A stretch of DNA of 64,000 nucleotides from Clostridia bacterium (GTDB lineage Bacteria; Bacillota; Clostridia; Oscillospirales; Acutalibacteraceae). The translations under genes and the position numbers were made by a program. This document shows, piece after piece, positions 1 to 64,000 of the stretch (the first letter of the stretch is position 1; the number at the start of each line of letters is the position of its first letter). The stretch spans positions 124,001-188,000 of the forward strand of contig JAFXGK010000007.1 of NCBI GenBank assembly GCA_017513245.1. Reading direction: 5' to 3'. The notes beneath the pieces were generated by a model. It saw only the letters and a program-made list of their open reading frames with translations, had not been told where the DNA came from and did no database searches.

Positions 1-345
1 ATATAAAACGCGCGCCAGTTGTTCGGCTCCGCTTGCGGTATAAACCGCAAAACCGAAAAGATTTGCCACAAGGTGCTGCACGGCAAAGGTAATAAGCAGC
101 GCCAAAAGGAAATTTACCTTTTTAATCGACCGTTCTTCATAGGCGAATCGGCGCATGCCGAAAAACAGTCCCATACAGGAACCGAAAGCAAGAAAAGCAA
201 AGGAAAACAACTCTTCCTCGTAAGGGGAGGGAGCGACCGCTCCGCGAGTGGGGGTAGTGGCAATCGCCAAAATCAAAACACCCAGCCAAAGAGACGCGGC
301 CGTTATTATTAAAAAATTCGGCAGATAGGAAAGTTTTTGTTTCAT
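1..345 (-). CDS. Membrane protein, 3' end cut off by window edge
   Basis: An open frame starts at ATG (complement of 343-345) and runs without a stop to position 1, giving 115 residues of an incomplete protein. An SD-like AAGGGAG lies about seven bases before the start, next to the stop codon of the dehydrogenase gene, so the two are very likely one transcript. Three hydrophobic segments are visible, at about residues 9-30, 45-63 and 77-100. They are separated by a short acidic loop and by a basic stretch (MRRFAYEERSIKK) that should face the cytoplasm. I do not recognise the family. It could be a small integral membrane protein or the start of a larger transporter. Confidence 0.7.
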   Translation of the reverse strand, partial: MKQKLSYLPNFLIITAASLWLGVLILAIATTPTRGAVAPSPYEEELFSFAFLAFGSCMGLFFGMRRFAYEERSIKKVNFLLALLITFAVQHLVANLFGFAVYTASGAEQLARVLY

Positions 346-357
346 AACGGGACTCCC

Positions 358-1305
358 TTATTTCACAACGTTTTGGGGTTCGCCGCGAAGAAAGGCTTTT
401 ATGTTTTCCTCAACGATATCCATAAGTCGGCGGCGGGTTTCAACACCGGCCCAGGCGATATGCGGTGTAATGAGGCAGTTGTCAACGCCGTAAAGAGGAC
501 AATCCTCCTCCATCGGCTCTTTACGCAAAACGTCGAGTCCCGCACCGCTCAAATGGCCGCATTCGAGTGCGGTGCGCAGAGCGAACTCATCTACAAGCGG
601 ACCTCTTGCCGTATTGATAAAATACGCGCCCTGTTTCATTTTTCTAAAGGCGGCGCCATCCATCATATCGGCCGAATCGGCGTTTAAGGGGCAGTGAAGG
701 GTTACGATATCGCTTTCGCGAAGCAGGGTATCAAAATCAACCTGACGAACGCTTTCGTCCTCGATTTTGCTGCGGTTAAGGGCGAGTATATTCATACCGA
801 AGGCGCGGGCGATAGCGGCAACCTTTTTGCCTATGCTTCCGTAGCCCACAATGCCTATGGTCTTGCCCGATAATTCGAGCAGCGGCAGAGGAAAATACGA
901 AAAGGTCCTGCTTTTTATCCAGTCGCCCTCGAGCACGGTTTTGTTGTATTCGCCAACGCGGTTAAGAAGCGCCAAAATGAGCGCAAAGGTATGTTGTGCA
1001 ACGGCGTCGGTCGAATAGCCGGGCACGTTGCAAACAGTGATACCGTGGGCGTTTGTATATTCAAGGTCAACGTTATTAAATCCGGTCGCAAACAGCCCGA
1101 TATATTTAACCTTCGGGGCGTTTTTGAGAACGTCCCCCGACATATTGCTTTTGTTGCAAATTATAATATCGGCGTCACGAATACGCTCTATAAGTTCTTC
1201 GGGAGAAGAAAGCGAATAAACCTCGGTTTCGCCCAGCGCTTTTATGCCGTCGAGCGATATGTTTTCGTCGCACACCGTTTGCGCGTCGGTTATAACGATT
1301 TTCAT
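358..1305 (-). CDS. D-2-hydroxyacid dehydrogenase (glycerate/hydroxypyruvate reductase-like)
   Basis: This 315-residue protein has the full length of the NAD(P)-dependent D-isomer 2-hydroxyacid dehydrogenase family. A Rossmann GYGSIG motif lies at 154-159. The catalytic triad is visible as Arg234 (NTARGPL), Glu263 (RKEPME) and His282 (TPHIAWA). The HIAWA form is common in glycerate dehydrogenase/hydroxypyruvate reductase, so reduction of a short 2-keto acid in the cytoplasm is the best guess; the substrate is not proved. The gene is transcribed away from metY from a back-to-back promoter with TTGACA and TATTAT, and is followed 12 bases later by the partial membrane protein. The ATG start has GAGGTGA before it. 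Confidence 0.88.
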   Translation of the reverse strand: MKIVITDAQTVCDENISLDGIKALGETEVYSLSSPEELIERIRDADIIICNKSNMSGDVLKNAPKVKYIGLFATGFNNVDLEYTNAHGITVCNVPGYSTDAVAQHTFALILALLNRVGEYNKTVLEGDWIKSRTFSYFPLPLLELSGKTIGIVGYGSIGKKVAAIARAFGMNILALNRSKIEDESVRQVDFDTLLRESDIVTLHCPLNADSADMMDGAAFRKMKQGAYFINTARGPLVDEFALRTALECGHLSGAGLDVLRKEPMEEDCPLYGVDNCLITPHIAWAGVETRRRLMDIVEENIKAFLRGEPQNVVK

Positions 1306-1328
1306 TTAAAGTCACCTCGCATAATATA

Positions 1329-1357
1329 ATAATATTTACTAATATCACTTTTGTCAA
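1329..1357 (-). promoter_or_regulatory. Sigma-A promoter of the dehydrogenase gene, divergent
   Basis: On the minus strand TTGACA (1352-1357) and TATTAT (1329-1334) are 17 bp apart. The -35 box is one arm of the palindrome TTGTCAAT-TGC-ATTGACAA at 1351-1369. The other arm supplies the -35 box of metY, so the two promoters face away from each other with only 5 bp between the -35 hexamers. Confidence 0.8.
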
Positions 1358-1362
1358 TTGCA

Positions 1363-1391
1363 TTGACAAAGAAAATGCGCGTTGCTATAAT
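1363..1391 (+). promoter_or_regulatory. Sigma-A promoter of metY-metA
   Basis: TTGACA (1363-1368) and TATAAT (1386-1391) match consensus exactly with a 17-bp spacer. The expected leader is only about 20 nt before an AAGGAGGG ribosome binding site at 1404-1412, which leaves no room for a SAM riboswitch or T-box. Confidence 0.88.
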
Positions 1392-1418
1392 AGAGAGAGT
1401 TAAAAAGGAGGGTTTGTT

Positions 1419-2696
1419 ATGAACCGTAAAATAGAAACAACCTGCGTACAGGGCGGTTACACCCCCGGAAACGGTGAGCCCCGTCAGATTCCGATTATAC
1501 AGAGCACAACCTTTAAATACGGCAGCAGTGCCGATATGGGTAAGCTTTTCGATTTAGAGGCAAGCGGATATTTCTATTCCCGCCTGCAAAACCCGACCTG
1601 CGATACAGTCGCAGCCAAGATTTGCGAGATGGAGGGCGGCACCGCCGCAATGCTGACCTCTTCGGGTCAGGCTGCAAGCTTCTTCGCAATTTTCAACATC
1701 GCTAACGTTGGCGACCATATCGTTTGCAGCTCCGCTATCTACGGCGGAACCTTTAACCTCTTCTCGGTTACCATGAAGAAGATGGGTATTGATTTTACCT
1801 TTATTTCTCCCGACTGCTCGGATGAGGAGTTAGAGGCCGCATTCCGACCCAACACCAAGGCGGTTTTCGGTGAGACCATAGCAAACCCCGCATTAACCGT
1901 TCTTGATATTGAGCGCTTTGCAAACGCCGCACACGTACACGGCGTTCCGCTTATCATTGACAACACCTTTGCAACCCCCATTAACTGCCGTCCCTTCGAG
2001 TGGGGCGCAGACATCGTTACCCACGCCACCACCAAGTATATGGATGGTCACGGCGGTACCGTTGGCGGCTGCATCGTTGATTCGGGCAAGTTCGATTGGA
2101 CCCGCTATCCCGATAAGTATCCCGGTCTTTGCACACCCGACGAAAGCTACCACGGCATAACCTATACCGAGCGCTTCGGTATTGAGGGTGCGTATATAAC
2201 CAAGGCAACCGCACAGCTTATGCGCGATTTCGGCTGCTGCCAGTCGCCCATGAGCGCATACATGATAAATCTGGGACTTGAAAGTCTTCACGTTCGTATG
2301 GCTCGCCATTGCGAAAACGGTCTTGCCGTTGCAAAGTATCTTAAAAACCATCCCAAGATTTCTTGGGTTATCTATCCTTCGCTTCCGGGCGACAAAAACT
2401 ACGAGCTCGCACAGAAATACCTGCCCAACGGCTCCTGCGGCGTAGTTTCCTTCGGCGTTAAGGGCGGCCGTGCCGCAGCAGAGGAGTTCATGGGAAGACT
2501 TAAGGTTGCCGCAATCGAAACCCACGTTGCCGATGCACGCACCTGCTGCCTGCATCCCGCAAACGCAACCCACCGTCAGCTTTCGGATGCTGAGCTTGAG
2601 GCCGCAGGCGTAGCACCCGACCTTGTTCGTTATTCCTGCGGAATCGAGAGCGCAGAGGACCTTATTGCCGATATTGAGCAGGCGCTTGATTTCTAA
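1419..2696 (+). CDS. metY: O-acetylhomoserine sulfhydrylase
   Basis: This 425-residue PLP enzyme of the Cys/Met metabolism family should make homocysteine (or cysteine) from O-acetylhomoserine and sulfide in the cytoplasm. The PLP lysine is Lys206 in [13 protein letters not shown], and the family signature continues as DNTFATP at 181-187. Its length fits MetY (about 425-430) rather than cystathionine gamma-synthase (about 380). The next gene encodes a MetA with an acetyl-CoA-type active site, which supplies exactly the substrate MetY needs. The ATG start is set by a perfect AAGGAGGG. Transcription starts at the consensus promoter at 1363-1391. No methionine riboswitch is visible. Confidence 0.92.
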
Positions 2697-2725
2697 TTTT
2701 TAAATTTCAGACAGGAGGTGGGAGT

Positions 2726-3664
2726 ATGCCCATCAAAATACCGAACGGACTTCCCGCCGAAAACGTTCTTTTATCGGAAAACATCTTCGTTATGAAGGAA
2801 ACCCGAGCCATAAAACAGGACGTTCGTCCCCTCAGAATACTTTTGCTCAACCTGATGCCCAAAAAGATTGAAACCGAGACCCAGCTTTCGCGTCTTCTCG
2901 GCAACACTCCGCTTCAGGTAGAGCTTGAGCTTATCCACACCAAGACCCACGAATCGCAAAACGTATCAAAGGAGCATCTTTTATCCTTTTATAAGACCTT
3001 TGACGACGTAAAAGACGAGAATTTCGACGGCCTTGTAATAACCGGCGCACCGGTTGAGCATATGCCCTTCGAGGAGGTTACCTACTGGAAGGAGCTTTGC
3101 GAAATAATGGAGTGGAGCAAGACCCACGTTCACAGCACCTTCCACATTTGCTGGGGTGCGCAGGCGGGCCTTTACTACCACTACGGCATCGATAAAAAGC
3201 AGATGGATAAAAAGATGTTCGGCATCTTCGAGCACACCCTTGATTATAAAAATTCTATGCTTTTCCGCGGCTTTGACGACCGGTTCTCGGTGCCTCATTC
3301 GCGTCACACCACGGTGCTTCGCGAGGATATCGAAAAGGTGCCCGAACTTAAAATTCTTGCCTCCTCCGAAGAGGCCGGAGTTTATGCCGTTTCGGCCAAA
3401 AAGGGCCGCCAGATATTCATAACGGGCCACTCGGAATACGACGCGCTTTCGCTTGACAGCGAATATCGCCGCGACCTTGATAAGGGTCTTCCGATTGATA
3501 TGCCCAAAAACTACTATCCCGATAACGACCCCTCAAAGGCTCCCGTCGTTAACTGGCGCAGCTGTGCAAACCTGCTTTACAGCAACTGGCTTAACTATTT
3601 CGTATACCAGACAACGCCCTACGACCTTCGCGACCTTAAGGGTGCAGAAGAGGAAGAGGAATAA
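2726..3664 (+). CDS. metA: Homoserine O-acetyltransferase (MetA family)
   Basis: A full-length 312-residue MetA-family acyltransferase that activates homoserine for methionine synthesis. The catalytic residues stand at the family's usual positions: Cys142 (ICWGAQA), His235 and Glu237 (GHSEYD). Residue 111 is Glu (GAPVEHM). In the published Bacillus cereus/E. coli comparison Glu111 specifies acetyl-CoA and Gly111 succinyl-CoA, so this protein probably makes O-acetylhomoserine despite the succinyltransferase name commonly given to the family. It follows metY by 29 bases with ACAGGAGGTGGG before its ATG. A strong terminator follows. The acidic tail EEEEE is unusual but harmless-looking. Confidence 0.92.
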
Positions 3665-3670
3665 AATAAA

Positions 3671-3697
3671 AACCCTGTCACTGACAGGGTTTTTTCT
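3671..3697 (+). terminator. Intrinsic terminator after metA
   Basis: AACCCTGTCA pairs with TGACAGGGTT and is followed by TTTTTC. It sits between the convergent metA and azlD genes and could also serve azlD. Confidence 0.88.
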
Positions 3698-3698
3698 T

Positions 3699-4028
3699 TT
3701 AAAACACAAACTGCAAAAGCAGCATATAGCAAGCCGTTCCGCCCAAAAGGGAAAAGAGCATATTTTTGGCCGACAGATGTAAAACGAGGGTAAAAAGCAG
3801 CGCAATTCCCTCGGCAAGTCCCGTAGTGCCCCGGAAGACGAAAAGCACGTCCTTCAGGCAGTAAATTACGAGCATTCCGAAAACCGCAGGGGGCAGGTGT
3901 TTGCCCAAAAACTGCATATATTTCGAGGTAGGACGGTCGCTGCGGAATATGATAAATGGCAAAAAGCGGGTGAGAGCCGTGCCGATGGCGATAACGGCAA
4001 CGGTTAAAAATATTTGTGTTCCCGTCAT
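3699..4028 (-). CDS. azlD: AzlD-like branched-chain amino acid exporter subunit
   Basis: A 109-residue hydrophobic protein with about four membrane segments, the normal size and pattern of AzlD. Together with AzlC it forms an inner-membrane permease that exports branched-chain amino acids or analogues. The TRFLPF motif in the first segment is typical of the family. Its ATG overlaps the azlC stop by four bases, so the two are translationally coupled. The real substrate cannot be read from sequence. Confidence 0.87.
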   Translation of the reverse strand: MTGTQIFLTVAVIAIGTALTRFLPFIIFRSDRPTSKYMQFLGKHLPPAVFGMLVIYCLKDVLFVFRGTTGLAEGIALLFTLVLHLSAKNMLFSLLGGTACYMLLLQFVF

Positions 4029-4732
4029 ACCTTCGCCTCCTTATCAATTAAGGGTCGCAAAAGCGTAAGGAATAGAAGTATTGCCGCCATGGTGGGGAGG
4101 ATAAATACGTCCGCGCCGAAAACCGCAAGGCAAACCGCGCCCGAAAAAAGACCGATAATTCCGCTTATGCGCGCCTTCTTCTCACGCAGCTGGTCGACCA
4201 AAATTACAAAGAACATAGCCGTCATAACGAATTCGATTCCGCGGGTTTCAAAGCTTATAATCGAGCCGAAAATTCCGCCCACCGTCGAGGCTATTACCCA
4301 GTAAGACTGATTGAGCAGGGTGGTAGCGAGGAAAAATTTGCCCTCATCCACGTCTTCGGGCACCTTAGCGGTGCAGTTAATCGAAAAGGTCTCGTCGCAC
4401 ATACCGAAAATAAGGTAAAGCTTTTTTATTCCCTTGCCCTTATAGCGGTCGAGCATCGAAATGCCGTAAAAAATATGGCGCGCGTTTATCATAAGGGTTA
4501 GAAGAAAGGCTTCCAAAGGGGCGAACGCGCCTAAAAGCAGATTAACCGCAACAAACTGCATCGAGCCTGCAAAAACGGTGAGGCTTATGAGCGAAGTAAC
4601 CCAAAAAGGAAACCCCGAAACCGACATTAAAATGCCGTAGGTTGCGCCCAAAACGCCAAAGCCCGCCAACACGGGAAGCGTGTGCGGAAAGGCGGCGCGA
4701 AGGGCGGATGAAAAGGAAGAATTCTTGTTCAT
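4025..4732 (-). CDS. azlC: AzlC-like branched-chain amino acid exporter subunit
   Basis: A 235-residue integral membrane protein of the AzlC family, which pairs with the small AzlD subunit to export amino acids. The N-terminal half carries the family pattern LPVLAGFGVLGATYG followed by an LTVFAGSMQFVAV segment. About six to eight hydrophobic helices are visible. AAGGAGA lies before the ATG, and a candidate TTGTAA/TATTAT promoter lies upstream. Neighbouring operons make methionine and aromatic amino acids, so an amino acid export role is plausible; the substrate is an inference from the family. Confidence 0.88.
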   Translation of the reverse strand: MNKNSSFSSALRAAFPHTLPVLAGFGVLGATYGILMSVSGFPFWVTSLISLTVFAGSMQFVAVNLLLGAFAPLEAFLLTLMINARHIFYGISMLDRYKGKGIKKLYLIFGMCDETFSINCTAKVPEDVDEGKFFLATTLLNQSYWVIASTVGGIFGSIISFETRGIEFVMTAMFFVILVDQLREKKARISGIIGLFSGAVCLAVFGADVFILPTMAAILLFLTLLRPLIDKEAKV

Positions 4733-4773
4733 TTTTTCTCCTTGTGCCTGAAATAAAGTATCCTACGCCCAAA

Positions 4774-4802
4774 ATAATACCAAAAATCCGCGCAATTTAC
4801 AA
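4774..4802 (-). promoter_or_regulatory. Candidate promoter of azlCD
   Basis: Minus-strand TTGTAA (4797-4802) and TATTAT (4774-4779) are separated by 17 bp. This lies within the 180-base gap that also holds the forward promoter of the aromatic operon. Confidence 0.6.
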
Positions 4803-4841
4803 GCCTTTATAAAACTTTCGCGGTTTAAACCAAAAAAGTGC

Positions 4842-4870
4842 TTGACAACCGCCCCCTTTTGGGGTAATAT
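4842..4870 (+). promoter_or_regulatory. Sigma-A promoter of the aromatic amino acid operon
   Basis: TTGACA (4842-4847) and TAATAT (4865-4870) have a 17-bp spacer. The predicted transcript starts near 4877 and contains about 210 nt of leader with a leader peptide and an attenuator before the first structural gene. Confidence 0.85.
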
Positions 4871-4912
4871 TCTAAATAAGCATTATTTATATAATATAAA
4901 GGGGTGAATAAA

Positions 4913-4990
4913 ATGTTCGTAAAGGGTTATCGATTTTACTATTACTATACCGGTGCGGACGTTTTATGTAACCGAAAGGCGGAGCAGTAA
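4913..4990 (+). CDS. Phe/Tyr leader peptide of the aromatic operon
   Basis: A 25-codon frame starts at ATG with AAGGGGTG eight bases upstream and ends at TAA 4988-4990. Its product, MFVKGYRFYYYYTGADVLC plus six residues, holds two Phe and five Tyr among the first 12 residues, including a run F-Y-Y-Y-Y at 8-12. Aromatic codons of this density directly before a terminator are the mark of ribosome-mediated attenuation, as in pheA or trp leaders. The aromatic run ends at 4948, just before the 5' arm of the predicted antiterminator (4954). A ribosome stalled for lack of charged tRNA-Tyr or tRNA-Phe would therefore leave that arm free. The frame is too short for ordinary gene callers. Confidence 0.85.
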   Translation: MFVKGYRFYYYYTGADVLCNRKAEQ

Positions 4991-5074
4991 TTCCGCCGAA
5001 AGCGACGGTTTATAAGGGGTCCGCAGTTCGCATTTGCAAAGAGCAAAGGCGTTGCGGGCTTTTTTTATTTTTTT
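4954..5074 (+). promoter_or_regulatory. Transcription attenuator of the aromatic operon
   Basis: Terminator: the 5' arm at 5021-5035 (CCGCA, CGC, TTTGC) pairs with the 3' arm at 5042-5057 (GCAAA, GCG, TGCGG) and is followed by a T-rich tract at 5060-5074. Antiterminator: TGCGGAC (4954-4960) pairs with GTCCGCA (5019-5025), strengthened by TTATG/TATAA and AACC/GGTT, and this takes away the terminator's 5' arm. A small hairpin GGCGGA/TCCGCC (4978-4997) sits at the leader stop codon. A ribosome that finishes the leader would cover 4973-5000, break the antiterminator and allow termination. Confidence 0.82.
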
Positions 5075-5089
5075 AAGGAAGTGTACGGT

Positions 5090-6280
5090 TTGATCTCGAA
5101 AAAAATGGAAGAACTGGGCAAGAAAAGCTCGGTCATAAGAGAGATATTTGAATACGGCAAAAAGCGTAAAGCAGAACTTGGGGAGGACAAGGTTTTTGAT
5201 TTCAGTCTCGGCAATCCGAGCATCCCTGCTCCCCAAAAATTTACTGAAACTCTGCGTTCGCTGATTGACAACTCCTGCCCCACGGCGCTGCACGGATATA
5301 CCTCCGCCCCCGGCGATATGGGCGTGCGTGAGGCTATAGCCGCCGATATTTCTTCGCGATTCGGCGCTTCGGCATCGGCCACCGATATCTATATGACCTG
5401 CGGTGCGGCCGCTTCGCTCACCATTACACTGCACGCACTTATAAACGAGGGTGACGAGGTCGTGCTTTTGGCGCCCTTTTTCCCTGAGTATCGCGTCTTT
5501 TGCGAGAAGGCAGGCGCGAGGGTAAAGGTTGTTTACTGCCGCGAGCCCGACTTTCTGCCGGGCCGTGAGCAACTTGCCGCCGCGATAACTGAAAAGACCA
5601 AAGCGATTATCATAAATTCGCCCAACAACCCGACGGGCGTAATCATCCCGACCGAAAAAATGCTCGAGATTGCCGAAGTGCTCAAAAACAAGGCAAAAGA
5701 ATACGGCACCGATATTTATATCATCGCCGACGAGCCCTACCGCGAGCTTTCCTACGAAATGGAAGTGCCCTATATTCCGAACCTTTATGATAACACCGTT
5801 GTGTGCTATTCCTACAGCAAGTCGCTTTCGCTGCCCGGCGAGCGCATAGGCTATATATTCGTGTCGCCCAAGGCAGCCGCCGCGAGCGATTTATTTGCCG
5901 CCGTGTGCGGTGCGGGCCGTTCGCTCGGATTTGTGTGCGCGCCCAGCCTTATGCAGTATGCCGTTCGCGAGTGTATAGGCCTTACCGCCGACGTAGAGGA
6001 GTACCGCCAAAACCGCGACCTGCTCTACTCCGCTTTGTGCGATATGGGCTTTTCGGCCATACACCCCGACGGAGCGTTTTACCTGTTTTTAAAGGCCCCT
6101 AACGGCAACGCAGAAGACTTTTGTGAAAAGGCAAAAAAATATGAATTGCTGCTCGTTCCGGGTGATTCCTTCGGCGGCGAGGGCTACGTTCGAATTTCTT
6201 ATTGTGTATCACGCGAGCAGATAGAGCATTCACTGCCCGCTTTCCGAAAATTAGCCAAAGATTGTATGGGAGAAAAATAA
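5090..6280 (+). CDS. PLP-dependent aminotransferase (aromatic/aspartate type)
   Basis: A fold-type I class I/II aminotransferase of 396 residues. From its operon it most likely converts phenylpyruvate and 4-hydroxyphenylpyruvate to Phe and Tyr, but an aspartate or other 2-oxo acid specificity cannot be excluded. Visible motifs are NSPNNPTG, ADEPYRELSY and the PLP lysine in SYSKSLSLPGERIGY (Lys244). The frame is open from GTG 5081, but AAGGAA (5075-5080) touches that codon. TTG 5090 has normal spacing and gives the family-like start M-I-S-K-K-M. It is the first structural gene behind the attenuator. Its stop overlaps the pheA start by one base (TAATG). Confidence 0.86.
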   Translation: MISKKMEELGKKSSVIREIFEYGKKRKAELGEDKVFDFSLGNPSIPAPQKFTETLRSLIDNSCPTALHGYTSAPGDMGVREAIAADISSRFGASASATDIYMTCGAAASLTITLHALINEGDEVVLLAPFFPEYRVFCEKAGARVKVVYCREPDFLPGREQLAAAITEKTKAIIINSPNNPTGVIIPTEKMLEIAEVLKNKAKEYGTDIYIIADEPYRELSYEMEVPYIPNLYDNTVVCYSYSKSLSLPGERIGYIFVSPKAAAASDLFAAVCGAGRSLGFVCAPSLMQYAVRECIGLTADVEEYRQNRDLLYSALCDMGFSAIHPDGAFYLFLKAPNGNAEDFCEKAKKYELLLVPGDSFGGEGYVRISYCVSREQIEHSLPAFRKLAKDCMGEK

Positions 6281-7368
6281 TGGACCAGTTAAAAAAAGCA
6301 AGACAAACCATAAACGAAGTTGACCGCCGGATGGCCGAGCTTTTTATAAAGCGCATGGAGGCCGCAAAGGAGGTTGGCCGCTATAAAAAGGAGCACGCCC
6401 TGCAGATAACCGACCCTGCCCGTGAGGAGGAGGTTATAGAGCGCAACAGCGCCTACGTAGAGGACGAAACCCTTCGCACCTACTACGTAAGCTTTCTGCG
6501 CCATAATATGGAGCTTTCGAAGGCGCTTCAGCACCGTTTGCTTGACGGTATGAGAGTAGCCTACAGCGGCGTTGAGGGCGCCTTCGCAAATATTGCCGCT
6601 CTTCGTGCATTCCCCGACGCCATCGCAGTGCCGTACCCTGATTTTCGTTCGGCCTATGAGGCGGTTGAAAACGATGAGTGTGACTGCGTTATTCTTCCCG
6701 TTGAAAACAGTTCGAACGGTGACGTAGGTCAGGTAATGGACCTCGCCTTCTTCGGCTCGTTGCATATAAACGGCATCTACGATATCGACGTCGTTCAAAA
6801 TCTGTTGGCCGTACCCGGCACCAAGCTTGAAGAGGTAAAAGAGGTTATCAGCCATCCGCAGGCGCTCGGCCAGTGTGCCGATTATATCCACCGTCACGGC
6901 TTCACTGCAACGCAGGTTGTAAACACCGCCGTTGCGGCACAGCAGGTTGCCGAATCGGGCCGTCACGATATCGCCGCCATCGCAAGTGAGGAGGCCGGAG
7001 AAAAGTACGGTCTGCAGAAGCTCGAGTCGCATATAAACGGCAGCAACGTTAATACAACTCGCTTTGCCGTGTTCTCCCGCGCCGCCAAGACCGAAACCGA
7101 AAGGGACAATCAGTTTGTAATGCTTTTCACCGTTACCAACGAAGCGGGCGCGCTGGGCCGCGCAATCTCGATAATCGGTGAGCACGGATTTAACCTGCGC
7201 GCCTTAAAGAGCCGCCCGAACAAAGAACTCGCATGGAGTTATTATTTCTATGCCGAGGGTGAAGGAAATATAAACACCGAGGAAGGCGAAAATATGCTCG
7301 CCGACCTGCGCGGATACTGTAATTCGCTTCGCATTATCGGAAGCTTCGAAAAGGAAATGAGCTTATGA
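6280..7368 (+). CDS. pheA: Chorismate mutase-prephenate dehydratase (P-protein)
   Basis: A bifunctional 362-residue enzyme turning chorismate into prephenate and then phenylpyruvate. Residues 1-88 form an AroQ-class chorismate mutase (Arg and Lys at RRMAELF, KRMEAAKEVGRYK). Residues 91-267 form prephenate dehydratase with the catalytic NTTRF motif (Thr260-Arg261-Phe262). Residues 278-360 form an ACT domain with GALGRAIS and LKSRPNK, the usual site of Phe feedback inhibition. The upstream open frame reaches 6202, but the chorismate mutase domain starts at ATG 6280, which overlaps the previous stop. The stop codon overlaps the aroB start (ATGA). Confidence 0.94.
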   Translation: MDQLKKARQTINEVDRRMAELFIKRMEAAKEVGRYKKEHALQITDPAREEEVIERNSAYVEDETLRTYYVSFLRHNMELSKALQHRLLDGMRVAYSGVEGAFANIAALRAFPDAIAVPYPDFRSAYEAVENDECDCVILPVENSSNGDVGQVMDLAFFGSLHINGIYDIDVVQNLLAVPGTKLEEVKEVISHPQALGQCADYIHRHGFTATQVVNTAVAAQQVAESGRHDIAAIASEEAGEKYGLQKLESHINGSNVNTTRFAVFSRAAKTETERDNQFVMLFTVTNEAGALGRAISIIGEHGFNLRALKSRPNKELAWSYYFYAEGEGNINTEEGENMLADLRGYCNSLRIIGSFEKEMSL

Positions 7369-8372
7369 GAATTTCGGTAAAAACCGCCACGGGCGGATAT
7401 GAAATAGTGTTGGGGCGAGGATGCCTTGCCCGCGCAGGCGAGCTGCTTAATCTGCGTCGCCGCGTGCTGGTGGTAACCGACGACGGCGTGCCTGCCGAAT
7501 ACGCAAAGGTTGTGGCCGACGCCGCATCCGAGGCCACCGTAGTTACCCTGCCGCAGGGCGAAGCCACCAAGAATATCGACAGCTACCAAAAGCTGCTTAA
7601 AACGCTGGTTGAAGAGGGCTTTACCCGAACCGATTGCGTCGTAGCGGTCGGCGGCGGTGTGGTTGGCGACCTTGCCGGATTTGCCGCAGCCACATTTATG
7701 CGTGGAATCGATTTTTATAACGTTCCTACAACACTGCTCTCGCAGGTCGATTCTTCGATCGGCGGCAAGACCGCAGTCGACTTTGAGGGCTATAAAAACA
7801 TCGTTGGCGCGTTTTGGCCCCCAAAGCGTGTGCTCATAGACCCCGACACGCTTAAAACCCTGCCCAAAAGGCAGCTCTCAAACGGACTTGCAGAGGCTGT
7901 TAAGATGTCGCTTACGTCCTCTGCCGAACTTTTTGAAATCTTCGAAACAAACGACCCCGAGGAACTTCTCGACACCATAATCGAGCGTAGCCTGCTTATT
8001 AAAAAGCAGGTCGTAGAGGAGGACGAAAAGGAGTCAGGTCTTCGCAAGATACTCAATTTCGGCCACACCGTTGCCCACGCAATCGAAACCGAAAACGAAA
8101 TGCAAAACTACTATCACGGTGAGTGTGTGGCTATGGGAATGCTTTATATGTGCGCCCCTGCCGTGCGCGAGCGACTGCTTCCCGTGCTCGAAAAGCTCTC
8201 GCTCCCGACCCTCACCGATTTTGACACCGAAGGACTGCTTCGAGCCATTCGTCACGACAAGAAAATGGCGGGCGACAGCATCACGGTGGTATGGGTACCC
8301 TCGGTTGGAAACTACGAACTTAAAAAGATGACCCTCGCAGAACTCGAAAACGTTATAAGTGAGGTAAAGTAA
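7365..8372 (+). CDS. aroB: 3-dehydroquinate synthase
   Basis: A 335-residue AroB, slightly shorter than the usual 350-365, which cyclises DAHP to 3-dehydroquinate with NAD and a divalent metal. Family motifs are VGGGVVGDLAGF, the FMRG segment with PTTLLSQVDSSIGGKTA, and the metal histidines in NFGHTVAHAIE and YHGE. The start overlaps the pheA stop by four bases, so it is translated by coupling. It is the only step of the pathway placed before aroC in the operon. Confidence 0.95.
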   Translation: MRISVKTATGGYEIVLGRGCLARAGELLNLRRRVLVVTDDGVPAEYAKVVADAASEATVVTLPQGEATKNIDSYQKLLKTLVEEGFTRTDCVVAVGGGVVGDLAGFAAATFMRGIDFYNVPTTLLSQVDSSIGGKTAVDFEGYKNIVGAFWPPKRVLIDPDTLKTLPKRQLSNGLAEAVKMSLTSSAELFEIFETNDPEELLDTIIERSLLIKKQVVEEDEKESGLRKILNFGHTVAHAIETENEMQNYYHGECVAMGMLYMCAPAVRERLLPVLEKLSLPTLTDFDTEGLLRAIRHDKKMAGDSITVVWVPSVGNYELKKMTLAELENVISEVK

Positions 8373-8373
8373 G

Positions 8374-9465
8374 ATGAAAAACACTTTCGGAAACGCCGTA
8401 ACACTAACCTTGTTCGGCGAAAGTCACGGCCCTGCTATAGGCGCCGTGCTTGACGGGCTTGCCCCCGGAATAGAGGTAGACGAAGAATATATCCGCAGTC
8501 AGCTTTCGCTTCGCAGACCGAGCGATGCGCTCTCAACTCCGCGGCAGGAGGCCGACCCCTTCGAAATAAAAGGCGGTGTCTTTTGCGGTAAAACCACGGG
8601 AACACCTATATGCATCGTAATACCTAACGGCGACGTAAAATCGGCCGACTACGGTGAAATTGCGGTAAAGTGCCGCCCCGGCCATGCCGACTATACGGGC
8701 GCCCAAAAATATGCAGGCTTTAACGACCCCCGCGGCGGCGGACACTTTAGCGGCCGCATTACGGCAGCGCTGGTTGCCGCAGGCGCAATTTTACTTTCGG
8801 CCTTAAAGCAAAAGGGTATCACGGTTGCAACCCATATTTCCTCGATTGGCGAGGTGTGCGACCGCCCGTTTGGAGATATGGCGGCCGATGCCGAAGCCTT
8901 AAACGGAAAAACCTTTGCCGTGCTTGACGGCGCGGCCGAAGAAAAAATGAAGGCCGCCATCCTTTCGGCCAAGGCCGAAGGCGACAGCATAGGCGGCACG
9001 CTCGAAACGGTTGTGCTCGGAATGCCTGCAGGCGTTGGCGAGCCCTGGTTTGACACCGTCGAGGGTATGCTGGCGCACGCGCTTTTCTCGATCCCTGCGG
9101 TTAAGGGGGTAGAGTTCGGCGCAGGTTTTTCGCTTTCGCGTATGCGCGGCAGCGAGGCCAACGACCCCTTCGAGGTAAAGGACGGCGCAATAACCACCAC
9201 AACCAATAACTGCGGCGGAATCTTAGGCGGCATTACAAACGGAATGCCCCTGCTCTTCAAGACCGCAATCAAGCCTACCCCCACCATAAGCCGGGAGCAA
9301 AGCACGGTTGATATGAAGACGCTCGAAAACACAACCCTCTCGGCCGCAGGCCGCCACGACCCCTGCATTGTTCACCGTGCACGGGTGGTAGCCGACAGCG
9401 TAACGGCGCTTGTGCTTTGCGATTTATTAACCCAAAAATACGGAACGGACGGATTTTTAAAATAA
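8374..9465 (+). CDS. aroC: Chorismate synthase
   Basis: A 363-residue FMN-dependent chorismate synthase, removing phosphate from EPSP to give chorismate. The N-terminal GNAVTLTLFGESHG signature carries the first active-site His. RPSDALSTPRQEAD and the GGGHFSGR region match the family, and AAGRHDPC near the end matches the C-terminal signature. Its ATG begins one base after the aroB stop, and its own stop overlaps the next start (TAATG). The family needs reduced FMN from a separate reductase, which is not evident in this operon. Confidence 0.95.
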   Translation: MKNTFGNAVTLTLFGESHGPAIGAVLDGLAPGIEVDEEYIRSQLSLRRPSDALSTPRQEADPFEIKGGVFCGKTTGTPICIVIPNGDVKSADYGEIAVKCRPGHADYTGAQKYAGFNDPRGGGHFSGRITAALVAAGAILLSALKQKGITVATHISSIGEVCDRPFGDMAADAEALNGKTFAVLDGAAEEKMKAAILSAKAEGDSIGGTLETVVLGMPAGVGEPWFDTVEGMLAHALFSIPAVKGVEFGAGFSLSRMRGSEANDPFEVKDGAITTTTNNCGGILGGITNGMPLLFKTAIKPTPTISREQSTVDMKTLENTTLSAAGRHDPCIVHRARVVADSVTALVLCDLLTQKYGTDGFLK

Positions 9466-10703
9466 TGGAATACGGACTCATAGGCGAGCATCTTTCCCAC
9501 AGCTTTTCTAAAGATATTCATTCGAAATTATTTGACTATTCTTATGAATTAAAAGAAATAGCCGGGGAAGACCTCGATAGCTTTATGCGTGAGAAAAACT
9601 TTCGCGCAATAAACGTTACAATTCCATACAAGCAGGCGGTAATGCCCTATCTTGACGAGATTGATAAGGGCGTGCTGGAAATCGGAGCAGTAAACACGGT
9701 AGTAAACCGTGACGGCCGCCTTTTCGGTTTTAATACCGATTTTTCGGGTCTTCGTGCGCTGATTTCGCGCAGTTTTCCGTCTCTTTCGGGTAAAAAGGTG
9801 CTGATTCTCGGCTCGGGCGGCACGTCAAAAACGGCCGCCGCCGTAGCGAAGGATATGGAAGCCGAAAAGGTGTTTCGCGTATCCCGAAGCGGAAGTGACG
9901 GCGCCGTAACCTATGAAGAGGCCTATAAAACCCATACCGATGCCGATATAATTATTAACACGACCCCCTGCGGAATGTATCCGAAAAACGGTGAGACCGC
10001 AATCGACCTCGATAAATTTCCTCGCCTCAGCGGCTGTTTCGACGCGGTTTATAATCCGCTTCGCTCGGCGCTTATTTTAAAGGCACGGGAAAGAGGAATT
10101 GCCGCCGAGGGCGGACTTTATATGCTTACGGCTCAGGCGGTATTCGCGGCCGAGCATTTTACGGGACAAACCTTACCCGAAGGCACCATCGACCGCGTAT
10201 ATAACGAGATTTTCTCGGCAAAGCAAAATTTAGTGCTTATAGGAATGCCCGGCTCGGGCAAAAGCACCCTTGGCCGTATGACGGCGGCAGAACTCGGCTT
10301 TGAGTTTTTGGATACCGACCGCATAATCACCGAAAACGAAGGCCGCACCCCTGCCGAAATAATATCGGCCGACGGGGAAGAGGCCTTCCGCAAAATCGAA
10401 GCTGCCGCTGTAAAGCAGGCGGCAGCCCGACAGAGTGCGGTAATCGCAACGGGCGGCGGTGCGATACTAAGGCCCGAAAACCTGTTTGCCCTGCGAGAGA
10501 ACGGAAAAATAATCTTCCTTGACCGCAAGGTGGAGCATCTTGTAACCTCGGCGGACAGACCCCTCTCGTCCGACCGTGAAAAGCTTGAGGCCCGTTACCG
10601 CGAAAGATACCCCATCTACTGCGCGGCGGCCGACCGAAAGGTAACCTGCGTTAAAGACAAGGAAGCAAACGTAAAGAGAATAAAGGAAGCGTTTTTAAAA
10701 TGA
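9465..10703 (+). CDS. aroE/aroK: Shikimate dehydrogenase-shikimate kinase fusion
   Basis: A 412-residue fusion of two consecutive steps of the shikimate pathway. Residues 1-255 are AroE: SHSFSKDIH substrate binding, Lys56 in VTIPYKQ, Asp92 in NTDFSG, the NADP loop LGSGGTSKT (115-123) and the C-terminal GGLYMLTAQA. Residues 256-412 are AroK: Walker A GMPGSGKST (260-268), shikimate-binding DTD (283-285) and ATGGG (328-332), and the lid RPLSSD. Almost no linker separates the domains. The open frame extends to 9417 inside aroC, but homology starts at ATG 9465. Its stop overlaps aroQ (ATGA). Confidence 0.94.
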   Translation: MEYGLIGEHLSHSFSKDIHSKLFDYSYELKEIAGEDLDSFMREKNFRAINVTIPYKQAVMPYLDEIDKGVLEIGAVNTVVNRDGRLFGFNTDFSGLRALISRSFPSLSGKKVLILGSGGTSKTAAAVAKDMEAEKVFRVSRSGSDGAVTYEEAYKTHTDADIIINTTPCGMYPKNGETAIDLDKFPRLSGCFDAVYNPLRSALILKARERGIAAEGGLYMLTAQAVFAAEHFTGQTLPEGTIDRVYNEIFSAKQNLVLIGMPGSGKSTLGRMTAAELGFEFLDTDRIITENEGRTPAEIISADGEEAFRKIEAAAVKQAAARQSAVIATGGGAILRPENLFALRENGKIIFLDRKVEHLVTSADRPLSSDREKLEARYRERYPIYCAAADRKVTCVKDKEANVKRIKEAFLK

Positions 10704-11128
10704 AAATAAAGGTTATAAACGGACCTAATCTTAATATGTTGGGTATTCGCGAGCCGGGAATTTACGGTGTTGAGACCTATGATTCGCTCTGCGAAAAAAT
10801 TCGTGACCACGCGGGTAGCAAGGGCGTAGAGGTAGTGCTTTATCAGTCCAATCACGAGGGTGATTTGGTAGATGAAATTCAAAACTGCCTCGGCGACTGT
10901 GATGCAATAGTTATAAACCCCGGCGCCTACACCCATACAAGTATTGCAATTCTCGATGCCGCAAAGGCTGTGTCGCTGCCCATAGTCGAGGTACATATTT
11001 CGGACGTTTCGGCACGCGAGGACTTCAGACAAATAAGCTACATCCGCGCCGCCTGCGTAAAGACCGTAAGCGGCCACGGAACCGACGGCTACCTTGAGGC
11101 TATAGATTTTCTTTTGGAGAATAATTAA
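10700..11128 (+). CDS. aroQ: 3-dehydroquinate dehydratase, type II
   Basis: A 142-residue type II dehydroquinase that removes water from 3-dehydroquinate to give 3-dehydroshikimate. The signature NGPNLNMLGIREPGIYG includes the catalytic tyrosine; NHEGDLVDEI, NPGAYTHTSIA and VEVHISD complete the active site. The length is normal (140-150). It is translationally coupled on both sides: ATGA with aroE/aroK and TAATG with aroA. Confidence 0.96.
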   Translation: MKIKVINGPNLNMLGIREPGIYGVETYDSLCEKIRDHAGSKGVEVVLYQSNHEGDLVDEIQNCLGDCDAIVINPGAYTHTSIAILDAAKAVSLPIVEVHISDVSAREDFRQISYIRAACVKTVSGHGTDGYLEAIDFLLENN

Positions 11129-12324
11129 TGAGGATAAAAATTTACCCCGGTCGTGCATCGGGTACGGTTGCGGCTCCGCCCTCTAAGAGCATGGCGCACA
11201 GACTGTTGCTTTGCGGCGCGATGACCGAAAAAAGCACAATTAAAAATATAGAATTATCCGAGGATATTCTGGCAACGCTCGACTGCCTTCGTGCGCTCGG
11301 CGCCGTGGTTGAGATGGCCGACGGTGAAATAACGGTCGGCGGTCTTCGCCCCGAGCGTTTTCCGGAAGAGGCCTCGCTTTACTGCCGCGAAAGCGGAAGC
11401 ACGCTGCGGTTTTTTATACCGATTTGTCTGCTTTGCGGCAAGAAAATAAACCTTTTCGGCAGCGAGAGGCTTCTCTCCCGTCCGCAGTCGGTTTACGAGG
11501 AAATCTGCGAAGAAAACGGTTTTTTGTTTTCTCGCGACGGCGAAAAAATAACCCTCTGCGGCAACCTTGCGGCAGGGGACTATACCGTGCGCGGAGATAT
11601 CTCGAGCCAGTTTATAACGGGACTTATTTTCGCTTTATATCTTTCGGGCGGCAGAAGCCGAATTAAGATAAAGGAAAGGTGCGAAAGCCGTTCGTATATT
11701 GACCTTACGGTAAAGGCCTTCCGCGATTTCGGCGTGGATATCGAATTTGCCGACGATGAAATTAAAATAAACGGCGAAAAAAGGCTCGAAAACCGTACTC
11801 TCTCGGTCGAGGGCGACTATAGCAATGCCGCATTTTTCGAGGCGCTTAACCTTTTCGGCGGCAGCGTAGAAATTACCGGACTTGCTGCCGATAGTCTGCA
11901 GGGCGATAGGGTATACAGCGAAATTTTTAAGCAGGAAAAGCCCTGCTACGACCTGTCTGACTGCCCCGATTTGGCCCCGATTGCATTTGCGGTTGCGGCA
12001 TATCTCGGCGGAGGATCCTTTAGCGGAACCCGCCGACTGAAAATAAAAGAAAGTGACCGAGCCGAGGCTATGAAAGCCGAGCTCAAAAAACTTGGAATAA
12101 CGGTTGAAGTAATGGAAAACGAGGTAAAAATAGCGGGCGAGTTAACTCCGCCAATGGAACCTCTTTACGGTCACAACGACCACAGAATAGTAATGGCCCT
12201 TGCCGTACTCTTAACGGTAACGGGCGGCGTGATTGAGGGCGCCGAGGCGGTAGCCAAAAGCCTGCCCGACTTCTTCCGGCGACTCAGTGCACTCAAGGTA
12301 AAGACAGAGGTGGAATCTCTTTGA
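11128..12324 (+). CDS. aroA: 3-phosphoshikimate 1-carboxyvinyltransferase (EPSP synthase)
   Basis: A 398-residue EPSP synthase, a little shorter than the usual 425-435. It transfers the enolpyruvyl group of PEP to shikimate-3-phosphate. PPSKSMAHR near the N-terminus and LKIKESDRAEAM in the second half are the two family signatures. GDISSQFITGLIFAL and DHRIVMALAVL are also conserved. It sits between aroQ and tyrA with overlaps of one and four bases. Confidence 0.95.
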   Translation: MRIKIYPGRASGTVAAPPSKSMAHRLLLCGAMTEKSTIKNIELSEDILATLDCLRALGAVVEMADGEITVGGLRPERFPEEASLYCRESGSTLRFFIPICLLCGKKINLFGSERLLSRPQSVYEEICEENGFLFSRDGEKITLCGNLAAGDYTVRGDISSQFITGLIFALYLSGGRSRIKIKERCESRSYIDLTVKAFRDFGVDIEFADDEIKINGEKRLENRTLSVEGDYSNAAFFEALNLFGGSVEITGLAADSLQGDRVYSEIFKQEKPCYDLSDCPDLAPIAFAVAAYLGGGSFSGTRRLKIKESDRAEAMKAELKKLGITVEVMENEVKIAGELTPPMEPLYGHNDHRIVMALAVLLTVTGGVIEGAEAVAKSLPDFFRRLSALKVKTEVESL

Positions 12325-13178
12325 AACTGGACAAAAACAAAAAAATACTCATAGTGGGTCTCGGACTTTTAGGCGGAAGCTACGCCCGAGCGCTCACCGA
12401 TAAGGGCTTTTACGTTACGGCCATAACCCGAAGCGAAAGCTCGATAGAATATGCTCTGCGTGAAAAGATGATAGCGCGCGGCAGCACCGAGGTCGACCCT
12501 GCCCTCGTGAGCGAGGCTGACGTAATCGTTTTTGCACTCTATCCGCACATTTTTAAAAAATGGATTCGCGAAAACGCAGGCCTCATAAAACGCGGCGCAA
12601 TACTGACCGACGTTACGGGCGTAAAGTGCAGCAACGTATATGAAATTCAGGAAATGCTTCCCGAAGGGATTGAGTTTATCGCAGCCCACCCGATGGCAGG
12701 ACGCGAGGTGTACGGTGTCGAAAACAGCACGCCCGAAATTTTCCGCGGAGCCAACTACATAGTCGTTCCGACCGATAAAAACACAGAAGAAGCAATCGAG
12801 CTTTGCAGTGACCTCGGAAGAGTTTTGGGCTTTGCCGACGTTTCACGTCTTTCTCCCGAAAAGCACGATGAGATGATAGCCTTCCTCTCGCAGCTGACAC
12901 ACTGTATCGCCGTATCGCTAATGTGCGCCAGCGACGACCCTAACCTTACTCGCTACACGGGCGACTCCTTCCGCGATCTGACGAGAATTGCCCGTATAAA
13001 CGAAAATATGTGGAGCGAACTTTTCCTCGAAAACCGCGAAGCACTGCTTTCGCAGATGGAAAACTTCAAGCAAAGCTTTGACGATATGTATTCGGCCGTG
13101 CGAGACGGTGACGAAGAAAGAATGAAGGAAATGATGCGCCTTTCCACAAAAAGAAGAGCGCTTTTTGATAAAAAGTAG
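12321..13178 (+). CDS. tyrA: Prephenate dehydrogenase
   Basis: A 285-residue NAD(P)-dependent prephenate dehydrogenase, oxidising and decarboxylating prephenate to 4-hydroxyphenylpyruvate. The Rossmann loop is VGLGLLGGSYA near residues 13-23, and the family motif AAHPMAGRE follows, with HDEMIAFLSQLTHCIA in the helical domain. No C-terminal ACT domain is present, so Tyr control may rest on the attenuator and on the other enzymes. It starts with TTG, whose last two bases form part of the aroA stop (TTGA). Confidence 0.93.
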   Translation: MKLDKNKKILIVGLGLLGGSYARALTDKGFYVTAITRSESSIEYALREKMIARGSTEVDPALVSEADVIVFALYPHIFKKWIRENAGLIKRGAILTDVTGVKCSNVYEIQEMLPEGIEFIAAHPMAGREVYGVENSTPEIFRGANYIVVPTDKNTEEAIELCSDLGRVLGFADVSRLSPEKHDEMIAFLSQLTHCIAVSLMCASDDPNLTRYTGDSFRDLTRIARINENMWSELFLENREALLSQMENFKQSFDDMYSAVRDGDEERMKEMMRLSTKRRALFDKK

Positions 13179-13190
13179 AAGAGGATTTTT

Positions 13191-14225
13191 ATGAACTTAG
13201 AATTTACAAGAAAACTGCCGGTACCGCAACAGGTTAAAAACCGCTATCCGGTAACCGAGGAACTAAAAAAAATAAAAGAAAAACGCGACCGCGAGATAGC
13301 CGATATATTTGAGGGCAAATCGGATAAATTTATCCTCGTAATCGGACCCTGTTCGGCCGACAGCCACGAGCCCGTGCTCGAATATATTTCCCGTCTTCGC
13401 AAGGTGGCCGACGAGGTAAGCGACAAGATACTTATCATTCCGCGAATTTATACCAACAAACCGCGCACTACGGGCGACGGCTATAAGGGAATGCTCCACC
13501 AGCCCGATCCCAACGAACAGCCCGATATGCTCGGCGGCATACTTTCCATCCGCGATTTGCATATGTCGGCATTGCGCGATTACGGCTTTACCTGCGCCGA
13601 TGAGATGCTCTACCCCGAAAACCACCGTTATCTGTCCGACCTGCTTTCCTACGTTGCGGTTGGTGCCCGCTCGGTTGAAAATCAGCAGCACCGCCTTACC
13701 GCAAGCGGCATAAAGCTGCCCGTCGGCATGAAAAACCCCACCAGCGGTGACCTTTCGGTAATGATGAACTCCATAACCGCCGCCCAGCATAAGCATACCT
13801 TTATCTACCGTGGTTGGGAGGTAAACAGCAAAGGCAACCCCTACGCCCACGCAATACTGCGCGGTTATCTCGACTTTGCAGGCAAGTGCGTTTCCAACTA
13901 TCACTACGAGGACCTTGTAAATCTGCACGAGCTGTACGGCAAGACCGAGCTTTTAAACCCCGCAGTAATAATCGATACCAACCATGCCAACTCGGGCAAA
14001 AAGTATCTTGAGCAGGTTCGTATAGCCAAGGACGTTGTCTACAGTTGCAACCATAATAAGGATGTTCGCAAGATGGTCAAGGGCCTTATGATCGAAAGCT
14101 ATTTGGTTGACGGTTGTCAGAAGATCGGCGAGGACCGCGTGTTCGGTCAGTCGATAACCGACCCTTGCCTCGGCTGGGAAAAGACCGAAAAGCTTATCTA
14201 CAAAATTGCCGACACCTTAAAGTAA
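13191..14225 (+). CDS. aroF: DAHP synthase, class I (AroF/AroG/AroH type)
   Basis: A 344-residue 3-deoxy-7-phosphoheptulonate synthase, condensing PEP and erythrose-4-phosphate at the entry of the pathway. It is of the E. coli-like class Ialpha: IGPCSADS, PRIYTNKPRTT, GARSVENQQHR, PVGMKNPTSGD and DTNHANSGK are visible with the metal-binding Cys, His, Glu and Asp. The N-terminal segment is about the length that carries the Phe/Tyr/Trp site in E. coli isozymes, so feedback control is possible. It is the last gene of the operon, 12 bases after tyrA, and a terminator follows. Confidence 0.94.
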   Translation: MNLEFTRKLPVPQQVKNRYPVTEELKKIKEKRDREIADIFEGKSDKFILVIGPCSADSHEPVLEYISRLRKVADEVSDKILIIPRIYTNKPRTTGDGYKGMLHQPDPNEQPDMLGGILSIRDLHMSALRDYGFTCADEMLYPENHRYLSDLLSYVAVGARSVENQQHRLTASGIKLPVGMKNPTSGDLSVMMNSITAAQHKHTFIYRGWEVNSKGNPYAHAILRGYLDFAGKCVSNYHYEDLVNLHELYGKTELLNPAVIIDTNHANSGKKYLEQVRIAKDVVYSCNHNKDVRKMVKGLMIESYLVDGCQKIGEDRVFGQSITDPCLGWEKTEKLIYKIADTLK

Positions 14226-14259
14226 AAAAACGGCGACCTTGAAAAACGCCGCCGTTTTT
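14226..14259 (+). terminator. Terminator of the aromatic operon
   Basis: AAAAACGGCG (14226-14235) pairs with CGCCGTTTTT (14250-14259). The loop contains TTGAAA, the -35 box of the next gene's promoter. Confidence 0.85.
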
Positions 14260-14267
14260 GATATACT
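14239..14267 (+). promoter_or_regulatory. lepA promoter inside the terminator
   Basis: TTGAAA (14239-14244) lies in the loop of the preceding terminator hairpin and TATACT (14262-14267) follows directly after its T-run, with a 17-bp spacer. The lepA leader would be about 20 nt. Confidence 0.78.
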
Positions 14268-14295
14268 TTTCTTATAAATTTTAAGGAGAATCAAT

Positions 14296-16101
14296 GTGTC
14301 GTTTCCGCTTGATAAAATCAGAAACTTTTGCATAGTAGCTCACATCGACCACGGCAAATCAACCCTGGCCGACCGTCTGCTTGAACTTACCGAATCGGTT
14401 GCCGCACGCGATATGGAGGACCAGATACTCGACAGTATGGACCTCGAACGCGAGCGCGGAATTACGATTAAGGCCCACGCCGTAACCCTTTACTACAACG
14501 CGAAGGACGGCGAGCAGTACGAGCTTAATTTAATAGACACTCCGGGACACGTCGACTTTAACTACGAGGTATCTCGCAGCCTTGCCGCCTGCGAGGGCGC
14601 AGTGCTGGTTGTCGATGCGTCTCAGGGAATAGAAGCGCAGACCCTGGCCAACACCTATCTGGCGGTTGACCACGGGCTTGAGCTTTTGCCCGTAATAAAT
14701 AAAATCGATCTGCCCTCGGCCGACCCCGACCGTATAACCGCCGAGATTGAGGATATTATCGGCATTCCTGCCGAGGATGCACCTCGCGTTTCGGCCAAGA
14801 GCGGCATAAATATCGAAGAGGTGCTCGAGCGCATCGTAACCGATATTCCCGCCCCGAAGGGCGATAGAAACGCGCCGCTTAAGGCCCTTATTTTCGACTC
14901 GTATTACGACCCCTACCGCGGAGTTATAGTTTATTTCCGAGTCGTCGAGGGAAGACTTCGCGCAGGCGATACCGTTCGCCTTATGAATACGGGAGCCGAA
15001 TACCTTACGGTTGAAATCGGACGCAAGCACGCCCAGACCCTTGAGCCTTGTGAATATCTCGAGGCGGGCGAGGTTGGCTATCTTGCCGCCGCGATTAAAA
15101 CGGTAAGCGACGCTCGCGTAGGTGACACCATAACGCTGGCCGAGCGCCCTGCCGCTGAGCCGCTTGACGGCTACCGTCAGGTAAATCCCGTTGTTTTCTG
15201 CGGTATCTATCCTGCCGACGGCGCAAAGTATACCGACCTGCGAGAGGCGCTCGAAAAGCTTCAGCTTAACGATGCGTCACTGCTGTTCGAGCCCGAAACC
15301 TCGGGCGCGCTCGGCTTTGGCTTCCGCTGCGGCTTTTTGGGACTTCTGCATATGGAAATTATCCAAGAGCGACTTGAACGTGAATATAACCTCGATCTTA
15401 TAACCACCGCCCCCAGCGTTGTTTATAAGTTCGAACTCACAAACGGTGAAATGCTGGATGTTGACAACCCCACAAACTACCCCGACCCTGCCACCATTGC
15501 CCGAAGCCTTGAACCGATTGCCGACGTGCATATTTATAGCCCGAGCGAATACGTCGGCACCATAATGGAGCTGTGTCAGGAGCGCCGAGGCGATTATAAG
15601 GATATGCAGTATATGGGCGACCGTGTTGATATCCATTATGAAATGCCGATGGGTGATATAATTTACGACTTTTTCGATGCGCTAAAATCGCGCACTCGCG
15701 GCTATGCCAGCTACGATTACGAGCCTAAGGGATATAAGGAATCAAAGCTCGTCAAGCTCGACGTTATGCTCGCAGGCGACGTTGTCGATGCGCTCTCGTT
15801 TATCGTGTTTACCGATAACGCTTATGCTCGCGCCCGCCGCATAGCCGAAAAACTTAAGGAGTTTATTCCGCGTCAGCTCTTTGAGGTACCCGTTCAGGTA
15901 GCGGTTGGCGGCAAGATAATCGCGCGCGAAACCGTAAAGGCCATGCGCAAGGACGTTCTTGCTAAGTGCTACGGCGGCGATATAACCCGTAAAAAGAAGC
16001 TCCTTGAAAAACAAAAAGAAGGTAAAAAGCGTATGCGTAAGCTCGGCACGGTCGAGGTTCCGCAGGAAGCGTTTATGGCAGTTCTCAAGCTTGATGAATA
16101 A
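14296..16101 (+). CDS. lepA: Elongation factor 4 (LepA)
   Basis: A full-length 601-residue ribosome-binding translational GTPase. G1 is [10 protein letters not shown]2 lies near RGITIK, G3 is DTPGHVDF, G4 is NKIDL and G5 is VSAKSG. The LepA-specific C-terminal domain is present, with [11 protein letters not shown] and KMKRKLGTVE-like residues ([16 protein letters not shown]). The start is GTG 14296 with AAGGAGA seven bases upstream; an out-of-frame ATG at 14294 is not used. It is a single-gene unit with its own promoter and a strong terminator. Confidence 0.96.
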
Positions 16102-16103
16102 TA

Positions 16104-16146
16104 AAAAGACCCTTGTGTTTTCACACAAAGGGTCTTTTCTTTTTTA
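16104..16146. terminator. Bidirectional terminator between lepA and the ABC operon
   Basis: AAAAAGACCC-TTGTGT pairs with ACACAA-A-GGGTCTTTT, with T-runs in both directions. It serves the convergent lepA and ABC transporter genes. Confidence 0.85.
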
Positions 16147-16707
16147 CATTTCTATAATTTCGGCTCCGAGCAGTTCGGCTTCACGGCGGTCGTGACTTAT
16201 CATCAGCAGCGTCTTGCCGTGGCAGTGCTCGCAGATGGTGGCGGCAACCGATTCTTTAGTATCGCCGTCAAGGCCCGAAAAAGGCTCGTCGAGCAGAAGA
16301 ATTTTTCGGTCGGCGCAAAGGGCGCGAGCAATGGCTACGCGGCGTTTCATTCCGCCCGAGAAGGTGCGAACCGGCTTGTGGATATCCTCTGCCGGCAAAA
16401 GCTTCGACAGAACAGAGAGCGCGTAAGGAGCGCTCATATCGGGGCGTACCATTCGGCAGTTGGAAAGAGCCGAAAAATCCTCGCACAGACGGTCTTCCTG
16501 AAATACGGCCGCAATATCGTCGCGGTTTGCAAAAATCTCGCCCTCGTCGGGGGAGAGAATACCGAGCAGCAGGTTGCCGACCGTCGTCTTGCCGCAGCCC
16601 GAGGGCCCCATAAGGCAAACGCGGTCGCCCTCTAAAAGCGTGAGATTAAAACGCTCAAGCACCTGCTTACCCTCAAAGGACTTGGAAACGTTATTAAATT
16701 TAATCAT
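16144..16707 (-). CDS. ABC transporter ATPase (NitT/TauT type), compact
   Basis: The ATPase subunit of a small-molecule importer, only 187 residues against about 240-260 for the family. All working motifs are present: Walker A GPSGCGKTT, Q-loop VFQEDRL, signature FSGGMKRR, Walker B ILLLDEP and switch His in ISHDRRE. What is missing is mainly loop length in the helical region and the usual C-terminal tail. Its ATG overlaps the permease stop by one base. It forms an operon with the permease and the lipoprotein receptor; the substrate is unknown. Confidence 0.88.
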   Translation of the reverse strand: MIKFNNVSKSFEGKQVLERFNLTLLEGDRVCLMGPSGCGKTTVGNLLLGILSPDEGEIFANRDDIAAVFQEDRLCEDFSALSNCRMVRPDMSAPYALSVLSKLLPAEDIHKPVRTFSGGMKRRVAIARALCADRKILLLDEPFSGLDGDTKESVAATICEHCHGKTLLMISHDRREAELLGAEIIEM

Positions 16708-17459
16708 TACAGTCTCTCCAATCCCGCGAAGGACCCGCGCAGTGTCGCCGAAAAGACGCGCTCAAACAGCGCCGACATCACAACAATGAGAATGGTCCAC
16801 GCAAAAAGCTCGGCCGATTCAAAGTGCAGTCTGGCATAGTGTATCATTTCGCCCACGGTGCCGTTTTGCAGTCCGATAACCTCGGCGGCAACACCCGATT
16901 TAAAGGCAAGGCCGGCGGCCGAGTGCACGGCCGAAAGCAAAAAGGGCTTAACAGCGGGCATCCAAATGTATAAAAGTCGGCGGCCGAGCGGCAGTGAAAA
17001 CACGTCGGCCATTTCGGTCATTTTGCGGTCGGCTCCGCGTATTCCGCCCAAAATATTATTGTAGATAATGGGCAGAACTATAAGAACGGAAATAAAGGTG
17101 GAAAGCACCGCCGTCTTAACCCAGATAAGGGCTATGACGATAAAGGATGCTACCGGCACCGATTTTACCGTTACCATATAAGGCCAAAGGAAAATTTCCA
17201 CGGCCGAGAAACGGCCTGCCAAAATTCCCAGCGCGGCGCCGAGCAGAAGACCTATCAAAAAACCGAGAATGATTTTATGGCAACTGCGCCAAAGCACCCC
17301 CCAGGTGCCGGCGTCGCCAAAAAGTGACAGGAGTGTCTTTAAGACGTCGCTGGGTGCCGCGAAAAGATATCGCATATCGACCCAAATGGCGGCCGCCTGC
17401 CATAAAAGCAGGGCGACCGCCACGGCTGCGACTTTTCCTAAAAGTCGTTTATTTTTCAT
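16707..17459 (-). CDS. ABC transporter permease (NitT/TauT type)
   Basis: A 250-residue inner-membrane permease with about six hydrophobic segments and the BPD_transp_1 EAA-like loop near the motif MTEMADVFSLPLGRRL. It belongs to the SsuC/TauC/NrtB group, importers of nitrate, taurine, sulfonates or thiamin precursors. Its start lies inside the end of the receptor gene (11-base overlap), and its stop overlaps the ATPase start. The real ligand is not evident. Confidence 0.87.
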   Translation of the reverse strand: MKNKRLLGKVAAVAVALLLWQAAAIWVDMRYLFAAPSDVLKTLLSLFGDAGTWGVLWRSCHKIILGFLIGLLLGAALGILAGRFSAVEIFLWPYMVTVKSVPVASFIVIALIWVKTAVLSTFISVLIVLPIIYNNILGGIRGADRKMTEMADVFSLPLGRRLLYIWMPAVKPFLLSAVHSAAGLAFKSGVAAEVIGLQNGTVGEMIHYARLHFESAELFAWTILIVVMSALFERVFSATLRGSFAGLERL

Positions 17460-18420
17460 AATAGAAATCGTCTCCGGGCAGCTTGCCGCCTACGGCCTTG
17501 GGGTTAAGGTCGTAAAGCACCTGCAAATATCCTGCGAGGGCGGTTTTTAATTCTTTGCCTTCGATGTAGGTGATGTTGCAGAAGGGAATAGCCTTCTTGG
17601 CAACAGCAGCCTTTATGATACCAACGCTCTCAACAAGGGCGGCGGCCTCTTCAACGTTGGCGTTTACGTACTCGGTCGATGCCTTGTACTCCTCAAGGAA
17701 CTTGGCAACAGCCTCTTCGTTTTCTTCTATAAAGCTACGGCGACCTACGAGCACGCCGGTGATGAACATGCTGTCGGTGTCCAGCTTTTCCCACTCCTTA
17801 GTAAGGTCAATCTTAACCTCGAGACCCTCAACGTTACCGGTAGCAACTGTTACGTAGGGCTGGGGAAGCATTGCAACGCCGTCCTTGGCGGTCTTGAGCA
17901 GGGCAACGATTTCGTCGGGCTGGCTCTTGAACTGCAAATCAACGTCCTTGTCGGGGTCGATGCCGTTTTCCTTTAAGATGTAGCGAAGAGCATACTCGGG
18001 GGTGGAACCCTGGCCGGTAGCATAAATAGTCTTGCCCTTAAGGTCGGAAAGGTCGGCGATGGTGTCGCCCTTTTCAACGATGTAAACAACGCCTAAGGTG
18101 TTTACTGCGAGGGTTACGATTTCACCTTCGCTGCGGTTGTAAAGTACCGATGCGAGGTTAGCGGGAACTGCCGCAAAGTCAAGCTCGCCCTTTAAAAGAA
18201 GGGGAGTAATCTCATCGGCGGTGCCTGCAATGGTAAAGGTGTAATCGTTGTGGGTTTCGCCGTTTTTGTCATCCTCAATTACCTTAACAAGACCCATGGT
18301 TGTCGGTCCCTTAAGACCTGCTACACGCATCTCTGCGGAGGGAGCGGCCTTTTCGCCGCAACCAACCATGAGGGTGGTTACCATAAGTAATGTGAGTACG
18401 ATTGCAATTATTTTTTTCAT
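17449..18420 (-). CDS. ABC transporter substrate-binding lipoprotein
   Basis: A 323-residue extracytoplasmic receptor. The N-terminus MKKIIAIVLTLLMVT is followed by the lipobox LMVGCG, so Cys21 should carry the lipid anchor. The mature part has the two-lobe NMT1/SsuA-like pattern: ITPLLLKGELDFAAVPANLA, DLKGKTIYATGQGSTPEY and a late LVGRRSFIEEN. It is transcribed first, from a promoter whose -35 region is replaced by a perfect 26-bp palindrome and which lies just downstream of a Crp-family regulator gene. Sulfonate, nitrate or thiamin-precursor uptake are family possibilities only. Confidence 0.88.
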   Translation of the reverse strand: MKKIIAIVLTLLMVTTLMVGCGEKAAPSAEMRVAGLKGPTTMGLVKVIEDDKNGETHNDYTFTIAGTADEITPLLLKGELDFAAVPANLASVLYNRSEGEIVTLAVNTLGVVYIVEKGDTIADLSDLKGKTIYATGQGSTPEYALRYILKENGIDPDKDVDLQFKSQPDEIVALLKTAKDGVAMLPQPYVTVATGNVEGLEVKIDLTKEWEKLDTDSMFITGVLVGRRSFIEENEEAVAKFLEEYKASTEYVNANVEEAAALVESVGIIKAAVAKKAIPFCNITYIEGKELKTALAGYLQVLYDLNPKAVGGKLPGDDFYYEK

Positions 18421-18446
18421 AGTAAAAACCTCTTTTCTGTGTACTC

Positions 18447-18494
18447 ATTATATACCATATAATAGCAAAATTCCGTTGCAATTGCAACGGAATT
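18447..18494 (-). promoter_or_regulatory. Palindromic operator and -10 box of the ABC operon
   Basis: A perfect 26-bp palindrome (18469-18494; half site AATTCCGTTGCAA) lies 16 bp upstream of TATAAT (minus strand, 18447-18452). No -35 consensus is present. With +1 near 18440 the palindrome centre is at -41.5, the position of class II activator sites of Crp/Fnr proteins. It overlaps the stop codon of the crp-like gene and may double as its terminator hairpin. Confidence 0.72.
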
Positions 18495-19146
18495 AAAGAA
18501 TTTTAAAGGTATTTTTGTAAAATTCTATTTTTTTCTCGTCACGAAGTCTGCAAAGCTCGCGCGAGAGCGCGCTGCGGTTAACGCCGAGATAGGCGGCAAG
18601 CTGCTCACGGTCCAGGGGGATGGAGAAGGTGCGGGCGCCGCTTTTATTGGCGCACTGTGAGAAAAAGGTTAAAAGCTTTTCGCGCAGGGTAAGCTTTGAG
18701 AGCACCTGAATACGGTCGTTCATATCGAGGGTGCGGTGCGCCATCATTGCAACAAACTGCTTTAGCAGGAGCTGGCCTATTCGGTCATCGCACGGAACGT
18801 TTTCAAGACCCTCACACGAAAGCCACAAAACCTCGCAGTCCTCGGCGGCATAGATAGAAACGGGAATTTCAGCAACTCGGAGGAATGAAAGCGATTCACC
18901 GAAACTGCCGCCTGTGGTTACGGTGGCCATAATTATTCGGTTGCCGTTAATATCGTCCATAAAAACCTGAACGATGCCGCGGGTAACAAGACCGAAATAG
19001 GGCAAATCCTCGCCCGCCGAGCGGAGGATATTTCCTTTTTGGAAGGTTTCGCTGTGACCGCGAAGGCGCGCAACGGCCTCAAGACACTCATTATCGGTCA
19101 TATTTTCAAAAAGTGAGCACTGCTTTACAGCCTTTAAATTATCCAC
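18493..19146 (-). CDS. Crp/Fnr-family transcriptional regulator
   Basis: A 217-residue regulator with an N-terminal cyclic-nucleotide-binding-like beta barrel (about 1-125, including GGSFGESLSFL), a dimerisation helix and a C-terminal winged helix (REQLAAYLGVNRSALSREL). It lacks the N-terminal cysteines of Fnr, so it is not an obvious iron-sulfur sensor; its ligand is unknown. The open frame extends to 19215, but GTG 19146 has AAGGTGG at the right distance and begins at the domain edge. Its stop overlaps the palindrome that probably is its binding site in front of the ABC importer, which points to control of that importer. Confidence 0.88.
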   Translation of the reverse strand: MDNLKAVKQCSLFENMTDNECLEAVARLRGHSETFQKGNILRSAGEDLPYFGLVTRGIVQVFMDDINGNRIIMATVTTGGSFGESLSFLRVAEIPVSIYAAEDCEVLWLSCEGLENVPCDDRIGQLLLKQFVAMMAHRTLDMNDRIQVLSKLTLREKLLTFFSQCANKSGARTFSIPLDREQLAAYLGVNRSALSRELCRLRDEKKIEFYKNTFKIL

Positions 19147-19176
19147 GGTCACACCACCTTTACTATCTGTACAAAA

Positions 19177-19205
19177 ATAATACCACAACTTAAAAGAATA
19201 TGCAA
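19177..19205 (-). promoter_or_regulatory. Promoter of the crp-like gene
   Basis: Minus-strand TTGCAT (19200-19205) and TATTAT (19177-19182) are 17 bp apart, about 30 bp before the GTG start. A forward TTGACA (19238-19243) with TATAAA at a short 15-bp spacing probably drives the divergent Na/Pi transporter. Confidence 0.68.
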
Positions 19206-19313
19206 CAAACGACAAATTTTATGCCCCATCTTTACATTTGACAAAAATTATGTTACATTATAAACGGCGAAATAAGGCCAAAAATATAAAAATATCGAAA
19301 GATGGAGAAGAGA

Positions 19314-21056
19314 ATGAGTATTTTTTCGGTAATTACACTTTTAGGTGGACTTGCGTTCTTCCTTTACGGTATGAACGTAATGTCGTCCGGCCTTGAAAAG
19401 GTTGCGGGCGGCAAGCTGGAGCATACCCTCCGCAAAATGACGGGCAACCGCTTTTTGGGCCTCGTCCTCGGCGCAGGAATCACAATAGCGATTCAGTCAT
19501 CGTCAGCACTTACGGTTATGCTTGTAGGCCTTGTAAACTCCGGCCTTATGGAATTTGGCCAAACCATCGGCGTAATTATGGGTTCCAACATCGGAACAAC
19601 CTTTACCGCCTGGATTTTGAGCCTTGCAGGACTTGAGAGTAATAACGTATGGCTCAATCTTTTAAAGCCGGTTAACTTCTCTATGATTTTTGCGCTCGTC
19701 GGCATACTGCTGTCGAGCGTTGCAAAAAGCGACCGCAAAAAGAGCATAGGTAATATAATGATAGGCTTTGCGGTGCTTATGTGCGGTATGACCCTTATGG
19801 GCGACGCTATGGAGCCGCTGGCCGATATGCCCGAGTTTGTTTCCTTGCTTACGGCGTTCAAAAACCCCGTGGTTTGCGTGCTTGTAGGCGCGGCATTTAC
19901 GGGAATAATTCAGTCCTCTGCGGCATCGGTTGGTATTTTGCAGTCGCTGGCACTTACGGGCGGAATCACATACGGAATGGCAATTCCGATTATAATGGGA
20001 CAAAACATCGGTACCTGCGTTACCGCCGTTATTTCCAGTATCGGTGTCAGCCGCAATGCAAAGAAGGTTGCGGTAGTTCATCTTTCGTTTAATATTATAG
20101 GAACGCTTTTGTTCCTTATACCCTTCCTGTTAATTGAAGAATTTATCGGCTTCTCGTTTACCGATAAGCCGATATCCCCCTTTATGGTAGCCATCGTTCA
20201 CAGCATTTTCAACGTGGTAACAACCTTCCTGCTGCTGCCCTTTACCAAGCTGCTTGAAAAGCTGGCCAACAAGATTATCAAAACCGAGCCCGAAAAGGAC
20301 GACGGCATTAAATTTGACGACCGTCTTATCACCATGCCCTCGCTCGCTATTGCATCGGCATACGAGGGTGCGACCGCGATGTGCGGTGCCGCAGCAGATG
20401 CGTTCCGCCGCTCGACCGAGCTGCTTAGCAATTATACCGCCGAGGGCGCTGATGAGGTTAACGCTCTTGAGGATATAATCGATATTTATGAAGACCGCAT
20501 CGGCACCTATATGGTAAAGATTTCGCGTGAGGCAATCTCGGTTGAGGACTCGCATCAGGTAACCAAAATTCTTCACACAATAAACGATTTCGAGCGTCTC
20601 GGAGACCACGCTTGCAACCTCGTTAAGGTTGGCCGCGAGATAAGCGAAAAGAAGATAGTCTTCTCGCCCGAGGCGCAGGCAGAGCTCAAGGTGCTTCGCG
20701 AAGCGCTGTTCGAGATTGTTGATATCACTACCGAGGCTTTCTGTAAGAACGATTTGGCTCTTGCCGCAAGGGTAGAGCCGCTTGAGCAGGTAATCGACAA
20801 GCTCATTTCCAAAACCAAGAACAATCACATTGCACGTCTGCGTCAGGGCAACTGCACGATTGAACTCGGATTCGTACTCAGCGACCTCATTACCAACTAC
20901 GAGCGTGTATCCGACCACTGTTCCAACATTGCGGTAGCAATAATCGAGACCGAGCACGACTCCTTCAGCACCCACGAATACCTCAAAAACTACAAAAACA
21001 GCGACGAGTATTTCGAGGCTTGCTACAAGGAATACAAAGCAAAGTTTACAATCTAA
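19314..21056 (+). CDS. Na/Pi cotransporter family protein with PhoU domain
   Basis: A 580-residue protein. The N-terminal half (about 1-310) has two Na/Pi-cotransporter repeats with QSSSALTVM and the paired QSSAASVGI, each followed by MGxNIGT motifs. The C-terminal part (about 345-560) is a PhoU-like helical bundle with LHTINDFERLGDHACN and YERVSDHCSNIA. It probably moves sodium with phosphate across the membrane. ATG 19302 is possible, but ATG 19314 has GGAG at normal distance and is preferred. A PhoPR-like two-component system follows, which fits phosphate physiology. Confidence 0.92.
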   Translation: MSIFSVITLLGGLAFFLYGMNVMSSGLEKVAGGKLEHTLRKMTGNRFLGLVLGAGITIAIQSSSALTVMLVGLVNSGLMEFGQTIGVIMGSNIGTTFTAWILSLAGLESNNVWLNLLKPVNFSMIFALVGILLSSVAKSDRKKSIGNIMIGFAVLMCGMTLMGDAMEPLADMPEFVSLLTAFKNPVVCVLVGAAFTGIIQSSAASVGILQSLALTGGITYGMAIPIIMGQNIGTCVTAVISSIGVSRNAKKVAVVHLSFNIIGTLLFLIPFLLIEEFIGFSFTDKPISPFMVAIVHSIFNVVTTFLLLPFTKLLEKLANKIIKTEPEKDDGIKFDDRLITMPSLAIASAYEGATAMCGAAADAFRRSTELLSNYTAEGADEVNALEDIIDIYEDRIGTYMVKISREAISVEDSHQVTKILHTINDFERLGDHACNLVKVGREISEKKIVFSPEAQAELKVLREALFEIVDITTEAFCKNDLALAARVEPLEQVIDKLISKTKNNHIARLRQGNCTIELGFVLSDLITNYERVSDHCSNIAVAIIETEHDSFSTHEYLKNYKNSDEYFEACYKEYKAKFTI

Positions 21057-21063
21057 ACTACAG

Positions 21064-21098
21064 AATATCCGAGGCTTTGGGCCTCGGATATTTTTTTT
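21064..21098 (+). terminator. Terminator after the Na/Pi transporter
   Basis: AATATCCGAGGC pairs with GCCTCGGATATT, followed by eight T. Confidence 0.9.
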
Positions 21099-21106
21099 GC
21101 AACATT

Positions 21107-21123
21107 TGTTAATAAATTGTTAA
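21107..21123 (-). promoter_or_regulatory. Candidate PHO box
   Basis: Read on the minus strand this is TTAACA-ATTTA-TTAACA, two perfect hexamers 11 bp apart, the Bacillus PhoP box pattern. It lies about 35-50 bp upstream of TATTAT at 21146-21151 and before a PhoP-like regulator gene. A further TTAACA is at 21156. Confidence 0.5.
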
Positions 21124-21198
21124 GTTTTATATGAAATTTCAAATATATTATGGTATTAACAGAAGTGTCGGGCGGCGGTCCGCGGTGGTAATTTCCCG

Positions 21199-21227
21199 TT
21201 TACAAAACGCAGAGAAAATATTATTAT
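21199..21227 (+). promoter_or_regulatory. Promoter of the two-component operon
   Basis: TTTACA (21199-21204) and TATTAT (21222-21227) with a 17-bp spacer, about 30 bp before the response regulator ATG. Confidence 0.65.
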
Positions 21228-21257
21228 ATATGTAGAAATAAAAGAGAGGGGAACGAG

Positions 21258-21929
21258 ATGGATTCCGCTTTAAAAATAATAATAGCCGATGATGAGCCGC
21301 GTATTTCCGCGCTGGTGAGCGACTTTTTTACGGCGGCAGGCTACAAAACTCTGGTCGCAAGCGACGGCGCCGAAGCGCTGGCGGTTTTCGGTGAGAACAC
21401 CGATGCCGCGGCGGTGATACTCGACATTATGATGCCCGAAAAGAACGGCTGGGAGGTCTGCAGAGAAATCAGAGCAGTATCTTCGGTGCCGATTATAATG
21501 TTAACGGCACGCGCCGAGGAATTCGACCAGCTTATGGGCTTTGAGGCAGGGGCCGACGAATACGTAACCAAGCCTTTTTCGCCTGCGGTGCTCGTAAAGA
21601 GGGTAGAGGCGCTTTTGCGCCGCGACCGCAAGATAGAGGACGACGCAGACAAAGGTCTTACCGTCAACCGCGAGTCTTATACCGCAATGCTTGACGGCAA
21701 ACAGCTTGAGCTTACCGTAAAGGAGTTTGAAATACTTTGCTATCTTTGGGAAAACAAGGGCAGAGTGTTTTCGCGCGAGCAGATATTGTCGGCCGTTTGG
21801 GGCTACGATTTTGAGGGCGACAGCCGAACGGTTGATTCGCATATGGCTCGCCTGCGTATAAAGCTCGGCGACTACGGCAGCCGCCACATAAAAACGGTCT
21901 ACGGACTGGGATATAAATTCGAGGTATAA
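21258..21929 (+). CDS. OmpR/PhoB-family response regulator
   Basis: A 223-residue regulator. The receiver domain (1-120) shows the acidic pair DDE near residue 11, the phospho-acceptor Asp in LDIMMPEKNGW, the Thr/Ser switch in MLTARA and the conserved Lys in VTKPFSP. The C-terminal winged helix (about 130-223) ends with RTVDSHMARLRIKLG and KTVYGLGYKFEV. Its kinase follows two bases after the stop. Neighbourhood (Na/Pi-PhoU transporter) and a PHO-box-like repeat upstream suggest a PhoP/PhoB role, but OmpR-family members with other signals look the same. Confidence 0.92.
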   Translation: MDSALKIIIADDEPRISALVSDFFTAAGYKTLVASDGAEALAVFGENTDAAAVILDIMMPEKNGWEVCREIRAVSSVPIIMLTARAEEFDQLMGFEAGADEYVTKPFSPAVLVKRVEALLRRDRKIEDDADKGLTVNRESYTAMLDGKQLELTVKEFEILCYLWENKGRVFSREQILSAVWGYDFEGDSRTVDSHMARLRIKLGDYGSRHIKTVYGLGYKFEV

Positions 21930-21931
21930 AA

Positions 21932-23380
21932 TTGAAAGGTAAACTTTGGGTTAGAATTTTTATAAGAATTGCCGTTATTTTCGCGGTGTTCTTTTTGGTG
22001 CTCACCTGCGCAAATCGATTGTTCTTGCCGTCATTTTTTAAGGCGAGCGAGAAAAATCTGCTTCGCGAGCAGGCCGAGATTGTTAAAAATCTCGATTTGG
22101 CCGATAACGCCGCGGTGGCGAAGCACCTATCAACCGTCAGCGACACCTATAACTTCGAGGTCGAAATATACCACCGTAAGAGCGGCGAGATAATTTATAC
22201 CTCCTACAGCAGTCAGATAATCGATTTTCATTATAAAGAAAATCCCGGAATGGCGATGAATCATAAGTCGCTTGAGGTTATAAAACGCGAAAAATACGGC
22301 AGTGACAGTGTTTTCGAAACCGCGTTCGACCGCCACACGAAAACCGAATATATGATCTACAGAACCGCAATGGAGGACGGTGTGCACGTTGAGCTTCGCG
22401 TGCAGACGGGACTGCTCGAAAACAGTGCGCAGATAGCCGAACGCTTTATAGGTATAATCGCGCTTATCTGCCTTGGGGCCGCCCTTGTGTGGACCTATTT
22501 CTCGGTGCGCCGAATTTCCAAGCCCATCAGCGAAATGAGCGAAATCACGGGCGCAATGGCGGCGCTCTCGTTCGACCGCAAGGTAACGGTTAATTCCAAT
22601 GACGAAATCGGTCGCCTCGGCGCCTCGGTAAACGAGCTTTCGGGAAAGCTTTCTGCTACGCTTGAGGACCTGAAAAAAAGCAACGCCCAGCTGCGTGACG
22701 AAATTGAACTCGAGCGTGAGCTTGATTCCATGCGCCGCGGCTTCGTTGCCAACGTGTCGCACGAGCTTAAGACCCCCATATCCATCATAAGCGGATATGC
22801 CGAGGGCCTAAAGCTCAACGTAAACAGCGCGTCCCGCGAGCAGTACTGTGACACCATAATTGACGAAAGCGCACGTATGAACCGACTCGTTTTAAGCCTT
22901 TTGGAGCTTTCAAAATACGAATCGGGACAAATTCCGATAAACAAGGTAAACTTCTCGCTTACCGAGCTTATAAAAAACCTTGGCGAGCGGCTGTTTGCCG
23001 ACAGCGATATAACGCTCATTCTGCCCGACGGAGATACTAATTGCTTTGCCGACCCGATGCAGATTGAGCAGGTGTTAAAGAGCCTGCTTGAAAATGCAAA
23101 ATGTCACACTCCGCAGGGCGGAACGGTTGAGGTACGGGTGCTTGACGGGGAAGAACTTCGAGTTGAGGTTCATAACAGCGGCAGTCACGTATCCGAAGAA
23201 CAGATGCCCAAGATTTGGCAAAGCTTCTACCGCGGCGAGGAATCGCACAAGCGCGAAGAAAGCCGCTTTGGCCTCGGCCTTTCCATCGTGGGCGCCATCT
23301 GCAAGCAACACGGCAAGGACTGCGGCGTTTATAACACCGAAAGCGGCGTTTGCTTCTGGTTCGCGCTGGATAAAGAGTAA
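21932..23380 (+). CDS. Sensor histidine kinase (HAMP, HisKA, HATPase)
   Basis: A 482-residue membrane kinase. It has a membrane segment near 8-28, an extracellular sensor of about 135 residues, a second segment near 170-190, HAMP, HisKA with NVSHELKTPISIISGYAEG (phospho-His) and HATPase_c with LLENAKCHTPQGG and RFGLGLSIV. It should phosphorylate the preceding response regulator. The extracellular part has no recognisable domain. The start is TTG 21932 with a GAGGT site, two bases after the regulator. A terminator follows. Confidence 0.9.
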   Translation: MKGKLWVRIFIRIAVIFAVFFLVLTCANRLFLPSFFKASEKNLLREQAEIVKNLDLADNAAVAKHLSTVSDTYNFEVEIYHRKSGEIIYTSYSSQIIDFHYKENPGMAMNHKSLEVIKREKYGSDSVFETAFDRHTKTEYMIYRTAMEDGVHVELRVQTGLLENSAQIAERFIGIIALICLGAALVWTYFSVRRISKPISEMSEITGAMAALSFDRKVTVNSNDEIGRLGASVNELSGKLSATLEDLKKSNAQLRDEIELERELDSMRRGFVANVSHELKTPISIISGYAEGLKLNVNSASREQYCDTIIDESARMNRLVLSLLELSKYESGQIPINKVNFSLTELIKNLGERLFADSDITLILPDGDTNCFADPMQIEQVLKSLLENAKCHTPQGGTVEVRVLDGEELRVEVHNSGSHVSEEQMPKIWQSFYRGEESHKREESRFGLGLSIVGAICKQHGKDCGVYNTESGVCFWFALDKE

Positions 23381-23419
23381 AAAAATTTCCGACAGTTTTG
23401 TAGCTGTCGGAATTTTTTT
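23381..23419 (+). terminator. Terminator after the histidine kinase
   Basis: TTCCGACAG pairs with CTGTCGGAA around the loop TTTTGTAG, with flanking A-run and T-run. The next promoter starts two bases later. Confidence 0.88.
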
Positions 23420-23420
23420 G

Positions 23421-23469
23421 TTGACAAGTGAATATGTATATTGTATTATTGTGTTAGTACAGTAATACA
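23421..23469 (+). promoter_or_regulatory. Promoter and operator of the GntR/ABC operon
   Basis: TTGACA (23421-23426) and TATTAT (23444-23449) are 17 bp apart. An inverted repeat TGTATTATTG (23442-23451) / CAGTAATACA (23460-23469), one mismatch per arm, covers the -10 box and start site. This is where a YtrA-type GntR repressor would block its own operon. Confidence 0.78.
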
Positions 23470-23491
23470 ATTTTTTCGAAAGGAGAAACCT

Positions 23492-23851
23492 ATGGCATGG
23501 ACCTTTAACGACCGCACTCCGGTCTATCTGCAGATAGCAGAGCGCATCCGAAACGAGATAATCGGCGGCGCCTACGAGCCCGATTCGCAGATACCAACGG
23601 TGCGACAGCTGGCGCTTACGGCAGCAGTTAATCCCAATACCGTTCAAAAGGCGCTTCAGGAGCTTGAGGACGAGGGTATAATCTACTCCCGTGCAACGGC
23701 AGGCCGATTCGTAACGGCCGACCCCGAAAAGCTTCAGGGCGCACGTGATGCTGCGGCAAAAAAATTAGTAAAAGACTTTCTTTCCTCGGCGGCACATTTA
23801 TCCCTTTCGGCCGAGGATTGCATCAAGATGATAGAGGAGGAAACAAAGTGA
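23492..23851 (+). CDS. GntR-family regulator, YtrA subfamily
   Basis: A 119-residue protein with the GntR winged helix in the first 70 residues (RTPVYLQIAERIRNEI, IPTVRQLALTAAVNPNTVQKAL) and only a short C-terminal tail instead of a ligand domain, which defines the YtrA group. Such proteins repress neighbouring ABC exporter genes and respond to cell-wall-active compounds in some Firmicutes. The frame reaches 23441, but AAGGAG fixes ATG 23492. Its stop overlaps the ATPase start (GTGA). It likely binds the inverted repeat at 23442-23469. Confidence 0.9.
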   Translation: MAWTFNDRTPVYLQIAERIRNEIIGGAYEPDSQIPTVRQLALTAAVNPNTVQKALQELEDEGIIYSRATAGRFVTADPEKLQGARDAAAKKLVKDFLSSAAHLSLSAEDCIKMIEEETK

Positions 23852-24561
23852 GCATTTTAGAATGTAAAGGCCTCTGCAAAAGTTATAAGGCCGGTGTGCC
23901 CGTTTTGCAGAATATGGAGCTTTCGATTCCCAAGGGCAAAATAGTGGGACTTTTGGGCCCTAACGGATGCGGAAAATCCACTTTAATCAAGATAGTAGCA
24001 GGCCTTCTCGTTCCCAATTCGGGCGGGGTTTTGGTTGATGGCACTCCGATAGGCGAGGCGACCAAGGCGATGGTTTCCTACCTGCCCGAGCGCACCTATT
24101 TTAATTCCTGGATGCGCGTGCACGAGCTTATTGATTACTTTGCCGATTTTTATGAGGATTTTGATGCGGCCAAGGCTTATCGTCTGCTCGAGGACCTTTC
24201 TATTTCCCCCGGCAGCCGCTTAAAGACCCTCTCGAAGGGCACAAAAGAAAAGGTACAGCTTGTGCTCGTTATGTCGCGCCGAGCAAAGCTTTATCTGCTC
24301 GATGAGCCGATAGCAGGCGTTGACCCCGCCGCAAGAGAATATATCCTCGGCACAATTGTAGGCAACTACGACCCCGAATCGACCATAATCATCACAACCC
24401 ACCTGATCACCGACGTTGAGCAGGTATTAGATGATTTTGTTTTCGTTTCGCGTGGCGGACAAATACTTAAGCAGGGCTCGGTAGAAGAGGCCCGCGAAGA
24501 GAACGGTTGCTCGCTTGACGCACTGTTCAGGGAGGTGTTCAGATGTTCCGAAAGCTGCTAA
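23848..24561 (+). CDS. ABC transporter ATPase (YtrB-like)
   Basis: A 237-residue ATPase with Walker A GPNGCGKST, signature LSKGTKEKV (a common variant LSxG), Walker B LYLLDEPIAGVDP and switch His ITTHLI. It pairs with the next membrane protein as an ABC-2-type exporter. The GTG start 23848 overlaps the regulator stop and is preceded by AGGAGG; the longer frame from 23818 lies within the regulator gene and has no site. The role may be export of, or resistance to, a peptide or cell-wall antibiotic, by analogy with ytr operons. Confidence 0.9.
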   Translation: MSILECKGLCKSYKAGVPVLQNMELSIPKGKIVGLLGPNGCGKSTLIKIVAGLLVPNSGGVLVDGTPIGEATKAMVSYLPERTYFNSWMRVHELIDYFADFYEDFDAAKAYRLLEDLSISPGSRLKTLSKGTKEKVQLVLVMSRRAKLYLLDEPIAGVDPAAREYILGTIVGNYDPESTIIITTHLITDVEQVLDDFVFVSRGGQILKQGSVEEAREENGCSLDALFREVFRCSESC

Positions 24562-25370
24562 AATATGATATTCAGGCCGTTTTTAAATACTGGTGGATAG
24601 CGGCCGTAATAACCCCGTTTGTATCGCTCACCGCAGGTGCCGCAATACAGGTTATTAACGTAGACTATACAAGCTACGGCGCAATTCAAACTCTGGCAAC
24701 CTTCTTGCTCGTGATGTGCATTTTTGCGCTTGTGATGTTCTTAACGGTCAGCCAAATTCTCGTTTTCATTCGCTTTTATAAAAACTTCTTCTCGGATGAG
24801 GGCTATCTGACCTTTACGCTGCCCGTAAAGAAGACCGACCTTATAAATTCCAAGCTGCTTACGTCCTTTATCTTCAATATAGCAAGCTTTGCCGTGCTGG
24901 CGGTAAACGTTGTAATTATGCTTGTAGTCGGTGTTCCCGAGGAGTTTTTCGACACGAGAAACTGGAAGATCCTTTTTGATATTATCGCCGAACTTCTTCG
25001 CGAGATAAACTTCTATGGATTTAGCTACGTAGTTTTAGGAATACTCATTTTCTGCGCGCTTTACATTATGCAGGACCTTTTCCTTGCGGTGTGCATAACG
25101 GTCGGCGCCTGCATAACCCGAAAGCACAAGGTGCTTGCCGCTATCGGCATTTATTACGGCGCAAATACCGTGCTCTCGTTTGTAATTGAAATTTTCTCGC
25201 TGACGGGTATTTTCTCGTTTGTCGGAATGCTTAGCAACGTATCCGAGGGCGTTATCGAACTGAGTATTATGCTGGCCATGATCATAATACTTTCGCTGCT
25301 CGTTTTATGTGTTGCCGGACTTTATATGCTCGAGTGCTATATGCTCGACCGCAGACTCAATCTTGAATAG
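24543..25370 (+). CDS. ABC-2 type membrane protein of the GntR operon
   Basis: A 275-residue integral membrane protein with about six hydrophobic helices. The segment FSDEGYLTFTLPVKKTDLINSK between helices 2 and 3 is shared by permeases encoded next to YtrA-type regulators. It overlaps the ATPase gene by 19 bases, with GGGAGG ahead of its ATG. It should form the membrane channel for the ATPase before it. The substrate is unknown. Confidence 0.85.
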   Translation: MFRKLLKYDIQAVFKYWWIAAVITPFVSLTAGAAIQVINVDYTSYGAIQTLATFLLVMCIFALVMFLTVSQILVFIRFYKNFFSDEGYLTFTLPVKKTDLINSKLLTSFIFNIASFAVLAVNVVIMLVVGVPEEFFDTRNWKILFDIIAELLREINFYGFSYVVLGILIFCALYIMQDLFLAVCITVGACITRKHKVLAAIGIYYGANTVLSFVIEIFSLTGIFSFVGMLSNVSEGVIELSIMLAMIIILSLLVLCVAGLYMLECYMLDRRLNLE

Positions 25371-25382
25371 GGGGTAGCTTAA

Positions 25383-26384
25383 ATGAAGAAAATAATATTT
25401 AGTTTATCCCTTGTGTTGTTGCTTGTGGCTTCTCTTTTGTGCCCTGTAGCATCGGCCAGCATACGCTATGACTACACGGGCGATTGGGTGCTCTCTGCCG
25501 ACCATCAAACACTGACCCACAAGGGCGATACCTTTGTAAGACTTATCGACGCATCAGACGTGTATAGTCTTTATAATTACGAATATGATATTTACGAGGA
25601 CGTGCTCTTTGAAAATCCGAGCGAAAGCAAGCGCTACTCCGAGGCATACGTAAATATCTATAGTCAGATGGCCGGAGCTCTCGTTGAGCTCGAACTTTGG
25701 ACCAAGAGCTACGGCGAATGCGAAAACTGGTGGTACGTAGAAATAAGCCGCCTTTCGGAATTCGAGGAGCTTGTAGAGGGTAACAGCCAAAACTACGCCA
25801 CCCGCAATTGGAATACCGAAAGCTTTTTCCCGATAGGTGATGAAATGTATGCCGGCTGGAAGGCCGACCAACCGATAATTATGCGCGGCGATGATATTAG
25901 CCGAAAAGCAACCGATATGCACGATCTTTTGATTTGTGACCGCAACGGCTGGCTCTATAGCGATGCAGGCACCATTGTGGAAATGGTAGATGACAACGGC
26001 GAGTTCGAATACTACATTATTGAAAACAAGGACTACAGCATCGAGTATTTCTATGCTGACGGAACCCTTGCAATAAGCGGCGACCGCGTGTTTTACCTAT
26101 ATAAGCTTACCGATCCTATTATGTCGGCCGAGCTCACCGAGTTTTATTCCGAGCTGCCCGACGATGACCTTTCGTGGATAGCGGGCGACGAAATCGGCGA
26201 GACCGTAACCCTTGTTGTAGCGATTTTCAGTTTCCTTGTTTTCCCGTTGGCGGCGCTTGTGTTTGCGCTTATAGTGTTTAAAAAGAACCGCTTTATGGCG
26301 GCAAGAAAGACGGCAACCGTTATGATGGCCGCCGCCGCAGTAATAATGATTTGCTTTATAATCATTCTGCTGCTGATAGTTTAA
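25383..26384 (+). CDS. Exported, membrane-anchored protein of unknown function
   Basis: 333 residues that I do not recognise. A signal peptide (MKKIIFSLSLVLLLVASLLC, cleavage likely after VASA near 26) leads into an extracellular region of about 240 residues rich in Tyr, Trp, Asp and Glu. Two hydrophobic helices follow at about 279-300 and 309-332, separated by KKNRFMAARK. So a large outside domain is tied to the membrane at its C-terminus. It is the last gene of the GntR/ABC operon, 12 bases after the permease, and so may be an accessory sensor or modulator of the exporter. Confidence 0.75.
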   Translation: MKKIIFSLSLVLLLVASLLCPVASASIRYDYTGDWVLSADHQTLTHKGDTFVRLIDASDVYSLYNYEYDIYEDVLFENPSESKRYSEAYVNIYSQMAGALVELELWTKSYGECENWWYVEISRLSEFEELVEGNSQNYATRNWNTESFFPIGDEMYAGWKADQPIIMRGDDISRKATDMHDLLICDRNGWLYSDAGTIVEMVDDNGEFEYYIIENKDYSIEYFYADGTLAISGDRVFYLYKLTDPIMSAELTEFYSELPDDDLSWIAGDEIGETVTLVVAIFSFLVFPLAALVFALIVFKKNRFMAARKTATVMMAAAAVIMICFIIILLLIV

Positions 26385-26392
26385 AAAAAGAA

Positions 26393-26424
26393 AAGACCCG
26401 ACGTCCGAGGGGACGCCGGGTCTT
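26393..26424. terminator. Bidirectional terminator
   Basis: AAGACCCG-CGTCC pairs with GGACG-CGGGTCTT. Read on the minus strand it is followed by TTTTCTTTTTTT, so it fits best as the end of the minus-strand operon with the small protein. Read forward it is followed only by CCCTTT. Confidence 0.8.
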
Positions 26425-26486
26425 CCCTTTGTCCCCCAAATAAAGAGACAAAAAAGAAAGGAAAAAAGAGGAAAGAAAAAGAAAAT

Positions 26487-26630
26487 TTAAGAAAGAGATT
26501 TTTGTTTGTTAATCAGTTTTAATATCTCCTCCCACGCCGCCGCCTTACGGTCGGCGGGCGGAGGATGTTTTTGTTTATCTTCAAGGAGGATGTAGTATAG
26601 ATTATAATGTTCTTTTAAGGCTTCTGCCAT
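26487..26630 (-). CDS. Small protein, 47 residues, unknown function
   Basis: A frame of 47 codons that begins MAEALKEHYNLYYILLED, continues through a Pro-rich patch (HPPPADRK) and ends with AAAWEEILKLINKQK. It has TAAGGAGTG seven bases ahead of ATG, and the site overlaps the stop of the transglutaminase lipoprotein gene, so it is the downstream member of that operon. No signal peptide or membrane segment is seen; two amphipathic helices are likely. A terminator follows at 26393-26424. It is below common gene-calling limits. Function unknown. Confidence 0.7.
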   Translation of the reverse strand: MAEALKEHYNLYYILLEDKQKHPPPADRKAAAWEEILKLINKQKSLS

Positions 26631-26642
26631 AGGCATCACTCC

Positions 26643-28028
26643 TTAATATTCGCCGTAGTAGGTGAGGTAGTTATACTTGGTTGCGGTACAGATGGGGCCG
26701 GGGTAGTCGCTGCCCTCGGTCGAGTGGTGGCGCTCTTCCATCTGCTTGGTGGTCATATTGAAGTAGAAGTGGTAAGCATCGTCGGGTGCGGAGCCGATCG
26801 GGTCGTCAAAGGTTATATCACAGGTGTACCAGTCGCCGTCGATTTTAACGGCGTTCCACTTGTGGCCGCCGCCTGCATCGCCGACTATGCCGGTGCAGTT
26901 GATGCCAACGCGGTGGCACAGCGTCTGGAAAGCCTCGGAGTAGGATTCGCACACGCCGTAGCCGTTAACCAGTATGCCGTAGGAGTTCCAGTTGTCCTCG
27001 CAGACACCGTTCCACTTGGCGCCGAGGTTATAGTGGCTGTTCTTTAGTATATAGTCGTAAATCAGTCGCTCTTTTTCAACTTCGGGAGCATCGCCGGGAA
27101 TGGTGGAAACGATATCGTTTACCTTCTTGTCGAAGACGGCCTTCTTGGCTAAAATGCTGGCCTTCAGTTCATCGTTGAGAGTGGGAATCTTCGAGCCGTA
27201 GTTGCAGAAATTAACACCGTCGGAGTAGCAGAACATAATTTCAACGACGTCGCCGCGGCGGAAAAGAGTAAAGGTGTTGCCGAGATAGAAGTGTTGCGGA
27301 TTATCGAACATGTAGGTGAAGTAGATGTAGTAGTTGCGGCCTTCGCCAACCTCTTTGTCGAGCACAACCGAGGGCTCGAGCGAGTTTATGGCCTCGTCGA
27401 TGGCAAGGTACCACTGCTTTTGCTCGGCATTAAGGGCGGAATAAAGGTAATTATCGGTCACCTTAAGAGCAGTATGCTGCTGGCCGGTGGTATAGGTATG
27501 GGTCTTGTTGCTGGGCTTCACTTCGGGAGCAGGAGCGGGAGTTTCCTCCTCGGGCTCGGTAGGCTCTGTGGGAGTCTCGGGCTCCTCGGGCTCCTCGGGC
27601 TCTTCGGGTTTTTCAGGCTCTACCGGTGCCTCGGGTTCTTTTTCGGGCTCGGTGGGAGTCGGAGTAGGAGTAGGTGTAGGCTTAGGAGTCGGCTTTACGG
27701 TAGGAATAGCGGGCTTTACGGTTGTGTCGGGCTTCGTGGGAGTAGGCTCTTTGGGAGTCTCGAGCTTAACGGTAATCGCGCCGCCTTTTTCCTCCTTAAG
27801 CGAAACGTCGTAGCCGCCGTCCTCTAAACGGTCGGCGAACTCTTCCATGCTCGATACGTCGTCAAACGATACGTCCGAGCTTGTTACGTCGCTTATTGTA
27901 GGTAAAAAATCCGATGGAGTGCTAATTTCGCTGTCGGTAACCGCCGCATCCGAAACTGGCTTTGCGGTGCAGGCTGTAAGCGACAAGAGCGTTGCCGCCA
28001 AAAGAATTAATGCTAATGTTTTTTTCAT
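26643..28028 (-). CDS. Lipoprotein with transglutaminase-like domain
   Basis: 461 residues. A lipoprotein signal (LLAATLLSLTAC, Cys20) is followed by a Ser/Asp-rich region, then a Pro/Thr/Glu-rich stalk at about 95-175 (repeated PTPTPTP and EEPEEPE units). A globular part ends in a transglutaminase core: Cys in NGYGVCESYSEAF, His in GGGHKWNAV and Asp in YTCDITFDDP. Such domains act as peptidases or crosslinkers at the cell surface. The gene is divided from the sigma-factor gene by only 115 bases that contain a promoter-like sequence shared with the second lipoprotein. It is probably co-regulated by that sigma factor. Confidence 0.86.
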   Translation of the reverse strand: MKKTLALILLAATLLSLTACTAKPVSDAAVTDSEISTPSDFLPTISDVTSSDVSFDDVSSMEEFADRLEDGGYDVSLKEEKGGAITVKLETPKEPTPTKPDTTVKPAIPTVKPTPKPTPTPTPTPTEPEKEPEAPVEPEKPEEPEEPEEPETPTEPTEPEEETPAPAPEVKPSNKTHTYTTGQQHTALKVTDNYLYSALNAEQKQWYLAIDEAINSLEPSVVLDKEVGEGRNYYIYFTYMFDNPQHFYLGNTFTLFRRGDVVEIMFCYSDGVNFCNYGSKIPTLNDELKASILAKKAVFDKKVNDIVSTIPGDAPEVEKERLIYDYILKNSHYNLGAKWNGVCEDNWNSYGILVNGYGVCESYSEAFQTLCHRVGINCTGIVGDAGGGHKWNAVKIDGDWYTCDITFDDPIGSAPDDAYHFYFNMTTKQMEERHHSTEGSDYPGPICTATKYNYLTYYGEY

Positions 28029-28068
28029 AAATTAAAACCCCTTTATTAGGTAATGTTTTCGGCCTTTC

Positions 28069-28133
28069 TTGGCCCTTACACTAATAAAGGGGTTTTGAAG
28101 TTTGATTTGGTTTTATATTTTTGAAAAATTTTT
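28069..28133 (-). promoter_or_regulatory. Shared promoter-like element, copy A
   Basis: Read on the minus strand: AAAAATTTTTCAAAAA, AAAACC, exactly 18 bases, then CCTTTATTA and GTGTAAGGGCCAAG. The same blocks at the same spacing precede the other lipoprotein gene (31256-31317). It is likely a promoter for the ECF sigma factor encoded between them. Outer sequences AAAACCCCTTTATTAG and its inverted copy near 28033-28047 could form a leader hairpin. Confidence 0.62.
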
Positions 28134-28143
28134 AAGAAGTTTT

Positions 28144-30471
28144 TTACGGAGCCACGGTCACGTTTCCGTTATCCGCTGTTGCGGCCAGTTCATCGAGGTA
28201 ATCGGAGTTGCCCGAAAGCACAATGGGCAGAACAGTTTCCTTAAAGCAGCCGTCAAGGTTGCTGCCGTCTTCGTCGGGCGCAGGGTTTGCGTGGATAACA
28301 ACCTCGCCTGTAAGGGAGGTGCAGCCCATGAACGCGACGTTCATCCAGGTAACGGTGCTGGGAATAACGGGAGCCTTGGTAAGCGAGGTACAACCCTCAA
28401 AGGCGCCGTACATCTCGGTAATACCCTCGTGCAGCTCGGGCGCAGACGTAAGACCGCTACAGCCGCGGAAGGTCTGCGTAAGGTCCACGAGACTCTTGGG
28501 TAATACGGGGGGCTTGGTTATAGAGGTGCAACCAAAGAAGGTGTTGGTGGCCCAACGGAGATCGGGCGGCAGTACGGGCGCCTCCTTGAGCGATTTGCAC
28601 TGCGCATAGGACCAGCCTGAATAGATTACCGAGCTTGGAATTTCGGGCGAGTAGAGCATATTGCTGCAGCCTGCAAAGGTGTGAACGACCGATCCGACCG
28701 GATCACCGTTGATTTCCGATAAAATCGGCTCGTAGGAGGTTTTGGTCATATCTTTTACCCTCGGCGTCCACATACCGGCATAGGTTTCGTTCATAAACCA
28801 GCCGCGGTCCTGCGCGGCATCGTATTCGTTGGCAGGATAATATTCATACATACCGCCGTTCATATAGGTGTAGTCGGCGGTTATCAGCTTGTCGCCCGCC
28901 TGCGGGGTGGCGGTTATCACGTCACCTGAGCGATAGGTCTGTCCCGAAACGGTAACGTAGGTAGCGCCCTCGGGCACGGTGTACGAGGGCTTAACGTTAA
29001 GCTCGTCCTGCCCGTTGTGTGTGGCTAAGCCGCGCCTCGAGACAAAGAGGGTAATATGCCAGTACGCTTCAGCCTTGTCGAGCTGCATAATAAGGGGCTC
29101 GTTTGTGTCCTTTCTTGTAAAGAAAAGACGATAGGAACTTTCTGACACCTCGGATAGGCTTGTAAGGCTGTATACGCTCGCATATGCCGTTCCGGGCGTT
29201 TTCGTGAATATGTAATCTTCGCCGCTTTTGGTAACCGAGGCCTCGGTAAGGGAGTCGGGGTCGAGTTCGCGGCCGAAGATGTTATATACGGTGCTTTTTA
29301 ATCTTTCCAAAGATATTGTATTATCGGCGCGGTGCGCCATCAGAGTATACGAGAAGATAACCATATCATCGGCCGAGAGTTCACTCACGTCAGAAAAAGT
29401 GGGGAACTCGTGTCCTGTTTGACTGAAATAACGGTTAAGCGCGTGAGTAAAAAGTTTCGCCGTCGCGTCAACCGAAAGATCGGGATTTAGGAGTAACGGT
29501 ATTGTTGCGGTTGTATCCTCGTCACGGGGTACGTCTACCTCCTCATCCGTAACGGTGGGAGCAGGGTCGTCCTTATTCGTGAGGATAACGGCGGTTGTAG
29601 TGCCGCCTATTACGATAGCGGCGGCCACAATACCTGCAACTATTTTTGCGGTAATGCCGGTAGCGGCTGCGGTCGCGGCCGTGGCGGTAACGGTGGTCAC
29701 AGTGCCTGCAGCAGCGCCTGCGGCAGCCCCTGCACCTGCGGCGGCGCCTGCCGATGCGGCGGCCGAAACCGTAACGCCCGTAGCAGCCGAAACACCCTCT
29801 GCCAACGCGGCAGCCTCGGCTGCCGAGAGTGCGCTGACTGCGCCGTCGGCCATAAGCCAACGGATAAGACCGAACATGCTGAATGCGCCAAGCGGAATGC
29901 CGGTTTTCTTTTGATAATCGTCGGCCGATTTTTTAAGCGACTTTCGGGCGTAATTGAGGCGGCTCTTAACCGTACCCTCGCTTACACCCTGAATGATTGC
30001 GATATCCTTAACCGGCACGTCATCGAAATAGCGCAAAATTACGGCCGAGCGCTGCTCTTCCGATAATTCGTCGAGCATTTCGAGCAGCGTTCTTTTAAGC
30101 TCGTCGTCATCAAGTGCCTCTTCGGGAATAAATTCGGACGACTCTTCCTTGAGGTTATCAAAAATAGTGCCGCCGTCTTCGTCCTCGTCGACTATAACGT
30201 CCTTCTTCTTTCTGAAGTAGCGCGTGCACTGGTGGTAGGCAATCTGCTTCATCCAGGTCACGAATGCGGCAGGCTCTTTAAGATTGTCGAGCGAAGTAAG
30301 TATTTCTATAAAGGTTTCCTGCGTTATATCGCCTGCGAGGTCACTGTCCTTTACGGTTTTAAGCACAAAATAATGAACGTCTTCGTAAAATACTGTGAAA
30401 AGCTCGCTCTTTGCGTCTGCGTCACCGTTTTGTGCCGCGGTTACAAGTTTTACTAATTGTTCTTTTTCCAT
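28144..30471 (-). CDS. Membrane-tethered ECF sigma factor with extracellular repeat domain
   Basis: 775 residues. Residues 1-90 are sigma region 2 (GDITQETFIEILTSL, FVTWMKQIAYHQC) and 125-180 are region 4 (LSEEQRSAVILRYF, VSEGTVKSRLNYARK), the ECF pattern. A long Ala/Gly stretch (205-272) leads into a single membrane helix at about 273-298. Residues 299-775 should be outside. They include a globular part and six or so repeats of about 22 residues with the core TFxGCSxLxxxPxLP (about 600-720), like the BspA/DUF285 leucine-rich family. Normal ECF factors are about 170-200 residues and soluble. The preceding lipoprotein ends 34 bases upstream in the same direction. Confidence 0.88.
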   Translation of the reverse strand: MEKEQLVKLVTAAQNGDADAKSELFTVFYEDVHYFVLKTVKDSDLAGDITQETFIEILTSLDNLKEPAAFVTWMKQIAYHQCTRYFRKKKDVIVDEDEDGGTIFDNLKEESSEFIPEEALDDDELKRTLLEMLDELSEEQRSAVILRYFDDVPVKDIAIIQGVSEGTVKSRLNYARKSLKKSADDYQKKTGIPLGAFSMFGLIRWLMADGAVSALSAAEAAALAEGVSAATGVTVSAAASAGAAAGAGAAAGAAAGTVTTVTATAATAAATGITAKIVAGIVAAAIVIGGTTTAVILTNKDDPAPTVTDEEVDVPRDEDTTATIPLLLNPDLSVDATAKLFTHALNRYFSQTGHEFPTFSDVSELSADDMVIFSYTLMAHRADNTISLERLKSTVYNIFGRELDPDSLTEASVTKSGEDYIFTKTPGTAYASVYSLTSLSEVSESSYRLFFTRKDTNEPLIMQLDKAEAYWHITLFVSRRGLATHNGQDELNVKPSYTVPEGATYVTVSGQTYRSGDVITATPQAGDKLITADYTYMNGGMYEYYPANEYDAAQDRGWFMNETYAGMWTPRVKDMTKTSYEPILSEINGDPVGSVVHTFAGCSNMLYSPEIPSSVIYSGWSYAQCKSLKEAPVLPPDLRWATNTFFGCTSITKPPVLPKSLVDLTQTFRGCSGLTSAPELHEGITEMYGAFEGCTSLTKAPVIPSTVTWMNVAFMGCTSLTGEVVIHANPAPDEDGSNLDGCFKETVLPIVLSGNSDYLDELAATADNGNVTVAP

Positions 30472-30504
30472 AAGATCTCCTTATAAAAATCGGATACGTT
30501 TCGG

Positions 30505-31221
30505 TTAGTTTACCTTGTCAAAGCCAATCTGGTAGGTAAGGCCAACACCATCGGTCAGGTCAGCGTTTGCGTGAATTACGGTGTCGGGAAGGAAACGGAA
30601 GGTATGAATACGGTTGTAGTAGGGGTCGATTGTGGGGATACCGGTGCTTTCAAATACTGCGGAGGCGATAAAGCCCTTTTCTTCGGTGGAAACCGTGAGG
30701 TATCTTACGTGAATGTTTTGAACGGGAACGTCACAGCCGTTAATAACGTAGGCTTCAACGCAAAGGACGTTGCCCTCCCAGTAAACGTGCTTGGGACGAA
30801 TATCAACCTGACCTGCGCGGAAGCTTGTGTTGCTGCCGAAACATTCGTTTTTAACTGCAGGCTTGGAAGAGGTTGCCGCAGGCTTCGAGGAAGATACGGG
30901 CTTGGACGAAGTTGCCGCAGGCTTAGAAGAAACCGCGGGCTCGGAAGATACCGAAGGCTTGGAAGATACCGCAGGCTTGGAGGACTCGGGTTCCGCAGAA
31001 GATACGGGCGCTTCGGAAGATGCGTCAGGCTCTTCAGCGTCGGGAGTTTCGGGTGCTTCGGGCCGGTCAATTTCGATGTCAACGTTAACGTCTGTGTCAG
31101 CGTTTTCGGATGACGTGTCAACGTCCTCGATAGAGCCGGTCGGCACCTCGGCCGAGTTCTTGCATGCTGCAAAGGAAAAGATGAATACGAGTACGAGTAG
31201 TAAAGAAATAAGTTTTTTCAT
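30505..31221 (-). CDS. Lipoprotein with Ser/Pro-rich stalk and SLAP-like C-terminal domain
   Basis: 238 residues. The lipobox FSFAAC puts the lipid on Cys20. Residues 21-125 are low-complexity: an acidic part, then a stalk of SSKPA/SSKPV units. The C-terminal 110 residues contain RPKHVYWEGNVLCVEAYV, then a conserved-looking VQNIHVRYLTV and a late TFRFLPD, a pattern that reminds me of SLAP-type surface domains; this is not certain. It is the first gene of the operon with the tethered sigma factor and has the shared promoter-like element ahead. A role in envelope sensing or as regulon member is inferred. Confidence 0.8.
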   Translation of the reverse strand: MKKLISLLLVLVFIFSFAACKNSAEVPTGSIEDVDTSSENADTDVNVDIEIDRPEAPETPDAEEPDASSEAPVSSAEPESSKPAVSSKPSVSSEPAVSSKPAATSSKPVSSSKPAATSSKPAVKNECFGSNTSFRAGQVDIRPKHVYWEGNVLCVEAYVINGCDVPVQNIHVRYLTVSTEEKGFIASAVFESTGIPTIDPYYNRIHTFRFLPDTVIHANADLTDGVGLTYQIGFDKVN

Positions 31222-31255
31222 GGTTGTTTTCTCCTCAAAAAAATTTTTAGGGTCT

Positions 31256-31317
31256 TGCCCTACGTTAATAAAGGGTCAAAACAACCACGTTAGGTTTTAA
31301 TTTTTTGAAAAATTTTT
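31256..31317 (-). promoter_or_regulatory. Shared promoter-like element, copy B
   Basis: Minus strand: AAAAATTTTTCAAAAAA, AAAACC, 18 bases, CCTTTATTA, ACGTAGGGCAAG. It matches copy A at 28069-28133 in four blocks at the same distances, while the 18-base spacer differs. It drives the lipoprotein-sigma operon, hence probable autoregulation. Confidence 0.62.
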
Positions 31318-31335
31318 TAAAAACTCATTTTTCGA

Positions 31336-31364
31336 TGTACAAAACGCCGCAAATAATATATAAT
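31336..31364 (+). promoter_or_regulatory. Promoter of the flavodiiron gene
   Basis: TGTACA (31336-31341) and TATAAT (31359-31364), spacer 17 bp. It is divergent from the lipoprotein-sigma operon. Confidence 0.65.
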
Positions 31365-31418
31365 AAGTATAAAACGAAATTCGCTGTTTTGCAACCTGTA
31401 TTTGGAGGTATATATCCG

Positions 31419-33209
31419 ATGAAAATAACAAATGATATAAAATACGTCGGCGTTAACGACCATAAAATCGACCTTTTCGAGGGTCAGTACGTCGTTCCCA
31501 ACGGAATGTCCTACAATTCCTACGTGATTTTGGACGAAAAAATCGCCGTAATGGATACCGTCGACGCCGCCTTCACCCACGAATGGCTTGATAATCTGCA
31601 AACCGCTCTCGGCGGTCGTACCCCCGATTATCTTATAGTTCAGCATATGGAGCCTGACCATTCGGCCAACATTATGAACTTTGTAAAGACCTATCCCGAC
31701 GTTACCGTCGTTGCTTCTGCCAAGGCTTTTGCGATGTGCAAAAACTTCTTCGGCACCGACTTTGAGGACAAGCGTCTTGTAGTGGGCGAGGGGGATACCC
31801 TTTCGCTCGGCCGCCACAATCTTACCTTTGTTACCGCGCCGATGGTGCATTGGCCCGAGGTAATAGTAACCTACGACAGCACCGATAAGGTGCTCTTCTC
31901 GGCCGACGGATTCGGCAAGTTCGGCGCCCTCGACGTAGAGGAGGATTGGGCCTGCGAGGCTCGCCGTTATTATATCGGCATAGTCGGCAAATACGGCGCT
32001 CAGGTTCAGGCACTGCTTAAAAAGGCGGCGGGACTTGATATTGAGATAATCTGCCCCCTGCACGGACCCGTGCTCTCTGAAAACCTCGGTTATTATATAG
32101 GCCTTTATAACACCTGGTCGAGCTACAGCGTTGAGGAAGAGGGTATAGTGATTGCCTATACCTCGGTCTACGGCAACACCAAAAAAGCCGTGCTTCGTCT
32201 GGCCGATATGCTGCGTTCGCGAGGCTGCCCCAAGGTTGTCCTTAACGACCTTGCCCGTTGCGATATGGCCGAGGCGGTTGAGGATGCTTTCCGTTACAGC
32301 AAACTCGTCCTCGCAACCACCACCTATAACGCCGAGATTTTCCCCTTTATGCGCGAGTTTATAAACCACCTTACCGAGCGCGGCTATAAAAACCGCACCG
32401 TAGCGCTTATAGAAAACGGCAGTTGGGCGCCTATGGCTGCCAAGGTGATGAAGGAAATGTTTGCAAAAAGCCAGAACATCACCTTCGCCGACAACACCGT
32501 TAAGATTCTTTCGGCCTTAAACGAAGAATCGAGCGAGCAGCTTAATGCCTTGGCCGACGAGCTTTGCCGCGAGTATCTTGCCCGTCAGGACGAAACCGCC
32601 AACAAGCAGGATTTTTCGGCGCTGTTTAACATCGGCTACGGCCTCTACGTTGTAACCTGCCACGACGGTAAAAAGGATAACGGTCTTATCGTTAACACCG
32701 TAACCCAGGTAACCGACACGCCCAACCGCGTTGCCGTTACCATCAACAAGGCAAACTATTCTCACCACGTTATAAAGCAGACCGGAAAAATGAACGTAAA
32801 CTGCCTCACCGAGGAGGCCCCCTTCTCGGTTTTCGAAACCTTCGGCTTTACAAGCGGACGCAACAATGATAAGTTTGCAAACTGCACACCCGGTCGCTCG
32901 GATAACGGCCTTATCTTCCTGCCGCGTTATATAAATTCGTTTATGTCCTTAAAGGTTGAGGACTACGTTGACCTTGATACCCACGGTATGTTTATCTGCA
33001 GTGTAACCGAGGCTCGCGTGCTGTCCGACCGCAAGAGCATGACCTACACCTATTACCACGAAAACGTTAAACCCAAGCCCGAAACCGAGGGCAAAACGGG
33101 TTACGTTTGCAAGATTTGCGGATACGTTTACGAGGGCGAACCGCTGCCCGATGATTTTATTTGTCCTTTATGCAAACACGGCGCTGCCGATTTTGAAAAA
33201 ATAAACTAA
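31419..33209 (+). CDS. Flavodiiron protein with flavin-reductase and rubredoxin domains
   Basis: 596 residues in four domains. 1-240: metallo-beta-lactamase-like diiron domain with ligands His76, Glu78, Asp80 and His81 (HMEPDH), His144, Asp163, His215. 242-390: flavodoxin ([12 protein letters not shown] binds FMN). 399-550: flavin reductase-like domain ([19 protein letters not shown]). 561-596: a short rubredoxin with CKIC and CPLC pairs. The protein should reduce O2 to water and/or NO to N2O, with its own electron-delivery modules. The longer frame from 31305 overlaps the divergent promoter region; TTTGGAGGT fixes ATG 31419. A second rubredoxin gene follows. Confidence 0.92.
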
Positions 33210-33223
33210 AAGGAGATTTTAAG

Positions 33224-33385
33224 ATGAAAAAGTATGTATGCGATGCCTGCGGCTGGATATATGACGAGGCGCAGGGCGACCCCGAAAACGGAATTGCCCC
33301 CGGCACCAAGTGGGAAGACCTTCCCGAAGATTTCCAGTGCCCCCTTTGCGGCGTAGGCAAGGACCTTTTCAGCGAGGCTGAATAA
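33224..33385 (+). CDS. Rubredoxin
   Basis: A 53-residue one-iron electron carrier: [19 protein letters not shown], then CPLCG at 39-43, giving the four iron ligands Cys6, Cys9, Cys39 and Cys42. AAGGAG precedes ATG, 14 bases after the flavodiiron gene. It is a likely electron donor for that enzyme. It is short enough to be missed by gene callers. Confidence 0.96.
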
Positions 33386-33420
33386 TAAAAAACCGACCAA
33401 AATTTTTGGTCGGTTTTTTG
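33386..33420. terminator. Bidirectional terminator
   Basis: AAAACCGACCAAA pairs with TTTGGTCGGTTTT with T-runs both ways, between rubredoxin and the convergent CNNM/CorC gene. Confidence 0.9.
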
Positions 33421-33422
33421 TT

Positions 33423-34685
33423 TTATTCGTCCTCTTCTTCCTCGTCTTCCTCTTCGAGAACCTCAACCTGCAGTTTTTCAATTCTGCGGTTATCGGTTTC
33501 CAAAACGGTAAAGGTGAGGTTTTCATAGTCAACCTTGTCGCCCGGCTCGGCATAGCGACCCAGCTGCTCAACAACAAAGCCGCCAACGGTTGAGTTGTCG
33601 TCGTCGAAGTCGCGGTCATCGAATTCAACCTCGTCGAAGAAGTCTTCGATTCGCATATCGCCGTCAATCTCAAACTTGCCCTCGGCAAGCTCAACAACCT
33701 CGGGCTCGATTTCGTCATTCTCGTCCCAAATGTCGCCAACCAGCTGCTCCATAACGTCCTCCATTGTGAGGATGCCCATAACGCCGCCGTACTCGTCGGT
33801 AACAACAACGAGGTGGTTGCGCTCCTTGCGCATCGTTTTAAGAACGTTGTCAAGCGAGGTGGTCTTGTGTACGAATACGGGTTCCATCAGTCGGCCCAAA
33901 ACGTCGGCGTTTTCATCCTCCGTTAGGTCGCGCACGACAAGATTTACGTGTACGATACCGATTATGTTGTCAATGGTATCCTTGTATACGGGGATACGTG
34001 TGTAGGTCGAAGAGAGAATAAGCTCCAGCATCTCTTCGCGGTCGCTGTCGGCGTCGATTGCAATCATATCAACTCGGGGAGTGATGATTTCATACGCCTG
34101 AACCTCGTCGAAGTCGAAAGCGCTCTGTAAAAGGTCGGCCTTTTCTTCGTCGATGATGCCCTCGTCCTCAACGGTGTCCAAAATCGTTTCAAGTTCCTCT
34201 TCGCTGATGGGCGCAGTGTTGACGCCGTGCTTCCACAGCGGGGAAAGAACCTTGATAATAAGGTCAACCACTAAAACGATGGGCTTGGTGATTATCATGA
34301 GAACGTAAAGCGGGATAGAAAACAGGGTGGAGAAGGTCTCGGGCATGGTTTTAACCACAACCTTGGGGACAATCTCACCGCAGACGAGAACTATAACCGT
34401 CATCACGAGGGTGGCGACCCAGGCATTTTGGGAGCCTAAAAGGTCTATGACGATAACGGTTGCAACCGATTCGGAGGCAATGTTAACGAGGTTGTTGCCT
34501 ATAAGAATGGTTGCGAGTGCGCTCTCGTAGTTGTCGTAAATTTTATACGCCAGCTTAGAGGGGGTTCCCTTTTCCTCGGCGTTACGCTTAAGGCGTACCT
34601 TGTTGGCCGAGGCGTAGGCTATCTCCGAAGAGGAGAAAAACGCCGAAAAGATAAGGCAGACGACAATAATAATTGCGTTAAGCAT
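33423..34685 (-). CDS. CNNM/HlyC-CorC family membrane protein
   Basis: 420 residues in the full family layout: DUF21 membrane domain with four helices (1-about 185; FSSSEIAYASANKVRLK is the signature), two CBS domains (about 200-320, ITPRVDMIAID and VVTDEYGGVMGILTMED) and a C-terminal CorC/HlyC domain (about 335-410). Relatives take part in magnesium or cobalt export. The tail EEEDEEEEDE is strongly acidic. It overlaps the upstream paralogue by eight bases, so they are coupled. Confidence 0.9.
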   Translation of the reverse strand: MLNAIIIVVCLIFSAFFSSSEIAYASANKVRLKRNAEEKGTPSKLAYKIYDNYESALATILIGNNLVNIASESVATVIVIDLLGSQNAWVATLVMTVIVLVCGEIVPKVVVKTMPETFSTLFSIPLYVLMIITKPIVLVVDLIIKVLSPLWKHGVNTAPISEEELETILDTVEDEGIIDEEKADLLQSAFDFDEVQAYEIITPRVDMIAIDADSDREEMLELILSSTYTRIPVYKDTIDNIIGIVHVNLVVRDLTEDENADVLGRLMEPVFVHKTTSLDNVLKTMRKERNHLVVVTDEYGGVMGILTMEDVMEQLVGDIWDENDEIEPEVVELAEGKFEIDGDMRIEDFFDEVEFDDRDFDDDNSTVGGFVVEQLGRYAEPGDKVDYENLTFTVLETDNRRIEKLQVEVLEEEDEEEEDE

Positions 34686-35700
34686 TTACAGCGCCCCCTT
34701 CCGTTTCGTCGTAAATCTCGCCAACGAGCTCTTCCAATATATCCTCAACTGTAATAACGCCGAGGATTTTGCCCATCGACTGAACGTAGGCAATATGAGC
34801 GCGGTTGGCAGAAAGGGTGCTGAGCAGGTCATCCACGGGGGTGGAATCGTTGATCATCGTTGCGCTGTGCATGATTTGGCGCACGTTAAAATCTTCTTTT
34901 TTATAGTGGTGTTTTAAGAAGGTGCGGATATTGAGCGTGCCGACAACCCAGCCCTCGTCGTTAACGACGGGCAGGCGTGAAAAGGTACAGCCTCTTATGG
35001 TGGCGAGAACCTTTTCGTTACTGTCGTTTTCGTGAACGTGCAAAACCTTGTCCCACGGCGTCATAACGGTCTTGGCCGTACGCTCGGAGAACTCTATCGC
35101 GTTTTGCACCAGTTCTTCGGTTTCTTCGTCAATATCGTTTTCTTCAACAAAGGTTTCGATAATGTCGTAAAGTTCATCCTCTGTAACGGTAGGGGTTTCC
35201 ATCGCCTTTTTCTTAAAGGGACGACTCACCCATTCGCTGATGGTGGAAAAGAAGAAGCTTACGGGCGTCAGTATCTTCATAAGAAACTTTAAAGAGCCTG
35301 CTATAGCGAGGGCAAATTTCTCGTTGCAGGCCTTGCCGAAGGCTTTGGGAATCATTTCACCGATCAGGAAAACTACCACCGTTGACACAACAGTCGAAAG
35401 CGTAACCGCATAGTCGGGCATAGCCTCGATACTGTCAAACAGGGTATAAGTAAACACGGTCGAAAGGGTAGCTATACCGGCGTGGGTCACGTTGGTACCT
35501 ATAAGTAGGGTAGTAAGCGCCTTGTCGAAGTTATCGAGAATATAGATAACCTTTTTAGCGCGTTTGTCGCCATCCTCCGCCCGATTGGCAAGCCTAATTC
35601 GGTTAACCGAAGCAAGCGCGATTTCCGCGCCGGCAAAATAAGCCGCCACCAAAAGCAAAACAACTATTGCAATTAAATAACCCGCAGGACTATCGTCCAC
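34678..35700 (-). CDS. CNNM-family membrane protein lacking the CorC domain
   Basis: A 340-residue paralogue of the next gene: DUF21 domain (FAGAEIALASVNRIRLAN) and a CBS pair (MTPWDKVLHVHEND, VITVEDILEELVGEI), then the chain ends without the CorC/HlyC domain. Tandem paralogues with one short form suggest a hetero-oligomeric transporter. The start is GTG with AAGGAG. The promoter TTGTAT/TATTCT-like TAGAAT lies upstream on the minus strand. Confidence 0.87.
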   Translation of the reverse strand: MDDSPAGYLIAIVVLLLVAAYFAGAEIALASVNRIRLANRAEDGDKRAKKVIYILDNFDKALTTLLIGTNVTHAGIATLSTVFTYTLFDSIEAMPDYAVTLSTVVSTVVVFLIGEMIPKAFGKACNEKFALAIAGSLKFLMKILTPVSFFFSTISEWVSRPFKKKAMETPTVTEDELYDIIETFVEENDIDEETEELVQNAIEFSERTAKTVMTPWDKVLHVHENDSNEKVLATIRGCTFSRLPVVNDEGWVVGTLNIRTFLKHHYKKEDFNVRQIMHSATMINDSTPVDDLLSTLSANRAHIAYVQSMGKILGVITVEDILEELVGEIYDETEGGAVNA

Positions 35701-35736
35701 GAAAAACCAACTCCTTGTTAATACATAGTTTCTATC

Positions 35737-35765
35737 ATTCTACCACAAGTTTCGATAAAATACAA
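35737..35765 (-). promoter_or_regulatory. Promoter of the CNNM gene pair
   Basis: Minus-strand TTGTAT (35760-35765) and TAGAAT (35737-35742), spacer 17 bp. Confidence 0.65.
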
Positions 35766-35809
35766 TGGGGTATGCCGTTTTTGTGAAAACATAAAAGCCT
35801 AAAACAGAT

Positions 35810-35823
35810 TGTAAGCGCTCTAA
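35810..35823 (+). promoter_or_regulatory. Candidate cre site (CcpA) before the CotH gene
   Basis: TGTAAGCGCTCTAA matches the cre consensus TGWAANCGNTNWCA at 13 of 14 positions. It lies 56 bp before the chosen start of the CotH-type gene. Confidence 0.4.
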
Positions 35824-35878
35824 ATATATATTGCTATTAGGTTTTCGCTATGGTATTCTAAAGGCAGGAGGGATGGAT

Positions 35879-37837
35879 ATGACAAAGAAAAACAAGATTA
35901 TCATTATAGCAACCACGGTGCTGCTTGTAATAAGTCTTGCAGTCGCAATATTCTTTATAGCAAAGCCCCCCAAGAAGACCGCTAGCGCCGACTTGTCGAG
36001 CGATTTGTCGAGCGTCGTTACCGAGAGCGATAAACCTACGGCTTCAGCACCGAGCGAAAAGCCGCAGTCGAGCGAAAAACCGCAGTCGAGCGAAAAGCCG
36101 CAATCAAGCGCGCCACAGCCGACCGTTACCCATATAAACACCCCAAAAGGCTGGAATGACCGCTCTGACAAAACCAAAAACGCAGGTGGCCATAAGTGGC
36201 CCGAAGTTTTGCCGACCGATATGGAGGCAGGAACGCCGATACAGGCAAAGGGCGAGATGGTAGGCGAGCGTTTTGTGCTTATGCAGGCGCTTAATTCCTC
36301 GCTCCCGTTTTCGGTTGAGTGCCATATAGAAAACAATAAAATCACCGCCGTCCTGCCCGCAGGCACGCATATCGACGCGCTTGTGCCTGAGTTTTCCTTC
36401 GAGGGCGCGGTAACGGTAGCGGGCAAGGAGGTTAAAAGCGGCAAAAATAGTTATAACTTCACCGAGCCTGTCGAGTTCACCGTCAAAAAGGGTGGCAAGA
36501 AAACCGTCTACACCGCGTATATTATGACGCTCGATACGGGACTTCCTTCAATATCGGTAAGCGTTGACGGAGACAAGGATATCACGAGCAAAACCGACTA
36601 CGTAAAGTGTCACGTCTTTGCAGGCGGCGGCAACAGCGCCGACAGCGACTATTCCTTCGCCAAAAACGAGCTTATATCAGCCGAGGGAAAAATTAAGGGC
36701 CGCGGCTGGACCAGCTGGTACTATTACCCCAAAAAGAGCTACACCCTAAAGCTTGAAGAAAAACAAAAATTCCCCGGTCTTCCCGCCCACAAGGAATGGG
36801 TCATCTCGGCCAACCACGCCGACCGTACACTGATTAGAAACGCCGTAGCGATGGAGCTCGCCCACGCAGTAAAGATGGAAACCGTTATGGACGTGCGCTT
36901 TGTCGATTTATGGGTTAACGGCTATTATGAGGGAAGTTATCAGCTGATAGAAAAAATCGAGGACGATAAAGACCGCGTTAATATCACTAAATTCAGCGAA
37001 AACCTAAAGCCCGAGGAAATAGGCTTTATAGTAGAAACCACGGGTCACAACAAGGCCGTGGGCGAATTCGGCACGTGGACCAACGGGCAGGACGCCGACC
37101 GACCCTCGCTTTGGCAGAAGCTGACCGATAAAATAACCCTCGACCCCATAAGCGGCGATATGTTTTTCGATTCGCTGCACTACGACGGCATTATCTATAA
37201 CGTCAAAAAGCCGTCCGACAGCAAGCTGCTTGCGCTCGATAAGGCAAGCCGCGACAAATACCTGAACTACATTTACAACTATATGGACGATATGGAGGCG
37301 GCCATAAAATCGCGCGATTTCTCGGCCGCGAGCAGGTATCTCGATATGGATGCCATGGCGCGCTGGTACATAGTTGAGGAACTCACGATGAATACCGATT
37401 CGCGACTTCATTGCTCCTGCTATATGTATAAGGATGCAGGCGGCAAGATGAAGATGGGACCCGTTTGGGACTTTGACCTCGGTCTCGGCAACGGCAAATA
37501 CGCCAACGAAAACCACGCTTTTAACACCTATTTGGACGGTTCTCGCTGGTTTGCCGACCTTACGGCAATGCCCGAATTCCGAGCCGCTGTTAAGCGCGTT
37601 TGGCAGGATTCTCTCGGCAGGATACAGCTTCTGCCCAAATTTATTGCCACCGCATCGGGCAAAATGGAAAAGTCGCAAAGGGCAAACTATTCGCTTTGGT
37701 CCATCACGGGCTACGCCGAGCACACCTATGCCCGCACGACCGAGGGGATAGCCACGTACCACGAGCAAATCGAATATCTAACCGATTTTGTAAACTACCG
37801 CATAAGCTATATGAACGACAAAATCTCCGCTTGGTAA
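35879..37837 (+). CDS. CotH kinase family protein, membrane-anchored
   Basis: 652 residues. An uncleaved signal anchor (about 6-28) is followed by a Ser/Pro stalk with repeated SSEKPQ units (about 50-85), then a small beta domain ending in KKTVYTAYIMTLD. The CotH kinase domain follows (about 225-600) with GRGWTSWYYYPKKSYTLKL, HADRTLIRN and the metal-binding WDFDLGLG. CotH proteins are atypical kinases, first known from Bacillus spore coats; exported relatives phosphorylate surface proteins or act near polysaccharides. AGGAGG sits right against ATG 35873, so ATG 35879 is preferred. A terminator follows. Confidence 0.87.
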   Translation: MTKKNKIIIIATTVLLVISLAVAIFFIAKPPKKTASADLSSDLSSVVTESDKPTASAPSEKPQSSEKPQSSEKPQSSAPQPTVTHINTPKGWNDRSDKTKNAGGHKWPEVLPTDMEAGTPIQAKGEMVGERFVLMQALNSSLPFSVECHIENNKITAVLPAGTHIDALVPEFSFEGAVTVAGKEVKSGKNSYNFTEPVEFTVKKGGKKTVYTAYIMTLDTGLPSISVSVDGDKDITSKTDYVKCHVFAGGGNSADSDYSFAKNELISAEGKIKGRGWTSWYYYPKKSYTLKLEEKQKFPGLPAHKEWVISANHADRTLIRNAVAMELAHAVKMETVMDVRFVDLWVNGYYEGSYQLIEKIEDDKDRVNITKFSENLKPEEIGFIVETTGHNKAVGEFGTWTNGQDADRPSLWQKLTDKITLDPISGDMFFDSLHYDGIIYNVKKPSDSKLLALDKASRDKYLNYIYNYMDDMEAAIKSRDFSAASRYLDMDAMARWYIVEELTMNTDSRLHCSCYMYKDAGGKMKMGPVWDFDLGLGNGKYANENHAFNTYLDGSRWFADLTAMPEFRAAVKRVWQDSLGRIQLLPKFIATASGKMEKSQRANYSLWSITGYAEHTYARTTEGIATYHEQIEYLTDFVNYRISYMNDKISAW

Positions 37838-37840
37838 ACA

Positions 37841-37873
37841 AAAAAGAGCAGGTAAAAACCTGCTCTTTTTTTA
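37841..37873. terminator. Bidirectional terminator
   Basis: AAAAAGAGCAGGT pairs with ACCTGCTCTTTTT, between the CotH-type gene and the convergent GH3 gene. Confidence 0.9.
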
Positions 37874-37874
37874 T

Positions 37875-40034
37875 TTAAATTTCAACCGTACACTCAAGGT
37901 CTGCAATCATAATTTTATGCTCGCCGCGGTTTTTGGCGGTTTTCATATTTTCGTCGATGTAGGTGAAATCCTCATCCGACAGGGTAAATTCCACCGTCTT
38001 GCGTTCGCCGGGGCGAAGATTTACCTTCGAGAACTTACGCAGTTTCTTTATGAACGGGGTCGTCGGGCAATACATCATACGAACAAAGAGCAAAACGCTC
38101 TCGTCGATTTCAAAATTGCCCTTATTTTCTACACAAACCGAAACGTGCACCTTGCCGCCGTCCGTAACCTTCGCTTCAAGACCGCTATACTTAAGCGTGG
38201 TGTAGGAAAGGCCGTAGCCAAACGGGTACCATGCGGCAGGCGAGGCCGAAACGTAATCGCGGCCGGGCGCTCCGGGTGCGCCGGGGCGCTTATAAAAGCT
38301 GCCGCGGGCCGACTTTTTATAGTTGTAGTAGCAGGGGATATGACCGGTCGACTGCGGCATCGAGAAGGAAAGCTTTGCCGAGGGGGTCTTATCACCGAAA
38401 ATCAGGTTTGCAAAGGCGTTTCCGCTCTGCTCACCGCCACCCCAGGAGAACATAAATGCGTTTACCTTCTTGACCTCTTCCTTAATGGTGAAGGGACGGC
38501 CCGCATAAAGAACGAGAAGGGTAGGCTTGCCGAGGGCGATTATCGCGTCGAACAGCTTTTTCTGCGAGGGCGGGAAATCAAGCGTATGCGTGTCGTAGCC
38601 CTCGCCGCAGGTGATTTCATTATCCTTAAAGCCGCCGCCGCCAACTCCGCCGCCGCCATCGGTGCTGTCGCCCAGCACCAGCATAACGGTGTCGGCCTTG
38701 CGTGCGGTTTCAACCGCTTCGGCTATCATCTCGTCGGTGTAGGATAGGTGTCCGCAGCCGCGGGCATACAAAACGCGGTCCTCGCCGAGGCGATTTTTGA
38801 TTCCGCTATAAAAGTCAACGTAATCTGCGGTTTCGGCTATGTAGTCGCCCATAAAGCTGTGCTTTGCGTTGTTTCCGATAACGGCAACGCGACCAACCTT
38901 ATTTTCGTCAAGCGGCAGCATACCGTCGTTTTCGAGCAGCAGTATCGACTGCTCGTCGAGTTTAAGGGCCAGTTCCTTTGCGGCGGCCGTGTTCATCTCT
39001 TCGCCCGTGGCATAGGGGTTTTCGAAAAGGCCGAGCTCGAACTTAAGCTTTAAAATTTTGAGCACCGCGCGGTCGATAAGCGAAACGTCTATATCGCCGT
39101 TTTTGGCGGCGGCACGGAATGCCTCGCCGTAGCCCTTGGGCTCGGGGGCTTCGATATCAATGCCGGCGCTTAAGGCCATTTTGCCTGCCTCGAGGAAATC
39201 CTTTGCGACGTATTGGAAATCGTGGAGCATATGAATGGCGCCCCAATCGGAAATTAAGGTGCCGTCAAAGCCCATTTCGTCTGATAGGATATCTTTAAGC
39301 AGCTTGCGCGATGCGTGAACGGGCTCGCCGTCAACCTCATTATACGAGGGCATTATCGACTTAACACCCGCATCAATACACCTTTGGAACGGCTCAAGCA
39401 TAACCTCGCGAATTTCGCGCTCGCCAACGTGGGCAGGGGTTAGATTTATGCCGCCCTCGGGCACGCCGTAGGCAATAAAGTGCTTTGCCGTTGCGGCAAC
39501 GCCCTCCTCCTGCACGCCCTTAACGTACTGCTCGCCCATCTCGGCAACGAGATAGGGGTCTTCGCCGTAGGCCTCCTGCGAACGGCCCCAACGCGGGTCA
39601 CGCGGAATATCAATATTGGGCGCAAACAGCTGGCGTACGCCAACGGCGCGTGCCTCGCGGCCTATGATTTTTGCCATTTCATAGATAAGCGAGGGGTTAA
39701 AACTTCCGCCCAGACCTGCGCACTGCGGGAAAGCGGTAGCCTTCGGATGATAAAAGCCGTGAAGCGACTCAAACGCCATAATAAGCGGAATTCCGAGTCG
39801 AGTTTTATTTAGGAAATAGTCCTGCATTTTATTAAGCGCCTCGGGGTCCTCGAGGTTGCCGAGATTACCGAAAGCACCGCAACGCTGCGGCAGGTCTTCA
39901 CCTTTTGCGGCATCACCTGCAACGGCGGCAAGATTGGGGAAAAAGGCCATCTGGTCGATTTTTTCGTCCAGCGTCATTCTGCCGAGCAGGTCTTTCGCTC
40001 TCTCTTCGGGGGACAGCTTAGCATTTTTATACAT
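37875..40034 (-). CDS. Glycoside hydrolase family 3 (beta-glucosidase-like)
   Basis: 719 residues with no signal peptide, so cytoplasmic. The layout is GH3 N-terminal domain (about 10-330), GH3 C-terminal domain (about 380-600) and a fibronectin III-like domain at the end. The nucleophile is Asp263 in TLISDWGA; DPRWGRSQEAYGEDP and the KHF motif (184-186) are typical. It probably cleaves short beta-linked glucosides or xylosides brought in by transporters; the precise sugar is not readable. It stands alone, with a terminator shared with the convergent CotH-type gene. Confidence 0.92.
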   Translation of the reverse strand: MYKNAKLSPEERAKDLLGRMTLDEKIDQMAFFPNLAAVAGDAAKGEDLPQRCGAFGNLGNLEDPEALNKMQDYFLNKTRLGIPLIMAFESLHGFYHPKATAFPQCAGLGGSFNPSLIYEMAKIIGREARAVGVRQLFAPNIDIPRDPRWGRSQEAYGEDPYLVAEMGEQYVKGVQEEGVAATAKHFIAYGVPEGGINLTPAHVGEREIREVMLEPFQRCIDAGVKSIMPSYNEVDGEPVHASRKLLKDILSDEMGFDGTLISDWGAIHMLHDFQYVAKDFLEAGKMALSAGIDIEAPEPKGYGEAFRAAAKNGDIDVSLIDRAVLKILKLKFELGLFENPYATGEEMNTAAAKELALKLDEQSILLLENDGMLPLDENKVGRVAVIGNNAKHSFMGDYIAETADYVDFYSGIKNRLGEDRVLYARGCGHLSYTDEMIAEAVETARKADTVMLVLGDSTDGGGGVGGGGFKDNEITCGEGYDTHTLDFPPSQKKLFDAIIALGKPTLLVLYAGRPFTIKEEVKKVNAFMFSWGGGEQSGNAFANLIFGDKTPSAKLSFSMPQSTGHIPCYYNYKKSARGSFYKRPGAPGAPGRDYVSASPAAWYPFGYGLSYTTLKYSGLEAKVTDGGKVHVSVCVENKGNFEIDESVLLFVRMMYCPTTPFIKKLRKFSKVNLRPGERKTVEFTLSDEDFTYIDENMKTAKNRGEHKIMIADLECTVEI

Positions 40035-40117
40035 AAAGGCACCTCATTGCGAAAATTTTACTGTTTTCATTATATCTAACCGCACCCAATATTGCAACAA
40101 ATAAAACCCTTTGACAC

Positions 40118-40145
40118 CTATTTTACACAGGCTATTAACTAAATA
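40118..40145 (+). repeat. 47-bp repeat, left part plus core (copy 1)
   Basis: 28 bases that match copy 3 (45827-45854) with one mismatch and stop exactly after the core ATTAACTAAATA (40134-40145). The right part of the repeat is found 3.7 kb downstream at 43893. The surface-protein segment lies between. Confidence 0.8.
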
Positions 40146-40286
40146 TCATTTTCAACATTAGATGAATAATCGTTCTTTTGTTTCCTAAAAATTCCCCAAA
40201 TTCATATTTTTAACTAGTAAAAAAATGATAGTGATTTAAAAATATAAATTAAGTATAATTAAATAAAGTAAAAAGGGGGGTACATA

Positions 40287-43200
40287 ATGAAGAAAATAAG
40301 AACCTTAAGGTATGTAAGTGTTTTAATGGCGGCAATAGTTCTGGTTGCTTGCCTTTTGCCGTCTGCTTCGCTGGCGGCACAAACCAGAAGCATCACAGAA
40401 CTCACGGGTGATAATGCTCGTGTAACCAATGTTAATATCGAGCGGTATATCACGGGAACCTCTCCGTGGGATGCTGATGATGCCGCCGGAAATGATAGCG
40501 GCTCCGACAATATGATAGTGCGTAGCTTCGACTCCGTAGCATATACGTTCACCGTTGTTATGTCGAGTTATGATGCTATGCATTATGAGGATGGCAGAGT
40601 GAAGCTCGAATTTGTACTGCCCTATGATAAGGAGCAGGTCACCTTCGATATATCCTCCATGGCTTGGATGGATAGCAGTAACGGCTATGAGTACACCATC
40701 AAGAACGAATCACGCGTTATAGGCGGCAAAACAACAGCCTGCCAGGTGCTCACCTGCTATAAGCATCTGCTGCCATCGGTAGGTAATTCTTCGGTAATTC
40801 CCGGAGAATTCAGTGAGAATCTCTCGGTTATGGTTGGCAATATGAAAAACGGAGAACAGTTTGCTCCCATAATAAGCGCCTGCATGGAATACGGCACGTG
40901 GGATGGAGTTTGCGCAACCCACGGAGTTGCCGAAAAGGTGAGTGCTGTGGCAAACCCCGTAACCATATCGGCTGCCCCGAAATATAACGTAAAAATAGCG
41001 GGAACAAGTGAATTCCGCCATAATTTTGATTTCAACACGGGCAACACCTCGGGTGAATACAAGGCTGCGAACTACGGAAAGGGAACCGTGCTTGGTCGCG
41101 TTATTCACATTAACACGATACTGCAGCTTTATAATGATTACCCCTCTAAAAAAATGAAGGGAATAGAGCTGCCCGATGGCAGCCCCATAACCTTTGATAT
41201 TAAGCTCAGCTCGAATTATACCACCGAATCAACCGGCGACAAGCGCGATATAACTGCTGATTATATGCCGTTGCTTTATAGCTGTGATGAGCTGATGAGC
41301 AACCTCGATAAGAAAGATGGACGCACCATCCCGCAAAGTGTTATGCGTTATTTCAGCGCACCTCAGAACAGAGGCACCGGAACTGCCAGCTGTTATGATG
41401 GCGGTAATTGGTTTGCCGCTCAGCAGGGTGATACCATAAGCGTTACTATAAAAAATTATAAAATCAATATGGACCAGATGCCTACTCAAAACCTGCCCAC
41501 AACAGGAATTGATTACGGTGTGGATAAGGGAATAGGTTGCTTCTCGTCAGGTGATTTTTGGATCGTTCAGCCCTTTAATAAGATTGGCAGCACCAATACC
41601 GATGAACGGTTTTTCGACATAGTGAACGACTATGGCACCGGCACCTTTAATATCAACTGCGAGGTAAAAAACTTAAAGGTTACCTCGGTAGGCGGCACGG
41701 TAATGGCTGATACGGCAGGAACCAATGATGCACAAATGGCCAAAAATGATGATCGTTATTCCACCGGTCTTTCCTTGGCACTCGCGGGAAAAATGTCCAA
41801 CGTTGTTTTCTATTCCGACATTGGCAACACCAGTATTTTAGACCGTGGTATCGATGGCACTTATGACCAGTATCGTAACGGTCTTGATGCTGCGTTCGTA
41901 GGCGGAGAGCTTATGCTGTGCGGCGGTTTTTCGTACACTCCTCAAAACGAAGAGCAAAACCGCATTTACTATGCAACAAATCTTCTTAAATTCTATGCAG
42001 AACCCTTTGAGATGACGGGTAAAGAATTTAAAAAATACAATATGGCTACCTCCGGCTTTGAATACGATTATCTATATGCCACCAAGCCCGACGGTAAGGA
42101 TTGGACCAATGATGATGAATTAACCCACACCTATGAGGATGATTTGGTATTCTATTCTTCGCTTGATGATATTCCCACCGGTCATAAGTGCGTTGGCGTG
42201 CTATATGTGTTTAAGGGACCCGCCAGTGCAAATGCTTCTCCTGCAAGTTATCTTTTAGGTATAGGCGTTAAGGTTAAACAGCAGAATGATTTGGTAAGCA
42301 AGGCGTATGCCATGGCATCCACTTCAAGACTTTGGTCTAAAAAGCATTTTGATGATGCACAAATGCAGCTTCAAAGTATCCCGGTTTGGACCGATGCGAC
42401 CACCTCTCTTTCGGATTTCCCTGCAGATCATTATAAGAGCGCAAACATCGATAACCAAGTCTACTACCGCCGTGAAACCTACGCTGCTGATGGCAGCGGT
42501 GCGCTCGGCACTCACAACAGTGACCGCGCCAACATAGGTGATACGCTGCTCATAATCGGATATAACAGTGCTGTTTCAAAGTCCCTTTTGCAGACGGCAA
42601 ACGGCTCCGAAATCAAAACTATTTATAATATTGATGCTGATCAGCGCTTTGTAGATTTTGTGCTTAAGCCGAGCGTCACTTCCGATACGGCGGCAAATGC
42701 ATTCCACAATAAAACCACCAGCGTCACAATAGTGGATACCCTGCCCGAATACGTAAGCTACGTTAAGAATTCTGCCTATCTCGGCGGAACCTACAACCAG
42801 ACTGATACCGCGGGTGGCACTCGTGGTTCTGTCACGGGCGGAACCGCATTCGAGCCGACCGTAACCCAAAATGCAGACGGCACCACGACGCTCACCTGGG
42901 TGATAAATGATGCCGTGGTAGATACCGCTATGCTGCCCATTTATTATACGGTATACATTGGCGATAAAACCGATGCTTCGAAGGACGTATCCATAGGAAC
43001 TACCAATTTATCTACCGGCGCATACGTAACTGCAACAGGCGATATTCGCGAGCCTTCCGCTCTCAACGGCAAGTTTGCCGAGGTAGGCTTCAAGGCAACA
43101 AAGGGCGCCGCTATCTCGTTCGGAAAATACGCCGAGCACGATACCGTAGAAGCTGATGGCACTGCTAAGTATATTGTATACTTCAACAATAATGCAGGCA

Positions 43201-43817
43201 CCCCCGAAACCGACGTTCTCCTGATTGATACTATGCCGTACTCGGGACAGAGCGAAAGCGATTTCACGGGCGGCTATACCGTGAGCGAGCTTAAAATAGA
43301 TACCGCAAAATGCGACGTATCGAAGTTCAAGCTTTACTACACCATGGATGAGGCCTATAACAACAAGGTTGCATCCGACCTTCCCGTGGATGCAATCACT
43401 GCTAACTGGACCGAGGCAACTATAGCCGCCGATGGTACCGTTGAGGCATTAGCGGGCAAGCGCCCGATAGCATGGGCTATCGTGGGTGAACTTGAAGGAC
43501 ACCGCAGCATATATGCAGAGCTTTCAATGCTGCTTGCTCCCGAATACACCGCAACCCGACAGAACGTATATTATAACCGTCTGTCATATAAAACGAGTGT
43601 CATCGGTGCGGACGTTACCACCTCGGTTACCGCCCCTGTGGTTCCGGCTCCGACCCCGACCCCCACCCCCACCCCCACACTCACACCCACACCTAAGCCT
43701 GATGCACCCAAACCCATTCCGCCCACGGGCGATGCCTCGGTTATGACAATAGCTGCAATGCTGTTTGCGCTTTCATCGTTGGCGTTTATTGCTTCGGGTA
43801 AAAAGATAAAAATATAA
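40287..43817 (+). CDS. Large IPxTG cell-wall-anchored surface protein
   Basis: 1176 residues. A signal peptide (MKKIRTLRYVSVLMAAIVLV, cleavage near ASLAA, residue 31) precedes about 1060 residues of Ser/Thr/Gly/Asp-rich exported sequence. The part at about 810-1110 looks like two DUF11-type isopeptide-bearing domains (VTIVDTLPEYVSYVKNS, TYVITFNN-like KYIVYFNNNAGTPETDV). A Pro/Thr wall-spanning stretch (PTPTPTPT) leads to the sortase signal IPPTG at 1144-1148, a hydrophobic helix and KKIKI. It should be covalently bound to peptidoglycan. AAAGGGGGG precedes the ATG. Flanking 12-bp direct repeats suggest that the gene came in as a cassette. Confidence 0.9.
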   Translation: MKKIRTLRYVSVLMAAIVLVACLLPSASLAAQTRSITELTGDNARVTNVNIERYITGTSPWDADDAAGNDSGSDNMIVRSFDSVAYTFTVVMSSYDAMHYEDGRVKLEFVLPYDKEQVTFDISSMAWMDSSNGYEYTIKNESRVIGGKTTACQVLTCYKHLLPSVGNSSVIPGEFSENLSVMVGNMKNGEQFAPIISACMEYGTWDGVCATHGVAEKVSAVANPVTISAAPKYNVKIAGTSEFRHNFDFNTGNTSGEYKAANYGKGTVLGRVIHINTILQLYNDYPSKKMKGIELPDGSPITFDIKLSSNYTTESTGDKRDITADYMPLLYSCDELMSNLDKKDGRTIPQSVMRYFSAPQNRGTGTASCYDGGNWFAAQQGDTISVTIKNYKINMDQMPTQNLPTTGIDYGVDKGIGCFSSGDFWIVQPFNKIGSTNTDERFFDIVNDYGTGTFNINCEVKNLKVTSVGGTVMADTAGTNDAQMAKNDDRYSTGLSLALAGKMSNVVFYSDIGNTSILDRGIDGTYDQYRNGLDAAFVGGELMLCGGFSYTPQNEEQNRIYYATNLLKFYAEPFEMTGKEFKKYNMATSGFEYDYLYATKPDGKDWTNDDELTHTYEDDLVFYSSLDDIPTGHKCVGVLYVFKGPASANASPASYLLGIGVKVKQQNDLVSKAYAMASTSRLWSKKHFDDAQMQLQSIPVWTDATTSLSDFPADHYKSANIDNQVYYRRETYAADGSGALGTHNSDRANIGDTLLIIGYNSAVSKSLLQTANGSEIKTIYNIDADQRFVDFVLKPSVTSDTAANAFHNKTTSVTIVDTLPEYVSYVKNSAYLGGTYNQTDTAGGTRGSVTGGTAFEPTVTQNADGTTTLTWVINDAVVDTAMLPIYYTVYIGDKTDASKDVSIGTTNLSTGAYVTATGDIREPSALNGKFAEVGFKATKGAAISFGKYAEHDTVEADGTAKYIVYFNNNAGTPETDVLLIDTMPYSGQSESDFTGGYTVSELKIDTAKCDVSKFKLYYTMDEAYNNKVASDLPVDAITANWTEATIAADGTVEALAGKRPIAWAIVGELEGHRSIYAELSMLLAPEYTATRQNVYYNRLSYKTSVIGADVTTSVTAPVVPAPTPTPTPTPTLTPTPKPDAPKPIPPTGDASVMTIAAMLFALSSLAFIASGKKIKI

Positions 43818-43821
43818 CTGC

Positions 43822-43852
43822 AAAAACCGAAAGCTTCGGCTTTCGGTTTTTT
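43822..43852 (+). terminator. Terminator after the surface protein
   Basis: AAAACCGAAAGC-TTCG-GCTTTCGGTTTTTT, a UUCG-tetraloop hairpin. Confidence 0.92.
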
Positions 43853-43880
43853 GTTTAGCATGGGGTTGAGTTATTCTTTT

Positions 43881-43917
43881 ATTAACTAAATAGGCATCTA
43901 TAATAATAGGTGGCAAA
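43881..43917 (+). repeat. 47-bp repeat, core plus right part (copy 2)
   Basis: Core ATTAACTAAATA followed by 25 bases that match copy 3 (45855-45879) with one mismatch. The left part is missing here; it sits at copy 1. Directly after, AAAGGGTT-CTAA-AACCCTTT (43915-43934) forms a perfect hairpin. The remaining bases to 44010 hold nothing I recognise. Confidence 0.8.
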
Positions 43918-44010
43918 GGGTTCTAAAACCCTTTTATTTACAAGTAAAGTAGGTCAAACAACTTATGCCGGGCGGAACTACCCCCGTGGGAATAATTTTT
44001 GAAAAAAAGA

Positions 44011-44037
44011 ATGCCCTTCCGCTAAATGCGGAAAGGC
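44011..44037 (-). terminator. Terminator of the beta-helix gene
   Basis: Minus strand: GCCTTTCCGC pairs with GCGGAAGGGC, followed by ATTCTTTTTTTC. A near-identical hairpin stands after the AraC gene at 49688-49716. Confidence 0.8.
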
Positions 44038-44042
44038 GGTTG

Positions 44043-45542
44043 TTAATCACAAATAAAGGTTTTGGCGGTTTTGTCTTTGAAGACGGTTTTTACAGTGTTT
44101 TCAAAGTTTTCGTCTACATAAACGATGTCCGGCTCTTTTACCGCATTAAAGCCGTATTGGCCGATCATACCGCCCATATTCTGGATGTAGATATTATCCT
44201 GCATTTGGGGCAGGCGTTCTTCCTTTTGCGCCACAAGGTGCAGCAAACGGAAGGCGGATCTGTCAAACACATTACCCACGATTTTGTAGTCAGAAGCTGT
44301 GTTGATATAGCTCCAGCCTTTGATATGGGCAGGGGTGTGCTTATTATGCCGCTGCTGACCCCAACCATAGCCACTGCGCTGTAAAATGTTGCCGCTGATC
44401 TCAACGCCCTGCATATAGCTTTCGGTATCGCCGTCTGTTTTATCCAGGAAATACTCGATGGAATACACACAGTTGTCTATCAGGTTGTTTCGGTAGGTAA
44501 CATTTTCGTGCTTGAAGAATTTTCCGTTTGTGGTTACCTGGTGGGTAACGCCTGCATCATAGCACTGATAAATGTAGCAGTTTTCCACGAGGTAGTTTTC
44601 ACAGCCACCGTAAACTTCAATGCCGTTGCCGTAGCGGGTAACGCTGCCCCGAGGGCCTTCCGGATAGTTGGGATCTATGCCTTTATAATTCTGAATAGAG
44701 CCGCCGATCCAGCCGATTTCGCAGTTGGAAACATGCAAATTTTTAGCATGGCCGCTGGCACAGACACCGTGCTGGGCAAAATAACGGATGCAAATGTTAT
44801 CAATATGCACATCGTGATTTTTGAGAACCAGGAAGCCGTGGCGGCGAACAACAGGCTCGATGCTTTCAAACACTTCGCCGGGGTTTCCCTTGTTGCATCT
44901 TAAATAGAGGGTGCCGAAGCTGTCGGCTGTCACATCGGGAATGGGAAAATCCTGCCCTTTGGAGGGAGCGGTTGTAGTTTGCTTATCATAGTGCCAAAAA
45001 AGATCCAGGTCGTTTTTTAGTTCATTTGAAACGATAAAAGGCTTGCTGATCTCATCCCGGCAAACAAATTGCCCGTTAATATAAGAAGGAATGTGCTTGT
45101 AGGCATGATACTGGCCGTCGTTGAAAACAAGGGTGCCGATATCCAAAATCTCTTCGTTTAATTGCCAGATATGGTTTTCAGCATCAATTTCAGTCCAAAG
45201 CGCCGGGTCACTCAGATTTTTGCTGCCGCCATAGATCCTGGGCTTTTCGCCATTGCCGTAAGCAGCGTAGGTAACACCGGAGGCAACAGCAACATTCCCC
45301 CTGAAAACATCTCCGCGGCGGAAAAGCACGGCATCGCCGGGCTGTAAGGAGCTTGCCATTGCAGATACTTTCTGCAGGGTTTTCCAGGCGCTTTGGGGAG
45401 ATAAACCGTCGTTTGAATCACAGCCATCGGCGCTGACATAGTATTTTGTGCCTTTTGCAGAATAATTGTCCTTTGCGGTAAGGATAGCTTGCTTTCTGCT
45501 ATCAGATAATTCTGCAATCTCAGATAAAAAATGATTAAACAT
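44043..45542 (-). CDS. Right-handed parallel beta-helix protein (DUF1565-like N-terminus)
   Basis: 499 residues. After a short N-terminal helix, TKYYVSADGCDSNDGLSP starts a DUF1565-like segment, and from about 240 on the chain shows the irregular V/I-x-N-C/N repeats of a parallel beta helix (VENCYIYQC, YRNNLIDNC, ISGNILQRSGYG). Relatives are polysaccharide lyases or glycosidases. There is no signal peptide, so it would act inside the cell unless exported otherwise. GGGGGT before ATG 45542 decides the start; the longer frame to 45575 lacks a site. It lies between 47-bp repeat copies and may be horizontally acquired. Confidence 0.82.
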   Translation of the reverse strand: MFNHFLSEIAELSDSRKQAILTAKDNYSAKGTKYYVSADGCDSNDGLSPQSAWKTLQKVSAMASSLQPGDAVLFRRGDVFRGNVAVASGVTYAAYGNGEKPRIYGGSKNLSDPALWTEIDAENHIWQLNEEILDIGTLVFNDGQYHAYKHIPSYINGQFVCRDEISKPFIVSNELKNDLDLFWHYDKQTTTAPSKGQDFPIPDVTADSFGTLYLRCNKGNPGEVFESIEPVVRRHGFLVLKNHDVHIDNICIRYFAQHGVCASGHAKNLHVSNCEIGWIGGSIQNYKGIDPNYPEGPRGSVTRYGNGIEVYGGCENYLVENCYIYQCYDAGVTHQVTTNGKFFKHENVTYRNNLIDNCVYSIEYFLDKTDGDTESYMQGVEISGNILQRSGYGWGQQRHNKHTPAHIKGWSYINTASDYKIVGNVFDRSAFRLLHLVAQKEERLPQMQDNIYIQNMGGMIGQYGFNAVKEPDIVYVDENFENTVKTVFKDKTAKTFICD

Positions 45543-45642
45543 AAGTATTACCCCCTGTTGGAACGGCAAAGCCAAGATTTCTAACAGTATTATAAAATAG
45601 AATTATTGCGATTTCTACTATTATTTCGTAGCGCTTATCAAA

Positions 45643-45664
45643 TTCTTATCACCGCTGATAAGAA
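45643..45664. promoter_or_regulatory. Perfect inverted repeat upstream of the beta-helix gene
   Basis: TTCTTATC-ACCGCT-GATAAGAA, 8-bp arms, about 50 bp upstream of a TATAAT (minus strand, 45589-45594) that would drive the beta-helix gene. It looks like an operator for a dimeric regulator; no regulator gene is adjacent. Confidence 0.5.
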
Positions 45665-45685
45665 AACTATATTTCAAAGCAAATA

Positions 45686-45717
45686 AGTGGGCTGAAATCA
45701 AACGATTTCAGCCCACT
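45686..45717. repeat. Perfect 14-bp inverted repeat (hairpin)
   Basis: AGTGGGCTGAAATC-AAAC-GATTTCAGCCCACT. It has no T-run on the plus side, and TTATTTG follows on the minus side. It could be a terminator remnant. 45718-45826 is AT-rich with nothing recognisable. Confidence 0.55.
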
Positions 45718-45826
45718 GAGAGTTAATATGCTGTAAAAATACAAATTCAAATATCCTATAAAGAACAAAAACAAATATTCTCTATATACTATTAGAAAAA
45801 GCATTTAGTTACATAAACATAAATTT

Positions 45827-45879
45827 CTATTCTACACAGGCTATTAACTAAATAGGCATCTATAGTAATAGGTGGCAAA
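45827..45879 (+). repeat. 47-bp repeat, complete copy (copy 3)
   Basis: TACACAGGCT, core ATTAACTAAATA (45843-45854) and GGCATCTATAGTAATAGG plus TGGCAAA, uninterrupted. Its left half equals copy 1 and its right half equals copy 2, and it ends at the PHP gene remnant. Confidence 0.82.
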
Positions 45880-46034
45880 CCGATGCCCACACGCCCGACA
45901 GAGTCGGTCAATATGCAGAAAAAGCACTCTACCTTATAGCCGAGCACTTCGAAGCTGTTTGCTCTTTTGAAAAACGCGAACCATTTTTCACGAACGATAA
46001 GAAAAACACCCGACTTGCGTCGGGTGTTTTTTAA
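45879..46034 (+). pseudogene. C-terminal remnant of a PHP-family histidinol phosphatase-like gene
   Basis: The frame from 45879 reads T-DAHTPDRVGQYAEKALYLI followed by AEHFEAVCSFEKREPFF, which fits the end of a PHP-domain histidinol phosphatase (the (S)DAH metal motif and a V-G helix). Nothing upstream continues it: the frame meets a stop in the 47-bp repeat. It has no start codon or ribosome binding site and runs into a terminator hairpin. So a gene was cut at the repeat and only about 40 codons remain. Confidence 0.68.
46003..46032. terminator. Bidirectional terminator
   Basis: AAAACACCCGAC-TTGC-GTCGGGTGTTTT, with T-runs, between the PHP remnant and the glycyl-radical enzyme gene. Confidence 0.88.
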
Positions 46035-47944
46035 TATTCAAATCGTCGAATAATATGATCTTGATACATTTTGTGAAGTTCGTTAAAATAACCACTCCAA
46101 CCCCAAACCCTAACAATTAAATTGGGATACTTTTCAGGGTGCATCTGAGCATCTATGAGAGTTTCACGGTTAATAGAATTTAACTGCAATTGATGGCCAC
46201 CCAGCTCAATATAGGTTTTAACAAGGCTTGCCACCTTTTCAATACCCATTTCGTTTCGTAAAAGGTTTTCATGTATCTCAAGCGTTAACGGCCCACCATT
46301 GATTATATTCGTCATATCATATTTAGTAAAAGACTGAATAACCGACAATATCCCGCTAGGCTTAACGTCAAGCGAAGGCGAAAAGCTCGAAGCGAACGGG
46401 TCTCTCGCTTTTCTTCCGTCGGCGGTCGCCGGACATTTTTCACCTTCACTTATATACTCAAGCGAAGCGCCCGTTCCGGCTCTCCAAATCCCTCCGCCGG
46501 CAACAGGTCTGCCGTTGAGATTTTTTTGAAAGAAGTCCATTATCTCAATAGCAAGACTGTCAACGTAATCATCGTTATTACCCATTTTGGGACAACTGCG
46601 CAAATAATTTCGCATTTCTTCGTGTCCGCAAAAATCGTCATTCAAAGCAGCTAACAGTTCATCCGAAGAATACTTTTTATCTTCGAAAATCGCTTTCTTT
46701 ACTGCCGCAAGTGCATCCGCGGCATTAGCAATGCCTGCTCCGTGACATCCCCAGTTGCGGTATTTGGCCGAATGGTGAAAAACGTCAGTTAGGGTATCAA
46801 CAGAGCTTTTATAATAAAGCGAAATCATACCGTTAGAAGGTGGTGACATTGGCCAATCTATGTATTTTTCTACTATCGCATCACATTCCGATTTTATCTC
46901 TTCCTTGACACACTCTAAAAACTCAAGGAAGGTTTTACATTCTTTCAAATGCTTTGAAAGCGCACGACTCACCATAAGCGGGAAATTCATTGTGGCAGCA
47001 TTGGCGTTTTCAAAACTTTTCTTTTGAATCAAAAACTCCCAACAGGCCGCAACAACGTAATCCGCTGCGTCTTGGGGCTCATAACCTAACTTTATGAGAC
47101 CGGGTATTACGACGTCATCATTTGAATACTGCGGAAAACCTAATCCCTTTTGCGTAAGTCTGGTACCGCTGACGAAAACCTCATCAGGCGTTTTCTTGCC
47201 AACGCGAAGATTTATTTTAGGGTCAATAAGATTAAGTTCAAGCGATGCTTGCATGCATTTCTCGGACAACTCGTTATACATATAGTTTCCGTTTAAATCA
47301 AAACCGCCGAGCACCAACGATTGACCATTGTCGCCGAGCTGCATACCGGTATATAGGTCAGTATCATAATTGAGCGATATAAAGAAAGCCTCAAGGATTT
47401 CGAAAAGTTCCTCGCCGCTTACACCGTTTTGCTTGTCACGAAGATAAAAGGGATACATATACTGATCAAAACGTCCAAGTCCCAAATGCACAACCAAATT
47501 CGTTCTCAAAAAGAAGGTGCTGATTTTCATAAAAAGACACGCTTCATAAAAACTGCGAGCGGGTTTTCTCGGAACCTGACCAAGGGCTTCGTAAAGACGA
47601 GTATTACCCGTTTCCCTTGCCAGCTCCCGATGCTCATCACAAATTCTTATGCATTTATCTAATTTTCTTATCCAATTAAAGCCATAAGACTTTTTCTCGT
47701 TGTCATCGGTCTTTTTTATATTCTCGGACAACATATTTTTAATTGCTTCATAGCCTGTATTTATAACAAACTCATAATCAGGGGTGTTGTTACCACCGCA
47801 AGGCGGTATTTTCTCGGGCGAACCGATATTAAAACCAAAATAATCTATAGGAAAAATTATTGGTTTTGGTTCTTTGTAAAGTCTCAAACTCTTATATTCT
47901 TTTGCTTTCAGTTGATCTAATAAGGCTTTAATTTTATCGTTCAT
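46031..47944 (-). CDS. Compact glycyl-radical enzyme of unknown substrate
   Basis: 637 residues, well below the 740-900 of most PFL-like glycyl-radical enzymes. The thiyl site is a single Cys301 in VVAACWEFL, followed by Glu303 (C-x-E), as in dehydratases and lyases of the group, not the Cys-Cys pair of pyruvate formate-lyase. The radical loop near the C-terminus is LIVRVWGWSGYF with Gly615; the usual Tyr after Gly is Trp here. Other conserved parts are PATADGRKARDPFA and QLNSINRETLIDA. Its activase gene lies nine bases upstream, and an AraC regulator is divergent. It should act in the cytoplasm under anaerobic conditions. Substrate unknown. Confidence 0.87.
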   Translation of the reverse strand: MNDKIKALLDQLKAKEYKSLRLYKEPKPIIFPIDYFGFNIGSPEKIPPCGGNNTPDYEFVINTGYEAIKNMLSENIKKTDDNEKKSYGFNWIRKLDKCIRICDEHRELARETGNTRLYEALGQVPRKPARSFYEACLFMKISTFFLRTNLVVHLGLGRFDQYMYPFYLRDKQNGVSGEELFEILEAFFISLNYDTDLYTGMQLGDNGQSLVLGGFDLNGNYMYNELSEKCMQASLELNLIDPKINLRVGKKTPDEVFVSGTRLTQKGLGFPQYSNDDVVIPGLIKLGYEPQDAADYVVAACWEFLIQKKSFENANAATMNFPLMVSRALSKHLKECKTFLEFLECVKEEIKSECDAIVEKYIDWPMSPPSNGMISLYYKSSVDTLTDVFHHSAKYRNWGCHGAGIANAADALAAVKKAIFEDKKYSSDELLAALNDDFCGHEEMRNYLRSCPKMGNNDDYVDSLAIEIMDFFQKNLNGRPVAGGGIWRAGTGASLEYISEGEKCPATADGRKARDPFASSFSPSLDVKPSGILSVIQSFTKYDMTNIINGGPLTLEIHENLLRNEMGIEKVASLVKTYIELGGHQLQLNSINRETLIDAQMHPEKYPNLIVRVWGWSGYFNELHKMYQDHIIRRFEY

Positions 47945-47953
47945 AACATCACC

Positions 47954-48796
47954 TCATAAAACATTTGCCCAAATACCGTACTGTTGAAAAATATCGGTTC
48001 TCGGATTGCAGGGAGTTTTTTCGTCAAAAAGCGGTTCATAAGCGCGCCCTACGAGCGCATATTTACCGCCCGCCATCTTATTGTAAGGAAGCAGCTCTAC
48101 GTGTTTGACACCGTTTTGCTCTAAAAATTTCGCAATGGCCGAAAGGTTTTCTTCGGTATCGGTAACTGTCGGTATAAGCGGTATCCTTACTATGAAGTCT
48201 TTTTTATTTTGGGCGAGATAAACAAAATTTTTCTTTATATTTTCGTTAGAAACACCTGTATGTTTTCTATGCTGTTCATCGTCGAATATTTTTAAATCAT
48301 ATAAAAACATATCGGCAACATCCGCTACCCTACGAAAGGTACTTATCTCGCAAAAGCCACTCGTCTGCACGGCTGTATGTAACTGACCCTTCAAATGCGA
48401 AAGACATTCGATCAAAAATTCGCTCTGCATAAGCGGCTCACCGCCCGAAAAGGTTACACCACCGTTTTGCAGGACGCGCTTGTTTTTTAAGATTTGATCA
48501 CAAAGCGCTTCGGATGAAAATTTTTCTCCGCAAACTCGCAACAGTCCGTTTGGACAGTTTTTTATGCTTTGCTCAGTAAAGATTATCTTGTCGTTCTTTA
48601 CCTCGGCGTATTTCTCACAGGAAAGACATCCAAGACATCCGTTTGGACTTCGCACAATCTCCGAGAAAGCGCTCTGCCCCTCGGGGTTATGACACCAGCT
48701 GCAATGCAACGGACACCCCTTTAAAAACACCGTACTCCTAATTCCCGGTCCATCGAAAGGAGAAAACTCTTCTATTGAAAAAACGAGTCCATACAT
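47954..48796 (-). CDS. Glycyl-radical enzyme activating protein (radical SAM)
   Basis: 280 residues. The radical SAM motif is CPLHCSWCHNPE near residues 29-40 with the SAM-binding GGEP later (TFSGGEPLMQ). Between them is a short insert with CLGCLSC and a later NCP, enough for one extra [4Fe-4S] cluster; most activases of the C-x-E group carry two. It should install the glycyl radical on Gly615 of the next protein. The frame is open to 48841, but GGGTGAT fixes ATG 48796 and the domain begins there (MYGLVFSIEEFSPFDGPGIR). Confidence 0.9.
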   Translation of the reverse strand: MYGLVFSIEEFSPFDGPGIRSTVFLKGCPLHCSWCHNPEGQSAFSEIVRSPNGCLGCLSCEKYAEVKNDKIIFTEQSIKNCPNGLLRVCGEKFSSEALCDQILKNKRVLQNGGVTFSGGEPLMQSEFLIECLSHLKGQLHTAVQTSGFCEISTFRRVADVADMFLYDLKIFDDEQHRKHTGVSNENIKKNFVYLAQNKKDFIVRIPLIPTVTDTEENLSAIAKFLEQNGVKHVELLPYNKMAGGKYALVGRAYEPLFDEKTPCNPRTDIFQQYGIWANVL

Positions 48797-48828
48797 AACT
48801 ATCACCCATTTAACTTTATCATCAGCGC

Positions 48829-48858
48829 CTTGACAACGCAAGAAACATATTATATAAT
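48829..48858 (+). promoter_or_regulatory. Promoter of the AraC-type regulator
   Basis: TTGACA (48829-48834) and TATAAT (48853-48858), spacer 18 bp. In the other direction only weak boxes are seen (TTGTCA/TTAAAT), consistent with an activator-dependent activase-enzyme promoter. Confidence 0.75.
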
Positions 48859-48889
48859 TTCAGACAGAAATTAAGATTAAGGTGATTTT

Positions 48890-49681
48890 ATGGTATATCA
48901 TCAGACACACAATTCCCTCAGCAATTACAACTATAATGCCTTTGTTTATACAGACGTTGAATACGGACAGCATTTTCACTCCAATTACGAACTTATCTAC
49001 GTTATTGAGGGCGAATGCGAGACCACGATTGACGGTATCCCCGAAAAACTGCACCGCGGCGAGCTTTTAGTTATACCGCCTTTTTCCATACACTCATTAT
49101 ATATCTCTCAAGGGGAAACCTGGGTTGGTGTTTTTTCAGAGGATTTTATTCCTTCGTTCGCACGCACGCACAACAGCGTTAAATACTCTAAATTCACCTG
49201 TGAGGCGACGATTGACGATATTTTAAAGCGTTATTTATTCATTGCAAAGCAACCCGAACATTTTATGCTGACTTCTATGCTTCATTTGGTTTTGAATCAA
49301 TGCGTTGAAAAAGCCACCACCGAGGATTTTTCGCAAGACTATAATTTTAAACAAATAGTTATTTCTTACATAAGCGAAAACCTCAACAACCATCTTTCAC
49401 TTAGGACCATCGCAGAAGAATTAAATTATGAATATCATTACTTCTCATCTTTGTTCAACAAATATTTTTCCATCAACTTCAAAAGCTTCGTTAACCAGCT
49501 TCGCTTTCAAGCGGCCTGCGCGTTATTGTCAGACAAAAATTTGTCTGTAACCGAAATTGCTCTTAAATGCGGATTTGGAAGCGTGAGAAACTTCAATCGT
49601 ATTTTCCAAAGCATCAGCGGTATTACCCCAAGCGATTTTAGAAAAACTTATTCCAAGGCCAAAGTTGAACTTAAAAGATAA
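48890..49681 (+). CDS. AraC-family regulator with cupin sensor domain
   Basis: 263 residues. The N-terminal cupin (about 15-120) has HFHSNYELIYVIEG and LLVIPPFSIHS. The C-terminal pair of helix-turn-helix motifs (about 165-255) shows LSLRTIAEELNYEYHYFSSL and VTEIALKCGFGSVRNFNRIF. Such proteins usually activate a neighbouring carbohydrate or small-molecule pathway on ligand binding. It is divergent from the glycyl-radical enzyme pair with a 93-base gap, so it is probably their regulator. AAGGTGA sets the ATG. A hairpin terminator follows. Confidence 0.9.
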   Translation: MVYHQTHNSLSNYNYNAFVYTDVEYGQHFHSNYELIYVIEGECETTIDGIPEKLHRGELLVIPPFSIHSLYISQGETWVGVFSEDFIPSFARTHNSVKYSKFTCEATIDDILKRYLFIAKQPEHFMLTSMLHLVLNQCVEKATTEDFSQDYNFKQIVISYISENLNNHLSLRTIAEELNYEYHYFSSLFNKYFSINFKSFVNQLRFQAACALLSDKNLSVTEIALKCGFGSVRNFNRIFQSISGITPSDFRKTYSKAKVELKR

Positions 49682-49687
49682 AAAATA

Positions 49688-49716
49688 ATGCCCTTCCGCT
49701 AAATCCGGAAAGGCAT
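49688..49716 (+). terminator. Terminator after the AraC gene
   Basis: ATGCC-TTCCG arm pairs with CGGAA-GGCAT (one internal mismatch) and TTTGTTG follows. It is almost the same hairpin as at 44011-44037. The 84 bases to 49800 hold no gene. Confidence 0.7.
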
Positions 49717-49800
49717 TTGTTGTATTTGAAAAAAGATTGGGAGAGAATGATTTTGGGTGTTCTTTTGGGAATACCCAAGATTGTTCTCGAACATATGCAA

Positions 49801-50802
49801 TTATTCCCACTCGATGGTGCCGACGGGCTTCGGAGTGAGGTCGTAGAGAACGCGGTTGATGCCCTCTACTTCGTTTGTGATGCGGTCGGTTATCTTGTGA
49901 AGAACGGCATAAGGAATTTCTTCAATAGTTGCCGACATAGCGTCTTTGGTGTTAATTGCGCGGATGATTGCGGGCCAGCCTTCATAGCGGCTCTCGTCCT
50001 TAACGCCAACGCTCTTGATATCGGGAACTACGATAAAATACTGCCAAACCTTCTCGGCAAGGCCGTTTTTGTCGAACTCCTCGCGAAGGATTGCATCGGC
50101 CTCACGCAGAGCGTGAAGTCTGTCGCGGGTGATGGCGCCGAGGCAACGAACGCCAAGGCCGGGACCCGGGAACGGCTGACGGTATACCATTGCATGGGGA
50201 AGGCCTAAAGCCTCGCCTACAACGCGAACCTCATCCTTAAACAGAAGTTTAATAGGCTCAACGAGCTGGAATTTAAGATCCTCGGGCAGACCGCCAACGT
50301 TGTGGTGCGATTTAACAGCCTTCTTGCCCTCGGCCTGCTTAATGCTCTCTAAAATATCGGGGTAGATGGTGCCCTGTGCGAGGAAGTCAACGTCCTCAAG
50401 ACCACGCGCCTCATCGGCAAAAACGTTGATAAACTCAGCGCCGATAATCTTTCTCTTCTTCTCGGGCTCGGAAACTCCTGCCAGGAGATCTAAGAAGCGG
50501 TCGGTAGCGTCAACGTAGATAAGGTTAGCGTCAAGCTCGTCTTTAAACACTTTGATAACGTTTTCGGACTCGTCCTTACGCATAAGACCGTGGTTAACGT
50601 GAACACAAACCAACTGTTTGCCGATCGCTTTTATAAGCAGAGCGGCAACAACCGAAGAGTCAACGCCGCCGGAAAGCGCGAGCAACACCTTGCCGTCGCC
50701 AACCTGAGCGCGTACGGCGGCAACCTGTTCATCGATGAATTTTTCGGCAAGTTCTTTTGTGGTGATGCGTTCCATATTATCGGGACGTCTGTTAAGATCC
50801 AT
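49801..50802 (-). CDS. guaA: GMP synthase ATP-pyrophosphatase subunit, no glutaminase domain
   Basis: 333 residues: the ATP-PPase and dimerisation domains of GMP synthase, without the N-terminal class I glutamine amidotransferase of about 190 residues. All motifs of the active enzyme are present: PP-loop LALSGGVDSSV, HVNHGLMRK, KSHHNVGGLP, PFPGPGLGVRCLG and the C-terminal TIEWE. It amidates XMP to GMP with ammonia supplied from outside or by a separate subunit, as in archaea. The frame reaches 50850, but GGGGGAA fixes ATG 50802. It has its own promoter and no purine riboswitch. Two genes upstream is a degenerate full-length paralogue. Confidence 0.9.
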   Translation of the reverse strand: MDLNRRPDNMERITTKELAEKFIDEQVAAVRAQVGDGKVLLALSGGVDSSVVAALLIKAIGKQLVCVHVNHGLMRKDESENVIKVFKDELDANLIYVDATDRFLDLLAGVSEPEKKRKIIGAEFINVFADEARGLEDVDFLAQGTIYPDILESIKQAEGKKAVKSHHNVGGLPEDLKFQLVEPIKLLFKDEVRVVGEALGLPHAMVYRQPFPGPGLGVRCLGAITRDRLHALREADAILREEFDKNGLAEKVWQYFIVVPDIKSVGVKDESRYEGWPAIIRAINTKDAMSATIEEIPYAVLHKITDRITNEVEGINRVLYDLTPKPVGTIEWE

Positions 50803-50838
50803 TGCAATTCCCCCATTAATATTAAAAAATGATATTAA

Positions 50839-50884
50839 AGTATAGCACAAAACCTGCCCGTATGCAATATTTTAAGGGCAGGTT
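50839..50884 (-). promoter_or_regulatory. guaA promoter overlapping the licD terminator
   Basis: Terminator hairpin AACCTGCCC/GGGCAGGTT (50851-50884, minus strand, then TTTTG). TTGCAT in its loop (50862-50867) and TATACT after it (50839-50844) form a promoter with a 17-bp spacer. Confidence 0.75.
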
Positions 50885-50936
50885 TTTTAAAAAATTTTTT
50901 TATTTATTTTGTGAGCTCTGGGTGGGAAAAACCGGT

Positions 50937-51857
50937 TTACTTTTGTCTATGATCCGAAAGCCTTTCTGCATAGGGAGTCTCGGTGTCGACCACGACAAAG
51001 GTATGTACCGCTCCGCCCTTTACAAAAACGTTATAGTCACCGTAACGCTTGCGCAGAACTTTATCGTACTCCTTGGGGCAGGTTATGGTCATATCCTCGA
51101 AGGGGAGTTCCACAGTTTCGGCAAAATCCGACTTGTCCCAAATATAGCGGTCTACGTATCCGTAGAAGGGGGTAAGACCGATGCGCGACGAATTTTTAAA
51201 CATGGTCATTGCCTTCCAGCGGCGGTGAGAAGCCTTTTTGTAGGTGGTAAATCTGCCGAAAAGTTTCCAAGAATAGTAGCAGAGCGCAAAGATTATGGCT
51301 TCTTTTTTGCTTGTGGCGGCTTTTATACCCTTTTTGCGACGGATAACCTCAGTGTATCCGCGCTTAAGGAAGTTGCTGAATGCGCCCTTTAACTGCTGGC
51401 GACGTTTCTCAAGGACGGTTTCGGGCTCGTCGACAATCGGGAAAATATCGATAAATATGCCGAAATTATAACTGTCGTCCTCTAAAAACAGATCGTATTC
51501 CGCACGGGTGCAGCCGGTTGTGCGGCTGTCGCGAATGCGGGCAAAGCCGATGTTAAAGCCGTCCTGCGTGGAATAGTGCTGGAAGGAATAGTATTCGGGC
51601 AGTTCGCTTTCAACTATGGCACAAAAACGCTCGTAATCCTCGCCGTACATACCTACGTCAATGTCGTCGTCCCACGGGATGTATCCGCCGTGACGAACTG
51701 CGCCGAGCAGAGTGCCTTCGATTGCAAAGTATGTAAGGTTGTGCTTTTGGCAGATGCGCTGCAGCTCGCGGAGAAGCTCCATCTGTACCGACCAAAGTTT
51801 TTTCATATCCTCGGTTACTAAATGGTCACAGCGGGTTTCAGCCTCGAGTGTAAACAT
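50937..51857 (-). CDS. LicD family protein (phosphocholine/sugar-phosphate transferase-like)
   Basis: 306 residues. The LicD nucleotidyltransferase-fold core is clear near the N-terminus: YFAIEGTLLGAVRHGGYIPW followed by DDDIDVGM, with the metal-binding Asp residues. LicD proteins attach phosphocholine or similar groups to teichoic acid or surface glycans; some act on other polymers. No signal peptide, so it acts on cytoplasmic precursors. It starts 18 bases after the degenerate GMP synthase paralogue with AGGAGG, so the two are co-transcribed, which is an unusual pairing. Confidence 0.88.
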   Translation of the reverse strand: MFTLEAETRCDHLVTEDMKKLWSVQMELLRELQRICQKHNLTYFAIEGTLLGAVRHGGYIPWDDDIDVGMYGEDYERFCAIVESELPEYYSFQHYSTQDGFNIGFARIRDSRTTGCTRAEYDLFLEDDSYNFGIFIDIFPIVDEPETVLEKRRQQLKGAFSNFLKRGYTEVIRRKKGIKAATSKKEAIIFALCYYSWKLFGRFTTYKKASHRRWKAMTMFKNSSRIGLTPFYGYVDRYIWDKSDFAETVELPFEDMTITCPKEYDKVLRKRYGDYNVFVKGGAVHTFVVVDTETPYAERLSDHRQK

Positions 51858-51875
51858 ATCAAAAAACCTCCTATT

Positions 51876-53285
51876 TTATTCCCATTCGGTTTGGTCGGTG
51901 GCGGTTATATCAAAGGTAACGCGGTATTCGGGTAGCACGGCGGCAATGCGCGCGGCGGCCTTTTCGAGCACGTCATATGGCAGGTGACACCATTTTGCGC
52001 GGCCGTAATCGTCCGTTTTTACGGCGCGAAGAACAATCGTCTTAACGCGCGAATCGGTAAGCAGGGCGAAGAAGGCGTCGGTCTCACCGCGCAGACGGGC
52101 AGACTTTATCTCCTCGCGGAGAATGGCGTCAGCCTCACGCACGACGGAAAGCTTGTCCTCGGTTGCCTCGCCGATAATTCGGGTGCAAAGGCCCGACATC
52201 GGGAAGTGCTGGCTGTAAACAAAGGCCTCGGGCAGACCGAGTTCAACTCCCACGGCTCGTACTTCGTCCATATAAAGGTCGCAAAAAGGAGCGACAACCG
52301 TGTCGTCCTGCGGAACTTTACTTTCGGTGGCGAGCGAAACGCCTATGGTGGCGCCGCGTTCGGCAGCCTCCTCAGAAACGATGCGCGCGAGTTCCTCGGC
52401 TACAAGTTTTTTCTTGGCGGCCGGCTCGGTTATTCCGATAAGCTTGCCTAAAAAACGGCGGCCGGCATCAACCGTTACAACCGGTATACCCTCGGTCTCG
52501 CCGAAAAGGGTGTTTACAATTTCGCTCTCGCCCTTGCGGAGAAGTCCGTTATCAATATGAAGGCAGATAAGGCGGTCGCCTATCGCCTTATGAAGCAACG
52601 CGGCGGCAACACCCGATTTAACACCGCCCGAAAGGGGAAGTAAAACCTTGCTGTTTCCAACCTTTTCTTTGATTTCTTCAACCGAGTTGCGAACAAAAGC
52701 GGCCGCCGTCCACTCGGCGTGACAGCCGCAAATGCCGTAAAGGAAATTTTTAAAAAGCTGTTCGCCTTGCGGTGTGTCCACCTCGGGGTGGAACTGCGTT
52801 GCATATATACCGCGCGAAGCGTTTTCCAGCGCGGCAACGGGGCAGCGCTCGGTCTTGGCGGTAATGCGGAAACCGGTAGGCACCTGAACTATGCCGTCGG
52901 CGTGGTTTGTAAAGCAGGTGGTCTTGGCGATGAGGGAGGAGAAAAGAGAGCAGGTATTATCTACCACAAGCGGAACAACGCCGTTTTCTTCGCTTGAGGC
53001 AGATATTTTGCCGCCCAGCGCCGAGCAGACAAGCTGTGCGCCGAAGGCGATACCCAAAACGGGAACACCGAGTTCAAAAATACGGCTGTCTATAATAGGC
53101 TCGTCCGATTGCGGCAGGCTGCCGTCCGGTCCGCAGACGATAATGCCTACGGGTTTTTCGGCTTCTATTTCTTCTGCCGTCACGGGTGCGGAAACAATCT
53201 GCGAAAAGACCTTGCATTCGCGAACTCTGCGAGCAATAATTCGGCTATATGGACCGCCAAAATCCAAAATCAGTATCTTCTCCAT
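51876..53285 (-). CDS. Degenerate GMP synthase paralogue (inactive glutaminase)
   Basis: 469 residues with both GMP synthase halves but altered active sites. In the glutaminase domain the catalytic Cys is Ala80 (VLGIAFGAQ; normally G-x-C-Y-G), while His166 and Glu168 (FHPEVD) remain. In the PPase half the PP-loop reads LSGGVKSGV instead of SGGVDSSV, the SHHNVGGLP motif is gone and PGPGL is now HFPMSGLCTR. The C-terminal TEWE is kept. The frame is unbroken, so it is under selection rather than decaying. It may be a regulatory or scaffold pseudoenzyme. It has its own promoter and is followed by licD. Confidence 0.85.
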   Translation of the reverse strand: MEKILILDFGGPYSRIIARRVRECKVFSQIVSAPVTAEEIEAEKPVGIIVCGPDGSLPQSDEPIIDSRIFELGVPVLGIAFGAQLVCSALGGKISASSEENGVVPLVVDNTCSLFSSLIAKTTCFTNHADGIVQVPTGFRITAKTERCPVAALENASRGIYATQFHPEVDTPQGEQLFKNFLYGICGCHAEWTAAAFVRNSVEEIKEKVGNSKVLLPLSGGVKSGVAAALLHKAIGDRLICLHIDNGLLRKGESEIVNTLFGETEGIPVVTVDAGRRFLGKLIGITEPAAKKKLVAEELARIVSEEAAERGATIGVSLATESKVPQDDTVVAPFCDLYMDEVRAVGVELGLPEAFVYSQHFPMSGLCTRIIGEATEDKLSVVREADAILREEIKSARLRGETDAFFALLTDSRVKTIVLRAVKTDDYGRAKWCHLPYDVLEKAAARIAAVLPEYRVTFDITATDQTEWE

Positions 53286-53321
53286 CGATGATACCCCCCA
53301 ATAATTTCATCTTTCCTTATT

Positions 53322-53360
53322 AGTATATCAAAGCCGCATTTTACCGTCAAGATGCGGCTT
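53322..53360 (-). promoter_or_regulatory. Promoter inside a hairpin, before the GMP synthase paralogue
   Basis: Hairpin AAGCCGCAT/ATGCGGCTT (53331-53360) stands at the end of the M14 gene. TTGACG (minus strand 53345-53350) is in its loop and TATACT (53322-53327) follows, with 17 bp between. Confidence 0.75.
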
Positions 53361-53391
53361 GATTTATTTTAGCAGTTAAGATATACTTAAA

Positions 53392-54294
53392 TTACATAAT
53401 AACCGAGAGTGTAAGAAGGCCTAAAACGTCGCCAAAGAGGCGATAAAGGTCGTGCGCGGGCAGGGGGTTTTGCCCTTTGCCTATTTCTACCGTAAATCCG
53501 GGGCGAGAAAACTCTGAGATAAACCAGTCCTTAAATCCGCCGCCAACGGCAAGCCCGGTCGGAACGTCGAGCGCGTAACCGCTTTCGGCGGCAAAAATTT
53601 CGGCCATCTTGGCGCTGTGGGGCGGTTGCATTTCGCCGTAGCTCCAGTAAATCACCTCACCCTGCGTGTGCAGCGCTACCGCGTGGCAGATATGATTTTC
53701 GCGGCAAAGTGACGTCAGCGCGCGAGTCTCGGGCTCGCTTTCGGGGTAGGGACCGCCAAAACGGGTGGGACCCGGGCCGAATATGCCCGATTTTTGCTCA
53801 AGCTGATGAAGCTCTCTCCAACCGGCAGAGAAGTTATGGTTTATATCAACGCCGCGAAGATTGGCGTTCCAGTGCGTAAAATCACCACCGCATAAGCGGC
53901 GGATTTTGCCTGCCATATATCCTGCGCCCTGCTCGCCCTTTACCGATATTTCGCAACCGTCGGGATTGCACAGCGGAACGATAAGCAGACTGCGCCCCAG
54001 CATAGCCTTGCGTGCGTCGATGCCTGCTATTTCGCCGCCCTTTTCCAGCGCGGCACAAAGCTGCTCTGCAAAGAGGAGTGCTATGTTTGCCGTTATGTGC
54101 TCGCTGCCGTGGGTAGCGGCCGTAAGCAGCACGTGCTCATCGCTTTTTCCGAGCGACAGACAAAAAATATCGCGCCCTGCGCAGCTGCGCCCGATAGAAC
54201 GGCAGGAAAGAAAGCTATAGCGTGCAAGAAGCCTGTCAATCAGCCTCTTGATTTCAAAGTATTCGCAGTCGGCGGCAGGAATTATCGTATTCAT
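53392..54294 (-). CDS. M14 family zinc carboxypeptidase
   Basis: 300 residues. Zinc ligands His62 and Glu65 stand in ATHGSEH, a later His in AVALHTQGE and the catalytic Glu in FTVEIGKGQNP; PLCNPDGCE and GVDINHNFSAGW bind substrate. The form resembles gamma-D-glutamyl-diamino-acid endopeptidases, so peptidoglycan peptides are likely substrates. There is no signal peptide, which suggests recycling inside the cell. GAAGGGTG sets ATG 54294 rather than the codon at 54312. It is divergent from the NUDIX gene. Confidence 0.9.
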   Translation of the reverse strand: MNTIIPAADCEYFEIKRLIDRLLARYSFLSCRSIGRSCAGRDIFCLSLGKSDEHVLLTAATHGSEHITANIALLFAEQLCAALEKGGEIAGIDARKAMLGRSLLIVPLCNPDGCEISVKGEQGAGYMAGKIRRLCGGDFTHWNANLRGVDINHNFSAGWRELHQLEQKSGIFGPGPTRFGGPYPESEPETRALTSLCRENHICHAVALHTQGEVIYWSYGEMQPPHSAKMAEIFAAESGYALDVPTGLAVGGGFKDWFISEFSRPGFTVEIGKGQNPLPAHDLYRLFGDVLGLLTLSVIM

Positions 54295-54354
54295 AAAACA
54301 CCCTTCAATCAATTGATATACTTAAAATATATGATTCGGAAAGGAAGATTATAA

Positions 54355-54900
54355 ATGGATTTTACCGAAAAACAATTATCCTATGAATACAAGTTTAAGG
54401 GTAGAATTATAAAGCTTCGCGTAGATGAAGCACTACTGCCCGACGGCAAAACTGCCACGCGCGAAGTGGTTGAGCACGGCGGCGGAGTTTGCGTTGCCGC
54501 CCTCACTGATGACGGAAATGTACTGGCTGTCCGCCAGTTCAGATACCCCTATAGCGAAACGGTGCTCGAAATTCCCGCAGGTAAGCGCGACGGCGATGAA
54601 GACCCGTTTCTTTGCGGCGTGCGCGAACTTAAGGAAGAAACCGGAGCCACCGCCGCCGAATACCGCTTTTTGGGCGAACTTTATCCCAGCCCCGGATACT
54701 GCGGTGAGATTATTTGGATGTATGCCGCAAAGGGTCTCACGTTTGGCGAGCAGAACCCCGACGAGGACGAATTTCTTTCGGTTGAAAAGATACCGCTCAA
54801 AGAATTTGCCGATATGGTGCTGTCGGGAGAGGTAAAGGACGCCAAGACCCAGGCGGCCGTACTTAAACTGAAAATGCTTGTAGATAGGGGAGAGTTTTAA
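54355..54900 (+). CDS. NUDIX hydrolase (ADP-ribose pyrophosphatase type)
   Basis: 181 residues with a complete NUDIX box (GKRDGDEDPFLCGVRELKEE, then TGA) that binds Mg and cleaves nucleoside diphosphates. The sequence around FRYPYSETVLEIPAG is typical of ADP-ribose pyrophosphatases of the NudF group. GGAAGG precedes the ATG. Its stop overlaps the next start by one base, so it is coupled with the phosphatase gene. Confidence 0.92.
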   Translation: MDFTEKQLSYEYKFKGRIIKLRVDEALLPDGKTATREVVEHGGGVCVAALTDDGNVLAVRQFRYPYSETVLEIPAGKRDGDEDPFLCGVRELKEETGATAAEYRFLGELYPSPGYCGEIIWMYAAKGLTFGEQNPDEDEFLSVEKIPLKEFADMVLSGEVKDAKTQAAVLKLKMLVDRGEF

Positions 54901-55634
54901 TGCTTTTATACATAATTCGTCACGGCGACCCGATTTATAATCCCGACTGCCTCACCGACCTCGGCCACGAGCAGGCAAAAGCACTGGTGCCGCGACTCAG
55001 CCCTCTGGGCTTTGATAAAATATACGTATCGCCCATGATTCGCGCACAGCAAACGGCAGCGCCGACCTGCGAAGCTCTCGGTATGACCCCGAAAATCGTA
55101 CCTTTTTTAAGCGAAGAGGAACTGTTTAAAAAGTGCGTTATGCCCCTTCCAAAGGACGGTGACGAGGGCGAAGAAACCTCAATGCGCTGGTGCTTCCACC
55201 AAAAGCTGACCAACTATAAGCCCGAGAACCCTTACGCGCCGCTCGACAAATGGTACGAGTTGCCTGCCTTCGCTCCCGTTCGCGAAAAGGCCGAAAAGGG
55301 ATATAAAGAATTTGTAGCCGACGCCGACGAATTTTTGCTCGAGCTCGGCCTTCGTCGCGAGGGCGGATTTTATAAAATCGAAAAAATGCCCTATAAGAGA
55401 GTTGCGGTGTTCTGCCATCAGGGTGTGGGACTCACCTGGATGTCGCATATGCTTAATATCCCGCCGCAGATGTTCTGGTCGAGCTTTGATATGACCCATA
55501 CCGGTATTTCGGTGCTTGAATTCCGCGAACATAAGGACGGCTTCACAACCCCCATATGCCTCTGTCTGTCGGACACCTCGCATCTCTTCGGCGCCGATAT
55601 GGACATAAAATTCTGCGGCAATTTCCCATATTAA
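54900..55634 (+). CDS. Histidine phosphatase family protein
   Basis: 244 residues of the phosphoglycerate mutase-like superfamily. The phospho-His is in YIIRHGDP, followed by LTDLGHEQA and the second core motif VSPMIRAQQTA, with another His in CHQGVGL. It should remove a phosphate from a small metabolite or sugar phosphate; a true mutase role is unlikely at this sequence. It is coupled to the NUDIX gene, and the pair may share nucleotide-sugar clean-up. A terminator follows. Confidence 0.88.
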   Translation: MLLYIIRHGDPIYNPDCLTDLGHEQAKALVPRLSPLGFDKIYVSPMIRAQQTAAPTCEALGMTPKIVPFLSEEELFKKCVMPLPKDGDEGEETSMRWCFHQKLTNYKPENPYAPLDKWYELPAFAPVREKAEKGYKEFVADADEFLLELGLRREGGFYKIEKMPYKRVAVFCHQGVGLTWMSHMLNIPPQMFWSSFDMTHTGISVLEFREHKDGFTTPICLCLSDTSHLFGADMDIKFCGNFPY

Positions 55635-55638
55635 AAAC

Positions 55639-55672
55639 AAAAAGAACTCCCTTTCTGAGGGAGTTCTTTTTT
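55639..55672. terminator. Bidirectional terminator
   Basis: AAAAGAACTCCCT-TTCTG-AGGGAGTTCTTTT, between the phosphatase gene and the convergent pflA. Confidence 0.9.
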
Positions 55673-56378
55673 ATTTAAGCAGATTTTCGAGCTCGGCGAT
55701 TTTTTCGGCCGTCGGCTCGGGAAGATGCCCGAAACGGAATGGGAGCTTTAAATTATCGTATTTTACCTTGCACATTTTTTTAAACGGCAAAAGCTCGATT
55801 TTGTCGACGCAGGGATGCCTTTTTGCGATGTCGCCAAGGCGAAGAATATTCTCCTCATTATCGTTAAGCGTGGGGATAATTACCTGCCTGAGGGTTGTGG
55901 GAATTTTGCGTTGGTTAAGAAGCGCCAAAAAACCTAAAACCGTATCCAGTTCGCAGCCTGCATACTCGCGGTAGCTTCGGTCATCGGTATACTTGATATC
56001 GAGCAGTACGCGGTCGGTGACCGAGAGAAGCTTTAAAACCTCGTCGTTCATAACGCTGCCCGAGGTATCGAGGCAGGTGTTAATGCCGCGGTCCTTGGCA
56101 AGTGAAAAAACCTCATACGCGAACTCAGCCTGCAGTAGCGGCTCACCGCCCGAAAGGGTAATACCGCCCGTGTCGCCCTGATATTCGCGGTAGCGTTCGG
56201 CTTTTGCTATTATTTCTTCGGCCGTGGTGGCAGTGCCGCCCGTGAGAGCCCACGTGTCGGGGTTATGGCAGCAGCCGCAACGCAGATTACAGCCCTGCAT
56301 AAACACTACGAAGCGGATTCCCGGTCCGTCAACTGCGCCGAGGCTTTGAATCGAGTTTACGTATCCCGTTTTGCTCAT
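55671..56378 (-). CDS. pflA: Pyruvate formate-lyase activating enzyme
   Basis: 235 residues. The radical SAM site is [17 protein letters not shown] with the three cluster cysteines, followed by [16 protein letters not shown]. It lacks the extra ferredoxin insert, as PFL-specific activases do. It generates the glycyl radical on PflB. Its ATG overlaps the pflB stop by four bases. It is co-transcribed with pflB and thus under the ZTP riboswitch. Confidence 0.94.
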
Positions 56379-58606
56379 ACGCTTTCGTGGAAGGTTCGGC
56401 TTATAACCTCACGCTGTTGCTCGCGCGAGAGCTTATTAAAGTTAACGGCATAGCCCGAAACGCGAATGGTAAGGTTGGGGTAGGCTTCGGGGTTTTCATA
56501 GGCCTTTATAAGGGTTTCGCGGTTGAGAACGTTTACGTTTATATGGTGTGCCATCTTGGCGAAGTAGCCGTCGAGAATGGCAACAAGGTTGCCTTCACGC
56601 TCGCTATCGTCCTTGCCGAGGGCTTCGGGAGTAATAGAGAAGGTGTTGGAAATGCCGTCGCGGCAATCATCGTAAGAAAGCTTTGCAACCGAGTTAAGCG
56701 CCGCGAGAGCGCCGTTCTCTTCGCGACCCGACATCGGGTTGGCGCCGGGGGCAAAAGGCTCGCCGGCCTTTCTGCCGTCGGGTGTTGCGGCGGTGTTTTT
56801 GCCGTACATTACGTTAGAGGTAATGGTGAGCACCGAAAGGGTGTGTATTGCCTTGCGGTAGGTGGGTGTCTTGCGAAGCTCGGTTATGAAACGGTGGGTC
56901 ATATCCTTGGCGATGAGGTCAACGCGGTCATCGTCGTTACCGAACTTGGGGAATTCGCCCTCGGTTACGAAATCGGTTATAAATCCGTCAGCGTTGCGAA
57001 CGGGACGAACGTTTGCAAATTTTATTGCGCTCAACGAGTCGGCAACAACCGAAAGACCTGCGATACCGAAAGCCATCAGTCGCTCTACAGCGGTATCGTG
57101 CAGCGCCATCTGAATCTTCTCGTAGCAGTATTTATCGTGCATATAGTGGATAACGTTCATTGTGTTAACGTAGAGGCGAGAGAGCCACTCAATATAAACG
57201 TTATAACGCTCCATAACGGTATCGAAGTCGAGCTTGTCGCCCGAAAGCGGCTCCATCTGGGGGCCGATGTGCATTTGGCTTGTGGTGTCGTAGCCGCCGT
57301 TAATGGCAATAAGCAGCAGTTTTGCGAGGTTGCAGCGTGCGCCGAAGAACTGCATCTGCTTGCCGATGCGCATGGCCGAAACACAGCAGGCGATGGCATA
57401 ATCGTCACCAAAGTTGGGACGCATAAGATCGTCGTTCTCGTACTGGATAGAGTCGGTGTCCTTCGAAACCTTGGCGCAGAAGAGCTTAAATCCTTCGGGA
57501 AGTTCCTTAGACCACAAAACGGTGAGGTTCGGCTCGGGAGAGGAGCCGAGGGTATAGAGGGTGTTAAGAATACGGAAGCTGCTCTTGGTTACGAGGGCTC
57601 TTCCGTCCTCGCCCATACCGCCGACAGCCTCGGTTATCCACATCGGGTCGCCGCCGAAGAGCTCGTTATATTCGGGTGTGCGAAGGTGGCGAGCCATACG
57701 CAGTTTCATAACGAAGTCGTCAAGAATTTCCTGCGCGCCCTGCTCGGTAAGCAGTCCTGCTTTAATATCGCGCTCAAAATAGATGTCGAAGAAGGTGGAA
57801 ACGCGGCCGAGCGACATAGCGGCACCGTTCTGCTCCTTGATTGCGGCAAGGTATGCAAAATAGGTCCACTGAACAGCTTCGCGGGCGTTCTTAGCGGGCT
57901 CGCTGATATCAAAGCCGTACATCGCGGCCATTTCCTTTAACTTGCCAAGGAAGGAAATTTGTCTGAAGAGTTCCTCGTCAAGGCGGATGTTTTCGGTGTT
58001 AAAGGCTTCGCCCTCGAGCGATTTTTTATCCTTTTTCTTTTCATCTATGAGTTTGTCGACGCCATAAAGCGCAACGCGGCGATAGTCGCCTATAATTCGG
58101 CCGCGGCCGTAAGCGTCGGGCAGACCGGTAATAACGTGGCATTTGCGCGCAGCGCGCATTTCATCGGTATATGCGCGGAAAACACCGTCGTTGTGGGTTG
58201 TGCGATACTGGAATTCGCTTTCTATCGTGTCGGACAGTTTATAGCCGTAAGCCTCACAGGCCTGACGGGCCATTCTAATACCGCCAAAGGGCGCAACGGC
58301 GCGCTTTAGGGGACGGTTGGTTTGAAGTCCTACAATGATTTCGTTATCCTTGTCGAGATAACCGGGGGTAAAACTCGTCAGCGAGGAAACCGTAGCGGTA
58401 TCAATATCGAGAACACCACCGAACTGACGCTCGAGCGCAAAAAGGTCGCGAAGCTTTTTCATAAGGGCTTCGGTGCGTGGGGTGGCGCCTTCTAAAAACG
58501 AAGCATCACCTATATAGGGGGTGTAGTTTGTCTGGATAAAATCGCGAACGTCGATATTATCCTGCCAGGCACCCGGCTTAAAACCGTTCCAGTTTTCGTG
58601 TTTCAT
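56375..58606 (-). CDS. pflB: Formate C-acetyltransferase (pyruvate formate-lyase)
   Basis: 743 residues. It cleaves pyruvate with CoA to acetyl-CoA and formate, giving energy metabolism its acetyl-CoA and purine synthesis its formate. The paired thiyl cysteines are in [13 protein letters not shown], and the radical Gly is in [12 protein letters not shown] near the C-terminus. [13 protein letters not shown] and [18 protein letters not shown] are typical. AAGGAGA precedes the ATG. The 5' leader holds a ZTP riboswitch with terminator, linking expression to folate/purine status. pflA follows with a four-base overlap. Confidence 0.96.
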
Positions 58607-58626
58607 AACTCGGTCTCCTTAAATAG

Positions 58627-58752
58627 AAAAAATAAAAGGGCAAATCAGTACACTCGTGAACTGACTTGCCCAGACGGTCGGCATAAACAATGCTTGCGTT
58701 CCCTTTGCGTTGCCTCGCAAAATCCGTCAGTCACGTAAGCATTTATTGTTGT
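58627..58752 (-). promoter_or_regulatory. ZTP (pfl) riboswitch with expression-platform terminator
   Basis: Minus-strand aptamer: P1 AATGCTT/AAGCATT (58743-58737 with 58695-58689), conserved CGTGACTGACGG, inner stem TTTGCG/CGCAAA, GGGAACG, then the highly conserved GCCGACCGTCTGGGCA. GACGG can pair with CCGTC as the pseudoknot. A 12-bp terminator stem GGGCAAGTCAGT/ACTGATTTGCCC plus T-run (58671-58627) begins in the conserved CTGGGCA. Ligand binding would therefore block termination. It is located in the leader of pflB, the gene after which the motif was named. Confidence 0.9.
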
Positions 58753-58758
58753 GTCTTT

Positions 58759-58787
58759 ATTATAAACAAAAAGAAGATTTTTGTCAA
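58759..58787 (-). promoter_or_regulatory. pflB promoter
   Basis: Minus-strand TTGACA (58782-58787) and TATAAT (58759-58764), spacer 17 bp, full consensus. The transcript starts near 58752, just before the riboswitch. Confidence 0.88.
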
Positions 58788-58821
58788 CGGAAAAGAATTG
58801 CCAAAAAGACAGAAAAATAGT

Positions 58822-59238
58822 CTAAGATTTTTTATAATATATCCAATAGCATACCCAGTAAATTAAGGCGAGAGCGCACACCGAATAGCCGATACACTGT
58901 GCAATCAGGGTGTATTCCAAAAACATCAGAACGATAACGGCTATGCCCGCGAGCAGCATATAAGCGCTGAAGGCGGCATTTTTTGCCTTAAGCATTATAT
59001 ATATGTTGCGTTCGTCGCCCTCGGCAATTTCACGCTGCTTTAGCGAGGCCTCATTTCTCGTTATAAGACTAAGCTTTCTTATTCTGGCAACGCCTATAAC
59101 GATAAGAGCGAATGAAAAAGGGGAAACGAACTCGTTCTCGCCCTCTAAAAAGAAGGAGAGGGCCGCAAGGGCCAGACCGAGCACAATATAAACCACCGCG
59201 GTCAGGTATCTGATTTTTATACGTTTTTTAAAGTCCAT
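58822..59238 (-). CDS. Small four-helix membrane protein linked to an XRE regulator
   Basis: 138 residues with four hydrophobic helices in two pairs (about 10-30, 37-55, 86-106, 111-132) and a basic/polar middle with RNEASLKQREIAEGDERN. Proteins with this pattern (DUF2178/DUF6442-like; exact family not certain) are often encoded behind a short XRE repressor. Its ATG overlaps the regulator's stop (TAATG). Function unknown. A weak hairpin AGAC/GTCT plus T-run follows at about 58805-58820. Confidence 0.78.
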   Translation of the reverse strand: MDFKKRIKIRYLTAVVYIVLGLALAALSFFLEGENEFVSPFSFALIVIGVARIRKLSLITRNEASLKQREIAEGDERNIYIMLKAKNAAFSAYMLLAGIAVIVLMFLEYTLIAQCIGYSVCALALIYWVCYWIYYKKS

Positions 59239-59438
59239 TATTCTTCCTCCTTAAAAATAAATACGTTTTCTATCGACTCACCGAAAAACGAGGATATCTT
59301 AAACGCAAGCTGAAGCGATGCGTTATATTTGCCGTTTTCCAGGGAAATTATCGTCTGCCTCGTAACGCCTACGGCCAAGGCAAGGTCGTCCTGCGTAAGG
59401 CCCTTTTCTTTTCGAAGCGTTTTTATATTATTGTCCAA
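59238..59438 (-). CDS. Short XRE-family repressor
   Basis: 66 residues that are almost only a Cro/CI-type helix-turn-helix: IKTLRKEKGLTQDDLALAVG followed by VTRQTIISLENGKYNASLQL. Such minimal repressors usually regulate their own operon with a small membrane protein, as here. The start is TTG with GGAG eight to nine bases upstream. A perfect inverted repeat GTAAAG-TTTG-CTTTAC lies just after its predicted transcription start and is a probable operator. Confidence 0.9.
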   Translation of the reverse strand: MDNNIKTLRKEKGLTQDDLALAVGVTRQTIISLENGKYNASLQLAFKISSFFGESIENVFIFKEEE

Positions 59439-59457
59439 ATCATCATCTCCGCATAAA

Positions 59458-59507
59458 GTAAAGTTTGCTTTACATTTATATTATACACCGCGGGAGAAAA
59501 ATGTCAA
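59458..59507 (-). promoter_or_regulatory. Promoter and operator of the XRE operon
   Basis: Minus-strand TTGACA (59502-59507), 16-bp spacer, TATAAT (59480-59485); the inverted repeat GTAAAG-N4-CTTTAC (59458-59473) covers the first transcribed bases. Confidence 0.75.
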
Positions 59508-59555
59508 GCACATTTTACATTTTTATGGTTTCAAAGCCCTCGCGCGTTAATTTTC

Positions 59556-59585
59556 TTGACTTGAGGTGTGCTTTGGGGCTAAAAT
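59556..59585 (+). promoter_or_regulatory. Promoter of the aldo/keto reductase gene
   Basis: TTGACT (59556-59561), 18-bp spacer, TAAAAT (59580-59585), then an AGGAGG site before ATG 59618. Confidence 0.6.
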
Positions 59586-59617
59586 TTATTTATAAAGCAA
59601 AATAGGAGGTACAGCCT

Positions 59618-60748
59618 ATGATTTATAATGAATTTCAAGATATTAAGCTTTCTGCCCTCGGAATGGGATGTATGCGTCTTCCCGTTAAGGGCGAGAACTA
59701 TAGCGAAATAGATATGGACGCGGTGAACGAGATGTTTTCTCTTGCCATAAATAAAGGCGTAAACTATTTCGATACCGCTTGGGGATATCACGATGGAGCC
59801 TCCGAAATCGCGGTAGGAAAAGCGCTTAAAAAGTACCCGCGTGATAGCTTTTACCTCGCAACAAAATTCCCCGGCTACGACCTTGAAAACATGGATAAGG
59901 TCGAGGAAATATTTGAAAAGCAGCTTGAGCGCTGTGGGGTGGAATATTTCGATTTTTATCTTTTCCACAATCTCTGCGAGACCAACGTCGACGCATACCT
60001 CGACCCCAAGTACGGCATTCTCGATTATCTGTTAAAGCAAAAGGAAAACGGCAGAATTCGTCATCTCGGATTTTCCACCCACGGCACGATGGAAACCGTA
60101 AAAAGATTTTTAGATGCCTACGGCGAGCATATGGAGTTTTGCCAGATACAGCTTAACTGGCTCGACTGGGATATGCAAAAGGCCAAGGATAGGGTAGAGC
60201 TTTTGCGTGAAAAGAACATTCCCATCTGGGTTATGGAGCCGGTTCGCGGCGGTAAGCTCGCGACACTCGCTCCCGAATACGAGGCCGAGCTTAGAAAGCT
60301 TCGCCCCGAGGCGAGTGTGGCCGAGTGGGCCTTCCGTTTTGTGCAGTCGATTCCCGAGGTGGCCGTAACCCTTTCGGGAATGTCGAATATGCAGCAGCTT
60401 AAGGAAAACATTGCCACCTTTGAAAGCGAAAAACCGCTAACAGATACCGAAATGCAAAAGCTTTTCGACGTAGCGGCCGCTATGACCGCAAAAACCTCAT
60501 TGCCCTGCACCGCCTGCCGCTACTGCACAACCTACTGTCCGCAGGAGTTGGATATACCCTATATAATCGAGCTTTATAATGAGCACGTTTTCACGGGCGG
60601 AGGCTTCTTAGCACCTATGGCCATAGGCGCCATGCCCGAAAAAGAGCGTCCGTCGGCCTGTATCGGTTGCCGCTCGTGCGAGGCCGTTTGCCCTCAAAAT
60701 ATTAAGATTAGCGAAATGATGAGCGATTTCGTGGAAAGGCTTAAATAA
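59618..60748 (+). CDS. Aldo/keto reductase with C-terminal 2x[4Fe-4S] ferredoxin domain
   Basis: 376 residues. The aldo/keto reductase barrel (1-about 275) has the catalytic Asp/Tyr in NYFDTAWGYHDG, a Lys in ATKFP and a His in FLFHNL-like YLFHNLCE. The C-terminal part carries two cysteine clusters, CTACRYCTTYCP and CIGCRSCEAVCP, for two [4Fe-4S] centres. This class is common in anaerobic Firmicutes; physiological substrates are mostly unknown. Its stop overlaps the following DUF1893 gene start (TAATG). Confidence 0.93.
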   Translation: MIYNEFQDIKLSALGMGCMRLPVKGENYSEIDMDAVNEMFSLAINKGVNYFDTAWGYHDGASEIAVGKALKKYPRDSFYLATKFPGYDLENMDKVEEIFEKQLERCGVEYFDFYLFHNLCETNVDAYLDPKYGILDYLLKQKENGRIRHLGFSTHGTMETVKRFLDAYGEHMEFCQIQLNWLDWDMQKAKDRVELLREKNIPIWVMEPVRGGKLATLAPEYEAELRKLRPEASVAEWAFRFVQSIPEVAVTLSGMSNMQQLKENIATFESEKPLTDTEMQKLFDVAAAMTAKTSLPCTACRYCTTYCPQELDIPYIIELYNEHVFTGGGFLAPMAIGAMPEKERPSACIGCRSCEAVCPQNIKISEMMSDFVERLK

Positions 60749-61173
60749 TGGCGGATATTAATAAAGCCCGCTCTCTTTTGGCGACGGGAAGGTACACCTG
60801 CGTTTTGTGCCGCGGGGAAAGTGTTTTTTGTTCCACCGACCGTGGGGTAAAACCGCTTGTGGCTTGGTATGAGTCCAAAACCGATTTCAGCGGTTTTTCT
60901 GCGGCCGATAAGGTAGTGGGCAGGGGAGCGGCGTTTTTATATTTGCTTCTTGGCGTAACGGCCGTTTACGCCGAGGTTATAAGCACCCCGGCAAAAGAAC
61001 TTTTATCGGCGCACGGAGTAGAGTTGTCTTACGGTCGCGAGGCCGAGTATATTATCAACCGAAAGGGTGACGGGATGTGCCCTTTTGAGGCCGCCGTGCT
61101 GGACGTTTCGGATAAAACCGAAGCATATGCGGCAATACGCCGAAAAATGATTGATATGAATATTGAGATTTAA
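60748..61173 (+). CDS. DUF1893 domain protein
   Basis: 141 residues that match the DUF1893 pattern: YTCVLCRGESVFCSTDRGVK, DKVVGRGAAFLYLLLGV and a late GMCPFEAAVLD. The fold belongs to the cytidine deaminase-like superfamily, and several Cys are conserved, but no activity is established. It is coupled to the aldo/keto reductase with a one-base overlap. A 162-bp tandem repeat follows. Confidence 0.85.
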   Translation: MADINKARSLLATGRYTCVLCRGESVFCSTDRGVKPLVAWYESKTDFSGFSAADKVVGRGAAFLYLLLGVTAVYAEVISTPAKELLSAHGVELSYGREAEYIINRKGDGMCPFEAAVLDVSDKTEAYAAIRRKMIDMNIEI

Positions 61174-61183
61174 TTTGTTAATT

Positions 61184-61507
61184 TACCAATAAAAAAGACC
61201 ACCGGTTGGTGGTGCTAATATTATCATATCATTACGGACATCGACTCGCTCGGCGGCGCTACCGCTTGCCGACACGCACGCGGGCACCAAAATAGTCCAC
61301 CGGACTGTTTTTATTGCTTCGCAATTGCCCTGTTCGAGTCTCATCTACCAATAAAAAAGACCACCGATTGGTGGTGCTAATATTATTATATCGTCGCTTT
61401 TGCCGACTCGCTCGGCGGCGCTACCGCTTGCCGACACGCACGCGGGCACCAAAACAGTCCACCGGACTGTTTTTATTGCTTCGCAATTGCCCTGTTCGAG
61501 TCTCATC
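61184..61507 (+). repeat. Two tandem copies of a 162-bp repeat next to tRNA-Ala
   Basis: Units 61184-61345 and 61346-61507, nearly identical except for about 20 bases after TGCTAATATTAT. A third, partial unit (61508-61550) forms the tRNA terminator. Each unit starts with TACCAATAAAAAAGACCACC, contains hairpins (ACCACC/GGTGGT, AGTCC-ACC-GGACT, GCTTCGCAATTGC) and ends with GTTCGAGTCTCATC, which is the inverted copy of the T-arm end of the neighbouring tRNA-Ala. This fills the 61174-61547 gap; no gene is evident. Confidence 0.88.
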
Positions 61508-61550
61508 TACCAATAAAAAAAGACCACCGATTGGTGGTCTTTTTTATTGG
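61508..61550 (-). terminator. Terminator of tRNA-Ala
   Basis: Minus strand: AATAAAAAAGACCACC pairs with GGTGGTCTTTTTTTATT around AATC, directly after the encoded CCA. Confidence 0.82.
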
Positions 61551-61623
61551 TGGAGACGATGAGACTCGAACTCACTACCTCTACAATGCGAATGTAGCGC
61601 TCTACCAGGTGAGCTACGCCCCC
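61548..61623 (-). tRNA. tRNA-Ala (anticodon CGC)
   Basis: Acceptor GGGGGCG/CGTCTCC with the G3:U70 pair that marks alanine tRNAs, D-stem GCTC/GAGC, anticodon stem CTACA/TGTAG with loop TTCGCAT (CGC), T-stem GTGAG/CTCAT with TTCGAGT. The CCA end is encoded (61548-61550). It lies 25 bases after the YbaK-type gene on the same strand. Confidence 0.95.
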
Positions 61624-61628
61624 ATATT

Positions 61629-61650
61629 CGGCGCAAAAGCGCCGTTTTTT
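61629..61650 (+). terminator. Forward terminator next to tRNA-Ala
   Basis: CGGCGC-AAAA-GCGCCG followed by six T on the plus strand. It would stop plus-strand transcripts before they run into the YbaK-type gene. Confidence 0.7.
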
Positions 61651-62203
61651 AAATATCAATTATGCGTGGTGTATGCTTTGTGTGACGCAGGAATACGCGA
61701 AGCAGGTCCTCGGTTTTAATCTTGAGCGTTGAGGTGTTGATGCAGGGATGACAGCGAACGTATTCGCCGTTTATAATATCGCGGTCAATAACCAGCTGTA
61801 CGCGGCGGTCGCGGTCGTCCTTAAGCGCCATAACCGTAACAGATCCCGGGGTAACCCTAAGCATACGCTCCATATCCTCGCTGGAGGCAAAGGACAAGCG
61901 TGAAACACCCAGTTTTTTCGAAACGTCGGCAGTGCGGAACGGCTTTTCGCCCGACATCATTATCATATAATAATCGGTTTTTTGGCGGTTGCAAACAAAT
62001 AGGTTTTTGCAAATGCCAACGCCGATAACCTTTTCGACCTCAAGGCAAGCCTCTATCGTGTCGGCGGCGTCGTGGTCAACGCGGCTGTATTCAATTCCGA
62101 GACTGTCCAAAAGGTCGTAAACGGCAACCTCTTTTTCCAGTCTGTCGGCGCAGTTTTCGGGCCTGCCCGATTGCATCGGACTGATGTTCATTTTACTATT
62201 CAC
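61649..62203 (-). CDS. YbaK/ProX-type aminoacyl-tRNA deacylase
   Basis: 184 residues of the YbaK/EbsC/INS superfamily of trans-editing proteins, which remove a wrong amino acid from tRNA (most often Ala or Cys from tRNA-Pro). The conserved Lys is in IGVGICKNLFVCN; GVSRLSFASSEDM, TPGSVTVMAL and INGEYVRCHPCIN agree with the family. The frame starts with GTG 62203, but AAGGAAA is very close to it; ATG 62191 is the alternative, with a rather long spacing. It follows the ComM-type gene by 22 bases and precedes tRNA-Ala. Confidence 0.85.
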   Translation of the reverse strand: MNSKMNISPMQSGRPENCADRLEKEVAVYDLLDSLGIEYSRVDHDAADTIEACLEVEKVIGVGICKNLFVCNRQKTDYYMIMMSGEKPFRTADVSKKLGVSRLSFASSEDMERMLRVTPGSVTVMALKDDRDRRVQLVIDRDIINGEYVRCHPCINTSTLKIKTEDLLRVFLRHTKHTPRIIDI

Positions 62204-62225
62204 TTTCCTTTATGTCAAGTTAATA

Positions 62226-63752
62226 TTATTCGCCCCAATATTTTCGGTCAAGACTTCTGAACTGAATTGCCTGCATAATATGCGGCGTTTCGATTCGTTC
62301 GCTGCCGTCGAGGTCGGCAATCGTGCGCGACACCTTTAAAAGTCGGTCGTATGCGCGCGCCGAAAGTCCCATTCGGTCAAATGCGAGTTTGAGCGCCCTT
62401 TCGGCCTCATCGGACATTACGCAGTATTTTTCGAGCATCGAGGGGGTAAGGCGCGCGTTGCAGGTGATTCCACTGCCTTTATAACGCTCTTCCTGCAGTC
62501 GGCGAGCCTTGTTAACACGTTCGCGTATCGCTGCGGACGATTCATCTGCGCCCTTGGTTTTGAGCGAATCAAAATCAATCGGCGGCACCTCAACGTGAAT
62601 ATCGAGACGGTCGAGCATCGGGCCCGAAATCTTGGATAAATATCGCGAAACCTGCTGTTTAGAGCAGGTGCATTTCTTGGTGGGGTGACCGAAATATCCG
62701 CAAGGGCAGGGGTTCATGGCCGCCACAAGTGTTATCGAGCAGGGGTAGGTCAGCGTTCCTGCTACGCGCGAGATGGTAACAACGCCGTCCTCAAGAGGTT
62801 GGCGCAACGATTCCATAACGTCGCGACCGAATTCGGGCAGCTCGTCTAAAAATAAAACGCCGTTATGCGCGAGTGAAATTTCACCCGGACGCGGCAGCTT
62901 GCCGCCACCCGTCATACCTGCGGCCGAAACCGTGTGATGGGGCGAACGGAAGGGACGAACGCGAACAAGCGGAGTATCGCGACGGAGCGTTCCTGCTATG
63001 GAATGAATTTTCGTGGTGTTTATGGACTCCTCCATAGTCATCTCGGGCAGAATGGTGGGCAGGCGCTTCGCGAGCATGCTTTTGCCCGAGCCGGGAGGGC
63101 CGATAAGCAAAACGTTATGGCCACCCGCGGCCGCAACCTCGAGTGCCTTTTTAGCCACCGTCTGTCCCTTAACCTCGGCAAAATCGAGAAGTGACAGGAT
63201 GGGGATGTTTTCGGCGTGGATTTTTTTGGTGGGCTCCATTCTTTTCGTACCCGTAAGGTGGGCAAAAAGCTCGGCCACCGTGCTCACGCCGTATATATCT
63301 ATGCCATCGACAACGGCCGCCTCAGCAGCGTTATCTATCGGCACGAAGAGACTTTTAATGCCGCGTTTTTCGGCCTCAATCGCCATAGCGAGCAGACCGT
63401 TTATCGGGCGGACGCGACCGTCCAGCGATACCTCACCCAAAAAAGCGCAGCCGTCGAGTTCGCAGTCGAGCTGGGCTGAGGCCCGCAGCAGGGCAACAAG
63501 CACGGGAAGGTCGTAAATAGATCCTTCTTTTCGCTTGTCGGCAGGGGCTAAATTGACCGTAATTCGCCCAACGGGAAATTTAAAACCGCAGTTTTTCATA
63601 GCCGAGCGAACGCGCTCGCGCGATTCCTTAACTGCTGTATCTGCAAGACCGACGATATCGAAGGACGGCAGACCGTTGGAAATATCGGCCTCAACCAATA
63701 CCGAATACGATTCAATTCCGAAAAGGCCAAAACTGTCAACACGGGTAAACAC
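62226..63752 (-). CDS. ComM/YifB-type AAA ATPase (Mg-chelatase-like)
   Basis: 508 residues, standard for the family. Domains: N-terminal Lon-protease-like fold (about 1-170; [20 protein letters not shown]), AAA core with Walker [12 protein letters not shown] and Walker [11 protein letters not shown], a zinc-like [15 protein letters not shown] insert, and the C-terminal lid with [19 protein letters not shown]. In competent bacteria ComM is a hexameric helicase that helps branch migration of incoming DNA. The start is GTG with AGGAGGG. The promoter is divergent from tRNA-Ser. Confidence 0.93.
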
Positions 63753-63782
63753 GGCGCGCCCTCCTCATCGTTTAATAAAAAC

Positions 63783-63811
63783 ATTATATAACAAAGCACC
63801 GCAAAGGGCAA
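63783..63811 (-). promoter_or_regulatory. Promoter of the ComM-type gene
   Basis: Minus-strand TTGCCC (63806-63811) and TATAAT (63783-63788), spacer 17 bp. Confidence 0.68.
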
Positions 63812-63822
63812 CAAATTTTTGC

Positions 63823-63851
63823 TTGACAAGCGTCGCCCTAAAACATATAAT
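63823..63851 (+). promoter_or_regulatory. tRNA-Ser promoter
   Basis: TTGACA (63823-63828) and TATAAT (63846-63851), spacer 17 bp, full consensus, about 20 bp before the tRNA. Confidence 0.88.
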
Positions 63852-63872
63852 ACTATAAGCGGCCATCTGCAC

Positions 63873-63960
63873 GGAGAGTTGTCCGAGTGGTCGAAGGTGC
63901 AGCACTCGAAATGCTGTAGGGCGAAAGTCCTCTAGGGTTCGAATCCCTAACTCTCCGCCA
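63873..63960 (+). tRNA. tRNA-Ser (anticodon CGA)
   Basis: 88 nt with encoded CCA. Acceptor GGAGAGT/ACTCTCC, anticodon stem CAGCA/TGCTG with loop CTCGAAA (CGA), a long variable arm (TAGGGCGAAAGTCCTCT) as expected for serine, and T-arm AGGGTTCGAATCCCT. Confidence 0.96.
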
Positions 63961-63964
63961 ATAA

Positions 63965-64000
63965 AGAAAGAGCATTACCGTAAGGTAGTGCTCTTTTTTT
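63965..64000 (+). terminator. Terminator of tRNA-Ser
   Basis: AAGAGCATTACC-GTAA-GGTAGTGCTCTT followed by a T-run to the window end. Confidence 0.88.

Follow-up and report, generated by a model that had tools for sequence, protein, structure and literature searches.

The window analyzed here is a stretch of 64,000 nucleotides from a Clostridia genome (G000 in our set). The gene of interest, P0001, occupies positions 28144 to 30471 on the minus strand, where its parts, the two neighboring lipoprotein genes and both copies of the element described below also lie. Its frame runs uninterrupted from 30471 down to 28144 and translates to 775 amino acids that lead from a sigma factor through a predicted membrane helix to an ectodomain. 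Sigma region 2 (residues 25–90; 30202 to 30399) matches Pfam PF04542 (Sigma70_r2) with 38.8 bits against a cut-off of 24, and sigma region 4 (residues 128–179; 29935 to 30090) matches PF08281 (Sigma70_r4_2) with 56.1 bits against 25.7. The sigma70-ECF model TIGR02937 scores 103.2 bits (cut-off 42.9), and the solved structure nearest to the sigma part is that of SigW (5wuq, 3.1e-17). Behind region 4 lies a hydrophobic segment (residues 183–208; 29848 to 29925), conserved within the family described below (its 56 members average 0.337 in pairwise identity), which is a candidate for an internal inhibitor or for a helix lying along the membrane. An Ala/Gly-rich linker of 67 residues, 60% of them Ala or Gly (residues 209–275; 29647 to 29847), leads from there to one membrane helix, predicted by hydropathy alone and given here together with the Lys in front of it (residues 276–295; 29587 to 29646). 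It is the one strong helix, at 277–295 (Kyte-Doolittle 2.13); the stretches 206–224 and 233–251 reach only 1.3. Sensor, anchor and sigma factor are one molecule, as the first-pass annotation of this DNA had it: both sigma regions, the linker, one predicted helix and the ectodomain share one frame.

The predicted outside part comprises residues 296–775, 480 in all. Its first section (residues 319–492; 28996 to 29517) matched the P0001 gene alone among the loci compared, while the second (residues 493–597; 28681 to 28995) matches only relatives from three of them (G002, SIG573 and G256). Six BspA-type leucine-rich repeats of 23 residues each follow at residues 596–733 (28273 to 28686); this stretch matches solved BspA-type proteins (4fs7, 2.6e-12; 4gt6, 1.7e-8), and Pfam LRR_5 reaches 23.9 bits, under its cut-off of 27.7. 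The ectodomain had been described beforehand as BspA/DUF285-like. The BspA part of that description stands for the six units, about 138 of the 480 outside residues; it does not extend to the rest of the ectodomain, and DUF285 is absent from the Pfam matches of P0001.

The operon is headed by a gene for a 238 amino acid lipoprotein (30505 to 31221; lipobox identified by eye), whose match to SLAP_DUP is weak and below the cut-off. Downstream of P0001 lies a gene for a transglutaminase-like lipoprotein of 461 amino acids (26643 to 28028; PF01841, 37.1 bits against a cut-off of 23; lipobox by eye). Both same-strand neighbors of P0001 thus encode lipoproteins that are predicted to be exported. Canonical ECF sigma factors work with a membrane anti-sigma protein, as in the pairs RpoE/RseA and SigW/RsiW. 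In those pairs, as would be the case for P0001, a signal from outside crosses one membrane to reach the sigma factor; however, their anti-sigma gene lies beside the sigma gene, whereas no anti-sigma gene adjoins P0001 within the window, in agreement with the earlier reading that the usual separate partner is missing.

Another genome of the same genus (G002) has the same one-chain plan in one open frame. The two orthologs are 64% identical over residues 1–321 and 37% over 494–720. The gene order is also the same, with lipoprotein, fusion and transglutaminase-like lipoprotein in succession; the last is 59% identical to its counterpart in the window. The gene past the operon head (31305–33209) has a counterpart in G002 too, with one other gene in between. 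A homolog of the operon-head lipoprotein lies upstream of the fusion in the window, G002, SIG573 and G256, and in these near relatives the sigma and membrane parts are fused rather than encoded as two separate proteins. The refuting case named in the first-pass annotation, separate genes in close relatives, was thus looked for, and the outcome favors its reading. At an E-value of 0.001, P0001 matches nothing in G001, a third genome of the genus, which is 76% complete.

A family of one-chain sigma proteins

We searched 394 genomes of the order with a profile (A1) built from a five-row alignment of residues 1–310, helix included. At least 42 stop-free matches reach beyond model position 205; they come from at least 30 of the 394 genomes and lie in frames of 333–1303 amino acids. 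These counts are lower limits, with up to five candidates scored per genome. Forty of these 42 listed matches have E-values of 3.7e-47 or less, and the other two, both in G317, stand at 1.9e-32 and 3.4e-31. Ordinary ECF factors end near position 190 in a short frame, and the best listed match of that sort has 1.5e-37. Among the matches listed, the two fusions with the highest scores come from the genome of the window and from G256. Matches past position 205 in three genomes (G156, G247 and G248) were left uncounted because of internal stops. In 398 genomes of the phylum we found two more frames longer than 500 amino acids among the matches listed: L138, from another order of the same class, has the post-sigma segment of the family and one strong helix behind it, and L140 has helices but a different linker. 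Within the sampled genomes, the family is concentrated in the order of the window organism. A scan of genome contigs for close relatives of the whole of P0001 gave none; with alignment A1 as the query, 21 loci came up, some of which are not fusions. Among the best 25 of 133 NCBIfam matches there is no model of the fused family.

The search for the same domain order that the first-pass annotation had proposed yielded 56 proteins of this plan. Starting from 100 distinct frames that match the sigma part, we dropped 44 and kept those whose match reaches at least model position 205, whose helix starts at 240–330 and whose E-value is below 1e-30. Sigma regions 2 and 4 are both matched in all 56. The 56 proteins appear to be close to one clade: a quick tree built from 97 sigma parts requires 2 state changes for them, compared to 31.3 in shuffles, and the forks that unite them have moderate support (SH-aLRT 82–85). 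The sole stand-alone sigma factor inside the clade on this tree, L095, is distant and has no adjoining gene for a membrane partner. Long frames such as L050, L052–L055 and L057–L059 match the sigma part alone and were set aside as not of this design, since hydropathy places no helix nearby. Two others (L046 and L056) have a helix and no linker match; they were not counted, and the tree places them close to the family with long branches. The named family records are metagenome-assembled genomes assigned to Oscillospiraceae, Ruminococcaceae, Clostridiaceae or Clostridia, several of them titled as goat or roe deer gut.

Which parts of these proteins are kept? Mean pairwise identity among the 56 members is 0.333 for sigma region 2 and 0.424 for region 4. 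The membrane helix is conserved about as well as region 2, at 0.376 against 0.170 expected from composition, although the gathering profile includes the helix and so favors conserved ones, and part of this conservation may reflect selection of that kind. Lys276, ahead of the helix, is present in 56 of 56 members and Gly289 in 49, and the Ala plus Gly fraction of the helix is 0.423, compared to 0.212 in 563 other predicted helices from the same loci. The linker between the post-sigma segment and the helix keeps its composition and hardly its sequence (identity 0.203 against 0.155 expected from composition), and its length ranges from 38 to 110 residues. The net charge is +1.2 before the helix and −0.1 after it, which, together with the Lys, fits a sigma part predicted to lie inside the cell.

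Two kinds of anti-sigma domain were looked for. The motif HxxxCxxC, the mark of zinc-finger anti-sigma proteins, occurs in the first 300 residues of none of the 56 members. The FecR type, to which the outside anti-sigma domain of the Pseudomonas putida protein IutY belongs, has no Pfam match in P0001 at an E-value of 0.1 and is not among the best 25 of the 28 Pfam families matched by the 56 members. A search for the autocleavage motif Asn-Pro found it in 22 of the 56.

The ectodomains, in contrast to the conserved sigma regions, segment and helix, fall into 28 sequence clusters at an E-value below 1e-5, some of them being cut by contig ends. The Pfam families that can be named are LRR_5 (10 members), Big_2 (3), CAP (2), WG repeats (2) and the copper amine oxidase N-terminal domain (1); many ectodomains match no named family. 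An example is the pair L077 and L123, which adjoin in one genome and have sigma branches of about 0.03, while their ectodomains belong to different clusters. Ectodomains of the repeat type recur at several positions of the tree. The plain reading of this pattern is that sensors have been exchanged on a fixed sigma-helix chassis.

A promoter-like element at the operon and elsewhere

A shared spaced sequence was first spotted upstream of the operon-head lipoprotein gene in the window, G002 and G256. Written as AAAACC-N17-CCCTTnAT, it has two zero-mismatch matches in the window, one of which, at the operon head, had helped to make the pattern, while the other, between the sigma and transglutaminase-like genes, was a prediction. 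With up to two mismatches there are 8 matches in the window against 2.61 expected. A longer form, also with up to two mismatches, gives 7 matches in the whole genome against none in the backward control, and zero-mismatch intergenic sites were predicted on C26, C51 and C35; sites on C2 and C46 were dropped because they lie inside open reading frames. The final form, TTTTnAAAAAnATAAAACC-N16-CCnCYT with up to three mismatches, was shaped on the known sites and so describes them rather than testing them; it finds 7 sites in the genome, none of them at three mismatches, and none in the control. The copy that heads the lipoprotein-sigma operon (31271 to 31311) has two mismatches to this form, and the second copy, between the sigma and transglutaminase-like genes (28087 to 28127), has none to either the early pattern (28084–28114) or the final form.

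The element can be summarized as TTTTnAAAAAnATAAAACC-N16-CCCCTT. It stands before the operon and before the transglutaminase-like gene, and the genome has it at four further loci. A tandem pair precedes a gene for a 148 amino acid protein with four predicted helices, and single copies precede genes for a 97 amino acid one-helix protein and a 211 amino acid lipoprotein; the site on C26 has no convincing open reading frame behind it and is followed by a terminator-like hairpin. Eight of 12 leaders head genes for lipoproteins or one-helix proteins, with lipoboxes identified partly by eye: both window sites, those on C51 and C35 in the same genome, both G002 sites, and the operon heads of SIG573 and G256. 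Histidine-rich products encoded in G000 and G256 resemble each other at an E-value of 0.011, and we do not claim homology for them.

Sites of this kind go with the sigma subclade of the window. At up to two mismatches, the element occurs in 25 of the 394 genomes: G000 has 6 sites, G256 has 4 and the other 23 have one each, compared to a backward control of at most two sites in any genome. The two genomes with more than one site are thus those whose fusions score best. The count of 6 includes the site on C46 that lies inside an open reading frame. When up to one mismatch is allowed, ATAAAACC-N16-CCCCTT has 27 matches in a chosen set of ten genomes, against 9 in the control. Ten sites in these genomes are exact (three in G000, two in G002, four in G256 and one, preceding the fusion L117, in G411), and each of the four genomes carries a fusion of the window clade. 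The exact element is absent from the other six of the ten (G001, G003, G017, G412, G166 and G257). One of these six, G257, carries two window-clade fusions, which counts against a link between sigma factor and element. The RGIG3144 locus has an exact element, and the SIG573 locus has two sites with one mismatch each.

When the gap between AAAACC and CCCTT was scanned from 16 to 18, all zero-mismatch matches had a gap of 17, equal to 16 when counted to CCCCTT. The gap sequence itself is free, and A/T tracts lie upstream of the element. Apart from scattered one-mismatch matches, the scan confined the element to loci of the window subclade. Three features have what we take to be the look of an ECF promoter: the gap of constant length, the A/T tracts and, in the left half, an AAC core. 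The right half is presumably not of the usual ECF type. Upstream regions of eight other subclade groups, compared by eye, contain no comparable shared element, and a search of 58 upstream regions for bipartite 4-mers gave mostly A-rich or T-rich pairs and no family-wide promoter.

A proposed route from outside signal to sigma factor

We consider it rather probable that P0001 is a one-chain transmembrane signaling protein whose sigma part is released by proteolysis and switches on a small envelope regulon that includes its own gene. The one helix would hold the N-terminal ECF sigma against the inner side of the membrane, and the C-terminal part, with its BspA-type repeats, would be the outside sensor. 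At rest, tethering would keep the sigma part from RNA polymerase, probably with the help of the hydrophobic segment behind region 4. A ligand, or the loss of contact with the envelope or with a partner lipoprotein, would let a site-1 protease trim the ectodomain, after which RseP would cut the Ala/Gly-rich helix and set the sigma factor free to start transcription at the TTTTnAAAAAnATAAAACC-N16-CCCCTT elements. The proposed targets are its own operon, encoding the lipoprotein and P0001, which would make a positive loop, then the transglutaminase-like lipoprotein gene and, elsewhere, a small number of genes for membrane proteins or lipoproteins. The site-2 protease candidate that the first-pass annotation suggested looking for is present: the genome of the window has an RseP gene (TIGR00054, 227 bits against a cut-off of 147.55). 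To our knowledge RseP is near-universal, and its presence therefore says little about cleavage.

P0001 might instead act from the membrane uncleaved, like ToxR or CadC, its ectodomain altering the state or pairing of the chain and its linker giving the sigma part enough reach to meet RNA polymerase. The single helix and the linker of 38–110 residues throughout the 56 members suit such a protein; however, the helix is conserved beyond its composition (0.376 against 0.170) and is rich in small residues, and IutY, a studied protein of such layout, needs RseP (PMC5411451). We regard action from the membrane as unlikely.

Another possibility concerns the element, which, rather than being a promoter, could act once transcribed, as a leader RNA with control over translation or termination, the targets of the sigma factor lying elsewhere. 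The CCCCTTTAT sequence pairs better with its own gene's ribosome site than with those of other genes (mean −11.2 against −8.57 kcal/mol, permutation p-value 0.00015, with 12 leaders that include some orthologs). This complementarity is not explained by a pure promoter. Four of five tested leaders form hairpins with z-scores of −2.2 to −2.7 (the operon head of the window has −0.8), and terminator-like hairpins were seen by eye behind two sites. The hairpin and pairing results weaken the view that the leader is solely a promoter. Against control by a leader RNA, the gap has a constant length at zero mismatch although its sequence is free, A/T tracts lie upstream, the number of sites tracks the sigma subclade, and no Rfam family reaches its cut-off in 27900–31600. 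We hold this explanation to be quite doubtful, and suggest that the element may be a promoter read by the P0001 sigma factor.

It is very improbable that the sigma part has lost its role in transcription and now serves as the membrane anchor or adaptor of a surface repeat protein: the unequal rates against G002 (64% identity over 1–321, 37% over 494–720) would fit, but both sigma regions score above their cut-offs in P0001 and are matched in 56 of 56 members, and a promoter-like element tracks the sigma subclade. That the frame is an artifact of assembly or annotation joining two genes, a danger flagged in the first-pass annotation, can be given next to no weight, as an ortholog with the same layout and neighbors is found in another genome assembly (G002) and 54 further members share the plan.

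Release by proteolysis can be compared with several known systems. The first-pass annotation had seen in P0001 its best candidate for an undescribed signaling system. As far as the principle goes, that part of it falls, as sigma factors joined in one chain to a membrane segment and an outside part are already known in IutY and ECF52 (PMC5411451; PMC5826349). IutY (ECF243) of P. putida combines a sigma factor, one transmembrane segment and a periplasmic anti-sigma domain in one chain that is processed by Prc and RseP (PMC5411451). Like P0001, it has its ECF sigma inside at the N-terminus, a single helix and an outside domain; unlike P0001, its outside part is an anti-sigma domain that works with an outer-membrane receptor, while the P0001 family has exchangeable ectodomains and forms a Clostridia lineage. 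Cleavage has been shown for IutY and would be expected, by analogy, for P0001. In Actinobacteria, ECF52 (SCO4117) comprises a sigma factor, a zinc finger, a transmembrane segment and a carbohydrate-binding module (PMC5826349), and ECF48 and ECF53 comprise a sigma factor with a zinc finger, a membrane helix and an outside extension; proteolytic activation has been proposed for these actinobacterial proteins (PMC8999054; PMC5826349). These three resemble P0001 in that a membrane helix and an outside extension follow the sigma factor in one chain, although the helix was a condition, judged by hydropathy, for collecting our 56 proteins. They differ from it in carrying a zinc finger, likely an anti-sigma, whose HxxxCxxC motif occurs in 0 of 56 members here.

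SigI/RsgI of Clostridium thermocellum proceeds through autocleavage, RseP and ClpXP steps (PMC12203970). The RsgI paralogs and the P0001 family are alike in having a shared inside part and helix with divergent outside sensors (PMC12203970), but in RsgI a separate anti-sigma protein carries the sensor, whereas in P0001 the sigma factor itself does. RsgI is not among the Pfam and NCBIfam matches listed for P0001, and no separate sigI-type gene adjoins it, both neighbors being lipoprotein genes.

It is tempting to extend this comparison to a bolder and decidedly speculative scheme: a modular family made of a sigma factor, a cleavable helix of small residues and swapped sensors, with a release step stopped by the linker and with silencing through a hairpin of the −10 box. 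In the RsgI route of C. thermocellum the RseP fragment goes to ClpXP (PMC12203970). In a fusion, such a step would destroy the sigma factor, so something must stop ClpXP. A Gly-rich tract in DnaX stops ClpXP, which grips small residues less well, so that DnaX is reported to be degraded only in part (PMC6677533), and we propose by analogy that the Ala/Gly linker of P0001 may be rightly placed to do the same. ClpXP would degrade the stub left by RseP from its new Ala-rich end, and the linker ahead of the folded region 4 would stop it, leaving an intact sigma factor released by partial degradation. The −10 box would have a second role as left arm of a hairpin by which read-through RNA is silenced, and the targets would then be expressed only from their own sigma promoter.

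Implications for the Clostridia

The one-chain principle itself is known from IutY, ECF52, ECF48 and ECF53. The Clostridia lineage, the swappable sensors and the target element appear to be undescribed in the literature searched: we found no paper on this Clostridia family of sigma, helix and ectodomain in the open-licence literature, and the main ECF classification (NAR 2021) may have a group number for the P0001 family.

Signaling from outside to a sigma factor is mostly taught as the work of a sigma factor and a separate anti-sigma protein. The P0001 family works without an anti-sigma domain visible in its sequence, swaps its sensors and has a candidate target element. How a tethered sigma factor is silenced and freed thereby becomes testable by a simple reporter, and so do the signals of gut Clostridia, for which there are few genetic tools. 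Exchangeable sensors on one sigma-helix chassis would also offer a possible one-gene sensor device. If the bolder scheme is true, modular one-chain signaling, with repeats, CAP, WG, Big_2 and other sensors, would be spread over the Clostridia of animal guts.

Relatives of the fusion and small upstream ORFs

Relatives of the same order encode ECF sigma factors that are greatly extended at the C-terminus (loci L050, L052, L053, L054, L055, L057, L058 and L059) but lack a membrane helix close to their sigma part. Two members of the fusion family, L130 (genome G156) and L099, carry an interruption within the sigma part and were excluded from every count.

Many other members have ORFs of 43–67 codons, with a ribosome-site-like sequence, whose 3' ends coincide with the beginning of the fusion gene or lie close to it. 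Such small ORFs lie just 5' of the sigma start in L073, L119, L120, L121, L079, L080, L081, L084, L098, L104, L108, L117, L118 and L133. Some ORF of less than 100 amino acids is found at this position in 23 of the 56 members, part of them surely by chance. By eye, many of the products resemble two short helices. It is possible that these ORFs encode a small partner protein.

Genes near the fusion and behind the element

In further family members (L044, L105, L104, L107 and L108), the next gene on the same strand, close 3' of the fusion, encodes a protein of 496–1065 amino acids. These products have an N-terminal hydrophobic stretch and are likely exported; each could possibly be a target or partner. 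In the window, a CotH kinase-type gene (35831-37837; PF08757, 136.9 bits, cut-off 23.8) sits a few genes away from the lipoprotein-sigma operon, on the opposite strand.

A His-rich tail is shared by the products of L159:3141-3434, behind the element in the window's genome (G000), and L197:2115-2963, behind a site in G256, another genome of the order. Since their alignment is weak (E 0.011), a common metal role is only a thought. Directly 3' of two element sites in G000, L157:3392-3500 (contig C26; no convincing ORF behind it) and L226:1765-1860 (contig C9), we noted by eye a hairpin followed by a T run, resembling an intrinsic terminator. These two sites may possibly yield short RNAs.

Complementarity between the element and the ribosome site

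Within the element, the CCCCTTTAT half shows complementarity to the ribosome site of the gene that it precedes (own versus other genes' sites, 12 leaders, p = 0.00015). The leaders concerned are window 28029-28110 and those of L042, L132, L097, L158 and L159; element leaders also form short hairpins. The complementarity is strong at several sites 3' of a co-directional gene and weak at the operon heads of the window and of G002, a same-genus genome. There are two exceptions to this trend: it is strong in L159, where the upstream gene is divergent, and weak at the G256 head, where the upstream gene is co-directional. The CCCCTTTAT half may silence read-through RNA.
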